Shown here piece after piece: positions 1 to 64,000 of a DNA stretch of 64,000 nucleotides. The translations under genes were made by a program, and so were the position numbers. The notes beneath the pieces are model-generated. The model saw only the letters and a program-made list of their open reading frames with translations. It was not told the origin of the DNA and did not search any database. Location: contig NZ_CP041406.1 of the NCBI RefSeq assembly GCF_014905135.1, positions 558,001 to 622,000 of the forward strand. Direction: 5' to 3'. The DNA is from Sulfurimonas paralvinellae. GTDB taxonomy: Bacteria; Campylobacterota; Campylobacteria; Campylobacterales; Sulfurimonadaceae. The stretch's first letter is position 1, and each line of letters starts with the position of its first letter.

Positions 1-645
<645 letters not shown>

Positions 646-890
646 TTTTTTATGTTCTTACGAACGCTGTTGCTTCACTACCTTATTTAGTGTACGAATA
701 GATTACACAAATAAGAAGAATCTTGAAACAAGTTCTTTAGTATGTTGACTTTTACCCCACTTATGCTTTAGCAACGGGGGTATCGCGGTTTAGCCGCAGA
801 ACGATTGATATTTAATGAGTTACTTCAACTCTTATGATCCTTCAAGGTCAAATATAAGTTCATTACTCCAATGAATTTATACTTGATCTT
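646..890 (+). other. 23S-5S internal transcribed spacer
   Basis: This is about 245 bases between the two rRNA genes. I find no tRNA cloverleaf in it. It contains small hairpins, for example ttcatt/aatgaa at about 859-875. Bases just before the 5S (ttgatc, about 883-888) can pair with gatcaa just after it (about 1012-1017), as expected for an rRNA processing stem. No protein gene is supported. Confidence 0.6.
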
Positions 891-1010
891 GTCTAGGTGG
901 CTATAGAGAGAGGGAAACGCCTGGTCCCATTCCGAACCCAGAAGCTAAGCCTCTCATCGCTGATAATACTGCATCTTTCAGGTGTGGGAATGTAGGTCGC
1001 TGCCTAGTTC
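891..1010 (+). rRNA. rrf: 5S ribosomal RNA
   Basis: About 120 bases carry the 5S hallmarks: the block ggtcccattccgaaccc and the downstream gaagctaagcctctc, and complementary ends (ctagg near 893 and cctag near 1003) that form helix I. It follows the 23S in the usual rrn order. The ends are estimated from helix I and could shift by one or two bases. Confidence 0.93.
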
Positions 1011-1062
1011 GGATCAAATTTTTCTACTTTTTTATACTTTTCTTCATCATCTTTTTTTTCAA
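1011..1062 (+). terminator. T-rich tract after the rRNA operon
   Basis: Directly after 5S helix I comes a run of T-tracts (attttt at 1018, ctttttt at 1027, cttttttttc at 1051). This is the likely place for rRNA transcription to end. No separate strong hairpin is visible, so the terminator call is weak. Confidence 0.35.
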
Positions 1063-1100
1063 AGAATTATGTGTTATTATTTTAATAAACAAGGTCCTTT

Positions 1101-1781
1101 ATGCATAATGTCAATCCTCAAATACCTCAAGGCTGGAAAGATATTCTTCAAAATGAATTTTCAAAACACTATTTTATTGTTTTAAAACAATTTTTACTTG
1201 ATGAAAAATCTAAATACACTATATATCCGGAAAATAAAAATATTTTCAATGCCTATAACTCTATGGATTTTCATGATGTAAAGGTTGTTATTTTAGGTCA
1301 AGACCCTTATCATGGGACAGGGCAGGCACATGGGCTCTCTTTTTCAGTTAAAGACGGCGTTGCTTATCCTCCTTCATTAAAAAATATATTTACAGAGTTG
1401 GCAGATGACACAGGATGTTCATATCCAAGTAGTGGAAATTTGTCTAAGTGGGCAAAGCAGGGTGTTTTATTGCTCAATGCAGTTTTGACAGTGCGTGCAG
1501 GAGAAGCGAACTCTCATCGCTGTATGGGATGGGAACATTTTACAGATGCTACGATTCAAGCCATCAGTGAGAAGTTAGAGAATGTTGTTTTTATACTTTG
1601 GGGAAAACCTGCACAGATGAAAGAGAAGCTCATTGATACTTCCAAGCACCTTGTTCTAAAAGCTCCACATCCTTCACCTCTTTCATCATATAGGGGTTTC
1701 TTTGGATCAAAACCTTTTTCTAAAACCAATGAGTATTTAACAGCTCGCGGTAAAGAGCCTATAGATTGGTGTTTAGAGTGA
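1101..1781 (+). CDS. ung: Uracil-DNA glycosylase (family 1)
   Basis: This enzyme removes uracil from DNA as the first step of base-excision repair in the cytoplasm. The 226-residue protein has the family-1 water-activating motif GQDPYHG at residues 66-72 (catalytic Asp about 68). It also has the C-terminal DNA-intercalation motif HPSPLSSYRGFFG at about 190-202. Length matches the E. coli enzyme. The ATG at 1101 gives the N-terminus usual for the family. A TATTAT at 1075-1080 could be its -10 element. It converges with the phosphatase-family gene at 1798, with only 16 bases between. Confidence 0.97.
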   Translation: MHNVNPQIPQGWKDILQNEFSKHYFIVLKQFLLDEKSKYTIYPENKNIFNAYNSMDFHDVKVVILGQDPYHGTGQAHGLSFSVKDGVAYPPSLKNIFTELADDTGCSYPSSGNLSKWAKQGVLLLNAVLTVRAGEANSHRCMGWEHFTDATIQAISEKLENVVFILWGKPAQMKEKLIDTSKHLVLKAPHPSPLSSYRGFFGSKPFSKTNEYLTARGKEPIDWCLE

Positions 1782-1797
1782 TAAACTTTTAAAAAGT

Positions 1798-2802
1798 CTA
1801 ATATATAAACTCTGCAATTACCGGAAGATGATCTGAATAACCGCGTCCATAATGTTTTCGTGGTTTTCTCCATGACATCTGCCATCTGTAAAGAGATTTT
1901 CCTTTATAAAGGTAGGGTTTATTTAAAGTATGGATGGAACCGCATTTGTAGTCGATACCTTGGTTGTCAAGTAGTGCTTTTGTTACTAGAATATTATCAA
2001 GCGCTTCTTTTTTACCTCTATAGATATAGCTAAAGCGTTTTGCTTTGTCTGGCTCATCATACCAGAGATTGTAAAAGTCTCCATCTTCTATTTTTGCTTC
2101 TTTGGCTTGCATTTTATAGTTGATTGTTCCTAAAATATGATTTATCCCTGTTATTCCACCTGTATCATTGTGTTTTCGTTTGCGTTTAAAGAGTTTGTAT
2201 TCTTCATAATCGGAGTTAAAATCACCAAGTGCGATGATATTTTTCTCTTTACCTAATTCTTCAACACGTTTACGGAGTTTTTTGGCAGAAACTACACGCA
2301 TACTTTCCGGTCCGGCTTTACTTTTCCAGTGATTAACGAGCAGGTAAAGATCTTCACCATTTATTTTAAATTTTGCTTCCAAAATATTTCTGTATCTGTA
2401 AGACTGTTGCACAGCTATTTCAGTTGTGTATACAAAAGGAATTTTACTGAGTATGGCCACTTTTATAATTGTGCCTTTGAGGTTGGCAATTTTGTAGTAT
2501 TGATAATAAAGTCCCATTCTTTTAAGAGTGTAGCGCAGGTCTTTGAGTGCCTGAAGTGATTCGATCTCCTGCAGTCCAATGATGTCTGCATCAATATCTT
2601 TAATGACCTTTGCAGTGTTGTGGAGTTTTATCTTATATGTCCTTTCATTCCAATTTGATTTTGTGAAGGGGATATACTCCGAGTACTCATGGCCGCTGCG
2701 CTTGAGGTCAAAAAGGTTTTCTACATTATAAGTGGCTATTTTTATCATATTTTCTCCAAAGAGTAATGCACTCAGTAAAAGTAAAAAAGTGAGAATTTTC
2801 AC
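1798..2802 (-). CDS. Endonuclease/exonuclease/phosphatase family protein, exported
   Basis: The 334-residue protein starts with a GTG at 2802 and a hydrophobic N-terminus (ILTFLLLLSALLFG) that looks like a signal peptide. The body has EEP-superfamily motifs: TYNVENLF near residue 25, GLQEIE near 75, NHWKSK near 160, LGDFNSD near 190 and the terminal SDHLPV near 325. Together these form the metal and catalytic site of DNase I-like phosphodiesterases. The substrate is not evident; it may be a periplasmic or secreted nuclease or a lipid/sugar phosphatase. The start overlaps the stop of the upstream M3 peptidase gene by one base, so the two are probably co-transcribed. Confidence 0.88.
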   Translation of the reverse strand: MKILTFLLLLSALLFGENMIKIATYNVENLFDLKRSGHEYSEYIPFTKSNWNERTYKIKLHNTAKVIKDIDADIIGLQEIESLQALKDLRYTLKRMGLYYQYYKIANLKGTIIKVAILSKIPFVYTTEIAVQQSYRYRNILEAKFKINGEDLYLLVNHWKSKAGPESMRVVSAKKLRKRVEELGKEKNIIALGDFNSDYEEYKLFKRKRKHNDTGGITGINHILGTINYKMQAKEAKIEDGDFYNLWYDEPDKAKRFSYIYRGKKEALDNILVTKALLDNQGIDYKCGSIHTLNKPYLYKGKSLYRWQMSWRKPRKHYGRGYSDHLPVIAEFIY

Positions 2803-4754
2803 TATTTAATTCCACTCAGTCTTAGAAGCTGACGAGTATTTGCCTCTCTGCCCATCAGTTCAAGGTAAAGATCCTGCATACTTTTTGCTCCACCGTTATG
2901 GAGAATGATATCAAGATACTTTTGAGCTGTTTGTGAGTTAAAAATACCTTCATCTACTACGGCATAGAACGTATCCGCACTGAGGACTTCTGCCCATTTG
3001 TAACTGTAGTAACCCGCTGCATAACCGCCTGCAAAGATGTGGGCAAAGCCGTTTTGAAATTTATTGTATTTCGGCGGCTTGATGAGTGCTGTTTTTTCTC
3101 TGATGGCATCAAGCAGATCTTGAACTTGCTCTCCTTGATAAGTTTGCATATGCAGTTTAAAATCAAAGAGTGAGAACTCTAACTGTCTTAACATTCCCAT
3201 AGCTGAGAGGAAGTTTTTACTTTTGACAAGTTTTTCTATCATTTTATCTGGGAGTATTTCTCCTGTTTTGTAGTGCTTTGCAAAGAGTTTAAGCACTTTT
3301 GGCTCGTAGGCGAAATTTTCTAAAAATTGTGAAGGGTACTCTACGGCATCCCATTCGACACCGTTAACACCGCTGACTTCATTTTCTTTCACTTCACTTA
3401 AAATATGATGAATGGTATGTCCCGTCTCATGAAAGAGTGTTACAACATCGTCATGACGCAATAGTGATGGCTGTGAGTTGCTTGATGGCGGAAAATTACA
3501 AACTACAAAAGCAGATGCGAGTTGTTCTCTGCCCTGTGTATCTGTTGAGTGAGATTGCCAGTTGTGCATCCATGCTCCGCCGCGTTTTGACTCTCTTGCT
3601 TCGAGATCAAAATAGACTCTGGCTTTGAGTTTTTCATGCTCATAAACATCATAGGCATAGGCTTTTTCATGCCAGAGTGTTTCATCGACTTCTTTGAAAG
3701 TAATACCAAAAAGTTTTTCTAAAAAATCAAACATGCCGTTGACGACACTTTTTTGCTCGAAGTAGGGACGGTACTCCTCTTCATTGATGGCATACTGCTC
3801 TTTTTTGAGAATCTCACTGTAAAAGGCCACATCATGGCTTGCAAGATCAAACGGTGCAATTTTTTGCAGCTGCGTGAGCTCATTTTTTGCCTGTTCAATG
3901 GAGTTGTCTAAGAGAGATTCTAAAAAGTTTACAACAGTTGTTGTATCTTTTGCCATTTTAGATGCGAGGGAGTACTCGGCATAGTTGTTAAAACCTAAGA
4001 GTTTGCTCATCTCTTCACGCAGGGCTAAAAGTTCATCGATAATGGCTGCATTTTGAGGTGCTCTGCTTGTGTAGGCACGGTAGAACTCTTCTCGGATTTC
4101 TCTATTTGGACCGTAGGTCATGTAAGCGATGTACGAGGGCATCTGCAGGGTGAATTTGTATTTTACTTTGCCGTCTTCATCTGTGAATTTTGCAGACTCT
4201 TTTTCACTCTCAGGCAGACCCGCTACATCCTTTTCATCTGTGATGATTTTTTCGTAAGCGTTGGTTGCATCGAGAAGGTTTTGCGAGAAGTTGTTTGCAA
4301 GTTCGCTCTTTTTAATGTTGATCTCTTGCAGTCTTGCTTTTGTTTTTTCATTGAGGTGAGCACCACTGAGCTCAAAGTTTTGAATGTTGAGTGTGAGCAC
4401 TCTTTTTTGTTCATAGTTGAGCGTATCGGCTTCATTTTTTTGAATCTCTTTAAAGGTATTATAGATAGCTAAGTTTTGTGAGAGTTGTGTCGAATACTCG
4501 GTAATGATAGGCAGTGCTTCTGTATAGACTTTTTGTGTCTCTTGGGAGTTGTTTACCGCATTGAGATGTGAGAGCGGTGTGAAGAAGTGTTCTAGCTCTT
4601 CTTCCATCAGCTCTATGGGTTTTACAAAGTTTTGAAATGTTTTATGCTCCTGCGTGAGGAGTTTATCCACCTGCGTGAGATTGTTTTTAGTTTTTGATTT
4701 CAGATCATCTATGAAAGTTTCTAAGTTACAGTGGAAAGATAAAAATTTGCTCAT
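2802..4754 (-). CDS. M3 family metallopeptidase (oligopeptidase A type)
   Basis: This is a cytoplasmic zinc oligopeptidase that degrades short peptides, including cleaved signal peptides in characterised relatives. The 650-residue protein has the thermolysin-like zinc motif HETGH at about residue 441, in the M3-typical context LFHETGHTIHH. Downstream is the FLENFAYEP region, which holds the third zinc ligand and helix. Length fits oligopeptidase A (about 680). The first ~130 residues are helical and acidic, as usual. No signal peptide is present. The gene for the exported EEP-family protein follows with a one-base overlap. Confidence 0.93.
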   Translation of the reverse strand: MSKFLSFHCNLETFIDDLKSKTKNNLTQVDKLLTQEHKTFQNFVKPIELMEEELEHFFTPLSHLNAVNNSQETQKVYTEALPIITEYSTQLSQNLAIYNTFKEIQKNEADTLNYEQKRVLTLNIQNFELSGAHLNEKTKARLQEINIKKSELANNFSQNLLDATNAYEKIITDEKDVAGLPESEKESAKFTDEDGKVKYKFTLQMPSYIAYMTYGPNREIREEFYRAYTSRAPQNAAIIDELLALREEMSKLLGFNNYAEYSLASKMAKDTTTVVNFLESLLDNSIEQAKNELTQLQKIAPFDLASHDVAFYSEILKKEQYAINEEEYRPYFEQKSVVNGMFDFLEKLFGITFKEVDETLWHEKAYAYDVYEHEKLKARVYFDLEARESKRGGAWMHNWQSHSTDTQGREQLASAFVVCNFPPSSNSQPSLLRHDDVVTLFHETGHTIHHILSEVKENEVSGVNGVEWDAVEYPSQFLENFAYEPKVLKLFAKHYKTGEILPDKMIEKLVKSKNFLSAMGMLRQLEFSLFDFKLHMQTYQGEQVQDLLDAIREKTALIKPPKYNKFQNGFAHIFAGGYAAGYYSYKWAEVLSADTFYAVVDEGIFNSQTAQKYLDIILHNGGAKSMQDLYLELMGREANTRQLLRLSGIK

Positions 4755-4836
4755 TATAGTTACAGCCTTTTTGGTGTAATTATAGCATTTATATAAGGTA
4801 AAAGTTTAATGGATGAGAAGTTGTTTGTATAAGGAG

Positions 4837-4870
4837 TATCAAGCAGCGGCTAAAGCCAAACTGCTTGATA
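4837..4870. other. Perfect two-tier inverted repeat downstream of the porin gene
   Basis: Arms tatcaagcag (4837-4846) and ctgcttgata (4861-4870) are exact reverse complements, with an inner ggc-taaa-gcc mini-stem in the loop. It lies 42 bases after the porin stop on the minus strand and upstream of the M3 peptidase start. No T-run follows on either strand, so a simple Rho-independent terminator is doubtful. It may be a 3'-end stabilising structure or a protein-binding site. Confidence 0.5.
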
Positions 4871-4911
4871 TCGGAGTTATATGAAATTTGTATTGGTAAA
4901 CTATTCAGACT

Positions 4912-6249
4912 CTATTTTGTAGAGAATTTATAGTCAAGTTGTGCCCAGAATTTCTGAGTGTCTTTAGTCCATGCGTTAACATAATCACCATTACCAAATG
5001 TACCTTGTACAGCTTTACCTTTTGAATAGTTAGCGTATTTTAAAAGACCTGTAAGACCATTCACACCTGGAATTTTATTGACATAAACAACATCAATCTC
5101 TGAACCTAAGTCATCAGTTGTTCCAGAACCACTAACAGCATTCATTTTTTTATCTGCCGTAAAGTCATGATAAACTGCTAAAAGTTTTCCGAAACCTTTT
5201 GCTTTATATCCTAAACGAACATTTGCATCAATTAAACCGCCATCTGGAGTAGAAAGAAATTTATCTGCCCAACCATTAAATTTATGCCCTGTAGCAAGAG
5301 GAGTGGTAAATGTTTTATCTTTTCCACTTGTATCATTCATAGAAGTACCACTTAAAAACTCATAATTCGCACCAACTAAAATACCGGAGATATTTGCACC
5401 TAAATCTAAGTTATAGTAAGATGCATCTACTTTGACACCTTGTGTACCATTTTTATGAATTTCCATTGATGGATCTGCTTGCTGTGCATATTCTGCACGA
5501 TAGTTTAGTTTTACCGCATCCATTTTTACATTACCTGTTGCAGCAATACCATATGTATCATGAGTATTTGCAATCATATAATCATAAGCAGTAACTTTTA
5601 ATGCTGGCATTACACTATATGCAGCATGTAAAAGCACTGTATTTGTATCATATGTGTTTTCACCATATAGACCATCATTATTTGCTAAACTTTTTACTCC
5701 TTGAACACCATATACCCATGCAGCTAATACAGAAAGATTTTTAATAGAGTTGTTTGCAATAAATACAGAGTCATAAGAACGTTCTAGTTGTCTCCAACCA
5801 ACTGTACCAATGAAACGTTGGTTGTCAAGATTTACCTGACCACGACCCGCATGTAAGACAGTATCCGCAACTTTATAGTTAATTTCAGCATTTGAAATCA
5901 TAGCTTTTTCTGGATCAGCAACAGTTGCATACTCAGTTTGGCCATTTGATGTACTATTATACGTGTTAGAACCAAAATCATTCACTGAAATAATACCGAC
6001 CGATGCAGAAAGACCATCAACATCCAGAAGATCACCAGTGACTTTTAACTTCGTTCTTGCAGTATATGCATTGGCATCTTTTACATGTTGACCTGGAGAG
6101 TTATCTACATTTACATTTTCCCATCTAGGACGGATTTGTCCTTCAAGTACTAAGTTATCTAAAATGTTAATACCATCAGCAGCACTTACGCTACTAAAAG
6201 AACCCATAATTGCTGTTAAAGCAACAGCTGACATTGTAATTTTTTTCAT
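4912..6249 (-). CDS. Outer-membrane porin (campylobacterotal major porin type)
   Basis: The 445-residue precursor has a clear Sec signal peptide (MKKITMSAVALTAIMG...VSA, cleavage near residue 23). The remainder is beta-rich with alternating hydrophobic residues, few cysteines, and an aromatic C-terminal strand ending FWAQLDYKFSTK. These are the marks of a trimeric outer-membrane beta-barrel. The order LEGQIRPRWENV at the start of the mature part resembles Opr/MOMP-type porins of Sulfurimonas and Campylobacter. The start is fixed by a strong AAGGAAG ribosome-binding site. It is transcribed divergently from napA across a short region with an FNR-like box, which suggests expression linked to nitrate or low oxygen. 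The solute is unknown. Confidence 0.88.
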   Translation of the reverse strand: MKKITMSAVALTAIMGSFSSVSAADGINILDNLVLEGQIRPRWENVNVDNSPGQHVKDANAYTARTKLKVTGDLLDVDGLSASVGIISVNDFGSNTYNSTSNGQTEYATVADPEKAMISNAEINYKVADTVLHAGRGQVNLDNQRFIGTVGWRQLERSYDSVFIANNSIKNLSVLAAWVYGVQGVKSLANNDGLYGENTYDTNTVLLHAAYSVMPALKVTAYDYMIANTHDTYGIAATGNVKMDAVKLNYRAEYAQQADPSMEIHKNGTQGVKVDASYYNLDLGANISGILVGANYEFLSGTSMNDTSGKDKTFTTPLATGHKFNGWADKFLSTPDGGLIDANVRLGYKAKGFGKLLAVYHDFTADKKMNAVSGSGTTDDLGSEIDVVYVNKIPGVNGLTGLLKYANYSKGKAVQGTFGNGDYVNAWTKDTQKFWAQLDYKFSTK

Positions 6250-6339
6250 TTTCTTCCTTTTTTGTTTATAAGCTAAAGCCTATATATAATGTTAAGCTTA
6301 AAGATTTAAGCTAGACTACTTTTCAAAGGCCCTGACAAA

Positions 6340-6345
6340 ATTATA
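6340..6345 (-). promoter_or_regulatory. Predicted porin -10 element (extended)
   Basis: On the minus strand the sequence reads TGcTATAAT, an extended -10 hexamer. The start site would be near 6333, giving a leader of about 84 bases before the porin ATG. The FNR-like palindrome at 6367-6380 is then centred about 40.5 bp upstream, a normal activator position. Confidence 0.55.
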
Positions 6346-6366
6346 GCATATTTTGAAACTATAAAT

Positions 6367-6380
6367 TTGACATATATCAA
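6367..6380. promoter_or_regulatory. FNR/CRP-family binding site between porin and napA
   Basis: The 14-mer TTGAC-ATAT-ATCAA matches the FNR consensus TTGAT-N4-ATCAA with one mismatch. It lies in the 215-base gap between divergent porin and napA genes. It is centred at 6373.5, about 41 bp from the predicted start sites of both. The protein that would bind (an FNR/CRP-family regulator) is not encoded in this window. Confidence 0.65.
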
Positions 6381-6402
6381 TTATTCTTTAAGCTAATAGT
6401 GA

Positions 6403-6408
6403 TATCAT
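6403..6408 (+). promoter_or_regulatory. Predicted napA -10 element
   Basis: TATCAT at 6403-6408 would place the start near 6415. The FNR-like box is then at about -41.5, the class II activator position. There is no good -35, which fits an activator-dependent promoter. The assignment rests on this spacing. Confidence 0.5.
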
Positions 6409-6464
6409 TGTACCGTTAATGGACACCTTAACAACAAAGTTCAAAACTAATTTGAGGAGAAAAT

Positions 6465-9314
6465 ATGTCACTTTCAAGAAGAGAATTTCTTAAAAGTTCA
6501 GCGGCAGCATCGGCAGCAGCGGCGATCGGTATGAGTGTACCGGCAGAGCTCGAAGCAAATGCAGGCGCAGCTGAAAGTAATTGGAGATGGGACAAGGCAG
6601 CTTGTCGTTTCTGTGGTACGGGATGTGGAATTATGCTGGCAACTACAGGCGAAGGCGCAGATAGAAAGATTGTTGCAGTTAAAGGAGACCCGGCAGCTCC
6701 GGTTAATCGTGGTCTAAACTGTATCAAGGGGTATTTTAATGCGAAGATCATGTATGGGGCTGACCGTCTCACGCAACCGCTTCTTCGTGTAAATGATAAG
6801 GGTGAGTTTGACAAAAAAGGTAAATTTGCTCCTATTTCATGGAAACGTGCTTATGATGAAATGGAAAAACACATCAGAATCGCACTGAAAGAGAGTGGTC
6901 CTGAAGGTGTAGGTGTATTTGCATCTGGTCAATACACTATCATGGAAGGGTATGCTGCTCAAAAGATGATGAAAGCAGGTTTCAGATCAAATGCGATCGA
7001 TCCAAATGCTCGTCACTGTATGGCATCTGCGGTTGTTGGTTTCTATCAGACTTTTGGTATCGATGAGCCTTCTGGATGTTACGATGATATCGAGCTTACA
7101 GATACAATTGTAACTTGGGGTTCAAACATGGCAGAAATGCACCCGATTCTTTGGTCTCGTGTAACTGACAGAAAACTAAGTGATCCAGATCGTGTAAAAG
7201 TTGTCAATATTCAGACTTATACACACCGTACTTGTGATTTAGGTGACTTTAACATCATCTTCAGACCAAATACTGACCTTGCACTTTGGAACTACTTAGC
7301 GCGTGAGATCGTTTACAATCATCCAGAAGCTATTGATTGGGATTTCATCAAGAAAAACATCATTTTCGCAGCTGGTCCAGTAAACATTGGTTATGGTTTC
7401 AGACGTGCTGGTGAAAAATCTGTAACACCTGTAAGACCTGATGGTAGTGCCGGTAAATATGATGCTAAAGAGATGGAAATCTATAATAAAGAGATGAGTA
7501 AAGTCGTTTCAGAGCTTGAAGGTCCTGCGTTAGAGCCGTATGGCTATAAAGCTGGCGATACGATGAAAAATACTGCCGGTACTTTAAAACACTGGGAAAT
7601 CTCTTTTGAAGAGTATAAAAAATCTTTAGCTCCGTATACACTAGACTATACTGCTGAACTTTGTAAAGGTGATCCAGATGAGTCACTTGATAGCTTCAAG
7701 AAAAAACTACAGGATTTAGCAGCACTTTACATTGAAAAAGATAGAAAAATCGTTAGTTTCTGGACTATGGGTATGAATCAACATACACGTGGTACATGGG
7801 ATAATACACTTTCATATAACGTTCACTTCATGCTTAACAAACAAGCGCGTCCAGGTTCAGGTGCATTCTCACTTACTGGTCAACCTTCTGCTTGTGGTAC
7901 TGCTCGTGAAGTTGGTACATTCGCTCACCGTTTACCGGCTGACTTAATGGTTAAAAACCCTAAACACAGAGCTATCGCTGAGAAAAAATGGCATATTCCT
8001 GCTGGAACATTGAACCCTGTAGGTAATCAACACATCATGAAAATCCATAGAGATATTGAAGATGGCGTTGTTAAATTTGCATGGGTAAATGTTTGTAATG
8101 CTTACCAAGATTCTGCGAATGCAAAACACTGGGTAAAAGCGGCACGTGAGATGGACAACTTCATCGTAACATCTGACGGTTATCCTGGTATTTCTGCTAT
8201 GGTATCTGACCTTATCTTGCCATCTGCTATGATCTATGAGAAATGGGGAGCATACGGTAATGCTGAGAGACGTTCACAACACTGGAGACAACAAGTACTT
8301 CCTGTAGGAAACGCTATGAGTGATACATGGCAATGGGTTGAACTTTCAAAAAGATTTACTGTTGATGATCTATGGGGACCATATACACTTAGAAACGGTA
8401 AAAAACTTGCAGATGTTCGTCAAAAAGCATATGATATGGGTTACAAACCAGATACTACTATGTATGAAATCTTATATGCAAATGATAGAGCTAAGAAAAA
8501 CTATCCACTCGCATTGGATCAGTTCCCACAAAAAGGGTATGACAACTCTGAATGTATCGGTGATGCCAGAAATGTTGAAGGCAGTGACGGAAAAGTATTT
8601 AAAGGATACGGTTTCATGATTCACCAATACTTATGGGAAGAGTATGCTTCATTTGGTCGTGGTCACGGTCATGACTTGGCAGACTTCGTTACTTACCATA
8701 AAGTTCGTGGACTTAAATGGCCAGTTGTTAATGGTAAAGAGACTGCATGGAGATTTAACGTAAACTTTGACCCATATGCAGCGAAACATGCAAAAGAAAA
8801 CGGTAGAGGCAGTGAGTTCGCGTTCTATGGTCCACTCGCAAAAGCACTTCCACATGGAAACTTGACAGGCGTACAAGACAAAAAGAAAAAACCATTACCG
8901 GATAAAGCAAAAATCTTTGCTCGCCCATATATGGATCCACCAGAAATGCCGGATGATGAGTACAATCTATGGTTATGTACAGGACGTGTACTTGAACACT
9001 GGCACTCAGGAACTATGACTATGCGTGTACCTGAACTCTATCGTGCAGTTCCGGAAGCACTTGTCTATATGCATCCAGATGCAGCGAAAGCTAGAGGCCT
9101 CAAAGACAATGACCTATGCTGGGTTGAATCTCGTCGTGGTAGAGTAAGAGCTCGTGTTGAGACTCGTGGACGTAATAGACCTCCAAAACCATTAGTATTC
9201 GTACCATGGTTCGATGAGCGTGTATTTATCAATAAAGTGACATTGGATCAAACATGTCCTATGTCAAAACAGACAGACTTTAAAAAATGTGCTGTAAAAA
9301 TCTATAAAGCATAA
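6465..9314 (+). CDS. napA: Periplasmic nitrate reductase catalytic subunit NapA
   Basis: NapA reduces nitrate to nitrite in the periplasm using Mo-bis-MGD and one [4Fe-4S] cluster. The 949-residue precursor starts with a twin-arginine signal (SRREFLK at residues 4-10, then an Ala-rich stretch). The cluster Cys are C47, C50, C54 and C86, followed by the conserved Lys in NCIKGYF. The Mo-ligand Cys lies in RHCMASA at about residue 185. The protein is longer than E. coli NapA (828), as in Campylobacter, because of an internal insertion. A strong gaggag ribosome-binding site precedes the ATG. It heads the operon napAGHBFL-PAS-napD and is probably under the upstream FNR-like site. Confidence 0.98.
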
Positions 9315-9338
9315 TTTTAAAAAGAAGGAAGCATTACT

Positions 9339-10151
9339 TTGAGCAATCATTCAAAAGCGAAAGAGCCTCTCAGCGATAGAAGAAAATTTATTCTTAATAT
9401 GGCTAAAGGTGTCGGATATGCAGCGGTAGGCGGTTTCTTATGGAGTGCCTATCTCGATGAAGCGAAAGCTTCACCGCTGATTTTGCGTCCACCTGCAGCG
9501 ATACCGGAGAAAGATTTTCTAAAGACCTGTATCAAATGTGGTTTGTGCGTTGAAGCGTGTCCTTACGATACGCTCAAGCTTGCAAAGCCGGGTGATCATA
9601 AACCAATGGGTACACCGTTCTTTACACCGAGAGATATTCCATGCTATATGTGTGAAGATATCCCCTGTGTTCCGGTATGTCCAAGCGGTGCACTTGATGA
9701 GTCAAGTGTGACTGTCAATGGTCAGCTTGATATCAATACGGCTGATATGGGACTTGCAGTAATCGATGAGAACAGCTGTATTGCTTTTTGGGGAATTCAA
9801 TGTGATGCTTGTTATAGAGCTTGTCCAATTCTGGATAAAGCGATAACAATAGAATACGACCAAAATAAAAGAACGGGAAAACATGCCTTTTTGAAACCGG
9901 TAGTACATGCTGATGCCTGTACCGGTTGTGGAATGTGTGAGCATGCCTGTGTTACTGAAAAACCTGCTATTTTCATCCTGCCGCGTGAGGTTGCGATGGG
10001 GAAAGCAGGAAGTCACTACATCAAAGGTTGGGACAAAAAAGATGAAGCACGGCTAAAAGATGCGCATGCTATCCATACAACGACAAAAGTAAGTAAGAAA
10101 AAAGCTGTTGATAAATTAAATGGCGGTCTAGAAGGTTTGCTCAATGAGTAA
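9339..10151 (+). CDS. napG: Ferredoxin-type quinol dehydrogenase subunit NapG
   Basis: NapG is the periplasmic iron-sulfur partner of NapH and passes electrons from menaquinol towards NapB/NapA. The 270-residue protein begins with a TTG at 9339 after an aagaagg ribosome-binding site. It has a twin-arginine-like segment (DRRKF, residues 13-17) followed by a hydrophobic stretch. Four [4Fe-4S] motifs follow: CIKCGLCVEACP near 62, CYMCEDIPCVPVCP near 104, CIAFWGIQCDACYRACP near 147 and CTGCGMCEHAC near 193. napH overlaps its 3' end by 8 bases. With no napC here, NapGH is the expected quinol route. Confidence 0.96.
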   Translation: MSNHSKAKEPLSDRRKFILNMAKGVGYAAVGGFLWSAYLDEAKASPLILRPPAAIPEKDFLKTCIKCGLCVEACPYDTLKLAKPGDHKPMGTPFFTPRDIPCYMCEDIPCVPVCPSGALDESSVTVNGQLDINTADMGLAVIDENSCIAFWGIQCDACYRACPILDKAITIEYDQNKRTGKHAFLKPVVHADACTGCGMCEHACVTEKPAIFILPREVAMGKAGSHYIKGWDKKDEARLKDAHAIHTTTKVSKKKAVDKLNGGLEGLLNE

Positions 10152-10974
10152 GTTATGGAATAATTACAGATACCTTATATTAAGAAGATTTGTGCAGATT
10201 GGGATTTTGATTCTTTTTATCGGTGCAAATGCATGGGGATGGAAAATCCTTGAAGGTAATCTCAGTTCATCACTGCTCTTTGGTGTCATTCCAATGAGTG
10301 ATCCTTATGCTGTTATACAGATGGTCATAGCGGGTGCTGTCGTTGCGACTGATCTGCTCATCGGTATGGCGGTTGTGGCGCTGTTTTATTTTTTAATCGG
10401 CGGGCGTGCATTTTGTTCATGGGTATGTCCTATAAATATGGTGACAGACAGTGCAAACTATCTTCGCCGTATTTTTGACATTGACAGAGCACAACTGCAA
10501 CGTCAACCCATTACAAGAAGTGTCCGATACTGGGTACTTGCAATTAGTCTGATCGTATCGGCTTTTATGGGTATAGCCGCTTTTGAGTTTATCTCGCCAA
10601 TCTCGATGCTGCATCGCGGTATTGTATTTGGTATGGGATTTGGCTGGGCGGCTGTCGGTTTGATCTTTCTTTTTGATCTGTTCGTTTTAAAAAATGGATG
10701 GTGTGGTCATATTTGTCCACTTGGTGGATTCTATTCACTTTTAGGAAAGTTTAGTTTTATTAGAGTACATCATTTAGAAGAGAATTGTACTCTTTGTATG
10801 AAGTGTAAAGTGGTTTGCCCTGAAAAGCAGGTGCTTCACATGATAGGTAAAGAGTCAATTCCTGTACTTTCGGGTGAGTGTACAAACTGTGCACGCTGTA
10901 TCGAAGTATGTGATGATGATGCTTTGAGATTCTCAATAAGAGATTTTATTCAAAATAAAAAAACGGGAGAGTAA
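10144..10974 (+). CDS. napH: Quinol dehydrogenase membrane subunit NapH
   Basis: NapH is the membrane subunit that oxidises menaquinol with NapG. The 276-residue protein has four to five predicted membrane helices. Between them are the two CxxxCP motifs typical of NapH (CSWVCPINM near residue 97 and CGHICPLGG near 190). Near the C-terminus are two [4Fe-4S] motifs (CTLCMKCKVVCP and CTNCARCIEVC) expected in the cytoplasm. It overlaps napG by 8 bases and is followed after 1 base by napB. Confidence 0.96.
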   Translation: MSKLWNNYRYLILRRFVQIGILILFIGANAWGWKILEGNLSSSLLFGVIPMSDPYAVIQMVIAGAVVATDLLIGMAVVALFYFLIGGRAFCSWVCPINMVTDSANYLRRIFDIDRAQLQRQPITRSVRYWVLAISLIVSAFMGIAAFEFISPISMLHRGIVFGMGFGWAAVGLIFLFDLFVLKNGWCGHICPLGGFYSLLGKFSFIRVHHLEENCTLCMKCKVVCPEKQVLHMIGKESIPVLSGECTNCARCIEVCDDDALRFSIRDFIQNKKTGE

Positions 10975-10975
10975 A

Positions 10976-11647
10976 ATGAAAATTTTAACAAAGATTACGA
11001 TAGGTTTAGCTGCTTCGGCTCTGCTTCTTGTCGGCTGTAATTCTGCAGCTACAGGAACAAGTGCAAAAGCTGATAAAAGTGTTACAAAACCGACAATTAC
11101 AGAAGCTAATTTAGGTTACAGAGGTACGACAGATCTTTTAAAAGAGGATGTTGTTCCACCTGCTGTTGCATATCATTCAGCACCTCCGGGAGCTTCAAAA
11201 CGATTTAAAAGAGCATATCAAGATGCGCCGCCGATGATTCCACACTCAACTGAGGGGTTATTGCCTATCACTAAGAACAACAATGCATGTCTTGGATGCC
11301 ATATGCCTGCTGTAGCGGCAAGTATGGGTGCAACGCCGATTCCGGTTTCTCACTTTACTAACTTCAGACCGAAAACTGCAGTTAAAGGTGATGAAATTCT
11401 TAAAAATGGTAAAGCGATTAAAAATACTTCATCTGAGAAGTTAGCGAATGTATCTATCAAAGTTGATAAAGATGAGCAGCATCTTTATGCCGGTAGATAT
11501 AACTGTTCACAATGTCATGCTCCGCAAGCTACGAACGACCTAGTAGATGATAACCACTTCAAACCGGTTTACACTGCTCCTGATGGTGCTGAAAAATCAT
11601 CTTGGAACCAGTCTAAATGGATGAAAGATATCGATACTTCGAAATAA
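10976..11647 (+). CDS. napB: Diheme cytochrome c subunit NapB, lipoprotein-like N-terminus
   Basis: NapB delivers electrons to NapA. The 223-residue precursor has two c-type heme sites, CLGCH at 105-109 and CSQCH at 177-181. A His in AYHSAP near 67 and another near 126 are plausible distal ligands. The region YHSAPPGASKRFKRAY and the spacing are NapB-like. Unusually, the signal peptide ends in LLVGC (Cys21), a good lipobox, followed by a Ser/Thr/Ala/Lys linker. The protein may therefore be lipid-anchored rather than soluble. It is longer than E. coli NapB. It sits between napH and napF. Confidence 0.94.
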   Translation: MKILTKITIGLAASALLLVGCNSAATGTSAKADKSVTKPTITEANLGYRGTTDLLKEDVVPPAVAYHSAPPGASKRFKRAYQDAPPMIPHSTEGLLPITKNNNACLGCHMPAVAASMGATPIPVSHFTNFRPKTAVKGDEILKNGKAIKNTSSEKLANVSIKVDKDEQHLYAGRYNCSQCHAPQATNDLVDDNHFKPVYTAPDGAEKSSWNQSKWMKDIDTSK

Positions 11648-11651
11648 ATAG

Positions 11652-12149
11652 ATGGAGAGAAGAGAGCTATTTAGCTTTCTTTCTTCCTCTGTAAAAGAGG
11701 CAGTCAGAGAGCAAAAAGATGAAATGATGATAATCAGACCTCCATACTATAGTGATGTGGATGCTTTTGTCACAGAGTGTCAAAACTGCGAAGGGGAATG
11801 TGCCTCTTTGTGTCAAGAGCAGATAATAGTCATTACAGAAGATAAAACGCCGCAGCTGGTTTTTAACTCTCGCGGATGCACCTACTGTGATGAATGTGCT
11901 GTTGCATGTCCAAGTGATGTGCTTTTGGTTGAAAACAAGCATCTTATTGAAGCGTCGATCGTTATCAACAAAAACAAATGTTTGAGCTGGCAGGGTGTGA
12001 TGTGTTTTTCATGCAAGGATCCCTGTCTTGAAAATGCCATTGATTTCAAGGCAATGTTTATGCCTGAGATAAATGATAAATGTACGAATTGTGGTTTTTG
12101 CATCGGCAGATGTCCTGCTGATGCCATAGATATTAAAAAGGTAAGTTAA
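11652..12149 (+). CDS. napF: Ferredoxin-type protein NapF
   Basis: NapF is a cytoplasmic iron-sulfur protein thought to help maturation of, or electron supply to, NapA. The 165-residue sequence starts MERRELF and lacks a signal peptide. It has Cys-rich motifs for [4Fe-4S] clusters: CQNCEGECASLC near residue 42, CTYCDECAVACP near 77, CLSWQGVMCFSCKDPC near 112 and CTNCGFCIGRCP near 143. This is the NapF layout with an extra N-terminal group. It is 4 bases after napB and overlaps napL by one base. Confidence 0.92.
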   Translation: MERRELFSFLSSSVKEAVREQKDEMMIIRPPYYSDVDAFVTECQNCEGECASLCQEQIIVITEDKTPQLVFNSRGCTYCDECAVACPSDVLLVENKHLIEASIVINKNKCLSWQGVMCFSCKDPCLENAIDFKAMFMPEINDKCTNCGFCIGRCPADAIDIKKVS

Positions 12150-13102
12150 TGCGTTATATAGTCATTTTTTTTATGCTTCTGTCATCTCTTTATGCACAAA
12201 AGCTATTGAATCCGCTTTATACATATAAGGTCACGCAGGGGCTTGCTACAGATGTCCTATACAATAACGGCAGTCTTTATATATCTTCAGACAGCGGTAC
12301 TGTAGATATCTATGACACAAAAACTAAAAAAAAGAGGAAAAGCATAAAGCTTGAGAAGATAAAAGATTTTATGGGAGATGCAATCGATTCGAAAATTTTT
12401 ACATTGGATTTTTTGGATCAAACTCTTTTAATCCTTTCACAGGATAATGGCGGTTACAGCCGCGTGAACCTGTACAAAAATAAAAAAAATGCGCAAATCA
12501 TTTCAAGTGACCAAAAGCTCAATATCATTAAAGCGAAATTTATAGATAAAGACACTATTTTGCTTGCTCTTATCAGTAATGACATTATTTCATACAATAT
12601 CAAAACAAAAAAGAAGAATTGGACAACACAGGCATCTATGTCGAAGTTTTCCAATTTTGCTCTCAATAATGACAGGTCTACTGTGGCCATTGCAGATGAA
12701 AGCGGTGAAGTACATTTGATAGATACGAAAACAGGGAATAAACTAAAAACATTGAGCGGGCAAAATGTAGATAATCTTTTTGGTGTCGCTTTTGCAGGTG
12801 ATATTGTTTTAACCGGAGGGCAGGACAGACGTGCCGGTGTTTATAATGTTAAAAACGGAAGTGCATACTATAAAGCTTCCAATTTTTTTGTATATGGTGT
12901 AGGACTGAGTCCAAGCGGAAAAAGAGGTGCCTACAGCTGTGATATTGATGATAATGTCGAGGTGTTTAATACTGCTACACGAGAGAGTTTAGGAAAATAC
13001 CGCTCAACAAAGAAAGTTGTCAACAGTATCTATTTTATAAATGAGCATGAATTTTTTATTAACAGCAGTGCGAAAACTGTTGGTTACTATAAAGTCAAAT
13101 AA
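12149..13102 (+). CDS. napL: NapL, periplasmic beta-propeller protein of the nap operon
   Basis: The 317-residue protein has an N-terminal signal peptide (IVIFFMLLSSLYA) and a body of WD40/quinoprotein-like repeats, for example VHLIDTKTGNKLKTLSG around residues 190-206. It occupies the napL position found in Campylobacter, Wolinella and Sulfurimonas nap operons. The molecular role is not settled; a part in Nap maturation or efficiency is suggested for the family. There is no cofactor motif that I can see. It begins on the last base of napF. Confidence 0.85.
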   Translation: MRYIVIFFMLLSSLYAQKLLNPLYTYKVTQGLATDVLYNNGSLYISSDSGTVDIYDTKTKKKRKSIKLEKIKDFMGDAIDSKIFTLDFLDQTLLILSQDNGGYSRVNLYKNKKNAQIISSDQKLNIIKAKFIDKDTILLALISNDIISYNIKTKKKNWTTQASMSKFSNFALNNDRSTVAIADESGEVHLIDTKTGNKLKTLSGQNVDNLFGVAFAGDIVLTGGQDRRAGVYNVKNGSAYYKASNFFVYGVGLSPSGKRGAYSCDIDDNVEVFNTATRESLGKYRSTKKVVNSIYFINEHEFFINSSAKTVGYYKVK

Positions 13103-13115
13103 GGGAGTATAGGAA

Positions 13116-13562
13116 ATGATTGAATATAATGAGAGTGAGTTTTTGGTCGAAACTGAAGTGCCTGAAGATGAACTTATTATCTCCAGGACAAACTTGAAAG
13201 GAAACATTACTTATGCCAATGAGACCTTTTGTGTCATAAGCGGGTATCATGAAGAAGATCTCCTTGGGAAACCACACAATATAGTACGCCATCCAGATAT
13301 GCCGAGTGCTGCGTTTGAAGATCTGTGGAGTACGATAAAGTCGGGAAAACAGTGGGTTGGAATCGTTAAAAATATGCGTAAAGATAAAGGATTTTACTGG
13401 GTGAAAGCCATTGTGTCAGGTGTATACAAAAATGGAGAACTGGTAGAGTATAAATCACTTCGAACACCGATATCTTATGAAACTAAGTTAAAATATCAAA
13501 GATTGTATGATAAAATGCGTAGTGAAAACAATGAAAGAACAAGAAAAGTAATTTACGAATAA
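13116..13562 (+). CDS. Stand-alone Aer/CetB-like PAS domain protein in the nap operon
   Basis: This is a 148-residue soluble protein that is almost entirely one PAS domain of the Aer redox-sensing kind. It shows IISRTNLKGNITYANETF near 25-42, the hallmark NIVRHPDMP near 59-67, and WVGIVKNMRKDKGFYW near 83-98. In Aer and Campylobacter CetB such domains bind FAD and report cellular redox state. There is no membrane, HAMP or methyl-accepting part here and no cetA-like gene nearby. It lies 13 bases after napL and 18 before napD, so it is probably expressed with Nap. A role in nitrate-linked energy taxis or redox sensing is inference. Confidence 0.88.
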   Translation: MIEYNESEFLVETEVPEDELIISRTNLKGNITYANETFCVISGYHEEDLLGKPHNIVRHPDMPSAAFEDLWSTIKSGKQWVGIVKNMRKDKGFYWVKAIVSGVYKNGELVEYKSLRTPISYETKLKYQRLYDKMRSENNERTRKVIYE

Positions 13563-13580
13563 TAATAAAAGGAATTAAAG

Positions 13581-13979
13581 ATGAATATATCAAGTATAGT
13601 AGTACAGACAATGCCGAAATTTTTAGATGAGGTGGTTGAGAGCCTTAAGAATTGTGAAGCGTGTGATTATCATCTACATGATGAAAAGGGTCGTATCATT
13701 GTTACTATAGAAGGTGAGGATGTAAGTGAAGAACTTGGAAAACTCAAAGTGATCGAAGCTATTCCTCATGTGATAGCTGCAGATATGCAGATGGCCTATT
13801 CCGAAGATGAACTGGATGCAAATATAAAGGTCATCAATGAATCAGATGCTGTTCCGGCTGTTTTAAATGATGCTGACGTTGATATTGACAGAGTCGTTTA
13901 TCATGGAGATTTAAAGAAAAAAGATGGTGAGCTTCAAGAGTTTGCAAAGGATCTGAGTAATCCTACAGGAGTGAAATAA
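13581..13979 (+). CDS. napD: NapD, NapA signal-peptide chaperone (extended)
   Basis: NapD binds the twin-arginine signal of NapA and holds export until cofactor loading is complete. The first ~80 residues (MNISSIVVQTMPKFLDEV..., ending near VIAADMQMAY) form the ferredoxin-like NapD fold with the usual short beta-alpha-beta pattern. The protein is 132 residues, compared with about 87 in E. coli. The extra ~50 residues at the C-terminus are acidic and lack recognisable motifs. An aaaggaatta ribosome-binding region precedes the ATG. The stop overlaps the next gene by one base. Confidence 0.88.
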   Translation: MNISSIVVQTMPKFLDEVVESLKNCEACDYHLHDEKGRIIVTIEGEDVSEELGKLKVIEAIPHVIAADMQMAYSEDELDANIKVINESDAVPAVLNDADVDIDRVVYHGDLKKKDGELQEFAKDLSNPTGVK

Positions 13980-14290
13980 TGGGTGTTGTTTTCAGTTCAA
14001 CAATTAAAATCGATGAGAATGCGAAATGGTTCATCGAGATAGAAGATGCTACTGATCCTGATGATATTCGAAGAGAAGTTTGCTTTGATCTTGATGAATA
14101 TGAAACCAAGATAGAAGAGATGGGTAGCGAATACGGTGGTCACGTCGATGAGGTAAAATGGCTTAAAGATGAGAATGTACCACCTGTAGTCGTTGATGAG
14201 ATCCGTGTGAAAATGGCAGAACAGCGTGCGAAAATTGAAGAGAAGTTGGGTGAACCACTTACTCCTGTCGCTGAGAAAAAAGAAGAGTAA
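13979..14290 (+). CDS. Small acidic protein of unknown function after napD
   Basis: I do not recognise this 103-residue protein. It has no signal peptide, membrane segment or metal-binding Cys cluster (one Cys). It begins with a short beta-like part (SSTIKIDENAKWFIEIED), continues into an acidic helix-rich middle, and ends in a charged tail (AEKKEE). It starts on the last base of napD, so translation is likely coupled and it is the last gene of the nap operon. The position suggests an accessory role in Nap assembly or control, but that is inference from context only. Confidence 0.75.
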   Translation: MGVVFSSTIKIDENAKWFIEIEDATDPDDIRREVCFDLDEYETKIEEMGSEYGGHVDEVKWLKDENVPPVVVDEIRVKMAEQRAKIEEKLGEPLTPVAEKKEE

Positions 14291-14295
14291 AGGAA

Positions 14296-14321
14296 CTATC
14301 TATTATTTAAGCAATAGATAG
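14296..14321. terminator. Inverted repeat between convergent nap and kinase operons
   Basis: Arms ctatctatt (14296-14304) and aatagatag (14313-14321) are exact complements around an 8-base loop. It lies just after the last nap gene and covers the stop of the kinase gene on the other strand. It is AT-rich with no clear T-run, so it is at best a weak two-way terminator. Confidence 0.4.
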
Positions 14322-15949
14322 ATCAATAGAAAGTTTACAAAAGTCATGATCATAAAAGCCCGTTTGTAAAAAACAAGCGGTGATTTTTCGATAAGCGGCG
14401 CATTTTTGATAAAGTAGGGTTTTACTTTTTGGGGATGCGTGAGCTCATAATACATTTCAGAGTAGTGGGAATATCTTTGTTCCTTGTCAATCGCAATACT
14501 TCGCATAATTACACTGTCAAGCCATTCCGGAATATTTTTGTTATAGGTACTTGGTTTTTTAGCTTCTTTGAAGGTAGGATTTTGAAATGGTTCTATCTCT
14601 CCGTAAGGGTACTTTCCACTGAGTGCAAAATAGAGTGTCACACCGATAGCAAAAATCTCAGTCGTTTCACTGATAGCTTCTCCCAAAAAACGTTCCGGTG
14701 CAAGAAAGCTTGGTGTTCCGGCTTTTGAATCTGTTGAAAAGATTTCGGTAATACTTCCAAAGTCAATAATCTTAAATCTGAGATTTTCATCATCGTCTTT
14801 AGCTATCATAATGTTTTGTGGTTTTACATCACCGTGAACCAGATCATACTTGAGTAAAAACTGTGACATTTTTAAAAGTGTATCAGCCAATTCAACACTG
14901 TCATCTATCGTTAATTGTTTATGCGTGAGATAGTGATGAAGGTTTTCACCGTGAAAAAGCTGCATAACATAATAGCGCATGGACCGTGTCTTTGGAATGA
15001 CTGCCTTAGGAAAAAAGTTGGCTTTGAGGCGTTTTGCATTCCATGTTTCTTTTACAAAAAGATCAAGCAGTGATTCATCTTCAAGTGCTTCATAAGGAGC
15101 AAATTTCAGTACATAATCTTTTGTTTTTTTATGAACAAGCCAGGTTCGTTCATTTTGAATAAGTGGTTTGAGAAGCTTATAACCATCAATGATCTGTCCT
15201 TTTTTAAGCTTCTGGGGTATTGTGAGCTTTTGGTGTCTGAGGGTTGCCAGTTCGTCAGCTTTGAGTACCTCTATGATAACGGCGGTTGTATCATCAGGCA
15301 AGTTGTCATCTTTCAATGTACTTGCTTTTTTGACAACTGCGTGAGCATTGCCGAGTTGTAGAGTTTTACTCAGTGTATTGCCGTCGAGAACATTATAAAG
15401 ACCATCACTGCACAGAAGAACTTTGTCATCTTTTTGTACTATGTTCTCAAAGTAGTAAGGCTCAACTTCTTCAGAGATGCCGATGGCCTGCGTGAGGACA
15501 TTTTCATAACCCTCTTCGTCCATTGCATGATCATTAGAGAGTTGATTGAGTTTATGATCTCTATAGAGATAAACTCTGGAATCTCCTACATTGGCACCAT
15601 AAAGCCGATTTCCCTGAATGACAACTATGGTCAAAGTCGTGACAAGTTCAGGAGTGTTATAGTTTAGTTGTGATTCTTTGTAGAGGATAGCATTGATGGA
15701 GCTTATAAATGAACGAATTGATTTTTCAATACTCCAGGATTTTGGACGGATTTTGAAATTGTTCATCAAATGTTGTGTCGTTCGCTTTGCTGCTTCTGCA
15801 CCTTCTACAGCACTGCCGACGCCATCACAGACAATGGCGACTGTCAGGTCACCAATGGTTTTTACATCATAAAAATCGTCACCGGTCAGTTCTTTACGTT
15901 TGGCAAGTGAAAATCCGGAAAACTTTAGCGTGCTTGATGCCATTAGCAT
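14303..15949 (-). CDS. Bifunctional PP2C phosphatase / Ser-Thr protein kinase with C-terminal membrane tail
   Basis: This 548-residue fusion has two parts. Residues ~1-240 form a PP2C phosphatase, with metal-binding motifs VAIVCDGVGS, GDSRVYL, LLCSDGLY and DDTTAVI. Residues ~255-510 form a Hanks-type kinase, with VLKFAP Lys, catalytic HGDVKPQN, IDFGS and APERF. The glycine-rich loop is poorly conserved. The last ~20 residues (IMTFVNFLLIYLLL) form one membrane helix, giving a tail-anchored enzyme. It lies 9 bases downstream of narK in the same operon. Similar phosphatase/kinase genes sit beside assimilatory nitrate genes in Pseudomonas, which supports a regulatory role in nitrate uptake. The substrate is unknown; NarK is one candidate. 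Confidence 0.9.
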   Translation of the reverse strand: MLMASSTLKFSGFSLAKRKELTGDDFYDVKTIGDLTVAIVCDGVGSAVEGAEAAKRTTQHLMNNFKIRPKSWSIEKSIRSFISSINAILYKESQLNYNTPELVTTLTIVVIQGNRLYGANVGDSRVYLYRDHKLNQLSNDHAMDEEGYENVLTQAIGISEEVEPYYFENIVQKDDKVLLCSDGLYNVLDGNTLSKTLQLGNAHAVVKKASTLKDDNLPDDTTAVIIEVLKADELATLRHQKLTIPQKLKKGQIIDGYKLLKPLIQNERTWLVHKKTKDYVLKFAPYEALEDESLLDLFVKETWNAKRLKANFFPKAVIPKTRSMRYYVMQLFHGENLHHYLTHKQLTIDDSVELADTLLKMSQFLLKYDLVHGDVKPQNIMIAKDDDENLRFKIIDFGSITEIFSTDSKAGTPSFLAPERFLGEAISETTEIFAIGVTLYFALSGKYPYGEIEPFQNPTFKEAKKPSTYNKNIPEWLDSVIMRSIAIDKEQRYSHYSEMYYELTHPQKVKPYFIKNAPLIEKSPLVFYKRAFMIMTFVNFLLIYLLLK

Positions 15950-15958
15950 AATCCTTTT

Positions 15959-17239
15959 TTAGATTCGTCCGCCGGCTGCAACACCCCAGGTCGTTCTCCA
16001 TCTTGTTTTTACCAGAGAGATTCCAATGATAGCAACAAGTACAACACCGGCAAAGATCATAAATCCTGCTGCGTATCCGTCAAATGCACCTTTGGACCAT
16101 CCAAGTGTTTTAATAAGCGCAGTACCGCCAAGACCACCGGCAGCACCGATGATACCTGTCATTATACCAATATCTTTACCAAATCTTTGCGGTACGAGCT
16201 GAAAGACTGCGCCATTTGCCATACCAAGGTTTGCCATTGTAAGAAACAACACAACGATAGCGACCCAAAAAGGTAAAACAATAGTTGCATTGAGGATTGC
16301 AAGCAGGGCAACTGTTCCAAAGAAAAAGTAGAGTGATTTCACACCACCGAGTTTATCGGCAACTGCTCCGCCTACAGGTCTTAAAACTGCACCTGCAAAG
16401 ATAGTAAGTGCTCCAAAGTAACCTGCGATTACTTTTACATTTGGTTCATCAAAGACATTCATACCAAAACTGCTCATATCGGCTTGGTATGTGTTCATAA
16501 GATAAACTTTCATATATCCTGCAAATCCTACAAAACCACCGAAACTTACTGCATAGAATAGGTTGAACCACCATGTGTCTTTATCTTTTAGAAGTTTTGC
16601 GTAATCTTTTAACTTTTTAGGACGTGGTGTATAAACTTCTTCTGGCGCATCTTTAGCTAAAAAGATGTAAGTTATAAAAATAATTGTTGATAAAATACCG
16701 CCAACTAAAAATACTGCCTGCCATCCCCATATCTCTGCGATTTTTGGAGCGAAAAGGAAGTCGATAACAACACCGATGTTACCGGCTCCGGCGATACCAA
16801 GAACAACACCTTGGAGTTTTGGCGGATACCATTGACCAGCCTGTGGCAGTGCAACAGCAAACGATGCCCCGGCAAAACCCAAGCCGACAGCGACAACAAG
16901 CAGTTCATTGTATGAAATGTGCTCACCTCGAAAAAAAGCATAAAATAAAACCGAGATGACAACGGTTTGTGCCATTAAAGCTGTCTTTTTAGCTCCAAAT
17001 TTATCAACACTGAATCCAAGCAAGATACGAAGAAGTGCACCGGCTAAAATAGGTATGGAAAGCAAAGTCGCTTTTTGTGAAGGACTCATAATAAAACCAT
17101 GCATTGCCAAAGATTGACTTATCTCTGTTGCCAGTGGTCCGAGCATTGTCCAGACCATAAAACTAAAATCGAAATACAAAAAAGCTGCAAAAAGTGTTTT
17201 TGCATCTCCTTGACCTTTGAGGGCTTTAAAACTTGCCAT
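15959..17239 (-). CDS. narK: Nitrate/nitrite transporter of the NarK/NasA MFS family
   Basis: This 426-residue inner-membrane carrier has about 12 predicted helices. It carries both nitrate-signature motifs of the NNP family: GIAGAGNIG in the fifth helix region (about residue 150) and GAAGGLGG in the eleventh (about 360). Arg residues in TM2 (ALLRILLG) and TM8 (LRPVGG) match the nitrate-binding arginines of NarK. It would bring nitrate to the cytoplasmic NasA/NirA pathway or exchange nitrate for nitrite. The ATG has an AAGGAAAA site. It heads the operon with the PP2C/kinase gene. Confidence 0.94.
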   Translation of the reverse strand: MASFKALKGQGDAKTLFAAFLYFDFSFMVWTMLGPLATEISQSLAMHGFIMSPSQKATLLSIPILAGALLRILLGFSVDKFGAKKTALMAQTVVISVLFYAFFRGEHISYNELLVVAVGLGFAGASFAVALPQAGQWYPPKLQGVVLGIAGAGNIGVVIDFLFAPKIAEIWGWQAVFLVGGILSTIIFITYIFLAKDAPEEVYTPRPKKLKDYAKLLKDKDTWWFNLFYAVSFGGFVGFAGYMKVYLMNTYQADMSSFGMNVFDEPNVKVIAGYFGALTIFAGAVLRPVGGAVADKLGGVKSLYFFFGTVALLAILNATIVLPFWVAIVVLFLTMANLGMANGAVFQLVPQRFGKDIGIMTGIIGAAGGLGGTALIKTLGWSKGAFDGYAAGFMIFAGVVLVAIIGISLVKTRWRTTWGVAAGGRI

Positions 17240-17272
17240 ATATTTTTCCTTCTTATATTAATTGATGAGAGA

Positions 17273-17278
17273 ATTATA
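17273..17278 (-). promoter_or_regulatory. Predicted narK -10 element
   Basis: TATAAT on the minus strand, 34 bases before the narK ATG, predicts a start near 17266 and a short leader. A small palindrome, tgat-aa-atca (17291-17300), lies over the -35 region. Confidence 0.5.
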
Positions 17279-17306
17279 AGATATATTTTTTGATAAATCA
17301 TCACTC

Positions 17307-17329
17307 AATTGATTAAATAATAATCAATT
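17307..17329. promoter_or_regulatory. Perfect palindrome, candidate operator upstream of narK
   Basis: Arms AATTGATTA and TAATCAATT are exact reverse complements around a 5-base spacer. The site contains FNR-like half-sites TTGAT and ATCAA, but 9 bases apart instead of 4. It is centred about 52 bp from the predicted narK start and about 160 bp before the divergent receptor gene. The region is AT-rich, so chance is possible. Confidence 0.45.
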
Positions 17330-17478
17330 AAAAAATATTCATGTTTAAAAATTATGCAAACAGAATAATATGATAAATAAAATCAAAGAGCCCCCACTAT
17401 TTGATACAATAAGCAAACAAAAAGAAATAATATATTATTATTGATGATATTTGTTAATATATATAGATATAAGGTTTA

Positions 17479-19704
17479 ATGGTGTTAAAAAAGAGTTTTG
17501 TGATCTTCTTGATATTATTGTCTTTATTGCATGCAGAAGATATAAAAAAAATAACGATTTGTGTCGATCCAAATTGGAAGCCTTTTGAATGGATTGATGA
17601 AAAAGGCAACTATGCTGGAATGGGACATGATTTTTTGGAAGCCTTTTTAAAAGACAGTAATTTATCTGTACAGCTTTACAGAACGAAAAATTGGGCTGAG
17701 AGCATTGAAGCTATAAAAGCAAAAAAGTGTGATATGCTGCCTATGGCAGGCATTACACAAGAGAGAGAAAAATTTTTAAACTTTACGAAACCTTATTATT
17801 ATGCTCCTTATGTTATTGCGACAACCAGTGACAAGGTTTTTATAGATGATATACGAAGAAGATTGGATAAAACTTATGGTGTCGTAAAAGACTCTGCTGT
17901 ATTTGATGATTTGAAAAAACTCTATCCGGGTATAAAATTAGTTGCAGTTGAGAGTGTATATGACGGTTTGCAACGTGTTTCAAATGGCGAATTATACGGT
18001 TTTATAAATATGGCACCTACAATCGCTTACAATATGCAAGAACATGCAATTATAGATATAAAAATAAGTGCGAAACTCTCTACCGGTTACAAGCTTGCTA
18101 CAGCAGTGCGAAAAGACAATACGGCACTTTATAAGATAATGAGCAAATTAGTCGACAAGCTTGATGAGAGTACAAAAACACAAATTGAGATGCGGTGGCT
18201 TTCACTTATAAAAGAAGAGAAAGTGGATTACTCATTGATATATAAGATACTTTTTGTTTTCGCTTTCATACTGGCTGGAATTGCATATAGACATTTTACA
18301 CTTAAACGTCTGAACCGTCAGCTTGAAAAAAAGGTAGAAGAGAAAACTCAGGAATTACAAAAACTCAATCAAGAGTTAGAAGCAAAGGTGATAAAAAAAA
18401 CAAAAGAGCTTATACATCAGTCAAATTATGATCTTTTAACCGGACTGCCAAACAGAGTTTTATTTTTAAACAGACTGGAAAAAGCGATTGAAAATGCCAA
18501 GAGCCATAATAAAATATTTGGTCTGCTTTTTATTGATATTGATAAGTTTCAAAGTATTAATGAATCATTTGGTTACAATATCGGTGATGAGGTATTGAAA
18601 GCAGTCTCACAAAAATTTTTGACACTTATGAGTGAATCAGATACGCTTTCCCGTCTGAGTGGAGATGAGTTAACCATTATAGTGGAAAATCCTGAAAATA
18701 TAGATACTCTCACACAGCTGGCACAGCATATTTTAGAACTCTTTAAAAAACCGATTATTGTCGGAAAAGAGAATCTTTATATCTCTGTTAGTATAGGGAT
18801 CAGCATTTATCCAAGAGATGCACATACGAGTAAAGATATTCTTAAAAATGCCGATGCGGCAATGCACAGAGCAAAAGAGAAAGGAAGAAACAATTTTCAA
18901 TACTATTCTGCAGTTTTAACAAAGCAGGCAAGTGAACGCTTAAAAATACAGGTGTCTCTTTTACAAGCAATTGAAAACAAAGAATTTGTCGTTTATTATC
19001 AACCGCAGATTGATATTGTGCAGAATAAACTGCTGGGGATGGAAGCATTAGTCAGATGGAAAAAAGAGGGTGAGATGATCTCGCCTGCAGAATTTATTCC
19101 TTTAGCTGAAGAGAGTGGACTTATAGTTGAAATTGACAGGCTTGTAATGGATATGGCAATAGCACAATTTAGTCAGTGGTGTAAAGCGGGATTGGAACCG
19201 GGGACACTTTCACTTAATTTAGCCGTAAAACACTTAGAGAGCGATTTTTTTATTTCAATGTTGCGTAAAAAAATTAAAAAATACAATTTTGATACAAAAC
19301 GTCTGGAGCTGGAAGTCACAGAGAGTGATTTAATGAAAGACACACAAAAAGTTATTCGTGATCTACATGCTATTCATGCGCTTGGAATCCATATTGCACT
19401 TGATGATTTTGGTACAGGCTACTCTTCTCTGTCCTATCTTAAAAAACTCCCTATTGATAAACTTAAAATTGACCAGTCTTTTGTACGCGATATTCCTGAT
19501 GATGAAGAGGATAGCGCCATAGTGAAAGCCATTATAGCCATGGCAAAAAGTTTAGGCCTGACAACCATAGCCGAAGGCGTGGAAACCCAGTCGCAAAGAG
19601 AATTTTTATATGCTAACGGATGTGAAAGCATACAGGGTTATTTCTACTCCAAACCGATTCCAGCTAAAGAGATGGAAGCTTTTATGAAATCTTTTAATGC
19701 TTAA
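17479..19704 (+). CDS. Membrane receptor: solute-binding domain, GGDEF and EAL domains
   Basis: This is a 741-residue c-di-GMP signalling receptor. After a signal peptide (residues 1-20) comes a family-3 solute-binding domain (about 25-250: TICVDPNWKPFEW, LDKTYGVVKDSAVF). One membrane helix (about 253-272), a coiled coil (275-315), a GGDEF domain (about 320-480) and an EAL domain (about 490-735) follow. The GGDEF signature is SGDEL and no RxxD inhibitory site precedes it, so cyclase activity is uncertain. The EAL part keeps EALVRW, DDFGTGYSS, KLKIDQSF, EGVET and GYFYSKP, so phosphodiesterase activity is likely. The periplasmic ligand may be an amino acid or other small solute. It lies between narK and the DmsB-DmsC fusion. 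Confidence 0.92.
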   Translation: MVLKKSFVIFLILLSLLHAEDIKKITICVDPNWKPFEWIDEKGNYAGMGHDFLEAFLKDSNLSVQLYRTKNWAESIEAIKAKKCDMLPMAGITQEREKFLNFTKPYYYAPYVIATTSDKVFIDDIRRRLDKTYGVVKDSAVFDDLKKLYPGIKLVAVESVYDGLQRVSNGELYGFINMAPTIAYNMQEHAIIDIKISAKLSTGYKLATAVRKDNTALYKIMSKLVDKLDESTKTQIEMRWLSLIKEEKVDYSLIYKILFVFAFILAGIAYRHFTLKRLNRQLEKKVEEKTQELQKLNQELEAKVIKKTKELIHQSNYDLLTGLPNRVLFLNRLEKAIENAKSHNKIFGLLFIDIDKFQSINESFGYNIGDEVLKAVSQKFLTLMSESDTLSRLSGDELTIIVENPENIDTLTQLAQHILELFKKPIIVGKENLYISVSIGISIYPRDAHTSKDILKNADAAMHRAKEKGRNNFQYYSAVLTKQASERLKIQVSLLQAIENKEFVVYYQPQIDIVQNKLLGMEALVRWKKEGEMISPAEFIPLAEESGLIVEIDRLVMDMAIAQFSQWCKAGLEPGTLSLNLAVKHLESDFFISMLRKKIKKYNFDTKRLELEVTESDLMKDTQKVIRDLHAIHALGIHIALDDFGTGYSSLSYLKKLPIDKLKIDQSFVRDIPDDEEDSAIVKAIIAMAKSLGLTTIAEGVETQSQREFLYANGCESIQGYFYSKPIPAKEMEAFMKSFNA

Positions 19705-19785
19705 TATTTAAGCATATTTTTGTTTATAGCCACTACTGTTTTGTGTAAAATACAGACAGTTAAATAAAAAAGGTAATAAACAAAT

Positions 19786-21351
19786 ATGCAAACACCTTTA
19801 GAAAGTTTTATAAACTACAAAGCTGATACCGGAATGCAGTGCGGAAACTACTCAATCGATATACCGCCGTTGCAAGAAGGTGAGCAGTATCGTTTTCATT
19901 TTGATGCTGTAGCCTGTGTAGGATGCCGCTGTTGTGAAGTTGCCTGTAATGAGCAGAACAATAACCCTGCCGATATAAAGTGGCGTCGTGTCGGTGAGAT
20001 GGAAGGCGGTGATTTTCCTGCTTTTACTCAGATGCTTAATTCCATGAGTTGTAACCACTGTATAGATCCGGAGTGTTTGCGTGGTTGTCCTACTGAATCA
20101 TATATTAAAATAGCCGAGACAGGCATAGTCGTTCATGATGACGACACCTGCATAGGATGCCAGTACTGTACCTGGAACTGTCCTTATGGTGTTCCTGTTT
20201 TTCATGAAGAACGTAATATTGTCACGAAGTGTCATATGTGTCATGAACGTCTCGATAAAGGTCAGAGTCCAGCATGTGTGCAGGCGTGTCCTGCCGGTGC
20301 TATTGAGATTGAAGTGGTAAATGTTGAAGAGTGGTTGAACCGTGACATAGATGAACAGGCAAATATGCCTTTTCTTCCCAATGCACGCATCACAAACTCG
20401 ACAACGCGCTATACGCTGCCGGAAAATCTTCCAGAGAATATGAAAGAGATGGATGAGCATATTTTAAAACCTGCACATAAAGAGCTTCCTCTTGTCTTTA
20501 TGACAGTACTCACGCAGATATCTCTTGGCGGTTTTTTAGCACTTTTCTTGGGAGATGTGATGAGCCTTTTTGGTTTTGAAAAGACAAACTGGATCATGGC
20601 ACTGCTTGTTATGCTGCCTGCTGCACTTGGTTTGCCGCTTTCGGCACTTCATCTTGGACGTCCGTTCTTGGCCATGACAGCCATGAAAAATATCAAAACT
20701 TCGTGGCTCTCACGTGAGGCTTTGGTATTGGGTATCTTTACAGGGCTTATGAGTCTCAATGTCGCACTCTATTGGTTTGATGTTTCTCATCTCTTACGTT
20801 TAGTTGTCGAAGCGGTTACTTTGCTGACAGGTATCTATGGTATTTATGCGCAAAGCATGATATACCGTATAAAAGCCAGGCCGTCATGGAATAGAATAAC
20901 GACGAACTGCAAGTTCTTCGGTGTGGCGTATATTGGATTTTTCCTGACTGCATTTATAAGCAGTATCTCAAGTGTACAAGAAGCGATTATTCCATTGACA
21001 ACAATGGGTATGCTTGGCGCACTTGCACAGCTTTTCTTTTCATATGAAGATATACGAACGCTTGATGCAAAAGAGAATGCTTATCAATTGCAGCGTACAA
21101 AAAGACTCCTGACTGAAAATTTTGGAAAGATCAAAAAAATCCGTTTTGTTTTGTTGGTACTTGGAGGTGTTGTACTGCCGTTACTAACTCTTGTTTTTGT
21201 GAGCGGCTCTTCAATGATGACAGCTTCGATCATATTGGCTTTAGCACTGCTTGTCAGTTTTATCAGTGAAATTAGTGATAGGTTTTTATTTTACACGACA
21301 GTGGTTCCACTTGGAATGGCGGGTGGATTTTTTGTTGGAAAACAGCGTTAG
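19786..21351 (+). CDS. Fused DmsB-type four-cluster ferredoxin and DmsC-type quinol anchor
   Basis: This 521-residue protein combines two subunits that are usually separate. Residues ~1-215 are DmsB/NrfC-like with four [4Fe-4S] motifs: CVGCRCCEVAC, CNHCIDPECLRGCP, CIGCQYCTWNCP and CHMCHERLDKGQSPACVQACP. Residues ~230-521 are DmsC-like with about eight membrane helices and the conserved ALHLGRP. There is no twin-arginine signal, so the clusters should face the cytoplasm. A partner molybdoenzyme would then be cytoplasmic; nasA at 22732 is the nearest candidate. It could pass electrons from quinol to NasA, and no other membrane donor for NasA is seen here. The ATG at 19786 follows a possible -10, TAAAAT at 19746. 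The 3' end overlaps the convergent coiled-coil gene by 4 bases. Confidence 0.9.
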   Translation: MQTPLESFINYKADTGMQCGNYSIDIPPLQEGEQYRFHFDAVACVGCRCCEVACNEQNNNPADIKWRRVGEMEGGDFPAFTQMLNSMSCNHCIDPECLRGCPTESYIKIAETGIVVHDDDTCIGCQYCTWNCPYGVPVFHEERNIVTKCHMCHERLDKGQSPACVQACPAGAIEIEVVNVEEWLNRDIDEQANMPFLPNARITNSTTRYTLPENLPENMKEMDEHILKPAHKELPLVFMTVLTQISLGGFLALFLGDVMSLFGFEKTNWIMALLVMLPAALGLPLSALHLGRPFLAMTAMKNIKTSWLSREALVLGIFTGLMSLNVALYWFDVSHLLRLVVEAVTLLTGIYGIYAQSMIYRIKARPSWNRITTNCKFFGVAYIGFFLTAFISSISSVQEAIIPLTTMGMLGALAQLFFSYEDIRTLDAKENAYQLQRTKRLLTENFGKIKKIRFVLLVLGGVVLPLLTLVFVSGSSMMTASIILALALLVSFISEISDRFLFYTTVVPLGMAGGFFVGKQR

Positions 21352-22613
21352 AGAACGCTTTTTTTCGAAATAAGTGCCTTGACGAGAGAACTTTTTATGG
21401 AGTCGTAAGCTTCTTTGTTCTGTTTGAGGATCTTTTTCTCACGTTGAAGTTTTCTATTGAGAGTATCGAGCTCTTTTTGTAAGGCTACATACTCGGAAAG
21501 GCCATTTTGTTTGACAACTTTTTGCAGTGTCTCCTGCTTATGATTTTTAAGCTGTTTTAACTTCTCTTCTTCTTTGAGTATTGCTTCTTGCAATTGTTCT
21601 TTTTGCCTGCTCTCTTTAGTTATGTCTAGTTTGTCGTTTAAAATGTTGATAGAACGAACAGTATGCTCTATCTCAATTTCGATGCCTGCCTTTTCACTCA
21701 TTAGCAGTTCATTGTTTTTAATAGGAGAAATACCGTTGACATAAAATTTCTGGACACGTTTTTGATACTGGCTTTTTTCTTTTTTGAGTGTTTCTATACT
21801 CGTCTTGGCTTTTGTATATATTTTAACGATACTGAGCATGGAAGGAACTGTCCATCGCAGATCATTCTCTGTATCAAGATGGGGAATTTTATACTTAATT
21901 CCTTTAATGACTAAAATGTCTTGTGAATAGTAGTTAAGGAAGTCCATCATATAACGGTTGGATATAGCAATCTCATCGAGTATAAGCTCTGCAATATAAG
22001 AAAACACCTCTTTAAAATGGATACGGAATATATAGCCGGCAAACCCGAGAAAAAATCCATCTTCATTATCATAGATAGAGACAAGTTTTTCAAGCGTGAT
22101 TGCATGAATATATGCAAAGACATTTTTTTCATACTCATCATTTGATATCTTCTTGACGATGAAGTATTTATGGACGAACTCTTTGGCGATTTCAAGGAAA
22201 AAATCTTTGTTCTCATCTTCGGCGAAGAACTCGTCATAGAAAGATTTGAGTTCTTCTTCTTTGACACCGTTGTATCTGTTCTTTACAGTGTTTTTATCTT
22301 TTTCGTCAACTTGTTTTTTAACAGTTTCATCGATTATCTTTATGAAGATATTTCCGTTTTTATTGATGACAACAGCATTGTCTGGAAGTTCGAAAGCAGC
22401 TCGAATATAGGCCTTGATAAGGTCTTTAAAATCATTTTTATTTGATGCGAGACTCTTTTCAATAAAAGAGGTGATATAAGCAACCAGTCCACTTTTAAGC
22501 AGAATCTGATTCTCTTTTCCTTTATAATCATAACGCACGTCATCTTCATGAGCTTCTATCAGTTCTATAAAATCATCTAAAAGTTGTTCGTTTATTTTTA
22601 TGGCTCTATACAT
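21348..22613 (-). CDS. Unknown protein with C-terminal coiled coil
   Basis: I do not recognise this 421-residue protein. It has no signal peptide, clear membrane helix or catalytic motif. The first ~260 residues are mixed and helix-rich, with one 20-residue moderately hydrophobic stretch (DGFFLGFAGYIFRIHF). Residues ~265-415 are strongly charged and heptad-like (Lys/Glu/Gln/Leu), giving a long coiled coil. It lies on the opposite strand between the DmsB-DmsC fusion and nasA. Its end overlaps the fusion gene by 4 bases and its start is about 118 bases from nasA. Whether it belongs to the nitrate system is unclear. The composition matches its neighbours, so there is no sign of recent transfer. 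Confidence 0.8.
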   Translation of the reverse strand: MYRAIKINEQLLDDFIELIEAHEDDVRYDYKGKENQILLKSGLVAYITSFIEKSLASNKNDFKDLIKAYIRAAFELPDNAVVINKNGNIFIKIIDETVKKQVDEKDKNTVKNRYNGVKEEELKSFYDEFFAEDENKDFFLEIAKEFVHKYFIVKKISNDEYEKNVFAYIHAITLEKLVSIYDNEDGFFLGFAGYIFRIHFKEVFSYIAELILDEIAISNRYMMDFLNYYSQDILVIKGIKYKIPHLDTENDLRWTVPSMLSIVKIYTKAKTSIETLKKEKSQYQKRVQKFYVNGISPIKNNELLMSEKAGIEIEIEHTVRSINILNDKLDITKESRQKEQLQEAILKEEEKLKQLKNHKQETLQKVVKQNGLSEYVALQKELDTLNRKLQREKKILKQNKEAYDSIKSSLVKALISKKSVL

Positions 22614-22731
22614 TGGTCTTATTCTATCGAAAATATAGATGATATTGCTTAAATATTATACGAAAAAATGAAGAAAGTAGGTGTCGCTTGTGTTATTATT
22701 GAGGTAATAGAATGAAAGCAGGTATTGTACA

Positions 22732-25032
22732 ATGATTGATAAGATAAAAGATTTTTTGGGATTTGATATAAAAGAGGAGAAATACAAGCTCTGTGATGAT
22801 GCAGTTTTTGGAAGAATCTCAGATGAGAAAAAGCCTGACAAGTGGATCTTTTCAACCTGTGGTTACTGCGGTGTTGGTTGTGGTCTTTACATTGGTGTCA
22901 AAGACGGCAAAGCAGTCTATACCAAAGGAAATCCAAAACACTTTGTCAATCAGGGAACACTCTGTCCAAAAGGGTTGTCAGAACATCAGATGATAAACTC
23001 TCCACACAGAATCGCAACACCTATGATACGAAAAGACGGTGAGCTGCAGAGTGCTTCATGGGAAGAGGCTTTTGGCAAAGTAAGTTCAGAGTTTAAAAGA
23101 ATTCAAAAAGAACATGGTAACAAAGCTGTCGCTGTCATTGGAACCGGGCAGTTCTTGACAGAAGAGTTCTACACCCTTGGGAAATTTGTGCAACTTGGTC
23201 TGCGTACGAATAATTATGACGGTAATACAACGCTCTGTATGGCTTCTGCAGTCATGGGTTATAAGCAGTCGCTTGGTTCAGATGGTCCGGTGGGAAGTTA
23301 TGAAGATTTTGAAAAAGCGGATACCATCTTTTTAATCGGTGCCAATATTGCAGATAACCATCCGATACTCACGTTGCATATCAATAAAAATAAACGTGAG
23401 AAGAAAAAGGTCATTGTTATTGATCCGCGTGCGAGTAAAACTTCACAAATGGCAGATGTCTATATTCCGGTCAAGCCACGAACGGACTTGGCACTTTTTA
23501 ATGGACTAGCATATATTATTCTGGAGCAGGGTTGGGAGAATGAAGGCTACATTGCTGCCAACACTACGGGTATCAAAGAGCTAAGAAAGCATCTGCAAAA
23601 CTATCCGCCGCAAGAGGTGGCAAATATCACAGGTATTGATGTTAAAACGCTCTATGAACTTGCCCGTGAATTTGTTTCACAGGAGAGAGTCCTCTCTGCA
23701 TGGACAATGGGGGTAAATCAATCGTTTATGGGAACAGACACAGTCAGTTCTATAATCAATCTGCATCTGCTAACCGGTCACATCGGGCGTGAGGGAACAG
23801 GTCCTTTTTCAATTACAGGTCAATGTAATGCTATGGGTACGCGTGAGACAGGATTCACATCGTCTCTACCGGGTTACAGAAACTTTGGTGATGAAAAAGC
23901 ACTTAAAGAGTATGCGAGTATCGTGAATGTACCTGAAGAGATCATTCCGCGTGAGCGTGGCTATAAATATGCCGAGATCATAGACGCAATAGATCGAGGC
24001 GAGATAAAAGCACTTTGGATAACGGCAACAAATCCGCTCGTGAGCTTTGTCAATCAGAAAAAGCTGCGAAAAATATTGGCAAAACTTGACCTGCTCGTTG
24101 CTCAAGATGCTTTTTTAGGCGATACAGCTCAGATCGCGGATGTTATCTTTGCGGCAGCTACTTGGGGAGAAAAAGAGGGTGTCTATACGAACTCGGAACG
24201 CCGTTGCAACAAAGCGAACAAAGCAGTGGAACCTTACGGCGAAAGTAAAAGTGACTTTGATATTATTTTAGAATTTTCAAAATATTTTGAAGGCGTCAAT
24301 GAGATGTTTTTTCCAAACTGGCATGAGCCGAGAGATGCTTTTGAAGAGTGGAGGAAGGTAAGTAAAGGACAGTTGTGTGATTACAGTGGCATCACATATG
24401 AGTTGCTTGAAGAACATGGCGGTATACAGTGGCCATGTAATGAACAGTTTCCACTTGGCTCAAAACGTCTTTATACAGAAGATATTCCTTTTAGAACAGT
24501 TGATAAAAAAGCAAAACTGCTTTCGTTGGAGTGGCATCCGATGCTGGAGCCTGTGAGTCCTGAGTTTCCTGTGATTTTAAATACGGGTAGAACAGTGGAA
24601 CAGTGGCACACACGCACAAAAACACGCAGTATTGAAATACTTGACAATCTCGCTCCCGAAGCATGGGTTGATGTCAATCCAAGTGATGCAAAAAAACTGC
24701 AGGTAAAATCAGGTGATAGAATGAGCCTCTCTTCGCCTCGAGGCAGGGTTGATAATGTGATTGTTAGAGTGACTGGCAGTGTTCGTCAAGGTACAGTATT
24801 TGTACCGTTTCATTTCAATGAACAGCTTGTAAATACTCTCACGCAAGATAGTTTTTGTCCAAAATCAGGTGAGCCTAACTTTAAGCAAACGGCAATTCAG
24901 CTGCATTCAGAGGCCGTTCCTGAAGGTTTGCATCTTGAAGAGCAGGAAATCAGTGGTGCGATTGCACATCATAAGGTTATTTTTGAAGGTGTATCTCATA
25001 AAGAAAAAGAGAAAGAGGCAGTTTCTGTTTAA
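22732..25032 (+). CDS. nasA: Cytoplasmic assimilatory-type nitrate reductase catalytic subunit
   Basis: This 766-residue Mo-bis-MGD enzyme has an N-terminal [4Fe-4S] motif (C43, C46, C50, C78). The Mo-ligand Cys is in TTLCMASAVMGYK near residue 169, a NasA/NarB signature. It also has TLHINKNKREKKKVIVIDPRAS and the C-terminal LNTGRTVEQWHTRTKT. There is no twin-arginine signal, so it acts in the cytoplasm and reduces nitrate to nitrite. Length is close to cyanobacterial NarB (about 730). It lacks the Bfd-like [2Fe-2S] extension of NADH-linked NasA, so the donor must be a ferredoxin-like protein or the DmsB-DmsC fusion nearby. nirA follows 81 bases later. A formate dehydrogenase is the main alternative, but the Cys region and neighbours favour nitrate. 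Confidence 0.9.
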   Translation: MIDKIKDFLGFDIKEEKYKLCDDAVFGRISDEKKPDKWIFSTCGYCGVGCGLYIGVKDGKAVYTKGNPKHFVNQGTLCPKGLSEHQMINSPHRIATPMIRKDGELQSASWEEAFGKVSSEFKRIQKEHGNKAVAVIGTGQFLTEEFYTLGKFVQLGLRTNNYDGNTTLCMASAVMGYKQSLGSDGPVGSYEDFEKADTIFLIGANIADNHPILTLHINKNKREKKKVIVIDPRASKTSQMADVYIPVKPRTDLALFNGLAYIILEQGWENEGYIAANTTGIKELRKHLQNYPPQEVANITGIDVKTLYELAREFVSQERVLSAWTMGVNQSFMGTDTVSSIINLHLLTGHIGREGTGPFSITGQCNAMGTRETGFTSSLPGYRNFGDEKALKEYASIVNVPEEIIPRERGYKYAEIIDAIDRGEIKALWITATNPLVSFVNQKKLRKILAKLDLLVAQDAFLGDTAQIADVIFAAATWGEKEGVYTNSERRCNKANKAVEPYGESKSDFDIILEFSKYFEGVNEMFFPNWHEPRDAFEEWRKVSKGQLCDYSGITYELLEEHGGIQWPCNEQFPLGSKRLYTEDIPFRTVDKKAKLLSLEWHPMLEPVSPEFPVILNTGRTVEQWHTRTKTRSIEILDNLAPEAWVDVNPSDAKKLQVKSGDRMSLSSPRGRVDNVIVRVTGSVRQGTVFVPFHFNEQLVNTLTQDSFCPKSGEPNFKQTAIQLHSEAVPEGLHLEEQEISGAIAHHKVIFEGVSHKEKEKEAVSV

Positions 25033-25036
25033 AAAA

Positions 25037-25064
25037 TAGGCATTAATATGGAAATTAGTGCCTA
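25037..25064 (+). other. Hairpin between nasA and nirA
   Basis: Arms taggcattaat (25037-25047) and attagtgccta (25054-25064) form an 11-pair stem with one G-U pair on the RNA. It starts 4 bases after the nasA stop. No T-run follows on the plus strand, so it may be a 3'-end stabiliser or attenuator and not a standard terminator. A separate -10 for nirA follows. Confidence 0.5.
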
Positions 25065-25073
25065 AAAATAGAT

Positions 25074-25079
25074 TATAAT
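25074..25079 (+). promoter_or_regulatory. Predicted nirA -10 element
   Basis: TATAAT lies 10 bases after the intergenic hairpin and 35 before the nirA ATG. It suggests that nirA can be expressed apart from nasA. No clear -35 is visible. Confidence 0.5.
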
Positions 25080-25113
25080 CTTCATAAATATAGAGCATGG
25101 AGTTATAATTACT

Positions 25114-27030
25114 ATGGAAGCACTACAAAAAGCCTTTGATGCACGCAATAAAAAACTGAATAAAATTGAGAAAGTAAAAGCATTAAAATCTCCAAAAGAA
25201 GCTATTGAAAAACTCGAAGAGTATGCGAGAGAGGGATTCGCTTCTATACCCGAAGAAGATAAATTATACTTTTTAAAATGTTTCGGTATCTATTATCGTC
25301 CTGCAACACCTGAAAAGTTTATGCTGAAACTCCGCATTCCAGGCGGTTATATGAACGCGGAGCAGGCAAAAGTCATTGGTGAATGTGCTGAGGAATTTGG
25401 GCAGGATTACATTGACCTGACAACACGGGCACAGTGCGAGCTTCGTTATCTTCGTATTGAAGATCTGCCTACTATCATTAAACGTTTGGAAGATGTCGGT
25501 ATCAATGCTTATCAGACAGGGGTGGACAACATTCGTGGAATTATGGCTGATCCTTTTGATGAAAGAGCTTTTGATAATGTTCTGCCGTCACATCATATTC
25601 TTCTAAAGATGCAGGAGATGTTTTTAAATAACCCTGAATGGATCTCTGTTCTGCCAAGAAAGTTCAATACCGCCATAACCGGAAATATTGCCAACCGATG
25701 TAATGTTTTTTGTCATGATGCCTCTTTTGTATTGGCTCAAAAAGAGGGTGTATATGGTTACAATATGTACCTTGGCGGAAAAGTCGGTGTGGTCGGAAAA
25801 CCTGCTGATATCTTTTTGAAAAATGAAGAAGAAGTGCTCGCAGCATTTAACGCTATCATTGATATCTTCAAGTGTTTTGGTTTTCGAGACAACCGAAACA
25901 AAAATAGACTGCATTTTTTAATAGAAGCTGTAGGGATGACGGAGATAGCAGCAGCTATCCGTGAAAATGCCGGTATTGATTTTGCAGGAGCAGGTATGAC
26001 TATGACGCAGATGGATTATTTCGAGCCCGATCAGGGACGAGTTCAGTTGTGTGATGGTAGTTTTGGTGTGCATGTGGTTGTGCCATCTGGTGTTTTTAAA
26101 GGTTCATCAATGAAAGAGGCTGCCCGACTCTCGCAAACGTATGGAGATAGTGAGCTTCGTTTGGATATGGAACAGAGTTTGTACATTATGGGTATCAAAG
26201 ATGTCGATGCGCTTCTGCGTGAGAGCTATTTTGAAGAGTATAAAAGTCTGCACTCTCCCTACTTTAACCATTTGATCGCTTGTGCAGGAACGGCGCACTG
26301 TCCGTTTGGCGTGATAGAGAATAAAAATGATGCTATTGAGATGGCAACTTATCTTGATGAAAAAGTAGCGCTAGAATCAGGCCGCATCAGGCTTTATTGG
26401 TCTGCTTGTGTGAAAGGGTGTGGAATTCATGGTCTTGGTGATATTGGCTTTGAAGGGTGTAAAGCCAAGGTTAAGGGTATTAACGGCAGTGGTGTCAATA
26501 TCTATCTTGGTGGCAAGATAGCCGGAAACGGTGCATTGGAAGGCCATACGGTCTTAAAGGAGGCTCCGCTTGAATATGCAAAGTATTATGTAGAGTCACT
26601 TGCTGTTGAATATAAACGATTACGCTTGGAAAATGAAAGCTTTGAAGTATTTACGGACAGGATACTTCGAAATTTCACTAGTGCAAAAATTGGTTTTGTG
26701 ATGATGCTTCTGGCTTATTTTAGAGCTAAAAATATCGATGTGGATTTTGGATTTGAGACAAAAGTCTTAACAGGAAAGAATGAAGAGTTCGAGGTATTTG
26801 AACTTGGCCGCAGACTCTACTACCATTTTGCAAAAAAAGAGGCATATACTTCGTATGAGCGTTTTACAAATGTCATAAAAAGTGAAAAACTTGAAAATAT
26901 CAGAAAACTCTCGCCTGGTATTGATGAAAATATTGCACAGATGCTGGAGCTGATTTTGCATAGTGATGAAAAACGAAGAGCAGTTGTTTTTTCAGAGTTG
27001 ATTCCATTTATAATGCTGTATGAAAAATAA
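25114..27030 (+). CDS. nirA: Siroheme nitrite reductase (ferredoxin-type), possibly sulfite reductase
   Basis: The enzyme would carry out six-electron reduction of nitrite to ammonium in the cytoplasm. The 638-residue protein has the duplicated nitrite/sulfite reductase fold. Siroheme/[4Fe-4S] cysteines are in CAGTAHC (C390, C396) and CVKGC (C432, C436), and Arg/Asn-rich motifs TTRAQCELR and GNIANRCN are present. It is longer than plant or cyanobacterial NirA (about 510-590). Residues ~545-638 are a helix-rich extension without cysteines. It follows nasA, which supports nitrite over sulfite. No NAD(P)H/FAD domain is present, so a ferredoxin donor is expected. Confidence 0.88.
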   Translation: MEALQKAFDARNKKLNKIEKVKALKSPKEAIEKLEEYAREGFASIPEEDKLYFLKCFGIYYRPATPEKFMLKLRIPGGYMNAEQAKVIGECAEEFGQDYIDLTTRAQCELRYLRIEDLPTIIKRLEDVGINAYQTGVDNIRGIMADPFDERAFDNVLPSHHILLKMQEMFLNNPEWISVLPRKFNTAITGNIANRCNVFCHDASFVLAQKEGVYGYNMYLGGKVGVVGKPADIFLKNEEEVLAAFNAIIDIFKCFGFRDNRNKNRLHFLIEAVGMTEIAAAIRENAGIDFAGAGMTMTQMDYFEPDQGRVQLCDGSFGVHVVVPSGVFKGSSMKEAARLSQTYGDSELRLDMEQSLYIMGIKDVDALLRESYFEEYKSLHSPYFNHLIACAGTAHCPFGVIENKNDAIEMATYLDEKVALESGRIRLYWSACVKGCGIHGLGDIGFEGCKAKVKGINGSGVNIYLGGKIAGNGALEGHTVLKEAPLEYAKYYVESLAVEYKRLRLENESFEVFTDRILRNFTSAKIGFVMMLLAYFRAKNIDVDFGFETKVLTGKNEEFEVFELGRRLYYHFAKKEAYTSYERFTNVIKSEKLENIRKLSPGIDENIAQMLELILHSDEKRRAVVFSELIPFIMLYEK

Positions 27031-27071
27031 TGGAAGCTTAAATGAATTTTATCTTTTAACATTTTTTATGC

Positions 27072-27077
27072 TACAAT
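27072..27077 (+). promoter_or_regulatory. Predicted -10 for the degenerate GGDEF gene
   Basis: TACAAT sits 28 bases before the ATG at 27105, in the 74-base gap after nirA. Confidence 0.35.
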
Positions 27078-27104
27078 GAAGTAAATGTTTAAAAGGTGTG
27101 AAAG

Positions 27105-27692
27105 ATGATTGAAAGTGAATGGTTTCAATATTTAACGATCTCACTGGCTGTTTTACTGTTGGTAAGTCTCTATTTTAATTTTAAATTTGCGAAAATTATC
27201 AAAAAACATCATGTAAATCAAAACATTTTGATAAAGAATGCCTATTTTAATCCAGTGACTGAACTGCCTAACCGTATGAATGTAGAGCTTGTCATTGGTG
27301 AGCAGATTGACAGAGCATTAAGGCATAATCAGGAGTTTTTACTGACAGCTATTAAAATCACAAACTATCATGATGTAAAAGTGCGCTCTCAAAAACTTGC
27401 AGATGAATTTATGCTTGAAGCAAGTAATAGAGTGCTCGATTCTGTACGTGATGAAGATATCGTCTCACAAATTTCCGATGATGGTTTTCTTATTGTCTTC
27501 AATGAATATCTGCAAGAAGAGAATTACGGGATTATCGCCAATAGGATAAAAAAAGCCTTTGAAGATGAGCCTCATATCAATACAAAATATCACATCGAAT
27601 TTAATATTGCACTTGGCAATACTAAATATCCGAATGACGGGACAGATGCAGCTCTGTTGATAGACAGAGCAGTACACAACGCATTAAAGTAA
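27105..27692 (+). CDS. Membrane-anchored degenerate GGDEF domain protein
   Basis: This is a 195-residue protein with one N-terminal membrane helix (LTISLAVLLLVSLYFNF, residues ~10-27) and a GGDEF-type domain (FNPVTELPNRMNVE near 48 to the end). The signature loop reads SDDGF instead of GGDEF, and several substrate-binding residues are absent. Diguanylate cyclase activity is therefore unlikely. It may be a GTP/c-di-GMP sensor or a structural partner of another GGDEF protein. It lies between nirA and pyrH and seems to have its own promoter. Confidence 0.82.
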   Translation: MIESEWFQYLTISLAVLLLVSLYFNFKFAKIIKKHHVNQNILIKNAYFNPVTELPNRMNVELVIGEQIDRALRHNQEFLLTAIKITNYHDVKVRSQKLADEFMLEASNRVLDSVRDEDIVSQISDDGFLIVFNEYLQEENYGIIANRIKKAFEDEPHINTKYHIEFNIALGNTKYPNDGTDAALLIDRAVHNALK

Positions 27693-27697
27693 AATAA

Positions 27698-28456
<759 letters not shown>

Positions 28457-28468
28457 AGGAAAAAATAG

Positions 28469-28690
28469 ATGAAAGTCGAAGAATTAACAGCTAAGGTTTT
28501 AGCACAAAATCCAAATATGGACCGTTATCAATTAGCGATAGCAGTTGCTAAAAGATGTGATGAATTAGAGAATGGTGCAACTAGTAAACTTAATGTAAAT
28601 ACAAGTCATATTAAGTCTGCTGACCTTGCGTTGATGGAAATCGCTGAAGGCCTCATCGTCGTTAAAGGCTTTACTAAAAAAGCAGAGTAG
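28469..28690 (+). CDS. rpoZ: RNA polymerase omega subunit
   Basis: This is a 73-residue small protein that stabilises the beta' subunit of RNA polymerase. The segment NPNMDRYQLAIAVAKRCDEL matches the conserved RpoZ helix that contacts beta'. The length is typical for Campylobacterota. It lies between pyrH and the (p)ppGpp synthetase gene. The rpoZ-spoT pairing is common in bacteria. Confidence 0.94.
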   Translation: MKVEELTAKVLAQNPNMDRYQLAIAVAKRCDELENGATSKLNVNTSHIKSADLALMEIAEGLIVVKGFTKKAE

Positions 28691-28694
28691 TCTT

Positions 28695-30848
28695 TTGGGA
28701 CTGAATCAAATCAACATCGAAAAGATAAAACATCTACGTGATGTGGATTCAGCCTCCTCCTATCTGTTTTCACAGATGCCCCCCTCACAAACATTACAAG
28801 AAGCACTTGATTTTTCTATAGAAGCTCATAAAGAGCAGTTTAGAAAAAGTGGTGAGCCCTATATTGTTCATCCGATTTTAGTCGCTTCTATTGTCGCTGC
28901 ATTGACAAACGATGAAGCTATGGTGATTTCTGCACTGCTTCATGATGTTGTTGAAGATACAGATATCCCTATAGCTGAGATTGAAGAGCAGTTTGGTGCC
29001 GATGTAGCTCACCTAGTATCGGGTCTTACGAAGATAGATCTCATTCGCGACAGCGAGCTTGTTCCTTCAAATTCTGATGAAAAGCTGGTCGTTTCTGCGC
29101 TCTCATTTAGAAAAATGCTGCTGGCAAGTATTGAAGATGTCCGAGTACTTGTCGTAAAGCTTTGTGACAGACTGCATAATATGCTGACACTTGATGCGTT
29201 GCCTGCACATAAACAAAGAAGAATTGCGGAAGAGACGCTTGTCGTATATGCACCGATCGCCCATCGTCTTGGTATCAGTTTTTTGAAAAATATTTTGGAA
29301 GATTTGAGCTTTGGTTATCTTTTTCCCGAAGAGAAGCATCATATAGACAACTATCTTGACACCAATTATCATGCTATTGAAATGAAGTTGAGCGAATTTA
29401 AAGAGTCTATATCTAAGATACTCATCAAGAATGGTTTTTGTGAAGATGATTTTGAAGTGCTCTCAAGAATTAAACACCGATATTCCATTTATCTTAAAAT
29501 GCAGAGAAAAGGTGTGAGTATCGATGAGGTTTTGGATCTCTTAGCGGTAAGAATTCTGACAAAAGAACCGATAAAATGCTACGATGCTCTTGGTCTGGTG
29601 CATTTGAATTTCCGTCCTCTTGCTTCACGTTTTAAAGACTATATTGCTGTGGCCAAAGACAATGGTTATCAGACTATTCACACGACTGTTTTTCATAAGA
29701 CTGCTATTTTTGAGGTGCAGATTCGAACCTATGAAATGCATAAGACAGCAGAACTTGGTGTTGCTGCGCACTGGAAATACAAAAGCGGCGGGAACAATAT
29801 AAAACTTGACTGGCTTGATAATTTACAGTATCAAAATGAATCAGTTGAAGATTTTTATGCACTTATTAAGAATGATCTTTATTCTGAAGATATATCGGTC
29901 TTTTCGCCGACAGGAGATGCTTTTACATTGCCGCGCGGAGCAGTTGCACTTGATTTTGCCTATGCTGTGCACTCAGAAGTCGGAAATAAAGCAACTGCTG
30001 CACTTATAAACAAAACAAAGTCTTCACTGCTGACAGAGCTTAATAACGGCGATATTGTCAAGATATTTATCGGTGACAAGGTGCAGACACGATGTTCCTG
30101 GATCGATGCAGTCAAGACTTCAAAAGCAAAAACCAATATGAAGCTCAACTGTAATGCAAGGTTGCGTGAGATCAATCTTAAATTGGCCATAAGTATTGTG
30201 GCAACAGCTATGAATTTGAATTACTCCCGTGTGGAAGAGTGGTTTAAGCAGCATAATTGTGATTCGATCTCAAACATTCCAAATGATATAGAACAGTTTA
30301 AAAACGTTCTGCATAAATATGTTGCTGATATCAGTAAGAACAGCCGCTTCAAAGCATTTATTTCACGTCATAGATTCAAGTTGAAAAAGTATGAGTTTTC
30401 AGGACTGGAAGTTTACTCGACAAGCAATATAAGTGATGTTGTCTTTGACTATTGCTGTCATCCTAAACCGGGTGATGAAGTGATGGCCTTTTTAGAAAAA
30501 GGCAAAGCTCACGTACACCACAAAATGTGTTCCAATGCTGCTAAAAAACTAGAAGCTGGTGAGCCGATGGTCTTTGTTCGCTGGATGCAGAAAAATCTTT
30601 ATAAATACAAGCTGATAGCCTCACTGCACAATGAGAAAGGGGCACTTGCCGAATTTTTGACATATTTGGTAAAATTAGACATTGATATTTCATCCATTGA
30701 GCTTGGAAAAGAACATTCTGATTATATTCAATACTGCGAGCTTGTTTTTACAAGCAAAGAAGCTGATATTAACAGACTTCGTGCTAAAATAGAGTCAAAT
30801 ATAAAAGTTATTCATCTTGTACGAACAGATGATGCATATAAAAATTAA
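28695..30848 (+). CDS. spoT: Bifunctional (p)ppGpp synthetase/hydrolase
   Basis: The protein makes and degrades the stringent-response alarmone. In its 717 residues the HD hydrolase domain comes first (EPYIVHP near 52, LLHDVVEDTDI near 91). The synthetase domain follows (RIKHRYSIYLKMQRKG near 258; DYIAVAKDNGYQTIHT near 315). Then come a TGS domain (ISVFSPTGDAFTLPRGAVALDFAYAVHS) and a C-terminal ACT-like domain. The HD residues are intact, so hydrolase activity is expected, as in the single Rel/Spo of Campylobacterota. The apparent start is a TTG at 28695, 4 bases after rpoZ; another start a few codons downstream is possible. Confidence 0.94.
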   Translation: MGLNQINIEKIKHLRDVDSASSYLFSQMPPSQTLQEALDFSIEAHKEQFRKSGEPYIVHPILVASIVAALTNDEAMVISALLHDVVEDTDIPIAEIEEQFGADVAHLVSGLTKIDLIRDSELVPSNSDEKLVVSALSFRKMLLASIEDVRVLVVKLCDRLHNMLTLDALPAHKQRRIAEETLVVYAPIAHRLGISFLKNILEDLSFGYLFPEEKHHIDNYLDTNYHAIEMKLSEFKESISKILIKNGFCEDDFEVLSRIKHRYSIYLKMQRKGVSIDEVLDLLAVRILTKEPIKCYDALGLVHLNFRPLASRFKDYIAVAKDNGYQTIHTTVFHKTAIFEVQIRTYEMHKTAELGVAAHWKYKSGGNNIKLDWLDNLQYQNESVEDFYALIKNDLYSEDISVFSPTGDAFTLPRGAVALDFAYAVHSEVGNKATAALINKTKSSLLTELNNGDIVKIFIGDKVQTRCSWIDAVKTSKAKTNMKLNCNARLREINLKLAISIVATAMNLNYSRVEEWFKQHNCDSISNIPNDIEQFKNVLHKYVADISKNSRFKAFISRHRFKLKKYEFSGLEVYSTSNISDVVFDYCCHPKPGDEVMAFLEKGKAHVHHKMCSNAAKKLEAGEPMVFVRWMQKNLYKYKLIASLHNEKGALAEFLTYLVKLDIDISSIELGKEHSDYIQYCELVFTSKEADINRLRAKIESNIKVIHLVRTDDAYKN

Positions 30849-30874
30849 AATTTATGATAAAGAGAAAAGATTAG

Positions 30875-32083
30875 ATGGTAAATGAGGCGTTAAAAGAGAT
30901 AAATAGAGGCTGTGCTGAGATCATAGACAACGAAAGAGTTGAAAAACTTTTAAAAGCTTATTATGAAGAAGGAAAAACCTATACTGTAAAAGCAGGATTT
31001 GATCCTACAGCTCCTGATCTGCATCTTGGGCATACGGTTTTGTTGCAAAAACTAGCAGCTTTTCAAAAATATGGTGGGCGTGTACAGTTTCTTATCGGTA
31101 GTTTTACTGCAATGATCGGTGATCCGACAGGAAAGAATGTAACAAGAAAGATCCTCACGCAGGAAGAGATCGTTAAAAATATAGAATCCTATACATCACA
31201 GGCTTTTAAGATCTTAGACAAAGAAAAAACAGATATCGTCTATAATAACGAGTGGCTCGATGAACTTGGTGCTGCCGGGATGCTGCAACTTGCTTCAAAC
31301 CTTACTGTCGCGCGTATGCTGGAGCGTGATGATTTTTCTAAACGATATTCTGCAAATACTCCGATAGCTGTGAGTGAATTCATGTACCCGCTGCTTCAAG
31401 GCTATGACAGTGTTCATTTGCAATCGGACATTGAAATAGGTGGAACAGATCAGAAGTTCAATCTTTTGATGGGACGCCAACTGCAAAAGGCCTATGGACT
31501 GAAAAAACAGCAGGCAGTTCTTATGATGCCTATTTTGGAAGGTCTTGACGGTGTGCAGAAGATGAGTAAGTCACTTGGAAACTACATCGGTGTTTCTGAT
31601 GAGCCAAATGATATGTTTGGAAAGGTTCTTAGTATTTCGGATGAGTTGATGTGGCGCTATTATGAACTTTTAAGTACGAAATCTCTCGATGATATTGCTG
31701 CACTTAAGTCCGGTGTTGCAGATGGTTCTTTGCACCCTAAGAAAGTCAAAGAAGATTTGGCATTGGAAATCACAGAGCGTTTTCACTCTAAAGAAGCGGC
31801 ACAAAATGCAAAAGATGAGTTTGAAAAAGTTCATGCAAAAAGTCAGATTCCATCAGATATACAAGAGTTTGAAATTCAATCTGAAGATGGAGAGGTGTGG
31901 ATAGCGAAAGCCTTGGTTGATTGTGGGCTCGAACCATCTACTTCTCAGGCAAGAAGAGATATTAAGCAAGGTGGTGTTAAAATAAACCAAGAAAAAGTCT
32001 CTGATATGCAATTACAGTTGACACCGGGAGAGTATCTTCTTCAGGTCGGAAAAAGAAAATTTGCACAGTTAAAGGTGAAATAA
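30875..32083 (+). CDS. tyrS: Tyrosyl-tRNA synthetase
   Basis: This enzyme charges tRNA-Tyr with tyrosine. The 402-residue class I synthetase has the HIGH-like motif HLGH near residue 49 and KMSKS near 229. It has YPLLQGYDSVHLQSDIEIGGTDQ for tyrosine binding and a C-terminal S4 domain (SQARRDIKQGGVKIN). The stop overlaps the ATG of the following gene (taATG), which indicates coupling. Confidence 0.97.
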   Translation: MVNEALKEINRGCAEIIDNERVEKLLKAYYEEGKTYTVKAGFDPTAPDLHLGHTVLLQKLAAFQKYGGRVQFLIGSFTAMIGDPTGKNVTRKILTQEEIVKNIESYTSQAFKILDKEKTDIVYNNEWLDELGAAGMLQLASNLTVARMLERDDFSKRYSANTPIAVSEFMYPLLQGYDSVHLQSDIEIGGTDQKFNLLMGRQLQKAYGLKKQQAVLMMPILEGLDGVQKMSKSLGNYIGVSDEPNDMFGKVLSISDELMWRYYELLSTKSLDDIAALKSGVADGSLHPKKVKEDLALEITERFHSKEAAQNAKDEFEKVHAKSQIPSDIQEFEIQSEDGEVWIAKALVDCGLEPSTSQARRDIKQGGVKINQEKVSDMQLQLTPGEYLLQVGKRKFAQLKVK

Positions 32084-33174
32084 TGAGTTTTAAACCATTG
32101 AAAATTGGAAAATATGTTATAGAAAAACCAATCGTGCAAGGCGGAATGGGTGTCGGTATCAGTTGGGATCAGTTAGCAGGTTCGGTTTCAGCTGAAGGCG
32201 GACTCGGTGTTATTTCTGCTGTTGGAACAGGGTATTATAAAGATAAAGAGTATGCAAAGAAACTAGTTGCAGACAGACCTTTAAGCGAAGCGAACTTCTA
32301 TTCTAAAGAGGGCTTCGATGCAATTATTAAAAATGCAAGAAAACTATGCGGCGATAAACCGTTAGCGGCAAATATTCTTTATGCTATCAATGATTATGGA
32401 AGAGTTGTACGTGATGCATGTGAATCGGGTATTGATATTATCATTACAGGTGCCGGACTTCCGACAAATATGCCGGAATTTACCGAAGGCTACCCCGATG
32501 TTGCTCTTGTACCTATTGTTTCATCTGCAAAAGCATTAAAGATTATCTGTAAGCGTTGGAAAAAGCGTTATGACAGAATTCCTGATGCTGTTGTTGTCGA
32601 AGGACCAAAATCAGGTGGACACCAGGGATTTACATATGAGCAGTGTAAACTGCCGGAAAATCAACTTGAAAATATTGTCGGTCCTGTTGTTGAAGAAGCA
32701 GCGCTATGGGGAGATATTCCTGTTATTGCAGCCGGTGGTATCTGGGATAAGAATGATATTGAAGATATGTTGAGTCGTGGTGCGCGTGGTGTTCAGATGG
32801 GTACACGATTTATAGGGACATATGAATGTGATGCTCACGCAAACTTTAAAAAGGTGCTTCTTGATGCTAAAAAAGAGGATATAGTTCTTATGTCTTCTCC
32901 TGTTGGTTACCCTGCACAGGGTGTCGTTACAAATTTAACGCATCTCGTTGAAAAAAGAGAAGGACCGGCCATTAAGTGTATCTCTAACTGTGTTGCACCG
33001 TGTAACAGAGGTGAAGAGGCGAAGGTAGTAGGTTTTTGTATTGCAGACAGACTCTCCGATGCTTATGAAGGAAATACGGAAACAGGACTGTTCTTCTCAG
33101 GAACAAACGGCTATAGACTTGACAAGATTATCTCTGTCAAAGAATTAATAGAAAAATTAATGCAAGGCGAATAG
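32083..33174 (+). CDS. Nitronate monooxygenase-like FMN protein
   Basis: This 363-residue FMN-dependent TIM barrel belongs to the 2-nitropropane dioxygenase/nitronate monooxygenase family. Its motifs are PIVQGGMGVGIS near residue 15, a GGLGVIS loop, VEGPKSGGHQG near 180, PVIAAGGIWD near 212 and GVQMGTRFIGT near 235. Members oxidise alkyl nitronates, and some serve as enoyl-ACP reductase (FabK). The true substrate here cannot be told from sequence. A CxSNCVAPCNRGEE segment near 305 gives extra cysteines. It overlaps the tyrS stop by 1 base and is followed by amiC. Confidence 0.86.
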   Translation: MSFKPLKIGKYVIEKPIVQGGMGVGISWDQLAGSVSAEGGLGVISAVGTGYYKDKEYAKKLVADRPLSEANFYSKEGFDAIIKNARKLCGDKPLAANILYAINDYGRVVRDACESGIDIIITGAGLPTNMPEFTEGYPDVALVPIVSSAKALKIICKRWKKRYDRIPDAVVVEGPKSGGHQGFTYEQCKLPENQLENIVGPVVEEAALWGDIPVIAAGGIWDKNDIEDMLSRGARGVQMGTRFIGTYECDAHANFKKVLLDAKKEDIVLMSSPVGYPAQGVVTNLTHLVEKREGPAIKCISNCVAPCNRGEEAKVVGFCIADRLSDAYEGNTETGLFFSGTNGYRLDKIISVKELIEKLMQGE

Positions 33175-33181
33175 GCAGCTA

Positions 33182-34579
33182 ATGCTTCGCTTTGTTGTCC
33201 TCTTTCTCCTTTTATTGGTGTCGCTTTATGGACAAAGCGACAAAGAACTTTTAAGCCGAGCCAATACATACGCAAAATCTTCCAGTAAAACAGATCAGTT
33301 CCGTGCATATAATGACTATAAGAACCTTTATCTTCGTGCTTTAATGAACGATGATAACAAGATTAAAAAATTCGCACTTGAAGGTATTGTCAGTTCAGGG
33401 AATAAACTGCATATAGATGTCACAGATTATGCAAGGGAACTATTGCATATGAAGTCTTCTTATACGCCGCCAAAGCCAAAGAAAGTGCAAACAAAGAAGA
33501 ACAAAAATATAAAAATCAAATCATCTCATAAACTCAAAGCAGTTCGATGGAAAGATGGCAGACTTATTCTGAAATTTGATAAAAAACTGCGTAACAATCA
33601 GATAAATTACTTTACTTTATATGATTCAAAAACAAAAAAGTATAAATATGTCTTTGATATTCATGCTTCTATGCTGACAAAATCACAGAGATTGCAAAAA
33701 AGTGGAATTGACAGTATAAAATTAGCACAATATAACTCTTATACACTCCGGCTTGTCATTGCACACAGCAAAAAATTAAGTATACACTTTAAAAAAGATG
33801 GGTCGATACTCTATATTCGCATGGCAAAATCATATTGTAAGCCGAATAAAACTGTTAAGAAAGCGAAGAAATCACAAGAAAAGATCTATGTGAGACCTCG
33901 TAAAAATAAAGTCATTGTTATCGATCCCGGACATGGCGGCAAAGACCCAGGTGCTATAGGCTACAGGCATTATAGAGAAAAGATGGTAGTACTCCAGATT
34001 GCGAAGGAGTTGAAAAAAATCCTTAAATCACGGGGTTATAAGGTCTATATGACACGAGACAGAGACAAGTTTATAAAGTTACGACATAGAACGAAGTTTG
34101 CAAATGATAAAGGTGCTGATATTTTCGTTAGTATTCACGCAAATGCCGTCAGTAGAAAAAATGCAAAAAAAGCACAGGGAATTGAAAGTTATTTTCTTTC
34201 AACAACACGTTCATCAAGAGCGAAAAAAGTTGCAGAGCTAGAAAACTCTGCTGACTTGGAAGATATGAACTTCTACGGCAAAGAGTGCTTTTTAAATACA
34301 ATAAACTCACATAATATCATTGCTGCAAATAAATTGGCTATAGATCTGCAGCGAGGTGCACTTGCCTCATTGAAAAAACGGTATAAAAATGTAAAGGATG
34401 CCGGTGTGCGTGAGGGACCTTTTTGGGTTTTAGTCGGTGCCCAAATGCCATCTGTACTTGTTGAAGTCGGTTTTATTACACACCCTACAGAAGCAAGAAG
34501 ACTGGCAAACAGAGAGTATCAAAAGACAATGGCAAAAGGCCTTGCCAATGGAATTGAAAGATATTTCATGCACAATTAG
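33182..34579 (+). CDS. amiC: N-acetylmuramoyl-L-alanine amidase with AMIN-like domain
   Basis: This periplasmic zinc amidase splits peptidoglycan stem peptides from glycan, needed for cell separation. The 465-residue precursor has a signal peptide (VVLFLLLLVSLYG), a Lys-rich region, an AMIN-like domain (about 115-215) and an Amidase_3 domain (about 235-465). The zinc ligands are in DPGHGGKD and SIHANA, the second ligand is the Glu after HYR, and the catalytic Glu is in LVEVGFITHP. The gene end overlaps that of the convergent DHH gene by 4 bases. Confidence 0.93.
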   Translation: MLRFVVLFLLLLVSLYGQSDKELLSRANTYAKSSSKTDQFRAYNDYKNLYLRALMNDDNKIKKFALEGIVSSGNKLHIDVTDYARELLHMKSSYTPPKPKKVQTKKNKNIKIKSSHKLKAVRWKDGRLILKFDKKLRNNQINYFTLYDSKTKKYKYVFDIHASMLTKSQRLQKSGIDSIKLAQYNSYTLRLVIAHSKKLSIHFKKDGSILYIRMAKSYCKPNKTVKKAKKSQEKIYVRPRKNKVIVIDPGHGGKDPGAIGYRHYREKMVVLQIAKELKKILKSRGYKVYMTRDRDKFIKLRHRTKFANDKGADIFVSIHANAVSRKNAKKAQGIESYFLSTTRSSRAKKVAELENSADLEDMNFYGKECFLNTINSHNIIAANKLAIDLQRGALASLKKRYKNVKDAGVREGPFWVLVGAQMPSVLVEVGFITHPTEARRLANREYQKTMAKGLANGIERYFMHN

Positions 34580-35667
34580 GCTTGAATATCTTCTTCCTTT
34601 TTGTACTCTAAGTCTCCTGCACGCGACTCTTTTTCATTGATGAGGCGTTCGATCTGTGCTTTTACTTTGTCATAACGGAATTGTTCTTTAAAGCCCTGTA
34701 TTCTTCCACCGGCAGCATTGGGATGTCCACCGCCGTTTGCCCACTCTTTAGATATCTGAGAAACACTCACTTGATTATTTGCGCGCAGACTCATTGTCCC
34801 GCGTGAGCTGACATCGACGATGAAATCATACTCCGGATACTGTGTTAAGAAACCGTTTCCAATGATGGAAGTATTTCCAAGACCGTAGCTGAGATAACCA
34901 CGGTATCCTTTATAGTAGATAGTTCGCTCTGAACGTGAACGGCCAAGCAACTCAACGACATATTTTGTAGCAAGGTTGTCGAGTGTATCGTTCTTGTCCT
35001 TTTTAAAAAAATTCTTCTTCAAAAAGTATATTTTTTCATCTAGAACTATCGGTGCATCGGGTTCATTAATATATTTCGCTGCTTCATGCAAAAGTGAAAG
35101 TTTATACTCCGAATCTTCTTCTGGGAACATTGTACGGTTGAGTTCACGCGTTTCAGTAACAAGACGCATACAGACTTTGCCATACTCAAAGCTTTCGTGC
35201 TCTTCTTGTTTCCACAGATCAACTGCATTGACGACATCTACATATTTCTGCATCCACTCAGGCTCATTAAAATCAAAATGTTCTTTAGCATAGTCATAGG
35301 TGATTTTTGTAGCACAGCGTGAGGTGTCTAAAAAATACCAGTCATACTTCTTCGCACTCTCTTCACCACTGCCATGATGATCTAAAAGTTGGAGTGTGAC
35401 ATCAATCTTGTTTTCGTTAAGTTTTCTTACTTCATGTGTTAGCCATTTTGATTCATCAGCAGTTAGATTAAGGTCGGTAATAAGAATAAATGCAGGAACT
35501 TTCTGCTCTTTTATCTTTTCAAGGATGAGTTCGAGTTTTTGTTTTACTTCAGCACCATAGTTGGCATTATAATTATATTTTGTATAGGGTGTGTACATCA
35601 TTACGAGCTGGCAGCTGTATCCGTCGAGATCGATATGTGAGAGATGATGGATGGTTCTGTTTTTCAT
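34576..35667 (-). CDS. DHH/DHHA1 family phosphoesterase
   Basis: This 363-residue cytoplasmic phosphodiesterase has DHH motifs HIDLDGYS near residue 10 and LLDHHGSGE near 97. The DHHA1 motif is GGGHPNAAGG near 325. These match the NrnA/oligoribonuclease-like group that degrades short RNAs or cyclic-dinucleotide products. The exact substrate is not shown by sequence. It starts 19 bases after flhA and is probably in the rrf2-flhA operon. Confidence 0.88.
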   Translation of the reverse strand: MKNRTIHHLSHIDLDGYSCQLVMMYTPYTKYNYNANYGAEVKQKLELILEKIKEQKVPAFILITDLNLTADESKWLTHEVRKLNENKIDVTLQLLDHHGSGEESAKKYDWYFLDTSRCATKITYDYAKEHFDFNEPEWMQKYVDVVNAVDLWKQEEHESFEYGKVCMRLVTETRELNRTMFPEEDSEYKLSLLHEAAKYINEPDAPIVLDEKIYFLKKNFFKKDKNDTLDNLATKYVVELLGRSRSERTIYYKGYRGYLSYGLGNTSIIGNGFLTQYPEYDFIVDVSSRGTMSLRANNQVSVSQISKEWANGGGHPNAAGGRIQGFKEQFRYDKVKAQIERLINEKESRAGDLEYKKEEDIQA

Positions 35668-35686
35668 TGTTTACCTTATTTGAATT

Positions 35687-37867
35687 TTATTCTTCTGTTG
35701 TTATTGAAATTGAGCCGAGCACTTCAAAGGTTGCACTTGAATCTATCTCTGCGTGAGAGAGCGTAACGACATCTAAGGAGAATCGCTCAAAGATCTCCGC
35801 AACACCGCGGCGGATCTGTGGATCTACTATAATAATAACCGGAGAGATACCTTTTTGGAGTATTTCAGCTGCTTTGGCACTCGTTGCCTGAATAAGAGCA
35901 TTTATCTCACCGACATTGAGCATAAGATTTCTTACACCGTCTTGTTCCTGTGATTTTTGCAGCAGCAGCTGTTCTGTGTTTGTGTCGAATGTAAGAAGTC
36001 GGATAACACCGTCATCCCCGGTATACATTTGTGTGATGACACGGGAGAGTTTTGCCCGGACCTGTTCACTGATAAAGTCAACATTTTTAGTATACTCTGC
36101 CACATCGGCAATCGTTTCTAAAATACTCAGCATATCTTTAAGCGGTATTTTTTCATGCAGAAGCGACTTGAGTACTCTTTGAATAAGACCGATAGAAGCA
36201 ACACCAAGAACATCATCAACAATGACAGGGTAGTCGTTCTTGATTTTATCAATAAGTGACTGCACCTCTTGACGGGTAAGAAGTTCTTCTGCGTTGCGCT
36301 TGATAAGTTCACTCATATGTGTTGAGATGACAGTGGCTGGATCAACGACAGTATAGCCATTGATGATGGCATCCTCTTTTTGTTCGGGTGTGATCCAGAT
36401 GGCATCAAGTCCAAAAGCCGGTTCTTTGGTAGGCTCACCCTGTATCTCACCGGTTGCCATACCACTGTCCATTGCTAGAAATTTGTCCGGCATGATCTCA
36501 CCTTCTCCGATAGTGATACCTTTGAGAAGTACCTGATACTGGTTAGGTTTGAGATGCAGATTGTCCCGAATTCTAACTTGCGGCATTAAAAAACCGTAAT
36601 CAGAAGCTATCTTTCTACGCATTGAGCGGATACGCTCAAGCAGATCGCCTCCCTGTGATGCATCGGCGAGCTTAATCAGCTGATAGCCAAGTGTAAGCTC
36701 AAGCATCTCAACTTTAAGAATGTCCTCTAGTGCAGTCTCTTCTTCTTTAGCAATCTCTTCGTTTGTCTTTTTCGGTCTATTTTCTTCTCTCTCTGCTTCT
36801 ATTTGTTTTTTGTTTTTTATACCCAGAGCACCTTCAACATCCAAGATGGTGAGTTCCCCTTTTTCATACTTGTAGATGGACCAGCCTAGCAGTGCAAAAA
36901 GCAGACCTACAAACATCATAGAAGCTGTTGGAAGTCCCGGCACCAAAGCAAATAGAACCATAATAAAGCCGACGATCATCATTGTCTTTGCGTTACCGAC
37001 CATTTGTGTGATAGTACCCTGTGCAAAGTTGTCGCCGTCACTTGATGAACGGGTGATCATAATACCTGTAGCCGTAGATACGATGAGTGCCGGAATCTGG
37101 CTTACTAGTCCGTCACCGATTGTAAGGAGTGTAAATGTTGATGCACTGTCAGAGACACTCATATTATACTGGAAGACACCTATCAAAAATCCGCCGATGA
37201 TATTGATGAGGGTAATGATGATACCAGCAACCGCATCCCCTTTTACAAATTTACTCGAACCGTCCATGGCTCCGTAAAAGTTAGCATCCTGAAGAATTTC
37301 AGCACGTCTTGCTTTTGCCTCAGCATCATCTATAAGTCCTGCATTGAGGTCGGCATCGACAGCCATCTGTTTCCCCGGCATAGAGTCAAGTACGAAACGC
37401 GCTGCAACTTCTGCAACCCTTGTTGAACCTTTGGTGATGACCATGAAGTTAATGAGCACCAAAATAGAAAAGACAACGACACCGATGACGTAGTTTCCAC
37501 CCACAACAAAGTCTCCAAAGCTCGTAATGATGTCACTGACGGCTTCGGGACCTTCATTTCCTTTACTGAGGATCATTCTTGTTGTAGCGATATTAAGCGA
37601 GAGCCTGTAGAGCGTTAAAATAAGAATGAGTGTCGGAAATGTGGAAAGATCGGTCGGTTTTGGAACATAGAGTGAGATGAGCAGTATCAAAACAGAAACA
37701 GCGATAGAGATGGTTAAAAGAACATCGAGAATAGATGATGGCAGCGGTACAATGATAATGGCCAGAATTGCCATGACAAAAAGTACGACACTGAGGTCTC
37801 TTTGTCCTATTAAAAAGTTAAGTCCAGTTCCGACCTGCTGTCTTGTAGTTAATCGTTTCTTTGCCAA
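35687..37867 (-). CDS. flhA: Flagellar export gate protein FlhA
   Basis: FlhA is the large integral membrane subunit of the flagellar type III export gate. The 726-residue protein has about eight N-terminal membrane helices (to about residue 330). The FHIPEP-family loop [28 protein letters not shown] is near 150, and a linker and cytoplasmic domain bind export chaperones. Length fits (about 690-730). It lies 20 bases after the rrf2 gene. The rrf2-flhA-rpsO grouping is also seen in Campylobacter. Confidence 0.97.
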
Positions 37868-37887
37868 ATTAGAGTTCTACCACTTCT

Positions 37888-38292
37888 TTAATCTTCCAAA
37901 ATGTCAGCTAAACTTAGCTCTGAGAGAAAAAAATCGATTTTTCCCTGCAGTTTGTTTAAAAAAGGACAGATGGAACATATCTCAGCTCTGTTTGACGGAC
38001 AGTCGTGTACTGAAGGTGAGCATTCAAAAACTGCAGGTGCTTTTCCTTCGACACTTGTCATGACCGAGAGCATATTGATATCGGTAGGTTTCTTGTTGAG
38101 AACAAAACCTCCGTTGACACCTTTGTATGATTTTAAAATATCTGCTTTTGCCAAAGACTGAAGGATTTTAGCTAAAAAACTTTTGGAGATGAAAAGTTCC
38201 CGGGACAATGTCTCACTGTCAAGTGGGTCTTTTGCTTTTGATAAAACTATAAGAGAGAGGATGGCATATTCACTTGCACGTGTTATTAACAT
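37888..38292 (-). CDS. Rrf2 family transcription regulator with four cysteines
   Basis: This 134-residue regulator has a winged helix-turn-helix at the N-terminus (SRELFISKSFLAKILQSLAKADIL, residues 30-53) and a wing ending YKGVNGGFVLNKKP. Cysteines at 91, 98, 106 and 109 could hold an Fe-S cluster, as in IscR and NsrR, although the spacing differs. It is the first gene of the minus-strand operon with flhA. It may tune flagellar export or respond to iron, oxidant or nitric oxide; the signal is not known. Confidence 0.88.
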   Translation of the reverse strand: MLITRASEYAILSLIVLSKAKDPLDSETLSRELFISKSFLAKILQSLAKADILKSYKGVNGGFVLNKKPTDINMLSVMTSVEGKAPAVFECSPSVHDCPSNRAEICSICPFLNKLQGKIDFFLSELSLADILED

Positions 38293-38392
38293 TGTTTAAA
38301 TCTTTATAATTGTGTATTTGAAAGTTATTATAGCTAAAAAAGTTATACCAATCCTTATAGAGTGTGTAATTGCTTTTAAAGAATATCTTTGC

Positions 38393-38398
38393 TATAAT
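38393..38398 (+). promoter_or_regulatory. Predicted rpsO -10 element
   Basis: GCTATAAT, with TATAAT at 38393-38398, predicts a start near 38405. That leaves a leader of about 58 bases before the rpsO ATG, long enough for translational feedback. The -35 is weak. Confidence 0.55.
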
Positions 38399-38462
38399 CC
38401 CGCTTCAACTTCTTTTGTGTTGTGCAAAAGCAGTAAATTTATATACCATTCAGGAGGCTATT

Positions 38463-38738
38463 ATGGCTTTAGATTCGGCGAAAAAACAAGAGATTATCGC
38501 AAAATACGGACGTAATGAAAACGACACTGGTTCTAGTGAAGTTCAAATTGCATTATTAACTGAGAGAATTACAGAGTTAACTGAACACTTAAAAGTTTTC
38601 AAAAAAGATCACGCTTCTCGTCTTGGACTTCTTAAATTAGTTGGACAACGTCGTCGTTTGATGAAATATTTCAAAAGAACGAACAAAGATGCGTATGCTA
38701 AACTTATAGATGATCTAGGTATCCGCGACAACATCTAA
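38463..38738 (+). CDS. rpsO: Small-subunit ribosomal protein S15
   Basis: S15 binds 16S rRNA in the platform of the 30S subunit. The 91-residue protein matches S15 throughout: [25 protein letters not shown] near 20-44 and [15 protein letters not shown] near 60. The reading frame is open back to 38370, but the ATG at 38463 is chosen. It has the ribosome-binding site caggagg at 38451 and gives the family's usual length. A strong terminator follows. Confidence 0.97.
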
Positions 38739-38762
38739 TAAACTGCATAGTTTATGTTTTTG

Positions 38763-38801
38763 AAAGGGAAGGTGTTCTTTTGAACATACTTCCCTTTTTT
38801 T
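38763..38801 (+). terminator. Rho-independent terminator after rpsO
   Basis: The stem aaagggaag.tgttc pairs with gaaca..cttccc around a short T-rich loop and is followed by seven T residues. It is 24 bases after the rpsO stop. Confidence 0.8.
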
Positions 38802-38822
38802 ATGCCAAAAATTTCTGCTTAT

Positions 38823-39539
38823 TTAGAGAAAAATTTCTACCGCTCTTTTTAGATCTTCTTGCGTGTCAATTCCAAAACCTGTACTTGCTACTTTTACCAT
38901 GGCAATCTTTTTTTGATGATAGATGGCACGCAGCTGCTCTAGTTTTTCAATGTCTTCTATGGGTGCATCGTTTAAACTGCAAAACTCTTTGAGACTTTTT
39001 TTAGAAAAACCATAGATGCCGATATGACCGAAGTAGACGGCTTCTCCACTTTGATTATGCGGGATTTTGGCACGTGAGAAGTAGATGGCATTGCTTTGAA
39101 CATCGAGAACTACTTTTACAAGGTTTGGGTCTTTTGCCGCTTCGGCATTGATGGAGTTGTAACAGCTTCCCATAATGAAAGGCTCACCATCCTTTTGCAG
39201 GTTTTTTAATTTTTGCATCAAAGATTCGACAACATCAGGCTCTATAAAAGGCTCATCAGCCTGCACATTAATGACAAGTTCGTCATCGGGCAGATCTAAG
39301 ATAGTGGCACACTCATGAATTCTGTCTGTTCCGCTTTTATGCGTTGTGGATGTGAGCATCGCTTTGATTCCATGTGCCTGGCATACTTCTATGATCTTTT
39401 CATCATCGGCAGCTACAACAACGTCGTCAAGATGGGAAACTCTTTTTGCTGTACGAACGACCATAGGCAGACCGCCTATATCTGCCAAAACTTTTTGGGG
39501 AAATCTTGTCGAAGCCAAACGCGCGGGAATAATTATCAT
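38823..39539 (-). CDS. kdsB: CMP-KDO synthetase (3-deoxy-manno-octulosonate cytidylyltransferase)
   Basis: The enzyme activates KDO with CTP for lipopolysaccharide core synthesis. The 238-residue protein starts IIPARLASTRFPQKVLADIGG, the nucleotide-binding loop. It has DELVINVQADEPFI near 75 for metal/CTP binding and HIGIYGFSKKSLKEF near 170. Length is standard (about 240-250). It is transcribed divergently from the methyltransferase gene at 39589 from overlapping promoters. Confidence 0.96.
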   Translation of the reverse strand: MIIIPARLASTRFPQKVLADIGGLPMVVRTAKRVSHLDDVVVAADDEKIIEVCQAHGIKAMLTSTTHKSGTDRIHECATILDLPDDELVINVQADEPFIEPDVVESLMQKLKNLQKDGEPFIMGSCYNSINAEAAKDPNLVKVVLDVQSNAIYFSRAKIPHNQSGEAVYFGHIGIYGFSKKSLKEFCSLNDAPIEDIEKLEQLRAIYHQKKIAMVKVASTGFGIDTQEDLKRAVEIFL

Positions 39540-39541
39540 TT

Positions 39542-39586
39542 AAAGCCTTTAGGATATAATTGCGATATTATACTAAAAAAGGCTTT
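39542..39586. promoter_or_regulatory. Overlapping divergent promoters for kdsB and the methyltransferase gene
   Basis: Two TATAAT hexamers lie here: 39567-39572 on the minus strand for kdsB and 39555-39560 on the plus strand for the methyltransferase. They overlap in extent and are flanked by a perfect inverted repeat, AAAGCCTTT (39542-39550) and AAAGGCTTT (39578-39586). On each strand the AAAGG half is the ribosome-binding site. The leaders are only about 20 bases each. Confidence 0.6.
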
Positions 39587-39588
39587 GC

Positions 39589-40287
39589 GTGATTCTTTAT
39601 CAGCCGGAATCAGGATACTGTTACAACAGTGATTCTATCTTTCTTTATGATTTTATAAACAGATTTCATCCAAAAGGCAGCGTGCTTGATGTCGGTGCAG
39701 GTTGCGGTGTTGTCGGCCTGCTTGTGGCAAGAGATAATGAAAAGGTTGAACTCGAAGCTGTGGAAAAACAGAATGTTTTGGCTGAATATGCCAAAAAGAA
39801 TGCTGTTGAAAATGAGATTGGCTATAAACTGTATGAAGATGATTTCCTTGCGCTGCGTGAGAGCAATCAAAAGTATGATTACATCATTTCAAATCCGCCT
39901 TTTTATCCTGATGGGGTACAAAAGAGTAAAGATACGATGCTGACACATGCACGCTATAACAGCTCTTTGCCGATGGATGATTTTTTTAAAAAGGTTTCAC
40001 AGCTTTTAAAACCGCACTCGCATTTTATATTTTGTTATGATGCGACGCAGTTCGGCATTGTCTGTGCGGCTCTTGAACGTGTAAAAATGCGTGTCGTGGA
40101 TGTCCGGTTCGTTCATCCAAAGATAGACAGAACAGCTTCACTGGTACTCATTCATGCAAGAAACGGCTCAAAGTCGATGCTCAAAGTGCATCCGCCACTG
40201 ATTCATTTTGACGGTGATAAGCTCACGCAAGAGGTAGAAGATATATATAAAAATGCAAAAACAGAGAGTGTAAAATGTCAATTATAA
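39589..40287 (+). CDS. tRNA1(Val) adenine-N6 methyltransferase-like protein
   Basis: This 232-residue SAM-dependent methyltransferase has motif I (VLDVGAGCGVVGLLVAR near residues 28-44) and the amino-methylating motif IV, NPPFYPDG near 102. The N-terminal QPESGYCYNSDSIFLYDFI matches TrmN6/YfiC, which modifies A37 of tRNA1(Val). The assignment to that exact target is by family resemblance. The start is a GTG with an aaaaagg site. It overlaps the following gene by 13 bases. Confidence 0.85.
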   Translation: MILYQPESGYCYNSDSIFLYDFINRFHPKGSVLDVGAGCGVVGLLVARDNEKVELEAVEKQNVLAEYAKKNAVENEIGYKLYEDDFLALRESNQKYDYIISNPPFYPDGVQKSKDTMLTHARYNSSLPMDDFFKKVSQLLKPHSHFIFCYDATQFGIVCAALERVKMRVVDVRFVHPKIDRTASLVLIHARNGSKSMLKVHPPLIHFDGDKLTQEVEDIYKNAKTESVKCQL

Positions 40288-40652
40288 AAAAAGAGGGTTA
40301 TCCGTATGCTTTTAATTCCGATGCCTGCTCGACGTGTGAAGGCAGATGCTGCACGGGAGAGAGCGGCTACATTTATGTAACCAAAGCCGAGATATTTGCC
40401 ATTGCTGAGCTTTTGGATATGGATGTTAATGATTTTGGAGTAAAATACCTCTTTAAAAAGGGATACAAATATTCTCTCAAAGAAAAAAAGATAGACGACT
40501 CTTACGAATGTGTTTTTTATGACAGAGAATCTAATGGATGTAAAATATATATGGCACGACCAAATCAGTGTAAAACCTTTCCTTTTTGGGACTATTTTAA
40601 AACACATGTTGATGAACTCAAAGACGAGTGTCCAGGAATAATTGATGATTAA
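40275..40652 (+). CDS. YkgJ-like cysteine cluster protein
   Basis: This 125-residue cytoplasmic protein has the CxxCxxxCC arrangement (CSTCEGRCC, residues 16-24). It also has later cysteines in YECVFYDRESNGCKIYMARPNQCKTFPFW, the pattern of the YkgJ/CxxCxxCC family presumed to bind zinc or an Fe-S cluster. Function is unknown. It overlaps both neighbours, so it is in a translationally coupled operon. Confidence 0.88.
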   Translation: MSIIKKEGYPYAFNSDACSTCEGRCCTGESGYIYVTKAEIFAIAELLDMDVNDFGVKYLFKKGYKYSLKEKKIDDSYECVFYDRESNGCKIYMARPNQCKTFPFWDYFKTHVDELKDECPGIIDD

Positions 40653-41925
40653 AATTTTAATATTTACCGCACTACTGTTGTTCTCTGCCTGTTCTCATAA
40701 AGAGATAAAGCCTAATGAAAAAGCATTTGCAGCAGAAGACACCTATATTGTCTTTGCATTGCGTGCGGAGCAGGTAGGCGATTATAAAGCCGCAACAAAG
40801 CTTTTTTATCAACTGTATGAGAAGTCTTCAAAAAAAGAGTATCTTTACCGTTATCTGCAGGACAAGATAGTTCTAAAAGAGTATGATGATGTTGTTAAAA
40901 GTGTTGATGCTATTATTGAAGGCTCTTTGGAAGATCCGAAGCTTGTACGTCTGAAGATCATTGCACTGCTTGAATCAAACAGACTTCAAGAAGCGAAAAA
41001 AGTTTCTATTGATCTGGCACGTTTTACCCATAAACCGGAAGATTATCTGCTTGTAAGTGATGTTTATACAAAAAGTAAAGATTATGATTTAGCACTGAAG
41101 TACCTAGAAGGCGCTTACATGAAAGAGTATAATGAAGAGATACTCGATAAAATGGCTGTCATTCTTTACGTCAATCTCAATCGTAAAAAAGAGGCAATAG
41201 CAGAACTTGAGTCTCACGCAAGGATACACGGCTGTTCAGACTTAATATGCACGCGTCTTGCCAGTTTTTACAGTCATGAAAACAATATTGACGGACTGTT
41301 GTCTGTCTATAAAAGACTCTATGCAAAAAATAAGAGTGAGACAATAGCGCAGAAGATTATCCAGATATACTCGTATAAAAGAGAGTATGTCAAGCTCATC
41401 GATTTTTTAGAAGAGAATCACATCGATGATGAGCTGTTACTGCAACTCTATGTTTCAGGGAAAAATTATGCCAAAGCGAGTAAATTGGCATTTAAACTCT
41501 ATAAAGAAAATTCAGATATAGCCTATCTTGGGCAGAGCGCTATTTATAAGTATGAGAGCTATAAGGGCAAAGTGCCGAAAAAAGCTCTTTACAATGTTAT
41601 TGCCAATCTTGAAAATGTGGTAAAGAAAGATAAAGATACACTCTATATGAACTACCTCGGTTATATTCTCATTGATCATAATGTCAATGTGAAAAAAGGG
41701 ATGAAATATATTCGTGAGGTTTTAAAGAAACAACCAAATTCAGCCTATTATCTTGATTCTCTTGCGTGGGGATACTATAAACTAGGCCGTTGTCAAAAAG
41801 CAAAAAAAATAATGCTGCGAGTCATGAAACTTGAAGGTGGCGATGTACCGGAAGTGCGTGAGCATCTTGCAAAAATAAATAAATGCATTAAAAAACATAA
41901 CAAAAGGGTAAAAAAGAAAAAATGA
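40645..41925 (+). CDS. TPR-repeat lipoprotein
   Basis: The 426-residue protein begins [20 protein letters not shown], with a lipobox (FSAC) that predicts lipidation after export. The remainder is helical tetratricopeptide-like repeats (for example [26 protein letters not shown] near 140) and ends in a Lys-rich tail. The ATG at 40645 is preferred over a TTG one codon earlier. Such proteins often scaffold envelope complexes; the partner is unknown. It overlaps ykgJ-like and trpC. Confidence 0.85.
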
Positions 41926-42713
41926 TTTTAGATGATATTATAAAAAAGACAAAAGAAGATTTAGTAAAACGAGAAAAGGAGTTCTCTCTTGACTGGCTGG
42001 GACGTTCTTTGGCTTTTAATGCACGTCAGCCCCGTGATGTTATCCCGTACCTTAAAGCAACAGATGAAGATCCGTACAGAATCATTTCAGAAGTTAAGAA
42101 GGCTTCTCCCTCTAAAGGTGTGATCCGTGAAGATTTTGATCCTTTGGCCATTGCACAGGCATATGAGCGTGGCGGTGCAAGTGCTATTTCTGTTCTAACG
42201 GAACCTCATTTCTTTCAGGGTGATCTTGAATATCTTGCCGGAATACGCCGCTATGTCAGTATCCCACTGCTTCGCAAAGATTTCATCATTTCAAAGTATC
42301 AGGTGCTTGAAGCACTGGTTTTTGGTGCGGATTTTATTTTATTGATCGCCGCGGCGCTTTCAAAAAAAGATCTCAAAGACTTGCTTAACTATGCACGGCA
42401 TTTAGGTCTTGAAGTACTTGTTGAGGTGCATGACAAAGCCGATCTTGTAAAAGCTATCTATGCTGGTGCGGATATCATTGGCATAAACCATAGAAATCTG
42501 CAGACATTCGAGATGGATATGGAACTCTCCTATAAGCTTATTCCACTGATTCCAAACGGAAAGATTATTGTCGCTGAGAGCGGCATTTATGAACATGGAC
42601 AGCTTGAAGATCTCTCAAAAGCAGGAGTAGATGCTTTCTTGGTCGGTGAATCATTAATGCGTCAAGAAGATGAAGAAGCCGCTTTGAAAAAATTAAAATA
42701 TGGGGAAGCATAA
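41922..42713 (+). CDS. trpC: Indole-3-glycerol phosphate synthase
   Basis: The enzyme closes the indole ring in tryptophan synthesis. The 263-residue TIM barrel has [14 protein letters not shown] near residue 50 (catalytic Lys), [13 protein letters not shown] near 88, [16 protein letters not shown] near 110, [13 protein letters not shown] near 187 and [12 protein letters not shown] near 212. No other trp genes are nearby, so the pathway is split in this genome. The ATG overlaps the TPR lipoprotein stop by 4 bases. Confidence 0.97.
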
Positions 42714-43060
42714 TGAGAAAAACACTATTATTAGCATTTATTGCGATTGCACTGACATTCAGTGCCTGCACACAGGAAACACAAAATAAGATCGGACGTA
42801 GTATACAAAACTGGACGGGTACAAATGGCGTGCTTGATATCTATATGGGTGGAAAGTTGGTGCAGCGGTTTATCGGTATTGATAAATTGACGACAGCTAC
42901 AGCGACCAACGGAACAGAATCACGAAATTATAGATATGGTTATGGCTATCTCGATACAAATTTCAACTATAAAAGAGATGACGGCGAGAAAAAGCTCTAT
43001 TTTGAAGTAAGTAACTTTTCAACGCCATATGTTTTTTATGAAAACCCCGGAAGTAAATAG
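42713..43060 (+). CDS. Small lipoprotein of unknown function
   Basis: The 115-residue protein has a signal peptide with a lipobox (ALTFSAC, Cys19). The mature part, VLDIYMGGKLVQRFIGIDKLTT onward, is compact and beta-rich. I know no function. It is coupled to trpC (1-base overlap) and dapE (1-base overlap). Its place in the operon does not reveal a role. Confidence 0.82.
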   Translation: MRKTLLLAFIAIALTFSACTQETQNKIGRSIQNWTGTNGVLDIYMGGKLVQRFIGIDKLTTATATNGTESRNYRYGYGYLDTNFNYKRDDGEKKLYFEVSNFSTPYVFYENPGSK

Positions 43061-44157
43061 TGAACGTCATAGAGCTGTTTAAAAAACTTATCTCAACCAA
43101 GAGTGAAACACCTGATGATGGGGGACTTTTGGATTTTATCACTGAGTATCTTGAGGGATTTCAAGCTGTTCGTGTAGATTCGAACGGAGTTAAAAATCTT
43201 TTTATCTATAAAACGTTTGGTGATGGGGAACATCTCTGTTTTGCAGGGCATGTTGATGTTGTTCCTGCCGGTGAGGGATGGGATACACCTCCATACGAAG
43301 CGGTTGAAAAAGACGGCTGTATTTACGGTCGTGGAACACAGGATATGAAGAGCGGTGTTGCCGCTTTTGTTCAAGCCGTTAAAGATGCAGAGAATTTCAA
43401 AGGCACACTTTCGCTGCTGCTTACATCTGATGAAGAGGGCGAAGCGACAGACGGAACTATCAAAGTATTGGAATATCTCAAAGAAAAAGAGATGCTGCCT
43501 GATGTCTGCGTAGTTGCTGAACCGACCTGTGAAGAAGTTTTTGGAGATGCCATCAAAGTAGGGCGTCGCGGTAGTATAAACGGCTATCTCACGCTCAAAG
43601 GAAAGCAGGGACATGCTGCCTATCCTGAAAAAGCGATTAACCCGATTCATCTTATAGCAAAACCACTTGCAAATATGGCGGGTGTTGATCTGGATGATGG
43701 TGATGAGCATTTCGCTCCTTCGAAGTTTGTCGTGACCGATATACGTTCAGGTATGCAGGTGACCAATGTAACGCCAAATGAACTCAAGATGATGTTCAAT
43801 GTTCGTAACAACACAAAAACTACACAGAAAGAAGTTAGAATGTTTGTAGCGAAACAGATGGATGGTTTGGATTACGATCTGCGCCTCACGCAAGGTTCGT
43901 ATCCTTTTAAAACAGATGAAAGTACGAAACTTGTACGGATGATAGACAAAGCCATAGAACATGTAACGGGAGTGCAACCAAAACACTCTACGGCAGGCGG
44001 GACAAGTGATGCCCGTTTTATTTCCGCTTTTGGCGTCGATGTTATTGAATTCGGTGTTAAAAACGATACTATCCACTCTGTGAACGAACGCACAACGAAA
44101 AAAGAGGTTGAAGATCTGTATAGGGTGTTTACATCTTTGATCGCGATTTGGGAGTAA
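43060..44157 (+). CDS. dapE: Succinyl-diaminopimelate desuccinylase
   Basis: This enzyme makes LL-diaminopimelate for lysine and peptidoglycan. The 365-residue M20 metallohydrolase has CFAGHVDVVPAGEGW near residue 55, GRGTQDMKSG near 90 (bridging Asp), LTSDEEGEA near 120 with the catalytic Glu, and STAGGTSDARF near 308. The start is a GTG overlapping the previous stop. Related M20 peptidases are the alternative, but length and motifs fit DapE. Confidence 0.94.
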   Translation: MNVIELFKKLISTKSETPDDGGLLDFITEYLEGFQAVRVDSNGVKNLFIYKTFGDGEHLCFAGHVDVVPAGEGWDTPPYEAVEKDGCIYGRGTQDMKSGVAAFVQAVKDAENFKGTLSLLLTSDEEGEATDGTIKVLEYLKEKEMLPDVCVVAEPTCEEVFGDAIKVGRRGSINGYLTLKGKQGHAAYPEKAINPIHLIAKPLANMAGVDLDDGDEHFAPSKFVVTDIRSGMQVTNVTPNELKMMFNVRNNTKTTQKEVRMFVAKQMDGLDYDLRLTQGSYPFKTDESTKLVRMIDKAIEHVTGVQPKHSTAGGTSDARFISAFGVDVIEFGVKNDTIHSVNERTTKKEVEDLYRVFTSLIAIWE

Positions 44158-44160
44158 AAG

Positions 44161-44577
44161 ATGAAATATATACTATTGGTGATGTTCTTAGCTGCAACAT
44201 TGTTTGGCGATGAACTGGGTTGGAGCGATGACTATGATAAAGCGCTGCAGCAGGCAAAAAAAGAGCATAAACTTGTTTATGTGCTTGTAACATCTGTTGA
44301 TTGTGGATGGTGTAAAAAATTTGAGAGAACTACTTTACAGGATGAAGGGGTTAAAAAAAGGCTCAAAAAAGAATTTGTAACCGTACATTTTATTCGTGAA
44401 TTGAATTTTGTGCCTAAACAATTTAAAACAGCGCCGATACCAAGACATTATTTTACGGACGCAAAAGGAAATATACTTTATAATTCTTTAGGTTATAGAA
44501 AAGTAGATACTTTTATGGCATTTATGGATAATGCAGAAGAAAAATATGAAATGAATCAAAAGGAGAAAAAACAGTGA
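44161..44577 (+). CDS. Exported thioredoxin-like protein with CGWC motif
   Basis: The 138-residue protein has a signal peptide (ILLVMFLAATLFG) and a thioredoxin fold. The active-site motif is DCGWCKKFE near residue 43 and the cis-Pro region is APIPRHYF. It probably reduces or isomerises disulfides in the periplasm and resembles the thioredoxin_7 group. The partner is unknown. Its stop overlaps the GTG of ridA. Confidence 0.88.
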   Translation: MKYILLVMFLAATLFGDELGWSDDYDKALQQAKKEHKLVYVLVTSVDCGWCKKFERTTLQDEGVKKRLKKEFVTVHFIRELNFVPKQFKTAPIPRHYFTDAKGNILYNSLGYRKVDTFMAFMDNAEEKYEMNQKEKKQ

Positions 44578-44966
44578 AATTTGTTCAAACAGAAAAAGCC
44601 CCGTCGGCAATAGGTCCATACTCACAAGCAGCAGTCGTTAACGGCATGGTATATACATCAGGTCAGATCGCGCTGACTCCACAAGGTAGCGATGAACTGC
44701 TGCGTGAGGATGTAGGAGTACAGGCAGTAAGAGTCTTGGAAAATCTGAAAGCTGTTTTGGAAGAAGCAGGTAGTTCTATGGAAAATGTTGTAAAAACAAC
44801 GATTTTTCTAGCAGATATGGACTCATTTGGTACTGTTAACGAAGTGTATGAAAAAGCATTTGGAGATCATAAACCGGCACGTTCAACCGTAGCGGTAAAA
44901 ACACTTCCTAAAAATGCACTTGTTGAGATTGATGCGGTTGCATTACTTAACGATTATTCCTACTAA
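44574..44966 (+). CDS. ridA: RidA family enamine/imine deaminase
   Basis: RidA hydrolyses reactive 2-aminoacrylate and other enamines made by PLP enzymes. The 130-residue protein has the family signatures EKAPSAIGPYSQAAVVNG near the start and PARSTVAVKTLPKNALVEIDAVA near the end, including the substrate-binding Arg. Length is typical. The start is GTG at 44574, overlapping the previous gene by 4 bases. Confidence 0.95.
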   Translation: MKFVQTEKAPSAIGPYSQAAVVNGMVYTSGQIALTPQGSDELLREDVGVQAVRVLENLKAVLEEAGSSMENVVKTTIFLADMDSFGTVNEVYEKAFGDHKPARSTVAVKTLPKNALVEIDAVALLNDYSY

Positions 44967-45013
44967 ATTAGAGCTATTTGCGAGAATTAAACATAACTTA
45001 AAGCTTGGTTAGA

Positions 45014-45019
45014 TATAAT
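45014..45019 (+). promoter_or_regulatory. Predicted rplU -10 element
   Basis: GATATAAT in the 101-base gap after ridA predicts a start near 45026 for the rplU-rpmA transcript. Confidence 0.55.
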
Positions 45020-45067
45020 TCCGCACTTTTTGTAGAAATACAACCTAAAAATATTTAAGGACCATAG

Positions 45068-45376
45068 ATGTACGCAATTATTAAAAACGGTGGTAAGCAG
45101 TATAAAGTTCAAGAGGGTGATGTTCTTTCATTAGACAAGCTTTCTCTTGACCCAGAAGCTACTATCGAAATCAAAGAAGTTCTAGCTGTAAATGCTGGTG
45201 AGCTTAAAATGGGAGCTCCATATGTTGATGGCGCTGTTGTAACGGCTGAAGTTATCAGCGAAGGACGTGACAAGAAAGTTACTATTTTCAAAAAACGTCG
45301 TCGTAAAGATAGTAAAGTAAAACGTGGTTTCAGAAGAGATCATACTCGTGTTCGCATCACGAAAATAGCTGCATAA
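45068..45376 (+). CDS. rplU: Large-subunit ribosomal protein L21
   Basis: L21 binds 23S rRNA in the 50S subunit. The 102-residue protein starts [18 protein letters not shown] and has the signature [21 protein letters not shown] near 75-95. Length is typical. It is followed by rpmA after 27 bases, the usual pair. Confidence 0.98.
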
Positions 45377-45403
45377 GCTAAACTAACTTAGAGGAGATTC
45401 AAG

Positions 45404-45661
45404 ATGGCACATAAGAAAGGTCAGGGTAGTACACAGAATAATCGTGATTCAGCTGGTAGAAGACTTGGTGTAAAGAAATTTGGTGGAGAGGCTGTAGTAG
45501 CTGGTAACATCATTATTCGTCAACGTGGAACAAAAGTTCACCCAGGTAAAAATGTAGGTATGGGAAAAGATCATACAATTTTTGCTTTGGTTGACGGTGT
45601 TGTTGCTTTTGAAAGAAAAGACAAAAAACGTCAACAAGTTTCAATTATCCCCGCTGCATAA
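45404..45661 (+). CDS. rpmA: Large-subunit ribosomal protein L27
   Basis: L27 reaches the peptidyl-transferase centre of the ribosome. The 85-residue protein starts [20 protein letters not shown], the conserved N-terminus. It lacks the cleavable leader found in Firmicutes. [12 protein letters not shown] near 38 is the family signature. A strong terminator follows. Confidence 0.98.
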
Positions 45662-45670
45662 TTCTACATC

Positions 45671-45700
45671 TGTTTGAGCTTCGGCTCGAACATTTTTTTT
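45671..45700 (+). terminator. Rho-independent terminator after rpmA
   Basis: The stem tgtttgagc / gctcgaaca (one G-U pair) closes on a TTCG tetraloop and is followed by eight T residues (after one A). It lies 9 bases past the rpmA stop and is the clearest terminator in the window. Confidence 0.92.
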
Positions 45701-45765
45701 CTTACACTTCGGAAATTATTTCCAACAATTAAAATACAGAACTTAAAATATTTAATAATTTGCTT

Positions 45766-45771
45766 TATAAT
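45766..45771 (+). promoter_or_regulatory. Predicted obgE -10 element
   Basis: TATAAT after the rpmA terminator and 49 bases before the obgE ATG. It would start the long obgE-proB-fmt-birA-parAB transcript. Confidence 0.55.
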
Positions 45772-45819
45772 AGTCTTTTATTAAGTATTTCAATACAGAG
45801 TTAAAAAAAGGATTACACA

Positions 45820-46920
45820 ATGTTTACAGATAGTGTCGAATTAACGGTCTCATCAGGAAAAGGTGGACAAGGGTGTGTGGCATTTCGTCGTGAAAAATTT
45901 GTACTCAATGGTGGTCCAAATGGTGGTGACGGTGGTAAAGGCGGAGATATCTGGTTTAAATGTGACAACAACACGCACACACTTTCTCACTTCCAAAGAA
46001 AAATGCATATAAAAGCAGACAACGGTCGTCCCGGCGAAGGCTCAAACTGTACCGGAAAATCTGGTGCAAAGAAAGTGATTGTCGTTCCACCGGGAACACA
46101 GATAGTCGATAGTGAGAGTGGTGAAGTTCTTCTTGATATGCTTGAACACGGGCAAGAGGTCAAGTTCTTAGAAGGTGGTAAAGGCGGACTTGGAAATACA
46201 CACTTTAAGTCACCTACAAATCAAAGACCTACGTATGCACAACCCGGGGAAAAGGGTGAAACACGACAAATCAAACTTGATTTGAAGCTTATTGCAGATG
46301 TAGGTTTGGTCGGTTTTCCAAATGTTGGAAAATCAACACTTATCTCAACAGTTTCCAATGCCCGCCCTGAAATTGCAAATTATGAGTTTACAACGCTCAC
46401 ACCAAAACTTGGTCAGGTTAATATTGGGGATTATGAGTCATTTGTAATGGCGGATATTCCCGGAATAATCGGGGGAGCACACGAAGGTAAAGGTCTTGGG
46501 ATTAAATTCTTACGCCATATTGAGCGAACGAAGACACTCTTGTTTATGATAGACCTAGCATCGTATCGTGATTTAAAAGAGCAGATAGATACGCTTAAAG
46601 ATGAAGTGGCATCATTCTCTGATAAGCTTGGCACTTCCAAGTACGCTATAGCATTGACTCGTGCCGATATCGTTCCGCCGGAAGATGTTAAAGAGCTCGT
46701 TTCTGGTTTTATTGAGATGCTGGGTCTCTCTCCAAGTAAACATAGTGACTATGATTTTGACAGTGAACTACCATATTTTATTCAAGAGAGTGCAGATGAA
46801 ACACTTGGGTTTGAGAGAGAAAAACCATACTTTATCGCACCTATATCTTCTGCAACGAGTAAAAACATTGAAGCATTGAAATATGCACTCTTTAATCTAG
46901 TCCAGTCTGACAGGAAATAA
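45820..46920 (+). CDS. obgE: GTPase ObgE/CgtA
   Basis: Obg is an essential GTPase in late 50S assembly and stress control. The 366-residue protein has the glycine-rich Obg fold (1-155; [13 protein letters not shown] near 31). The G domain follows, with GFPNVGKST near 166, the switch TTLTPKLG near 192, DIPG near 212 and ALTRAD near 280. The variable C-terminal extension is short. It sits in the rplU-rpmA-obgE order common to bacteria. Confidence 0.97.
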
Positions 46921-46925
46921 TTTCA

Positions 46926-47693
46926 ATGAAACGTGTTGTAGTCAAGGTCGGTTCAGCTGTCTTAACACAAGATGGAGAGATAGCACTTAGACGTATGCAG
47001 TCTCTTGTCAATTTCTTGACAGAGTTAAGAGATAAGTATGAAGTTATTCTCGTTTCATCTGGAGCAGTAGCAGGCGGATATACAAAACTCAAGCTTGACA
47101 GAACAGTGATTGCAAACAAACAGGCTCTTGCTGCTATAGGTCAGCCTGTTTTGATGGAGAGATATGCCAAAAAATTTGAAAAGCACAACATTATTACGGC
47201 ACAGGTACTTGTAACAGCAGCAAATCTCAATAAAGCAGATGATATTCAAAGAGTACGAAATACGGTTGAGACGCTCATTGAAAATGGTGTGATTCCAATA
47301 GTCAATGAGAATGATGCAACAGCAACGGATGAACTTGAAGTCGGCGATAATGATCAACTCTCAGCTTACATTACAAAACATACCGATGCCGATATGCTCA
47401 TCATACTTTCAGATATTGATGCTTTTTATGATGCTGATCCGCGTAAGAACAGTGGTGCACATGTTTTAAAAGTTGTCCACTCTATAGATAAAGAGATGCT
47501 TACACAGGAAGTGACACCAAACAATGTCTTTGCAACCGGCGGCATAGTTACAAAACTAAAAGCTGCAGCTTATCTTTTAGAAGATAACAGAGATACATTT
47601 CTTGCAAGTGGATTTGATCTTAGCGATGTCAGATCTTTTATGCTTGATGGTGTGCATAAAGGCGGGACACTCTTTACAAAGGCAGATAGATAA
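46926..47693 (+). CDS. proB: Glutamate 5-kinase without PUA domain
   Basis: This enzyme phosphorylates glutamate as the first step of proline synthesis. The 255-residue amino-acid-kinase protein has VVKVGSAVLT near residue 4, VSSGAVAGG near 43, PIVNENDATATDELEVGDNDQLSA near 127 and GTGG-like ATGGIVTKLKAA near 200. It ends before the PUA domain found in E. coli ProB (367 residues), as in other Campylobacterota. It overlaps fmt by one base. Confidence 0.95.
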   Translation: MKRVVVKVGSAVLTQDGEIALRRMQSLVNFLTELRDKYEVILVSSGAVAGGYTKLKLDRTVIANKQALAAIGQPVLMERYAKKFEKHNIITAQVLVTAANLNKADDIQRVRNTVETLIENGVIPIVNENDATATDELEVGDNDQLSAYITKHTDADMLIILSDIDAFYDADPRKNSGAHVLKVVHSIDKEMLTQEVTPNNVFATGGIVTKLKAAAYLLEDNRDTFLASGFDLSDVRSFMLDGVHKGGTLFTKADR

Positions 47694-48604
47694 TGATAGA
47701 TGTTATTTTTATGGGAACGCCGGATTATGCTGATGTGATTCTCAAAAAACTCATTGCAGATTCTGATATAAATGTAAAAGCAGTCTATACGCAGCCGGAT
47801 AAACCGGTCGGACGTAAAAAGATCCTTACTCCGCCGCCTGTGAAAACAACAGCGCTTGAACATAACATCACGGTTTATCAGCCGGAGAAACTTCGTGAGG
47901 AAAGCGTTGTTAATGAATTAGTGCAGATAGCGTGTGACTACATCATTGTTGCAGCCTATGGACAGATTCTTCCTCGTGCAATTTTGGATCATGCACCATG
48001 TATTAATCTTCATGCATCGATTTTACCTCAATATCGTGGAGCTTCACCGATTCAACAGACACTTTTAAATGGTGACAAAGAGACAGGTGTTACAGCGATA
48101 CTGATGGAAGAGGGGCTCGATACAGGTGATATCATCAAGATAGAAAAAATTACTGTACCTGATGCAATGATGCTTGAAGAACTTTTTGAAAGCCTTACAG
48201 AGGTTGCAGCCGATCTTACACTCGATATTATCAAAAATTTTGAGGTGTATAAGCTGATACCTCAAGATGATACTCACGCAACACACTGCAAAAAAATAAC
48301 GAAGGCAGACGGACTTATTGCTTTTGATGATGCACAGACCCTTTTTAATAAATATAGAGCATTTACGCCGTGGCCTGGTATTTACTTGAAAACAAAACTC
48401 AAACTTAAAAAAATAGAACTGCAAGAGAAGGAGTCTCAAAATACTCCAGGAGAAATTCTCGCAATCGATAAAGAGAGTATCGTTGTCGGCTGTGCAAAAG
48501 GGAGTATTCGTATCTTTCGAGTGCAGCCGGAGTCAAAAAAAGAGATGGATGTCCTTGCCTATATTAACGGGAAAAGGCTGAGTGTTGCAGATCATATGTC
48601 TTGA
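47693..48604 (+). CDS. fmt: Methionyl-tRNA formyltransferase
   Basis: The enzyme formylates initiator Met-tRNA using 10-formyl-tetrahydrofolate. The 303-residue protein has FMGTPDYADVILK near residue 5, AYGQILPRAIL near 87, and the catalytic region INLHASILPQYRGASPIQ near 102-119 (Asn, His). LDTGDI follows near 142. A C-terminal OB-like domain is present. It overlaps birA by 23 bases. Confidence 0.97.
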   Translation: MIDVIFMGTPDYADVILKKLIADSDINVKAVYTQPDKPVGRKKILTPPPVKTTALEHNITVYQPEKLREESVVNELVQIACDYIIVAAYGQILPRAILDHAPCINLHASILPQYRGASPIQQTLLNGDKETGVTAILMEEGLDTGDIIKIEKITVPDAMMLEELFESLTEVAADLTLDIIKNFEVYKLIPQDDTHATHCKKITKADGLIAFDDAQTLFNKYRAFTPWPGIYLKTKLKLKKIELQEKESQNTPGEILAIDKESIVVGCAKGSIRIFRVQPESKKEMDVLAYINGKRLSVADHMS

Positions 48605-49220
48605 CAGGATTGATTCAACACAGACCTATCTCAAAGAACAACTCCAAAATAAAAAATTTCATGCACCCATAGCAGTCTCAGCAGAGCTGCAGACCAATGG
48701 CATTGGCAGCAGAGACAACAGTTGGAAATCTCAAAAAGGAAATTTGTTTCTCTCTTTTGCACTGCCTCTTGAAAATCTGCCGGATGATTTGAAAATTGAA
48801 TCGGCATCTATCTATTTTGCTTTCCTCTTAAAAGAGGCACTTGCTTCTTTTAGTTCAAAAGTCTGGATAAAATGGCCGAATGATTTTTACTTGGATGATA
48901 AAAAAGTCGGTGGTATGATAACAAATATAGTTGATAAGAACTTAGTATGCGGTGTTGGATTGAATATTGCAGATGCCCCGGACGGTTTTACTAAACTTGA
49001 TGTAGAAATAGATAAAAAAGTATTGATAAAAAATTATTTCAAAAATATCGAAAAAAAAGTTTTATGGAAGCAAGTTTTTAGCAAATATAAGTTAGAATTT
49101 TACAGAAACCAAAATTTTTTCACACATAGTAACGGTGTTAAGGTTTCTTTGGGTGATGCTGAGTTGTATGACGATGGCAGTTTGAATATAAACGGTGAGA
49201 GGATATATAGTCTAAGATGA
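48582..49220 (+). CDS. birA: Biotin-[acetyl-CoA-carboxylase] ligase
   Basis: It attaches biotin to the carboxyl carrier protein. The 212-residue protein has DSTQTYLKE near residue 11, GIGSRDNSWKSQKGNLFLSF near 41-60 (biotinyl-AMP loop) and KWPNDFYLDDKKVGGMI near 99-115 (catalytic Lys). There is no DNA-binding N-terminal domain, so it is a group I enzyme without repressor role. The start may be the GTG at 48582 or the TTG 3 bases later; either overlaps fmt. Confidence 0.93.
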   Translation: MLQIICLDRIDSTQTYLKEQLQNKKFHAPIAVSAELQTNGIGSRDNSWKSQKGNLFLSFALPLENLPDDLKIESASIYFAFLLKEALASFSSKVWIKWPNDFYLDDKKVGGMITNIVDKNLVCGVGLNIADAPDGFTKLDVEIDKKVLIKNYFKNIEKKVLWKQVFSKYKLEFYRNQNFFTHSNGVKVSLGDAELYDDGSLNINGERIYSLR

Positions 49221-49999
49221 GCGAAGTAATTGTAATAGCAAATCAAAAAGGCGGTGTTGGTAAAACAACAACGGCTGTAAACTTGGCAGCTTCTCTTGCC
49301 GTTGCTGAGAAAAAAGTATTGCTTATCGACTCAGATCCACAGGCAAATGCAACTACATCACTTGGATTTCACAGAAACGATTATGAGTTCAATATCTATC
49401 ATGTGCTCATTGGTACGAAGAAGCTTAAAGACATCATTCTAAAATCAGACTTGCCGACACTGCACCTTGCACCTTCAAATATCGGTCTTGTAGGAATTGA
49501 AAAAGAGTACTATGATGCAGATAAAGCAAAGGGACGTGAGCTTGTTCTCAAAAAAGCCATAGCCAATGTAAAAAAAGATTATGACTATATTATTATTGAC
49601 TCCCCACCGGCGCTTGGACCGATGACTATCAATGCGCTCTCGGCTTCAAACTCTGTAATCATTCCTATACAGTGTGAGTTTTTTGCACTTGAAGGTTTAG
49701 CACAGCTTTTAAATACAGTAAAACTTGTAAGAAAATCGATCAATCCAAAGCTGACCATCAAAGGTTTTATTCCTACGATGTTCTCTGCACAGAATAATCT
49801 TTCAAAACAGGTATTTGCAGATCTCAGACAGCATTTTAAGGGCAAGCTTTTTACAGACGATAAAGACAGATACATTGTAGTCCCTAGAAATGTAAAACTT
49901 GCCGAGTCTCCGTCTTTTGGAAAACCGGCAATTCTTTATGATGTAAAATCAGCAGGATCAATTGCATATCAAAATCTAGCACAGGCGATTATAAAATAA
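49217..49999 (+). CDS. parA: Chromosome-partitioning ATPase ParA (Soj)
   Basis: ParA drives origin segregation with ParB. The 260-residue protein has the deviant Walker A KGGVGKTT near residue 11, Walker B DYIIIDSPPALGP near 120, and DSDPQANATTSLG near 40. It overlaps birA by 4 bases and parB by one. The birA-parA-parB-atp order is shared with Campylobacter and Helicobacter. I did not recognise a parS site in this window. Confidence 0.96.
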   Translation: MSEVIVIANQKGGVGKTTTAVNLAASLAVAEKKVLLIDSDPQANATTSLGFHRNDYEFNIYHVLIGTKKLKDIILKSDLPTLHLAPSNIGLVGIEKEYYDADKAKGRELVLKKAIANVKKDYDYIIIDSPPALGPMTINALSASNSVIIPIQCEFFALEGLAQLLNTVKLVRKSINPKLTIKGFIPTMFSAQNNLSKQVFADLRQHFKGKLFTDDKDRYIVVPRNVKLAESPSFGKPAILYDVKSAGSIAYQNLAQAIIK

Positions 50000-50844
50000 T
50001 GAAGACACAGAAACTTGGACGTGGATTAGATGCACTTTTAGGTGAAATTGACGAAGCATATGAAAATGAAGGAACACAGCGTGATGCTGTTATTGCGATT
50101 TCATTAAAAGATATCCGCCCGAATCCTTTTCAGCCTAGAAAATCTTTTGATGAAACAGCATTGGCAGAACTTGCCGAATCAATTAAGAACGATGGACTGC
50201 TGCAACCTGTAGTTGTAACTGAAGATATTGACGGTTATGTACTTATAGCTGGTGAGCGAAGATTTCGTGCATCGAAGCTTGCAAAACTTAAAGAGATTCG
50301 TGCGATTGTTCTCAATTCCGATGAACAGAAGATGCGACAGTTCGCACTTATTGAAAATATTCAAAGAGAAGAGCTTAACTCGGTCGAACTTGCAGAGGCA
50401 TACCATGAGCTGATCAAACTTCATGATATAACACATGAAGAACTTGCTACTATGATTCATAAAAGCCGTGCGCACATTACTAATACACTTCGTCTTTTAC
50501 AACTCTCATCTAAGACACAAAAAGCACTCGTTGAAAAGAAAATAACAGCGGGTCATGCCCGTGTTTTAGTCGGTCTTGATGATAAAGAACAGCAGTTGAT
50601 GGTAAATTCTATCATTGGTCAAAAATTGAGTGTTCGTGATGTTGAATCAATGATAAAAAACATGAAAAAAGAAGACAAAGCAGAAAGTTCAAAAGAAAAT
50701 AATGAAGCAGTACTTGATTTTTCAAAGCTTAAAGAGAAACTGAATGATCTTGGTTTTTATGTAAAAAGTTCAAAAAACAGACTGATATTAGAATTCGATT
50801 CTCAAGAAGAGACAGAGGAATTTTTGTCACACCTGCAGGGTTGA
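49999..50844 (+). CDS. parB: Chromosome-partitioning protein ParB (Spo0J)
   Basis: ParB binds parS sites and hydrolyses CTP. The 281-residue protein begins KLGRGLDALLGEID. The CTP-binding N-domain has IRPNPFQPRKSF near 37 and AGERRFRASKLA near 78-89. The motif ENIQREELN near 116 follows, then a helix-turn-helix (TIHKSRAHITNTLRLLQL near 155) and a C-terminal dimer domain. It precedes the atp operon by 84 bases. Confidence 0.95.
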   Translation: MKTQKLGRGLDALLGEIDEAYENEGTQRDAVIAISLKDIRPNPFQPRKSFDETALAELAESIKNDGLLQPVVVTEDIDGYVLIAGERRFRASKLAKLKEIRAIVLNSDEQKMRQFALIENIQREELNSVELAEAYHELIKLHDITHEELATMIHKSRAHITNTLRLLQLSSKTQKALVEKKITAGHARVLVGLDDKEQQLMVNSIIGQKLSVRDVESMIKNMKKEDKAESSKENNEAVLDFSKLKEKLNDLGFYVKSSKNRLILEFDSQEETEEFLSHLQG

Positions 50845-50900
50845 TGACAAAAATTTCATTTTTTTACTCCCATTTAACTATCCTTTCAATTTAATCATAG

Positions 50901-50906
50901 TATAAT
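50901..50906 (+). promoter_or_regulatory. Predicted atp operon -10 element
   Basis: AGTATAAT (hexamer 50901-50906) precedes the atpF' start by 22 bases, with an aggagg ribosome-binding site between. It is the likely promoter for ATP synthase genes. Confidence 0.6.
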
Positions 50907-50928
50907 CTCGCAACTTTTAGGAGGTGCT

Positions 50929-51351
50929 ATGTTAGATATAAATCCAATACTACTCTTGGCTACATTTGTTGTATTTGTTTCGCTTATAGCCGTTCTAAAT
51001 AGTTGGCTTTATAATCCACTGATTAGTTTTATGAAAAAACGTGATGAAGACATTAAAAAAGACCTTGATAAAGTCGGTAATAATGATGCTGAAATCAACG
51101 AGCTTCACGAAAAAGCTGAATCAATAATTATGAATGCTAAACTAGAAGCTGCGGCCCTAAGAGAAAAAGTTATCGCGGATGCTAAGGAATTGGCAGACAG
51201 TAAGTTAGAAGCAAAACGTGCTGAGCTTGCACAGGAATATTTAGAGTTTGAGCAGTCACTTGCAAAATCTAAAGAAGAGTTGACTAATGAGCTGATGGGT
51301 CAAGTTCCAATGTTTAAAGAAGCTTTAAAAGCTAAGATGAGTCAGATATAA
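50929..51351 (+). CDS. atpF': ATP synthase F0 subunit b'
   Basis: This is part of the peripheral stalk joining F0 and F1. The 140-residue protein has one N-terminal membrane helix (LLLATFVVFVSLIAVLNSWLY, residues 8-28) and a long charged helix. Two b-type genes in a row (b' and b) are normal in Campylobacterota. atpF starts 9 bases downstream. The c and a subunit genes (atpE, atpB) are not in this window. Confidence 0.92.
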   Translation: MLDINPILLLATFVVFVSLIAVLNSWLYNPLISFMKKRDEDIKKDLDKVGNNDAEINELHEKAESIIMNAKLEAAALREKVIADAKELADSKLEAKRAELAQEYLEFEQSLAKSKEELTNELMGQVPMFKEALKAKMSQI

Positions 51352-51360
51352 GGATGTGGT

Positions 51361-51873
51361 GTGAGTAGAATTTTAGTATTAATACTTATGATATCAACTG
51401 TTGCATTTGCATCTGAAGCTGAGCATGCAGGAACGGACATTGTTCAAAGAACTGTTAACTTCTTGCTTTTTGCTGGGCTTATTTGGTATCTGGTAGCAGA
51501 ACCGGTAAAGAACTATTTTTCAGGCAGAAGTCAGGGAATCGCTGATGAATTGAAAAAAGTTCAAGAAAAACTCGATGAATCTATAGCTCTTAAAAAAGAG
51601 GCACTTGCTAAAATCTCTGAAGCGGAAAAGTTTGCTGAAGAATTGGCTGTAAGTTCTAAAAAAGAGAATAAGATTCTGAACGACAGTATCATGACTCAGT
51701 GTGATGCTGAATTAGAAGCTATGGTAAAACAGCATGCGTCTAAAAAAGAATTTGAACAAAAGAATATGGTGCGTGATGTAGTCGAAACTATTGTTGCACA
51801 AACATTGGATCAAAGTTCTGAAATCTTCGATAGAGAAGCTATGGCAAATGTTATTTTAAAGAAGGTGGCGTAG
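51361..51873 (+). CDS. atpF: ATP synthase F0 subunit b
   Basis: This is the second peripheral-stalk subunit. The 170-residue protein has an N-terminal export-like hydrophobic stretch (ILVLILMISTVAFA) and a second membrane segment (FLLFAGLIWYLV near 38). A long charged helix follows. The start is a GTG. It abuts atpH with no gap. Confidence 0.92.
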   Translation: MSRILVLILMISTVAFASEAEHAGTDIVQRTVNFLLFAGLIWYLVAEPVKNYFSGRSQGIADELKKVQEKLDESIALKKEALAKISEAEKFAEELAVSSKKENKILNDSIMTQCDAELEAMVKQHASKKEFEQKNMVRDVVETIVAQTLDQSSEIFDREAMANVILKKVA

Positions 51874-52407
51874 ATGGAAGAGCTGATAGCAAAAAGATAT
51901 ATCAAAGCACTCAAAAGTGAATTTGATACACAAACAGTTCAAAATATTTCATCTGTGTTCGATGCTCTGGCAGCATCTTTTAAAGATGATAAATTTGTCA
52001 GTATTATTGCAAATCCTGAAGTGAAAGCCGAAGATAAGTCAGCAATTTTACTAGAAGCAGTAAAACCTGCCAATTCAGATAAAGTGAATAATCTCATTAA
52101 ACTGTTGGTAGAAAACAGACGAATCAATATTATTCCTGCTATGGCTAAGGAATTGAAAAAAGATATAGCAAATACGACAAAAACTTATGAAGGTCTGATT
52201 TATAGCGACAGTGACATAGACACAAAAGTTATAGATGAACTTGGTAAGGGTTTAAGTAAGAAATTTGATTCTACTATATCTTTTACTTTTGTAAAAAATG
52301 ATTTTAACGGAATCAAAGTGGAAGTAGAAGGTTTAGGTATTGAGATTAATTTCTCTAAAGATAGAATCGATAGTCAAATTATAGATCATATAATTAAAGC
52401 AATTTAA
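51874..52407 (+). CDS. atpH: ATP synthase F1 subunit delta
   Basis: Delta links the stalk to the alpha3-beta3 head. The 177-residue protein has an N-terminal helical domain (ELIAKRYIKALKSEF) and the C-terminal GIKVEVEGLGIEINFSKDRIDSQI typical of the family. It begins on the base after the atpF stop and precedes atpA by 21 bases. Confidence 0.94.
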   Translation: MEELIAKRYIKALKSEFDTQTVQNISSVFDALAASFKDDKFVSIIANPEVKAEDKSAILLEAVKPANSDKVNNLIKLLVENRRINIIPAMAKELKKDIANTTKTYEGLIYSDSDIDTKVIDELGKGLSKKFDSTISFTFVKNDFNGIKVEVEGLGIEINFSKDRIDSQIIDHIIKAI

Positions 52408-52428
52408 CTTCAAGAGAGGAGAACAATA

Positions 52429-53946
52429 GTGGTAGCAAAAATTCAAGCTGATGAGATCAGCTCAATAATTAAAGAGCGTATCGACAACTTTGAACTAAGT
52501 GTTGATATCAATGAAACAGGTAAGATTGTTTCTTATGCTGACGGCGTTGCACAGGTTTACGGACTTAGCAATGTTATGGCAGGAGAAATGGTAGAGTTCG
52601 AAGAGGGGACAAAAGGTTTAGTAATGAACCTTGAGGAGAGCAGCGTAGGTGTTGTTATTCTTGGTTCTGGAACTGAACTTCGTGAGGGTATGAGCGTTAA
52701 ACGTCTTGGAACACTTTTAAAAGTTCCTGTAGGTGATGCTCTTCTTGGTCGTGTTGTCAATGCACTTGGTGAACCAATTGACGGTAAAGGTCCAATTGAA
52801 ACTACAGAAGTTCGTTTTGTAGAAGAAAAAGCTCCTGGTATTATGGATAGAAAATCTGTACATGAACCTTTAGCAACTGGTATTAAAGCAATTGATGCTC
52901 TTGTTCCAATCGGTCGTGGTCAGCGTGAGCTTATTATTGGTGACAGACAAACTGGTAAAACAACAGTAGCACTCGATTCAATCATCAATCAAAAAGGCAA
53001 CGGTGTTGTATCTATCTATGTTGCAGTTGGTCAAAAAGAGTCTACTATTGCACAGGTTGTTCGTCGTTTAGAAGAACATGGTGCAATGGAGAACACTATT
53101 ATCGTTTCTGCAACTGCTTCTGAAGCTGCAGCACTTCAATTCTTAGCACCGTACACTGGTGTTACAATGGGTGAGTACTTCCGTGACAATGCACGTCATG
53201 GTCTTATCGTTTACGATGATCTTTCTAAACATGCAGTTGCTTACCGTGAAATGTCTCTTATTCTTCGTCGTCCTCCGGGCCGTGAAGCATATCCAGGGGA
53301 TGTTTTCTACATTCACTCAAGACTTCTTGAGCGTGCTGCAAAACTTTCTGATGAAAAGGGAGCTGGTTCTTTAACTGCACTTCCTATCATTGAAACACAA
53401 GCGGGAGATGTTGCGGCATACGTACCAACAAATGTTATTTCTATTACAGATGGTCAAATCTTCCTAGAGACTGACCTTTTCAACTCAGGTGTACGTCCGG
53501 CGATCAACGTTGGTCTTTCTGTATCTCGTGTTGGTGGTGCTGCTCAAATTAAAGCTACTAAGCAAGTTGCTGGTACTTTAAGACTTGATCTTGCACAGTA
53601 TCGTGAACTTCAAGCATTTGCTCAGTTCGCATCTGATCTTGATGAAGTTTCTCGTAAACAACTTGAGCGTGGTCAAAGAATGGTAGAGGTTCTTAAACAG
53701 CCTCCATATTCACCACTTTCAGCTGAGAAACAAGTTGCTATCATATTTGCAGGTAACGAAGGTTTCTTAGATGATTTCGATCCGGCAAATGTTACACGTT
53801 TCGAAGCAGAGCTTTATCCATTCATCGAAGCTTCTTATCCTCAAATCTTTGAGAATATCAGAAGCAGTAAGAAAGTCGATGATGATACAAAAGCATTATT
53901 AATGAAAGCACTTGAAGAGTTTAAAGCTAGCTTTGTAGCTAACTAA
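52429..53946 (+). CDS. atpA: ATP synthase F1 subunit alpha
   Basis: Alpha is a regulatory nucleotide-binding subunit of F1. The 505-residue protein has the P-loop GDRQTGKTT near residue 170, [15 protein letters not shown] near 260 and the F-ATPase alpha signature [17 protein letters not shown] near 358. The start is a GTG at 52429 after agaggagaa. It follows atpH and precedes atpG by 10 bases. Confidence 0.98.
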
Positions 53947-53956
53947 GGGATATTTT

Positions 53957-56253
<2,297 letters not shown>

Positions 56254-56278
56254 GCTCTATGCTTAGTAAAGGACTGTA

Positions 56279-56671
56279 ATGGATAAGTTTAAACTTGAAA
56301 TCCTGACACCAAACGGCGAAATCTTTAATGATGAAGTCGTTAGTGTTGTTCTTCCTGGTAAAGAGGGAGAGTTCGGCGTTCTTGCAGGACATGCTTCATT
56401 GACAACTTTGTTGGAAGCTGGTGTAGTGGATGTCGAAAAAGAAGATAAATCAGTCGAGTCTATTGTTATTGACTGGGGTGTTGCTCAAGTTAGTGAAGAT
56501 AAAGTTGTTATTTTAGTTGAAGGTGCCGCAGCTATCCGTGGCGCAACTGAGACTGAAATTGCAAAAGCTCTTGAAGATGCGAAAAAACTCATCAACGATG
56601 TTGCAGACTCAAGTTCTGCTATCGCTTCTGTTTCGGCTAAAATAGAGTCAGCAGCTCAAAGATTAATATAA
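56279..56671 (+). CDS. atpC: ATP synthase F1 subunit epsilon
   Basis: Epsilon couples the rotor and inhibits ATP hydrolysis. The 130-residue protein has the N-terminal beta-sandwich (LEILTPNGEIFNDEVVSVVLPGKEGEFGVLAGHA) and C-terminal helices. It is the last atp gene; tolQ starts 4 bases later, so ATP synthase and Tol genes are probably one transcript. Confidence 0.96.
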   Translation: MDKFKLEILTPNGEIFNDEVVSVVLPGKEGEFGVLAGHASLTTLLEAGVVDVEKEDKSVESIVIDWGVAQVSEDKVVILVEGAAAIRGATETEIAKALEDAKKLINDVADSSSAIASVSAKIESAAQRLI

Positions 56672-56674
56672 TAT

Positions 56675-57244
56675 ATGATTAATAATTTAATCGATTTCTA
56701 TCTAAAAAGCCACCCGGTCACTATAGGTGTATTGATTCTCTTGTCAATATACTTCATAATACTCAACTGGGTGTTCTTTTACCGCTATTTTTCTCTTAAC
56801 AGCTGGCTTAAAATTGAAAGTGAATCGTTAGAAGCACTTTTACTTGGAGCCAGAACTGTTAGCGAAAACTCTTTTTTAAATAATTTTATAAAAAGCAGTA
56901 ATATTGTTTCAAAAGAAGTTTTAGCACTTGCAATGCTCGCTGCTACAAAAGAGGCGACAAAAGGGCTTGCTGTTCTTTCTGTTTTTGCTTCTACATCTCC
57001 TTTTATAGGACTCTTTGGTACGGTGGTTTCTATCTTGGATACTTTTGCGCATATAGGTAGCGGAAGCAGTGGCAGTATGTCTATAATCGCAGCAGGTGTA
57101 AGTGATGCACTGATAGCAACTGCTTCGGGTATTTTTGTAGCGACATTTGCATACACATATCATCAAATCCTAAAAAGAAAATCGTTTGAACTTACTTCTC
57201 ATCTTCAAATGCAAAGTGATGCAATTCTAGCTCGCAAGGCATAA
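56675..57244 (+). CDS. tolQ: TolQ/ExbB proton-channel protein
   Basis: With TolR it forms the proton-driven motor of the Tol-Pal envelope system. The 189-residue protein has three membrane helices: about 17-37, about 105-130 (STSPFIGLFGTVVSILDTFAHIG) and about 135-160 (AAGVSDALIATASGIFVATFAY). The conserved Thr/Ser-lined motifs of TolQ/ExbB are present. The run tolQ-R-A-B-pal-ybgF favours Tol over Exb; Campylobacter annotations use exbB for the same gene. Confidence 0.93.
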   Translation: MINNLIDFYLKSHPVTIGVLILLSIYFIILNWVFFYRYFSLNSWLKIESESLEALLLGARTVSENSFLNNFIKSSNIVSKEVLALAMLAATKEATKGLAVLSVFASTSPFIGLFGTVVSILDTFAHIGSGSSGSMSIIAAGVSDALIATASGIFVATFAYTYHQILKRKSFELTSHLQMQSDAILARKA

Positions 57245-57246
57245 AA

Positions 57247-57636
57247 ATGTATGATTGGGAAGAAAAACCAGAACTAAACATCACTCCTCTGGTAGATGTT
57301 ATGTTGGTTTTACTTGTGGTTCTGATGGTTATAGCTCCAAATATCATTTTTGAAGAAAACATCAAACTGCCACAGGGTTCCACGACGCAACAGCTCTCAA
57401 AAATTCCGCCGATACATATAACTGTTGATTCAGAAGGAAATATTCAAGTCAATAAAAAGAACTTTTTACTCAATGCTTTTACCGACAATTTCTTTTTATA
57501 TGCAAAAACACTCGATAAAAAAGCAACGGTTTTGATAAGTGCCGATAAAACACTGGATTATGGTATCGTGATGTCTGTTTTGGCAGCTGTAAAGCAAGCC
57601 GGCTTTTCAGAGGTTTCTTTAGCGACAAATGGATAA
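57247..57636 (+). CDS. tolR: TolR/ExbD protein
   Basis: The 129-residue protein has one N-terminal membrane helix (LVDVMLVLLVVLMVIAPNI) with the proton-carrying Asp in TPLVDVM. The periplasmic domain shows the TolR/ExbD pattern PIHITVDSEGNIQVNKK and VLISADKTLDYG. It follows tolQ by 2 bases and overlaps tolA by 8. Confidence 0.93.
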   Translation: MYDWEEKPELNITPLVDVMLVLLVVLMVIAPNIIFEENIKLPQGSTTQQLSKIPPIHITVDSEGNIQVNKKNFLLNAFTDNFFLYAKTLDKKATVLISADKTLDYGIVMSVLAAVKQAGFSEVSLATNG

Positions 57637-58339
57637 GAATAACAATTACTTCATTATAAGTGGATTTATATCTCTTTCTCTATTTCTGTTTTTTTTAGGA
57701 CTCTTCATCTATATGATGTTTGTAGTAAAGAATCAGCCTACATATGCGTTAACAAAAGATAAATTTATTGCTGTTTCCATTGTAATGCCTAAAAATATTG
57801 CAAAATTTACAAGTTCTGTTGCACTGCCAAGCAGTTCATCAAAAAGTGTCAGTCAAGATATAGATGTAAATGATCTCTTTTCTGATGTGTGGACGCAAAA
57901 GATAAAACATACACAGAAAAAAAAGAAAGTAAATTCGAAAAGAATAGCTGATATCGCGAAGAAAATTAAAACTGCCGATAAAAATAAAATCAATTCTGTA
58001 TCGGAAAAAATTGGAAAACTCGATATGCAGGAGAGTGATAAGAATACGCAGCAGACATCCAGTGCCGATGAAGTTAATGAATATTTAGCTAAAATTCAAG
58101 CAATTGTTTATCAACATTTCAATGTACCGCCAAATAGTGAAGGCAATAGTGTAAAGACAGTGATTGAATTGGATCCTTTTGGTCATATGACTGATTTTAG
58201 GATTTTAAGTTATTCTGCGAATGAAGCTTTAAATGCTGAAGCAGACAGAATCAAAGAGAGACTTAAGAGCGTAGTTTTTCCTAAGAATCCTACAGGGAAA
58301 TCCAGCCGAACTATTGTTGTACTAATTTCAAAGGAGTAA
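57629..58339 (+). CDS. tolA: TolA/TonB-like energy transducer
   Basis: The 236-residue protein has one N-terminal membrane anchor (FIISGFISLSLFLFFLGLFIYMMFV). A Lys/Ser-rich periplasmic linker (~60-150) follows, then a C-terminal TonB/TolA domain (YLAKIQAIVYQHFNVPPNSEGNSVKTVIELDPFG). It links the TolQR motor to TolB and Pal. The linker is shorter than in E. coli TolA. A TonB role is possible from sequence alone; the neighbours favour Tol. Confidence 0.88.
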   Translation: MDKNNNYFIISGFISLSLFLFFLGLFIYMMFVVKNQPTYALTKDKFIAVSIVMPKNIAKFTSSVALPSSSSKSVSQDIDVNDLFSDVWTQKIKHTQKKKKVNSKRIADIAKKIKTADKNKINSVSEKIGKLDMQESDKNTQQTSSADEVNEYLAKIQAIVYQHFNVPPNSEGNSVKTVIELDPFGHMTDFRILSYSANEALNAEADRIKERLKSVVFPKNPTGKSSRTIVVLISKE

Positions 58340-58342
58340 AAT

Positions 58343-59593
58343 TTGAAAATTTTATTTTCATTGTTTCTATTTATTTCAGTTCTATTTGCTAGTGATGCAA
58401 CAATAGAAGTCATCAAAAAAGCAAATAATGTCCCATTAATAGCCGTTGAAGATGCTTCTATAAGTTATGATGACACTTTTCGACTTCGTTTCTTTAAAAC
58501 ATTGATCGCAGACTTAAATGTTCTTTCTATTTTTAATGTAGACAGACATCATAGAATAGCTAACTTTAATGACGTCGATGTTCTTGTCGAGAACAAAGAT
58601 ATGGCATACGTACTGCGATATAAAATATTTGAAGATGATAATGCTGCTTTGAATGTACAAATAAAACTGCTGCAAAAAAATGAAGAAGTATTTATTAAGA
58701 ATTATAGAGTAGCTAAGCAGGATATCTTTATGTTTATATCTCACGCAATAGCATACGATATAAATGAATTTTTGGGAGAACCTTCTGTTGGATGGATGAA
58801 AAGAAAAGTGATCTTTTCCCGTATTGTCGGTCCGAAACAAAGTGAGATAGTCATCGCAGACTATACATTGGCATATCAACACACAATCCTAAAAGGCGGA
58901 TTTAATATTTTTCCAAAATGGGCGAATAAATCACAAAATGCATTTTACTACACGGCACTTGATACTCCTAAGCCTACACTGAAGTATGTGGATGTTAAAA
59001 ATGGCCGGGTTGAGAGTATTATATCCTCTGATGGTATGGTTGTATGCTCTGATGTAAGCAGTGATGGGAAAACGCTTCTATTGACAATGGCGCTCGACGG
59101 GCAGCCTGATATTTACAGCTTTAATGTAGATACTAGAAAATATAAACGATTGACTCGATACAGAGGTATTGATGTAAATGCACAGTTTATGAATAAGAAT
59201 CAAATTGTATTTATCTCATCACGTCTAGGTTATCCGAATGTCTTTTCAAAACATCTTGACACAAATGAAGTAGAACAGATGGTTTATTATGGAAACAGTA
59301 ACTCTGCATGTAGTGCTCATGGCAATTACATTGTTTACAAAGCGAGAGAGAGCTCAAATGCTTTTAGTCAAAATACGTTTAACCTGCATCTTATTTCAAC
59401 AAAAACTGACTTTATCAGACGTCTGACGGCAACAGGAGTCAATGAGTTTCCACGTTTTTCAAAAGATGGTGATGCCATTATATTTATAAAAAATTACAAA
59501 GGACAGAGTGCCATCGGTATTATACGTCTTAACTATAACAAGAACTATCTTTTCCCATTGAAATATGGAAGAGTTCAGTCTATGGACTGGTAA
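58343..59593 (+). CDS. tolB: Tol-Pal protein TolB
   Basis: TolB is a periplasmic protein that binds Pal and TolA. The 416-residue precursor has a signal peptide (ILFSLFLFISVLFA), an N-terminal alpha/beta domain (about 20-150) and a beta-propeller (WD40-like PD40 repeats such as SSDGKTLLLTMALDGQPDIYSFN near 235). The start is a TTG at 58343, supported by the AAGGAG site 7 bases upstream. Confidence 0.93.
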   Translation: MKILFSLFLFISVLFASDATIEVIKKANNVPLIAVEDASISYDDTFRLRFFKTLIADLNVLSIFNVDRHHRIANFNDVDVLVENKDMAYVLRYKIFEDDNAALNVQIKLLQKNEEVFIKNYRVAKQDIFMFISHAIAYDINEFLGEPSVGWMKRKVIFSRIVGPKQSEIVIADYTLAYQHTILKGGFNIFPKWANKSQNAFYYTALDTPKPTLKYVDVKNGRVESIISSDGMVVCSDVSSDGKTLLLTMALDGQPDIYSFNVDTRKYKRLTRYRGIDVNAQFMNKNQIVFISSRLGYPNVFSKHLDTNEVEQMVYYGNSNSACSAHGNYIVYKARESSNAFSQNTFNLHLISTKTDFIRRLTATGVNEFPRFSKDGDAIIFIKNYKGQSAIGIIRLNYNKNYLFPLKYGRVQSMDW

Positions 59594-59629
59594 TTTTTTT
59601 AAGTAAATATATTATTGTTATTTTTTTGG

Positions 59630-59635
59630 TATAAT
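59630..59635 (+). promoter_or_regulatory. Predicted pal -10 element
   Basis: GGTATAAT in the 73-base gap after tolB, 32 bases before the pal ATG, suggests a separate promoter giving extra Pal. Confidence 0.55.
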
Positions 59636-59666
59636 AATTTGACATTTAATATTCAAGGAAATAGAT

Positions 59667-60221
59667 ATGAAAAGTATAGTACTTTCTAGTGTTGTAGCAG
59701 CACTTGTAGTTTTTAGCGGATGTTCTTCAAAAGAACCTGCAGTTGATAACAAAACAGAAGAAGTTTCTGCTCCAGCAGCTCAAGAAGTTCAAGCTCCGGC
59801 GACTGAAACAGTGGCAAGCGAAAACAGTGCTGTAAACTCAAGTACAGAGAATACGGCTGAGATGACAATGACTGCTATAGAAAGTAAACTTCCAACAGTT
59901 TATTTCGCGTTTGATAAGTATGATATCACTCCTGAGATGCAAGAGCGTATTGATGATGCTGCAGAGTTAGGAAAAACAGATGCTGCAAAATCATTAAGCG
60001 TTAAATTAGAAGGTAACTGTGATGAGTGGGGTAGTGATGAGTACAACTTCGCACTTGGCCTTAAACGTGCAGATGCAGTGAAAAAAGCTTTAGTAGCTGA
60101 CGGTATCGATGCTTCTCGTATCTCTATGGTAAGCTACGGTGAATCTAACCCTGTTTGTACAGAACATACAAAAGAGTGCTGGGCTAAGAATCGCCGCGTA
60201 AACTTTAAACTTTTACCATAG
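59667..60221 (+). CDS. pal: Peptidoglycan-associated lipoprotein Pal
   Basis: Pal anchors the outer membrane to peptidoglycan. The 184-residue lipoprotein has a lipobox (VVFSGC, Cys19) and an Ala/Pro/Glu-rich linker. The OmpA-like domain (TVYFAFDKYDITPEMQERIDD near 88; LKLEGNCDEWGSDEYNFALGLKRA near 113) has the conserved Asp/Arg for diaminopimelate. ybgF follows 17 bases later. Confidence 0.96.
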   Translation: MKSIVLSSVVAALVVFSGCSSKEPAVDNKTEEVSAPAAQEVQAPATETVASENSAVNSSTENTAEMTMTAIESKLPTVYFAFDKYDITPEMQERIDDAAELGKTDAAKSLSVKLEGNCDEWGSDEYNFALGLKRADAVKKALVADGIDASRISMVSYGESNPVCTEHTKECWAKNRRVNFKLLP

Positions 60222-60238
60222 TAATTAAGTAAAAAATT

Positions 60239-61153
60239 ATGAAACAGAGCGTAATAGTAAGCCTGCTTATTGTTACTGCTGTTCCAACTCTTCTCTTCGG
60301 TTCTGAACCTTCAGCGTTTGGTGCCGGGGATCTTTCCAGTCCTGAACCTTATGGACTGACTTCCAGTGAAAAAGTTATATTAGAAACAAAAGACAAGTTA
60401 AAAAAAGTTGCCAGTAAAAGTAAATCACAGGCAAGTCAGCTTGATTCATTGCGAGAGAGAATAGATGGACTGCAGAGCATTGTTGAAAGTATAGGCAGAA
60501 ATACACATAATAATAAAATCAATCTAGAGAAGCTTAAAGACGAAGAAGATACCAGTATGGCAAATACGACAGAGTATCAAACACGCTTAAGTGAATCTAT
60601 TCAACAAAATAAAAAGGAGTTAGAGGAACTTAAAGCAAGTTTACTTGAAGTTTCCAAGCTTTTAGATGATATCAATGCACGTTATGTAACTAAAGATGAA
60701 TACAATACTCTGGTTACAAGTGTTAACAATTTTAAAGCATTAGTTTCAAAAGAGCTAAAATCAGGGAAGAAAATAAGCGGTAAAGCTTCTAAAACAAGCA
60801 GTGCGGATTTGTATAATCTTGCTAAGAAAAATTATGACAAAAAGTACTATACAAAAGCAATTGCCAACTATGAAGAATTGATTAAAAGAAACTATAAACC
60901 TGCCTATGCGCACTATATGATAGGTGAAATGAACTACAAAAGAAAGAATTACGCAAAAGCAATTTCTTACTTTAAAAAGAGTTCACAGTTGTATGCAAAA
61001 GCGAAGTATATGCCGAACCTGATGCTGCACACTGCTATATCAATGGAGAAAACGGGAGACCGTGCACATGCTAAGTCCTTCTATAAAGCGATTATCGCAA
61101 AATATCCGACTTCAAAAGAAGCGCAAGAGGCAAAACGTCGCTTAGGCAAATAA
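60239..61153 (+). CDS. ybgF: Tol-Pal coordinator YbgF/CpoB
   Basis: In E. coli the homologue CpoB links Tol activity to peptidoglycan synthesis. The 304-residue precursor has a signal peptide (VSLLIVTAVPTLLFG) and a coiled-coil region (about 50-170). C-terminal TPR repeats follow (SADLYNLAKKNYDKKYYTKAIANYEELIKR near 185-215, to the end). It is in the usual place after pal. Confidence 0.93.
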   Translation: MKQSVIVSLLIVTAVPTLLFGSEPSAFGAGDLSSPEPYGLTSSEKVILETKDKLKKVASKSKSQASQLDSLRERIDGLQSIVESIGRNTHNNKINLEKLKDEEDTSMANTTEYQTRLSESIQQNKKELEELKASLLEVSKLLDDINARYVTKDEYNTLVTSVNNFKALVSKELKSGKKISGKASKTSSADLYNLAKKNYDKKYYTKAIANYEELIKRNYKPAYAHYMIGEMNYKRKNYAKAISYFKKSSQLYAKAKYMPNLMLHTAISMEKTGDRAHAKSFYKAIIAKYPTSKEAQEAKRRLGK

Positions 61154-61192
61154 AAAAATAGATTTTTTCAGCTTTACAAAGAGTTATTATGA

Positions 61193-61198
61193 TAAAAT
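61193..61198 (+). promoter_or_regulatory. Predicted slyD -10 element
   Basis: TAAAAT, 28 bases before the slyD ATG, in the 72-base gap after ybgF. Confidence 0.4.
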
Positions 61199-61225
61199 CC
61201 ACGAATTAAATTATAAGGCAAAAAT

Positions 61226-61741
61226 ATGGCAATTGAGCAAAATCAAATCGTATCTTTAGAGTATGAAGTAAAAGACGGCGATAAAGTAGTTGATAGTAAC
61301 GTTGGTGGAGAACCATTAGTATTTATGTTTGGTAAAGGACAAATAATTCCTGGTCTTGAGACTGGTATCAAAGATATGGGTATCGGTGAAAAAGGTGATG
61401 TTCTTGTGAAAGCTGCAGATGCATATGGCGAGTACAATGCCGAAGCAATTCAAGAAGTTCCTAAAGATCAATTCGCAGGAATTGAACTTACAGAAGGAAT
61501 GACACTTTACGGACAAGGTGAAGACGGATCGACTGTTCAAGTAACTGTAAAAGAGATCAAAGACGACTCAGTTGTTATTGATTTTAACCATCCTTTGGCT
61601 GGTAAAGATTTAATGTTCACTGTTACAATCAACAATGTAAGAGATGCTTCTGCTGAAGAAGCAATGACAGGTGTTCCAGCTGAAAATAAACAAGAAGATG
61701 ACGGATGCTGTTCAACTGGCGGCGGCTGTGGATGCCACTAG
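61226..61741 (+). CDS. slyD: FKBP-type prolyl isomerase SlyD
   Basis: SlyD speeds proline isomerisation and acts as a metallochaperone. The 171-residue protein has the split FKBP domain (LVFMFGKGQIIPGLETGIKDMGIGEKGDV near 31). The IF insert lies in between, and FNHPLAGKDLMFTVTINNV near 125 follows. It ends in a short Cys/His tail (DGCCSTGGGCGCH), a probable metal-binding site, like but shorter than that of E. coli SlyD. The next gene starts inside its 3' end. Confidence 0.95.
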   Translation: MAIEQNQIVSLEYEVKDGDKVVDSNVGGEPLVFMFGKGQIIPGLETGIKDMGIGEKGDVLVKAADAYGEYNAEAIQEVPKDQFAGIELTEGMTLYGQGEDGSTVQVTVKEIKDDSVVIDFNHPLAGKDLMFTVTINNVRDASAEEAMTGVPAENKQEDDGCCSTGGGCGCH

Positions 61742-62495
61742 TTTTCTAACTGCATCTTCTGCCTCCCTGCAGGCAAAGAAAACAGCCACTCTTTTAAAAA
61801 CACTCGGTGTAAATGCACTGATAACGGGAGAGAGTGGAATAGGTAAAAGAACATTGGCTTCTTTTATCTTACCTGATGCATCGATTGTCGATGCATCAAA
61901 CTTTGATGAGCTTTTAGTGACACTTGAGAGTTCAAAAGAGTTAATCATTTCCAACATAGACAACTCCCCAAATTTAAACAGATTGATAGATACGATAGAA
62001 GAGAATGACGTTCGTATTGTTGCGACTTCAAAACAGCTCCAGTTTAATGAGTTGTTAGATGATCTTTTTAGTGTTAAATTGGATATACCGCCATTAAGAG
62101 AAAGAGTTGAAGATGTTACATTTTTAGTAGAGAAATTCACCAAAGAGGCGGCAGAACTTTTTGGCAGTGATGAAAGTTTTAATATTAAAAATTTCAAACC
62201 GGACCTGTCTCAAAACGCAAAATCATTGCGTCGGCAGGTAATGATTAATTATCTTTTACAAGATATCGGGGACAGTGACTTGATGGGAATCATAGAGAAT
62301 TATCTCTATGACAAGTTGGGATCCAATAGTGACTATAGAAACTTTTTGTATCTTTATGAAGTACCTCTCATTAGAGGAGGACTGAAAAAGTTCAAATCAC
62401 AACTGCAGTTGGCAGATAAACTTGGTCTCAACAGAAATACATTACGGAAAAAAATTACAGAGAACAAACAATACTTAGAAGGAGAAAAACAGTGA
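61698..62495 (+). CDS. Fis-type DNA-binding protein with truncated AAA+ domain
   Basis: From the ATG at 61698 the protein has 265 residues (an upstream GTG at 61671 would add nine). It resembles sigma-54 activators: Walker A GESGIGKRT near residue 47, and IPPLRERVEDVTFLVEKF near 132-149 with the Arg-finger region. The C-terminal Fis-type helix-turn-helix has KLGLNRNTLRKKI. The ~45 residues holding GAFTGA and neighbouring elements are missing, so it should not activate sigma-54 polymerase. The overlap with slyD is 44 bases. Its target is unknown; it may be a repressor or nucleoid-type regulator. It overlaps fabD by 4 bases. Confidence 0.82.
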   Translation: MTDAVQLAAAVDATSFLTASSASLQAKKTATLLKTLGVNALITGESGIGKRTLASFILPDASIVDASNFDELLVTLESSKELIISNIDNSPNLNRLIDTIEENDVRIVATSKQLQFNELLDDLFSVKLDIPPLRERVEDVTFLVEKFTKEAAELFGSDESFNIKNFKPDLSQNAKSLRRQVMINYLLQDIGDSDLMGIIENYLYDKLGSNSDYRNFLYLYEVPLIRGGLKKFKSQLQLADKLGLNRNTLRKKITENKQYLEGEKQ

Positions 62496-63430
62496 GTAAA
62501 ATAGCAATGATATTTGCAGGGCAAGGCAGCCAGGCAGTAGGAATGGGTAAAGATTTTTATGATAACAGTGAACTTGCACGTGAGATGTTTGCAAAAGCAG
62601 GTGAGAGAATCGGTGTTGATTTTAAAGAGTTGATCTTTGAAGAGAATGAGCAGCTTGGACAAACTGCATATACGCAGCCGGCAATTCTATTGGTGCAGAT
62701 GATTGCCTATAAACTTTTTAAAGAAGCGTGTCCTGATGTGAAAGCGGAACTTTTCTTAGGTCACTCTCTTGGTGAATTCTCTGCACTTTGTGCTGCAGGT
62801 GCTATTGATTACGTTGATGCAGTTGAACTCGTACATAAACGTGGGGCTTTTATGCAAGAGGCGTGTGAAGGCAAAGATGCAGGGATGATGGCTATCGTTG
62901 GACTCGATGATGAAAGTGTTGAAAAAATTTGTGCAGATGCGCAGGCTGAAGGTAAGCAGGTATGGCCTGCAAACTACAACCAAGACGGTCAGCTTGTAGT
63001 TGCGGGTAATAGAGCAGATCTTGCAAGTTTGGAGGAGACTTTTAAAAATGCAGGCGCTAAAAGAGCACTTCTTTTAAATATGTCAGTGGCGTCTCACTGT
63101 GAGATACTCTCACCGGCACAAGAGCCGCTTGCTGCATTGATGGAAAAATATATTACCGATGATTTTGAAGCACCGGTTATATCAAATGTGACAACAAAAC
63201 CGTACAATACTAAAGCGGATGCTGTAGCACTTTTAAAAGACCAGCTTGTAAAACCGGTAAAATACAAACAATCTATCCAAGCAATTGCAGGTGATGTAGA
63301 TATGGCCATAGAATTTGGAAATGGTGTCGTACTCAAAGGACTCAACAGAAGAATTGCCAAAGAGCTTAAAACACTTAATATCTCAGATATGGCATCTTTA
63401 GAAAAAGTAAAAGAGGAAGTCTGCTCATAA
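62492..63430 (+). CDS. fabD: Malonyl-CoA:ACP transacylase
   Basis: FabD loads malonyl groups on acyl carrier protein for fatty-acid synthesis. The 312-residue protein has FAGQGSQAVGMGKD near residue 9 and the nucleophile motif GHSLGEFSALCAAGA near 90. The catalytic His region is in VASHCEILSPA near 195. The start is a GTG after aaggag. slyD-fabD adjacency matches Campylobacter, apart from the inserted Fis-type gene. Confidence 0.97.
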   Translation: MSKIAMIFAGQGSQAVGMGKDFYDNSELAREMFAKAGERIGVDFKELIFEENEQLGQTAYTQPAILLVQMIAYKLFKEACPDVKAELFLGHSLGEFSALCAAGAIDYVDAVELVHKRGAFMQEACEGKDAGMMAIVGLDDESVEKICADAQAEGKQVWPANYNQDGQLVVAGNRADLASLEETFKNAGAKRALLLNMSVASHCEILSPAQEPLAALMEKYITDDFEAPVISNVTTKPYNTKADAVALLKDQLVKPVKYKQSIQAIAGDVDMAIEFGNGVVLKGLNRRIAKELKTLNISDMASLEKVKEEVCS

Positions 63431-63431
63431 T

Positions 63432-64000
63432 ATGAGAGTAACACTTGCACAAACTTCACCGAAATTAAATCGCTCGAATTTGAGCGATATTATTGCTATT
63501 GTCAAACAAAAGAAAGATGATGCAGATTTGATCGTTTTTCCTGAGCTTGCATTAAGCGGGTATCTGTTGCAGGATAAACTGCGTGAAGATGCCTGGAGTG
63601 AGGATGAACTGCATGAGTTGGGAACACTGAGCAGCGAGGTTGATATTGCCGTGGGTGCTGCAATGCGTGATGGAGAACTCTTTCGTAATTGTGGACTCTA
63701 TTTTAGCGGTGGAGAACTTGTTGCCAAGCACATTAAAGTACATTTACCAAACTATGGAATGTTTGAAGAAGCTCGCTATTTTGAAGGTGGAGATAAATTT
63801 GAAGCGTTTGAGCTCAATGGCGCAAAGATTTCGATTCTTGTCTGCGAAGATCTATGGCATAAAGAGGTGCATCATGAGCTTCTTCGTTTAGATCCTGATT
63901 TGATTGTCGTTCATGTTGCTTCTCCTGCTCGAGGGTTTAGTGATACGGGTTTGACCATAGAGACAAAATGGTATGAAATTATACAGACGGTTGCCAAAGA
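63432..64000 (+). CDS. Carbon-nitrogen hydrolase (nitrilase superfamily), 3' end beyond the window
   Basis: The visible 189 codons start at an ATG 1 base after the fabD stop. They contain the three nitrilase landmarks: Glu in FPELALSGY near residue 39, Lys in IKVHLPNYGMFEEARYF near 102, and Cys in LVCEDLWH near 138. The PNYGMFEEARYF stretch resembles the amidase domain of glutamine-dependent NAD synthetases and of free-standing nitrilase-like amidases. The substrate cannot be named. The frame is open to the window edge, so this is a partial view of a gene and not a broken one. Confidence 0.88.
   Translation, partial: MRVTLAQTSPKLNRSNLSDIIAIVKQKKDDADLIVFPELALSGYLLQDKLREDAWSEDELHELGTLSSEVDIAVGAAMRDGELFRNCGLYFSGGELVAKHIKVHLPNYGMFEEARYFEGGDKFEAFELNGAKISILVCEDLWHKEVHHELLRLDPDLIVVHVASPARGFSDTGLTIETKWYEIIQTVAK

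Follow-up and report, generated by a model that had tools for sequence, protein, structure and literature searches.

A single putative Crp/Fnr-family box lies between a divergently transcribed outer-membrane porin gene and napA in the window (the whole 64-kb stretch of Sulfurimonas paralvinellae DNA analysed here), and from this one site the porin and the nap genes are probably controlled together, judging by the predicted starts on either side of it. This reading is built on direct observations of the site, its spacing to predicted -10 elements, its conservation, the linkage between porin and nap genes, and the joint absence of the site and of close orthologues of its candidate regulators.

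One box between two predicted promoters

A 215-bp gap separates the divergent porin and napA genes, with the following features in and around it:

4912–6249, minus strand: outer-membrane porin, 445 amino acids, OprD/AlgE-like barrel; one match in the genome at E 0.001
6340–6348, minus strand: porin extended -10, TGC-TATAAT, with a predicted +1 at about 6333; 8 of 9 positions invariant in six species
6367–6380, no strand assigned: putative Crp/Fnr-family (Nss/DNR-type) box TTGACATATATCAA, 14 bases, centre at 6373.5
6400–6408, plus strand: napA extended -10, TGA-TATCAT, with a predicted +1 at about 6415; 7 of 9 positions invariant in six species
6415–6432, plus strand: GTTAATGGACACCTTAAC, a possible start-proximal stem-loop (from a fold) where the nap mRNA is predicted to begin; it recurs in several nap leaders
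6465–9314, plus strand: napA, periplasmic nitrate reductase catalytic subunit; NF010055 and TIGR01706 above cut-off

The box TTGACATATATCAA matches the TTGA-N6-TCAA dyad. The first-pass annotation had described it as a palindrome, which holds for the symmetric TTGA and TCAA but not for the fifth base (C versus T), so that the palindrome is imperfect. The box is separated from the -10 by 21 nt on the porin side and 22 nt on the napA side, which places its centre 40.5 bp from the predicted porin start and 41.5 bp from the predicted napA start (each +1 was placed seven bases past the -10, and all starts are predictions). The site, the -10 hexamers and both centre distances had been claimed from the letters alone, and all were borne out on these predicted starts. 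Measured from the predicted -10s, the centre lies at about the 41.5 bp of a class II activator site for both genes, and one site stands at an activating distance on both sides.

We found no -35-like hexamer 17 bp from either -10 (AAATTT and ATTATT occupy these positions), and a sigma-70 scan of 5800–7000 reported neither predicted promoter, both being without a -35. The scan returned five sites against 3.1 expected, about the chance number, of which two are weak sites on the minus strand upstream of the predicted porin promoter (6434–6407 and 6408–6380). The box itself contains an exact TTGACA on the plus strand, which could be read as a plain sigma-70 -35 hexamer with no regulator site present. 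This is extremely improbable: by coordinates, TTGACA is separated from the napA -10 by 30 bp, and TTGATA on the opposite strand of the box from the porin -10 by 29 bp, both too far to act as a -35; the scan found no promoter using TTGACA; and the second half-site, TCAA, is as conserved as the first in an alignment of six species.

To our count, TTGACATATATCAA is the sole perfect match to TTGAY-N4-RTCAA in the window, where one-mismatch boxes are not enriched (13 found versus 16.8 expected). A perfect match arose in 217 of 200,000 simulated gaps (first-order Markov chain, same composition), and the 2.08-Mb genome holds 18 perfect sites versus 4 for the reversed pattern. A chance palindrome was rejected on these counts together with permutation controls upstream of porins (below). 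At random window positions, a -10 of at least 5/6 at a gap of 21–23 nt occurs in 2.7% of cases, and one of 6/6 in 0.2%.

Conservation of the box and its spacings

Six species have a complete divergent porin/napA pair (G000, G012, G035, G062, G079 and G093). When aligned, they agree at 13 of the 14 box positions, at 8 of 9 positions of the porin -10 and 7 of 9 of the napA -10, and at 5 of 18 and 8 of 19 spacer positions. A seventh species (G098) has the box and both -10s, its porin being cut by the contig end. With this species included, the porin side carries TATAAT at 6/6 and a gap of 21 nt in 7/7, and the napA-side gap is 22 nt in six species and 23 nt in G062. The proposal that one dimer would occupy the class II position for both genes is thus supported by conservation of the box and of the spacings, the napA side being 23 nt in that one species.

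The napA box was present in 60 of 79 named loci and in 23 of 30 genus loci, two overlapping sets. The named set comprised 81 napA loci including that of the window, less L024 and L065, which had under 100 bp upstream; the genus set comprised the best 30 places, a sample that leans to near relatives. The best napA -10 lies at a gap of 22 nt in 42 of the 60 named and 18 of the 23 genus boxed loci. For comparison with the porin side, we scored the opposite side of the box in 63 boxed napA loci without a marked divergent porin, after removal of duplicates between the named and genus sets. A -10 of at least 5/6 facing away from napA at a gap of 21–23 nt was found in 9/63, and one of 6/6 in 2/63, one of the two (L007) being cut 147 bp upstream. 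Because nine control loci show one, a good opposite -10 is by itself weak evidence.

Porins elsewhere in the genus

Porin homologues were detected in 72 of 135 genus genomes (E 0.001). Sixty of the 80 porin places were taken, the 20 omitted being partial, contig-cut or weak matches, and L137 and L146 were dropped for having under 100 bp upstream, leaving 58 upstream regions. A perfect box lies within 200 bp upstream of 20/58 porins, compared with 0–5 for half-site permutations and 0–1 for other gap lengths. In 20/20 boxed porins the gap to the -10 is 21 or 22 nt.

Placement was classified by hand (for L144, L155 and L165 from the DNA tail of the upstream gene, compared by eye; 'narK-like' describes the end of the upstream protein, also read by eye). 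On this classification, boxes precede 6/10 porins divergent to napA, 11/19 at the nap 3' end, 2/2 divergent to a Crp/Fnr gene near napA and 1/1 directly before napA, and 0/1 beside a nap-type small gene on the other strand, 0/3 after a narK-like gene and 0/22 unlinked. Nap-linked porins are therefore boxed in 20/33 cases versus 0/25 for the others (p = 4.5e-7, a value that ignores relatedness), leaving 13/33 nap-linked porins without a perfect box. In the two loci with a divergent Crp/Fnr gene near napA (L167 and L173), the box stands at the porin's class II distance. The three porins after a narK-like gene are L147, L149 and L176, the last with a one-mismatch box.

The first-pass annotation had inferred that the porin would belong to the nitrate/anaerobic regulon. 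Membership of the nitrogen-oxide regulon is supported, because porins elsewhere in the nap region often have their own box at the same spacing. An alternative is that the box serves napA alone, with a constitutive porin promoter whose distance from the box is a side effect of the intergenic region being compact. Many loci lacking a divergent porin do have the napA box, the porin's extended -10 is a perfect TATAAT that might function alone, and the 13 unboxed nap-linked porins fit such an arrangement. We nevertheless consider it unlikely, since nap-linked porins not divergent to napA have a box in 14/23 cases, always 21–22 nt from the -10, the porin-side spacing is constant in seven species though the spacer drifts, and the porin side has no -35. 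Among the nap-3'-end porins, 8/19 lack a perfect box of their own, mostly in genomes with a Crp2 orthologue (see below); these may depend on read-through from nap.

A maximum-likelihood tree, labelled by hand, unites the divergent boxed porins with one group of nap-3'-end porins that have their own box (99/99) and places a second such nap-3'-end group separately. As judged from these sequences, the porin either came within reach of the napA box or retained a box during relocation.

Eight box-less porins picked by eye (L150, L152, L153, L155, L156, L163, L164 and L168) have in their leaders a common hairpin of about 21 pairs, which shows several compensatory changes. Single-base shuffling gave z from -2.3 to -7.6 in the eight versus 0 to -3.3 in nine boxed porins, and the hairpin was not seen in box-less L160 and L174. 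It is possibly a processing or stability element.

Genomic sites and candidate regulators

Sorted by hand on mechanical open reading frames (ORFs), the 18 perfect sites in the genome comprise 8 intergenic sites and 10 inside ORFs. A -10 of at least 5/6 at a gap of 21–23 nt accompanies 5/8 intergenic versus 1/10 intragenic sites. The intergenic sites border napA/porin, nosZ, ccoN and the siroheme decarboxylase genes ahbAB (matches above family cut-offs), as well as a NirA-like reductase gene, an operon following a Crp/Fnr gene, and a pair encoding a cytochrome c and a COX1-type protein that we read as norCB (name inferred). This gene set is the expected content of a nitrogen-oxide regulon. The eighth intergenic site, a perfect box with TGA-TATCAT at a gap of 22 nt, stands before a gene for a 46-residue secreted-looking peptide beside a radical-SAM gene (L103:1723-1950, minus strand).

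The genome encodes three HTH_Crp_2 proteins. Crp2 (L102:3332-3973), directly upstream of a boxed operon, has TPETLSR in the recognition helix; Crp3 (L099:4717-5382), near nosZ, has QPATLSR; and Crp1 has no motif of either type. An ExxSR helix pairs with TTGA half-sites. On their sequences, Crp2 and Crp3 are candidate regulators of the box. FNR proper carries [4Fe-4S] ligand cysteines at its N-terminus. An N-terminal cysteine cluster is absent from all three translations, and FNR proper was rejected for this reason.

According to passages of PMC6682613, Campylobacterota encode no FNR orthologue, and Wolinella has NssA, NssB and NssC, which act in response to nitrate, NO and N2O. Nss proteins are the regulators described for TTGA-N6-TCAA in this phylum in parts of PMC6682613 and PMC11539149, and part of a 2025 review (PMC12285233) lists the three Wolinella proteins as activating nap and nrf. 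For Nitrosophilus, part of PMC11539149 reports exact TTGA-N6-TCAA sites at 48–49 bases upstream of the predicted napA, norE and nosB starts, close to the class II distance. The label 'FNR-like' originally given to the box thus probably misnames its regulator, given the missing cysteine cluster and a consensus for which Nss proteins have been described; Nss/DNR-type appears the better term.

A box missing from relatives with an intact gene pair had been named as grounds for refuting the proposal. The box is indeed absent from 4/10 divergent pairs (G001, G029, G042 and G119), but these four genomes are without close orthologues of both candidate regulators: none has a Crp2 match above 38% identity, and at E 1e-20 a Crp3 match appears in G029 only, a marginal one (E 5.2e-21). 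Each keeps one to three HTH_Crp_2 proteins. Of the six boxed genomes, five have a Crp2 of at least 65% identity and five a Crp3 of at least 64%, and every one has at least one of the two. Some of the genomes are incomplete.

The nap cluster and the porin

Downstream of the gap, the nap genes run in the order napA-G-H-B-F, a propeller-like gene, a PAS gene and napD:

9339–10151, plus strand: napG; NF007012 above cut-off
10144–10974, plus strand: napH; NF007013 above cut-off
10976–11647, plus strand: napB; PF03892 above cut-off
11652–12149, plus strand: napF-like ferredoxin; TIGR00402 at 81.9 bits, under the 102.2 cut-off
12149–13102, plus strand: beta-propeller-like gene, which from gene order we take to be in the napL position; profile matches below cut-offs only
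13581–13979, plus strand: napD; PF03927 above cut-off
13979–14290, plus strand: small gene after napD, matched by eye on sequence

The window NapA is closest to loci of an Epsilonproteobacteria symbiont (97%) and of Sulfurimonas metagenome-assembled genomes (MAGs). The small gene after napD precedes the porin in 19 of the porin loci examined, which is not so in the window. Just past the nap cluster lies a NarK-family transporter gene (15959–17239, minus strand; score below the family cut-off). A search of 4800–16000 against Rfam at gathering threshold gave no match. In the nap leader of L122, the GTTAATGGACACCTTAAC-type loop is four bases shorter with unchanged arms, which fits an mRNA stem-loop better than a protein dyad.

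The window porin had no Pfam or NCBIfam match at E 0.001, and aligned homologues gave weak Pfam matches to Alginate_exp and OprD. Its predicted structure, of moderate confidence (pLDDT 70.9), has an OprD-type barrel fold. With Foldseek the model matched OccK8/OprE (E 8e-16), OccAB porins, the C. jejuni major outer-membrane protein (MOMP) and AlgE, so that the porin resembles OprD/Occ porins, MOMP and AlgE in predicted fold and differs from them in sequence (10–15% identity among the matches listed). OprE is anaerobically induced in Pseudomonas. For OprD-like porins of Sulfurovum, part of PMC10045233 proposes sulfur uptake, a role other than nitrate passage. A literature search of partial coverage, judged by titles and abstract openings, found nothing on this porin with nap in Campylobacterota.

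A second box between two predicted -10s

In the same genome, one box also lies between two -10s in the gap between ahbAB and met8 (G000:C1:650400-650413; L102, about 7901). This box was present in 30/30 loci (L199–L228; the own genome and 29 relatives), the best 30 of 83 ahbAB places and hence a sample leaning to near relatives. On the ahbAB side, a -10 of 5/6 occurs at a gap of 21–23 nt in 30/30. On the met8 side the -10 reaches 5/6 in 21/30 and 3–4/6 in 9, giving good -10s on both sides in 21. The sharing of one site by two predicted promoters thus recurs in the genus.

Discussion

We propose that an Nss/DNR-type activator of the Crp/Fnr family would bind the single box at 6367–6380. With both predicted starts about 41 bp from the box, the dimer would sit in the class II position of two promoters with extended -10s and no usable -35, from which it could recruit polymerase to the porin on the left and to napAGHBF...D on the right. 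Within this clade, the porin would share the nap box, and in sister lineages a porin at the end of the nap cluster would use its own copy. We infer that the protein binds and activates, that its signal is nitrate, NO or N2O rather than O2, and that the porin has a role in nitrate/nitrite passage.

The same geometry could instead mark a repressor site, or a switch of one promoter against the other. Two polymerases served by a single dimer at -41 would be in competition for one stretch of DNA, and in Nitrosophilus, where denitrification genes are constitutive under anaerobiosis, one Crp/Fnr regulator is negatively related to nosZ, as part of PMC11539149 reports. However, -41.5 is the usual activator position (PMC3688515, in part), and the listing of NssA/B/C as activators of nap and nrf likewise argues against this reading, which we judge very unlikely. 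Within the preferred reading of shared activation, the two promoters may fire alternately if the geometry follows that of E. coli, because each polymerase would then place its alpha C-terminal domain over the opposite promoter.

Several points count against co-control. Sulfurimonas indica NW8N (L022), which has the porin/napA arrangement, did not grow on nitrate as sole acceptor under the conditions tested, according to part of PMC7952632. To this are added the constitutive Nitrosophilus genes and the negative relation of one regulator there to nosZ, the four box-less pairs whose genomes retain HTH_Crp_2 proteins, the 8/19 box-less nap-3'-end porins, the 9/63 control loci with an opposite -10, and the 10/18 genomic sites inside ORFs.

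More speculatively, one Nss dimer placed symmetrically between two -35-less promoters might be a deliberate coupling device. At nap/porin it would tie outer-membrane nitrate entry to the reductase, with the porin a dedicated nitrogen-oxide-anion channel, and at ahbAB/met8 it would tie two haem d1 arms; as both polymerases need the same dimer, the two outputs would be kept in ratio. This is possible but, in our estimate, rather doubtful.

Regulation of respiration in Campylobacterota has been called poorly understood (PMC6682613, in part). The present analysis offers a testable regulon with defined predicted promoters, draws into nitrate metabolism, through linkage and shared control, a porin that lacks a confident family assignment, and presents a recurring promoter design, in which one dimer serves two class II promoters, as a model for activator sharing between polymerases.

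El-Robh and Busby reportedly described, in 2002, divergent E. coli promoters activated from one CRP site. The type of arrangement is thus already known, with one dimer serving two promoters, CRP there and, as proposed, an Nss-type protein here. The porin link and the recurrence at haem d1 genes seem new to us; a partial search, judged by titles and abstract openings, returned no literature on either. Among E. coli FNR-activated promoters with a known start, the site lies at -41.5 ± 4 in 19/23, and the class II promoters of narG, nirB, nrfA and dmsA have it near -41.5 as here (both from part of PMC3688515). Unlike those promoters, the ones in the window have an extended -10 without a -35, in a genome where we found no FNR with a cysteine cluster. 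The nearest likeness is to the Nss-regulated nitrogen-oxide genes of Wolinella succinogenes and the Crp/Fnr sites of Nitrosophilus labii, which, as far as the published passages describe them, have the same consensus and a napA target, in Nitrosophilus at a similar distance to the predicted start. Those passages make no mention of a porin, and the window site differs from the sites they describe in that it also faces a divergent porin promoter.
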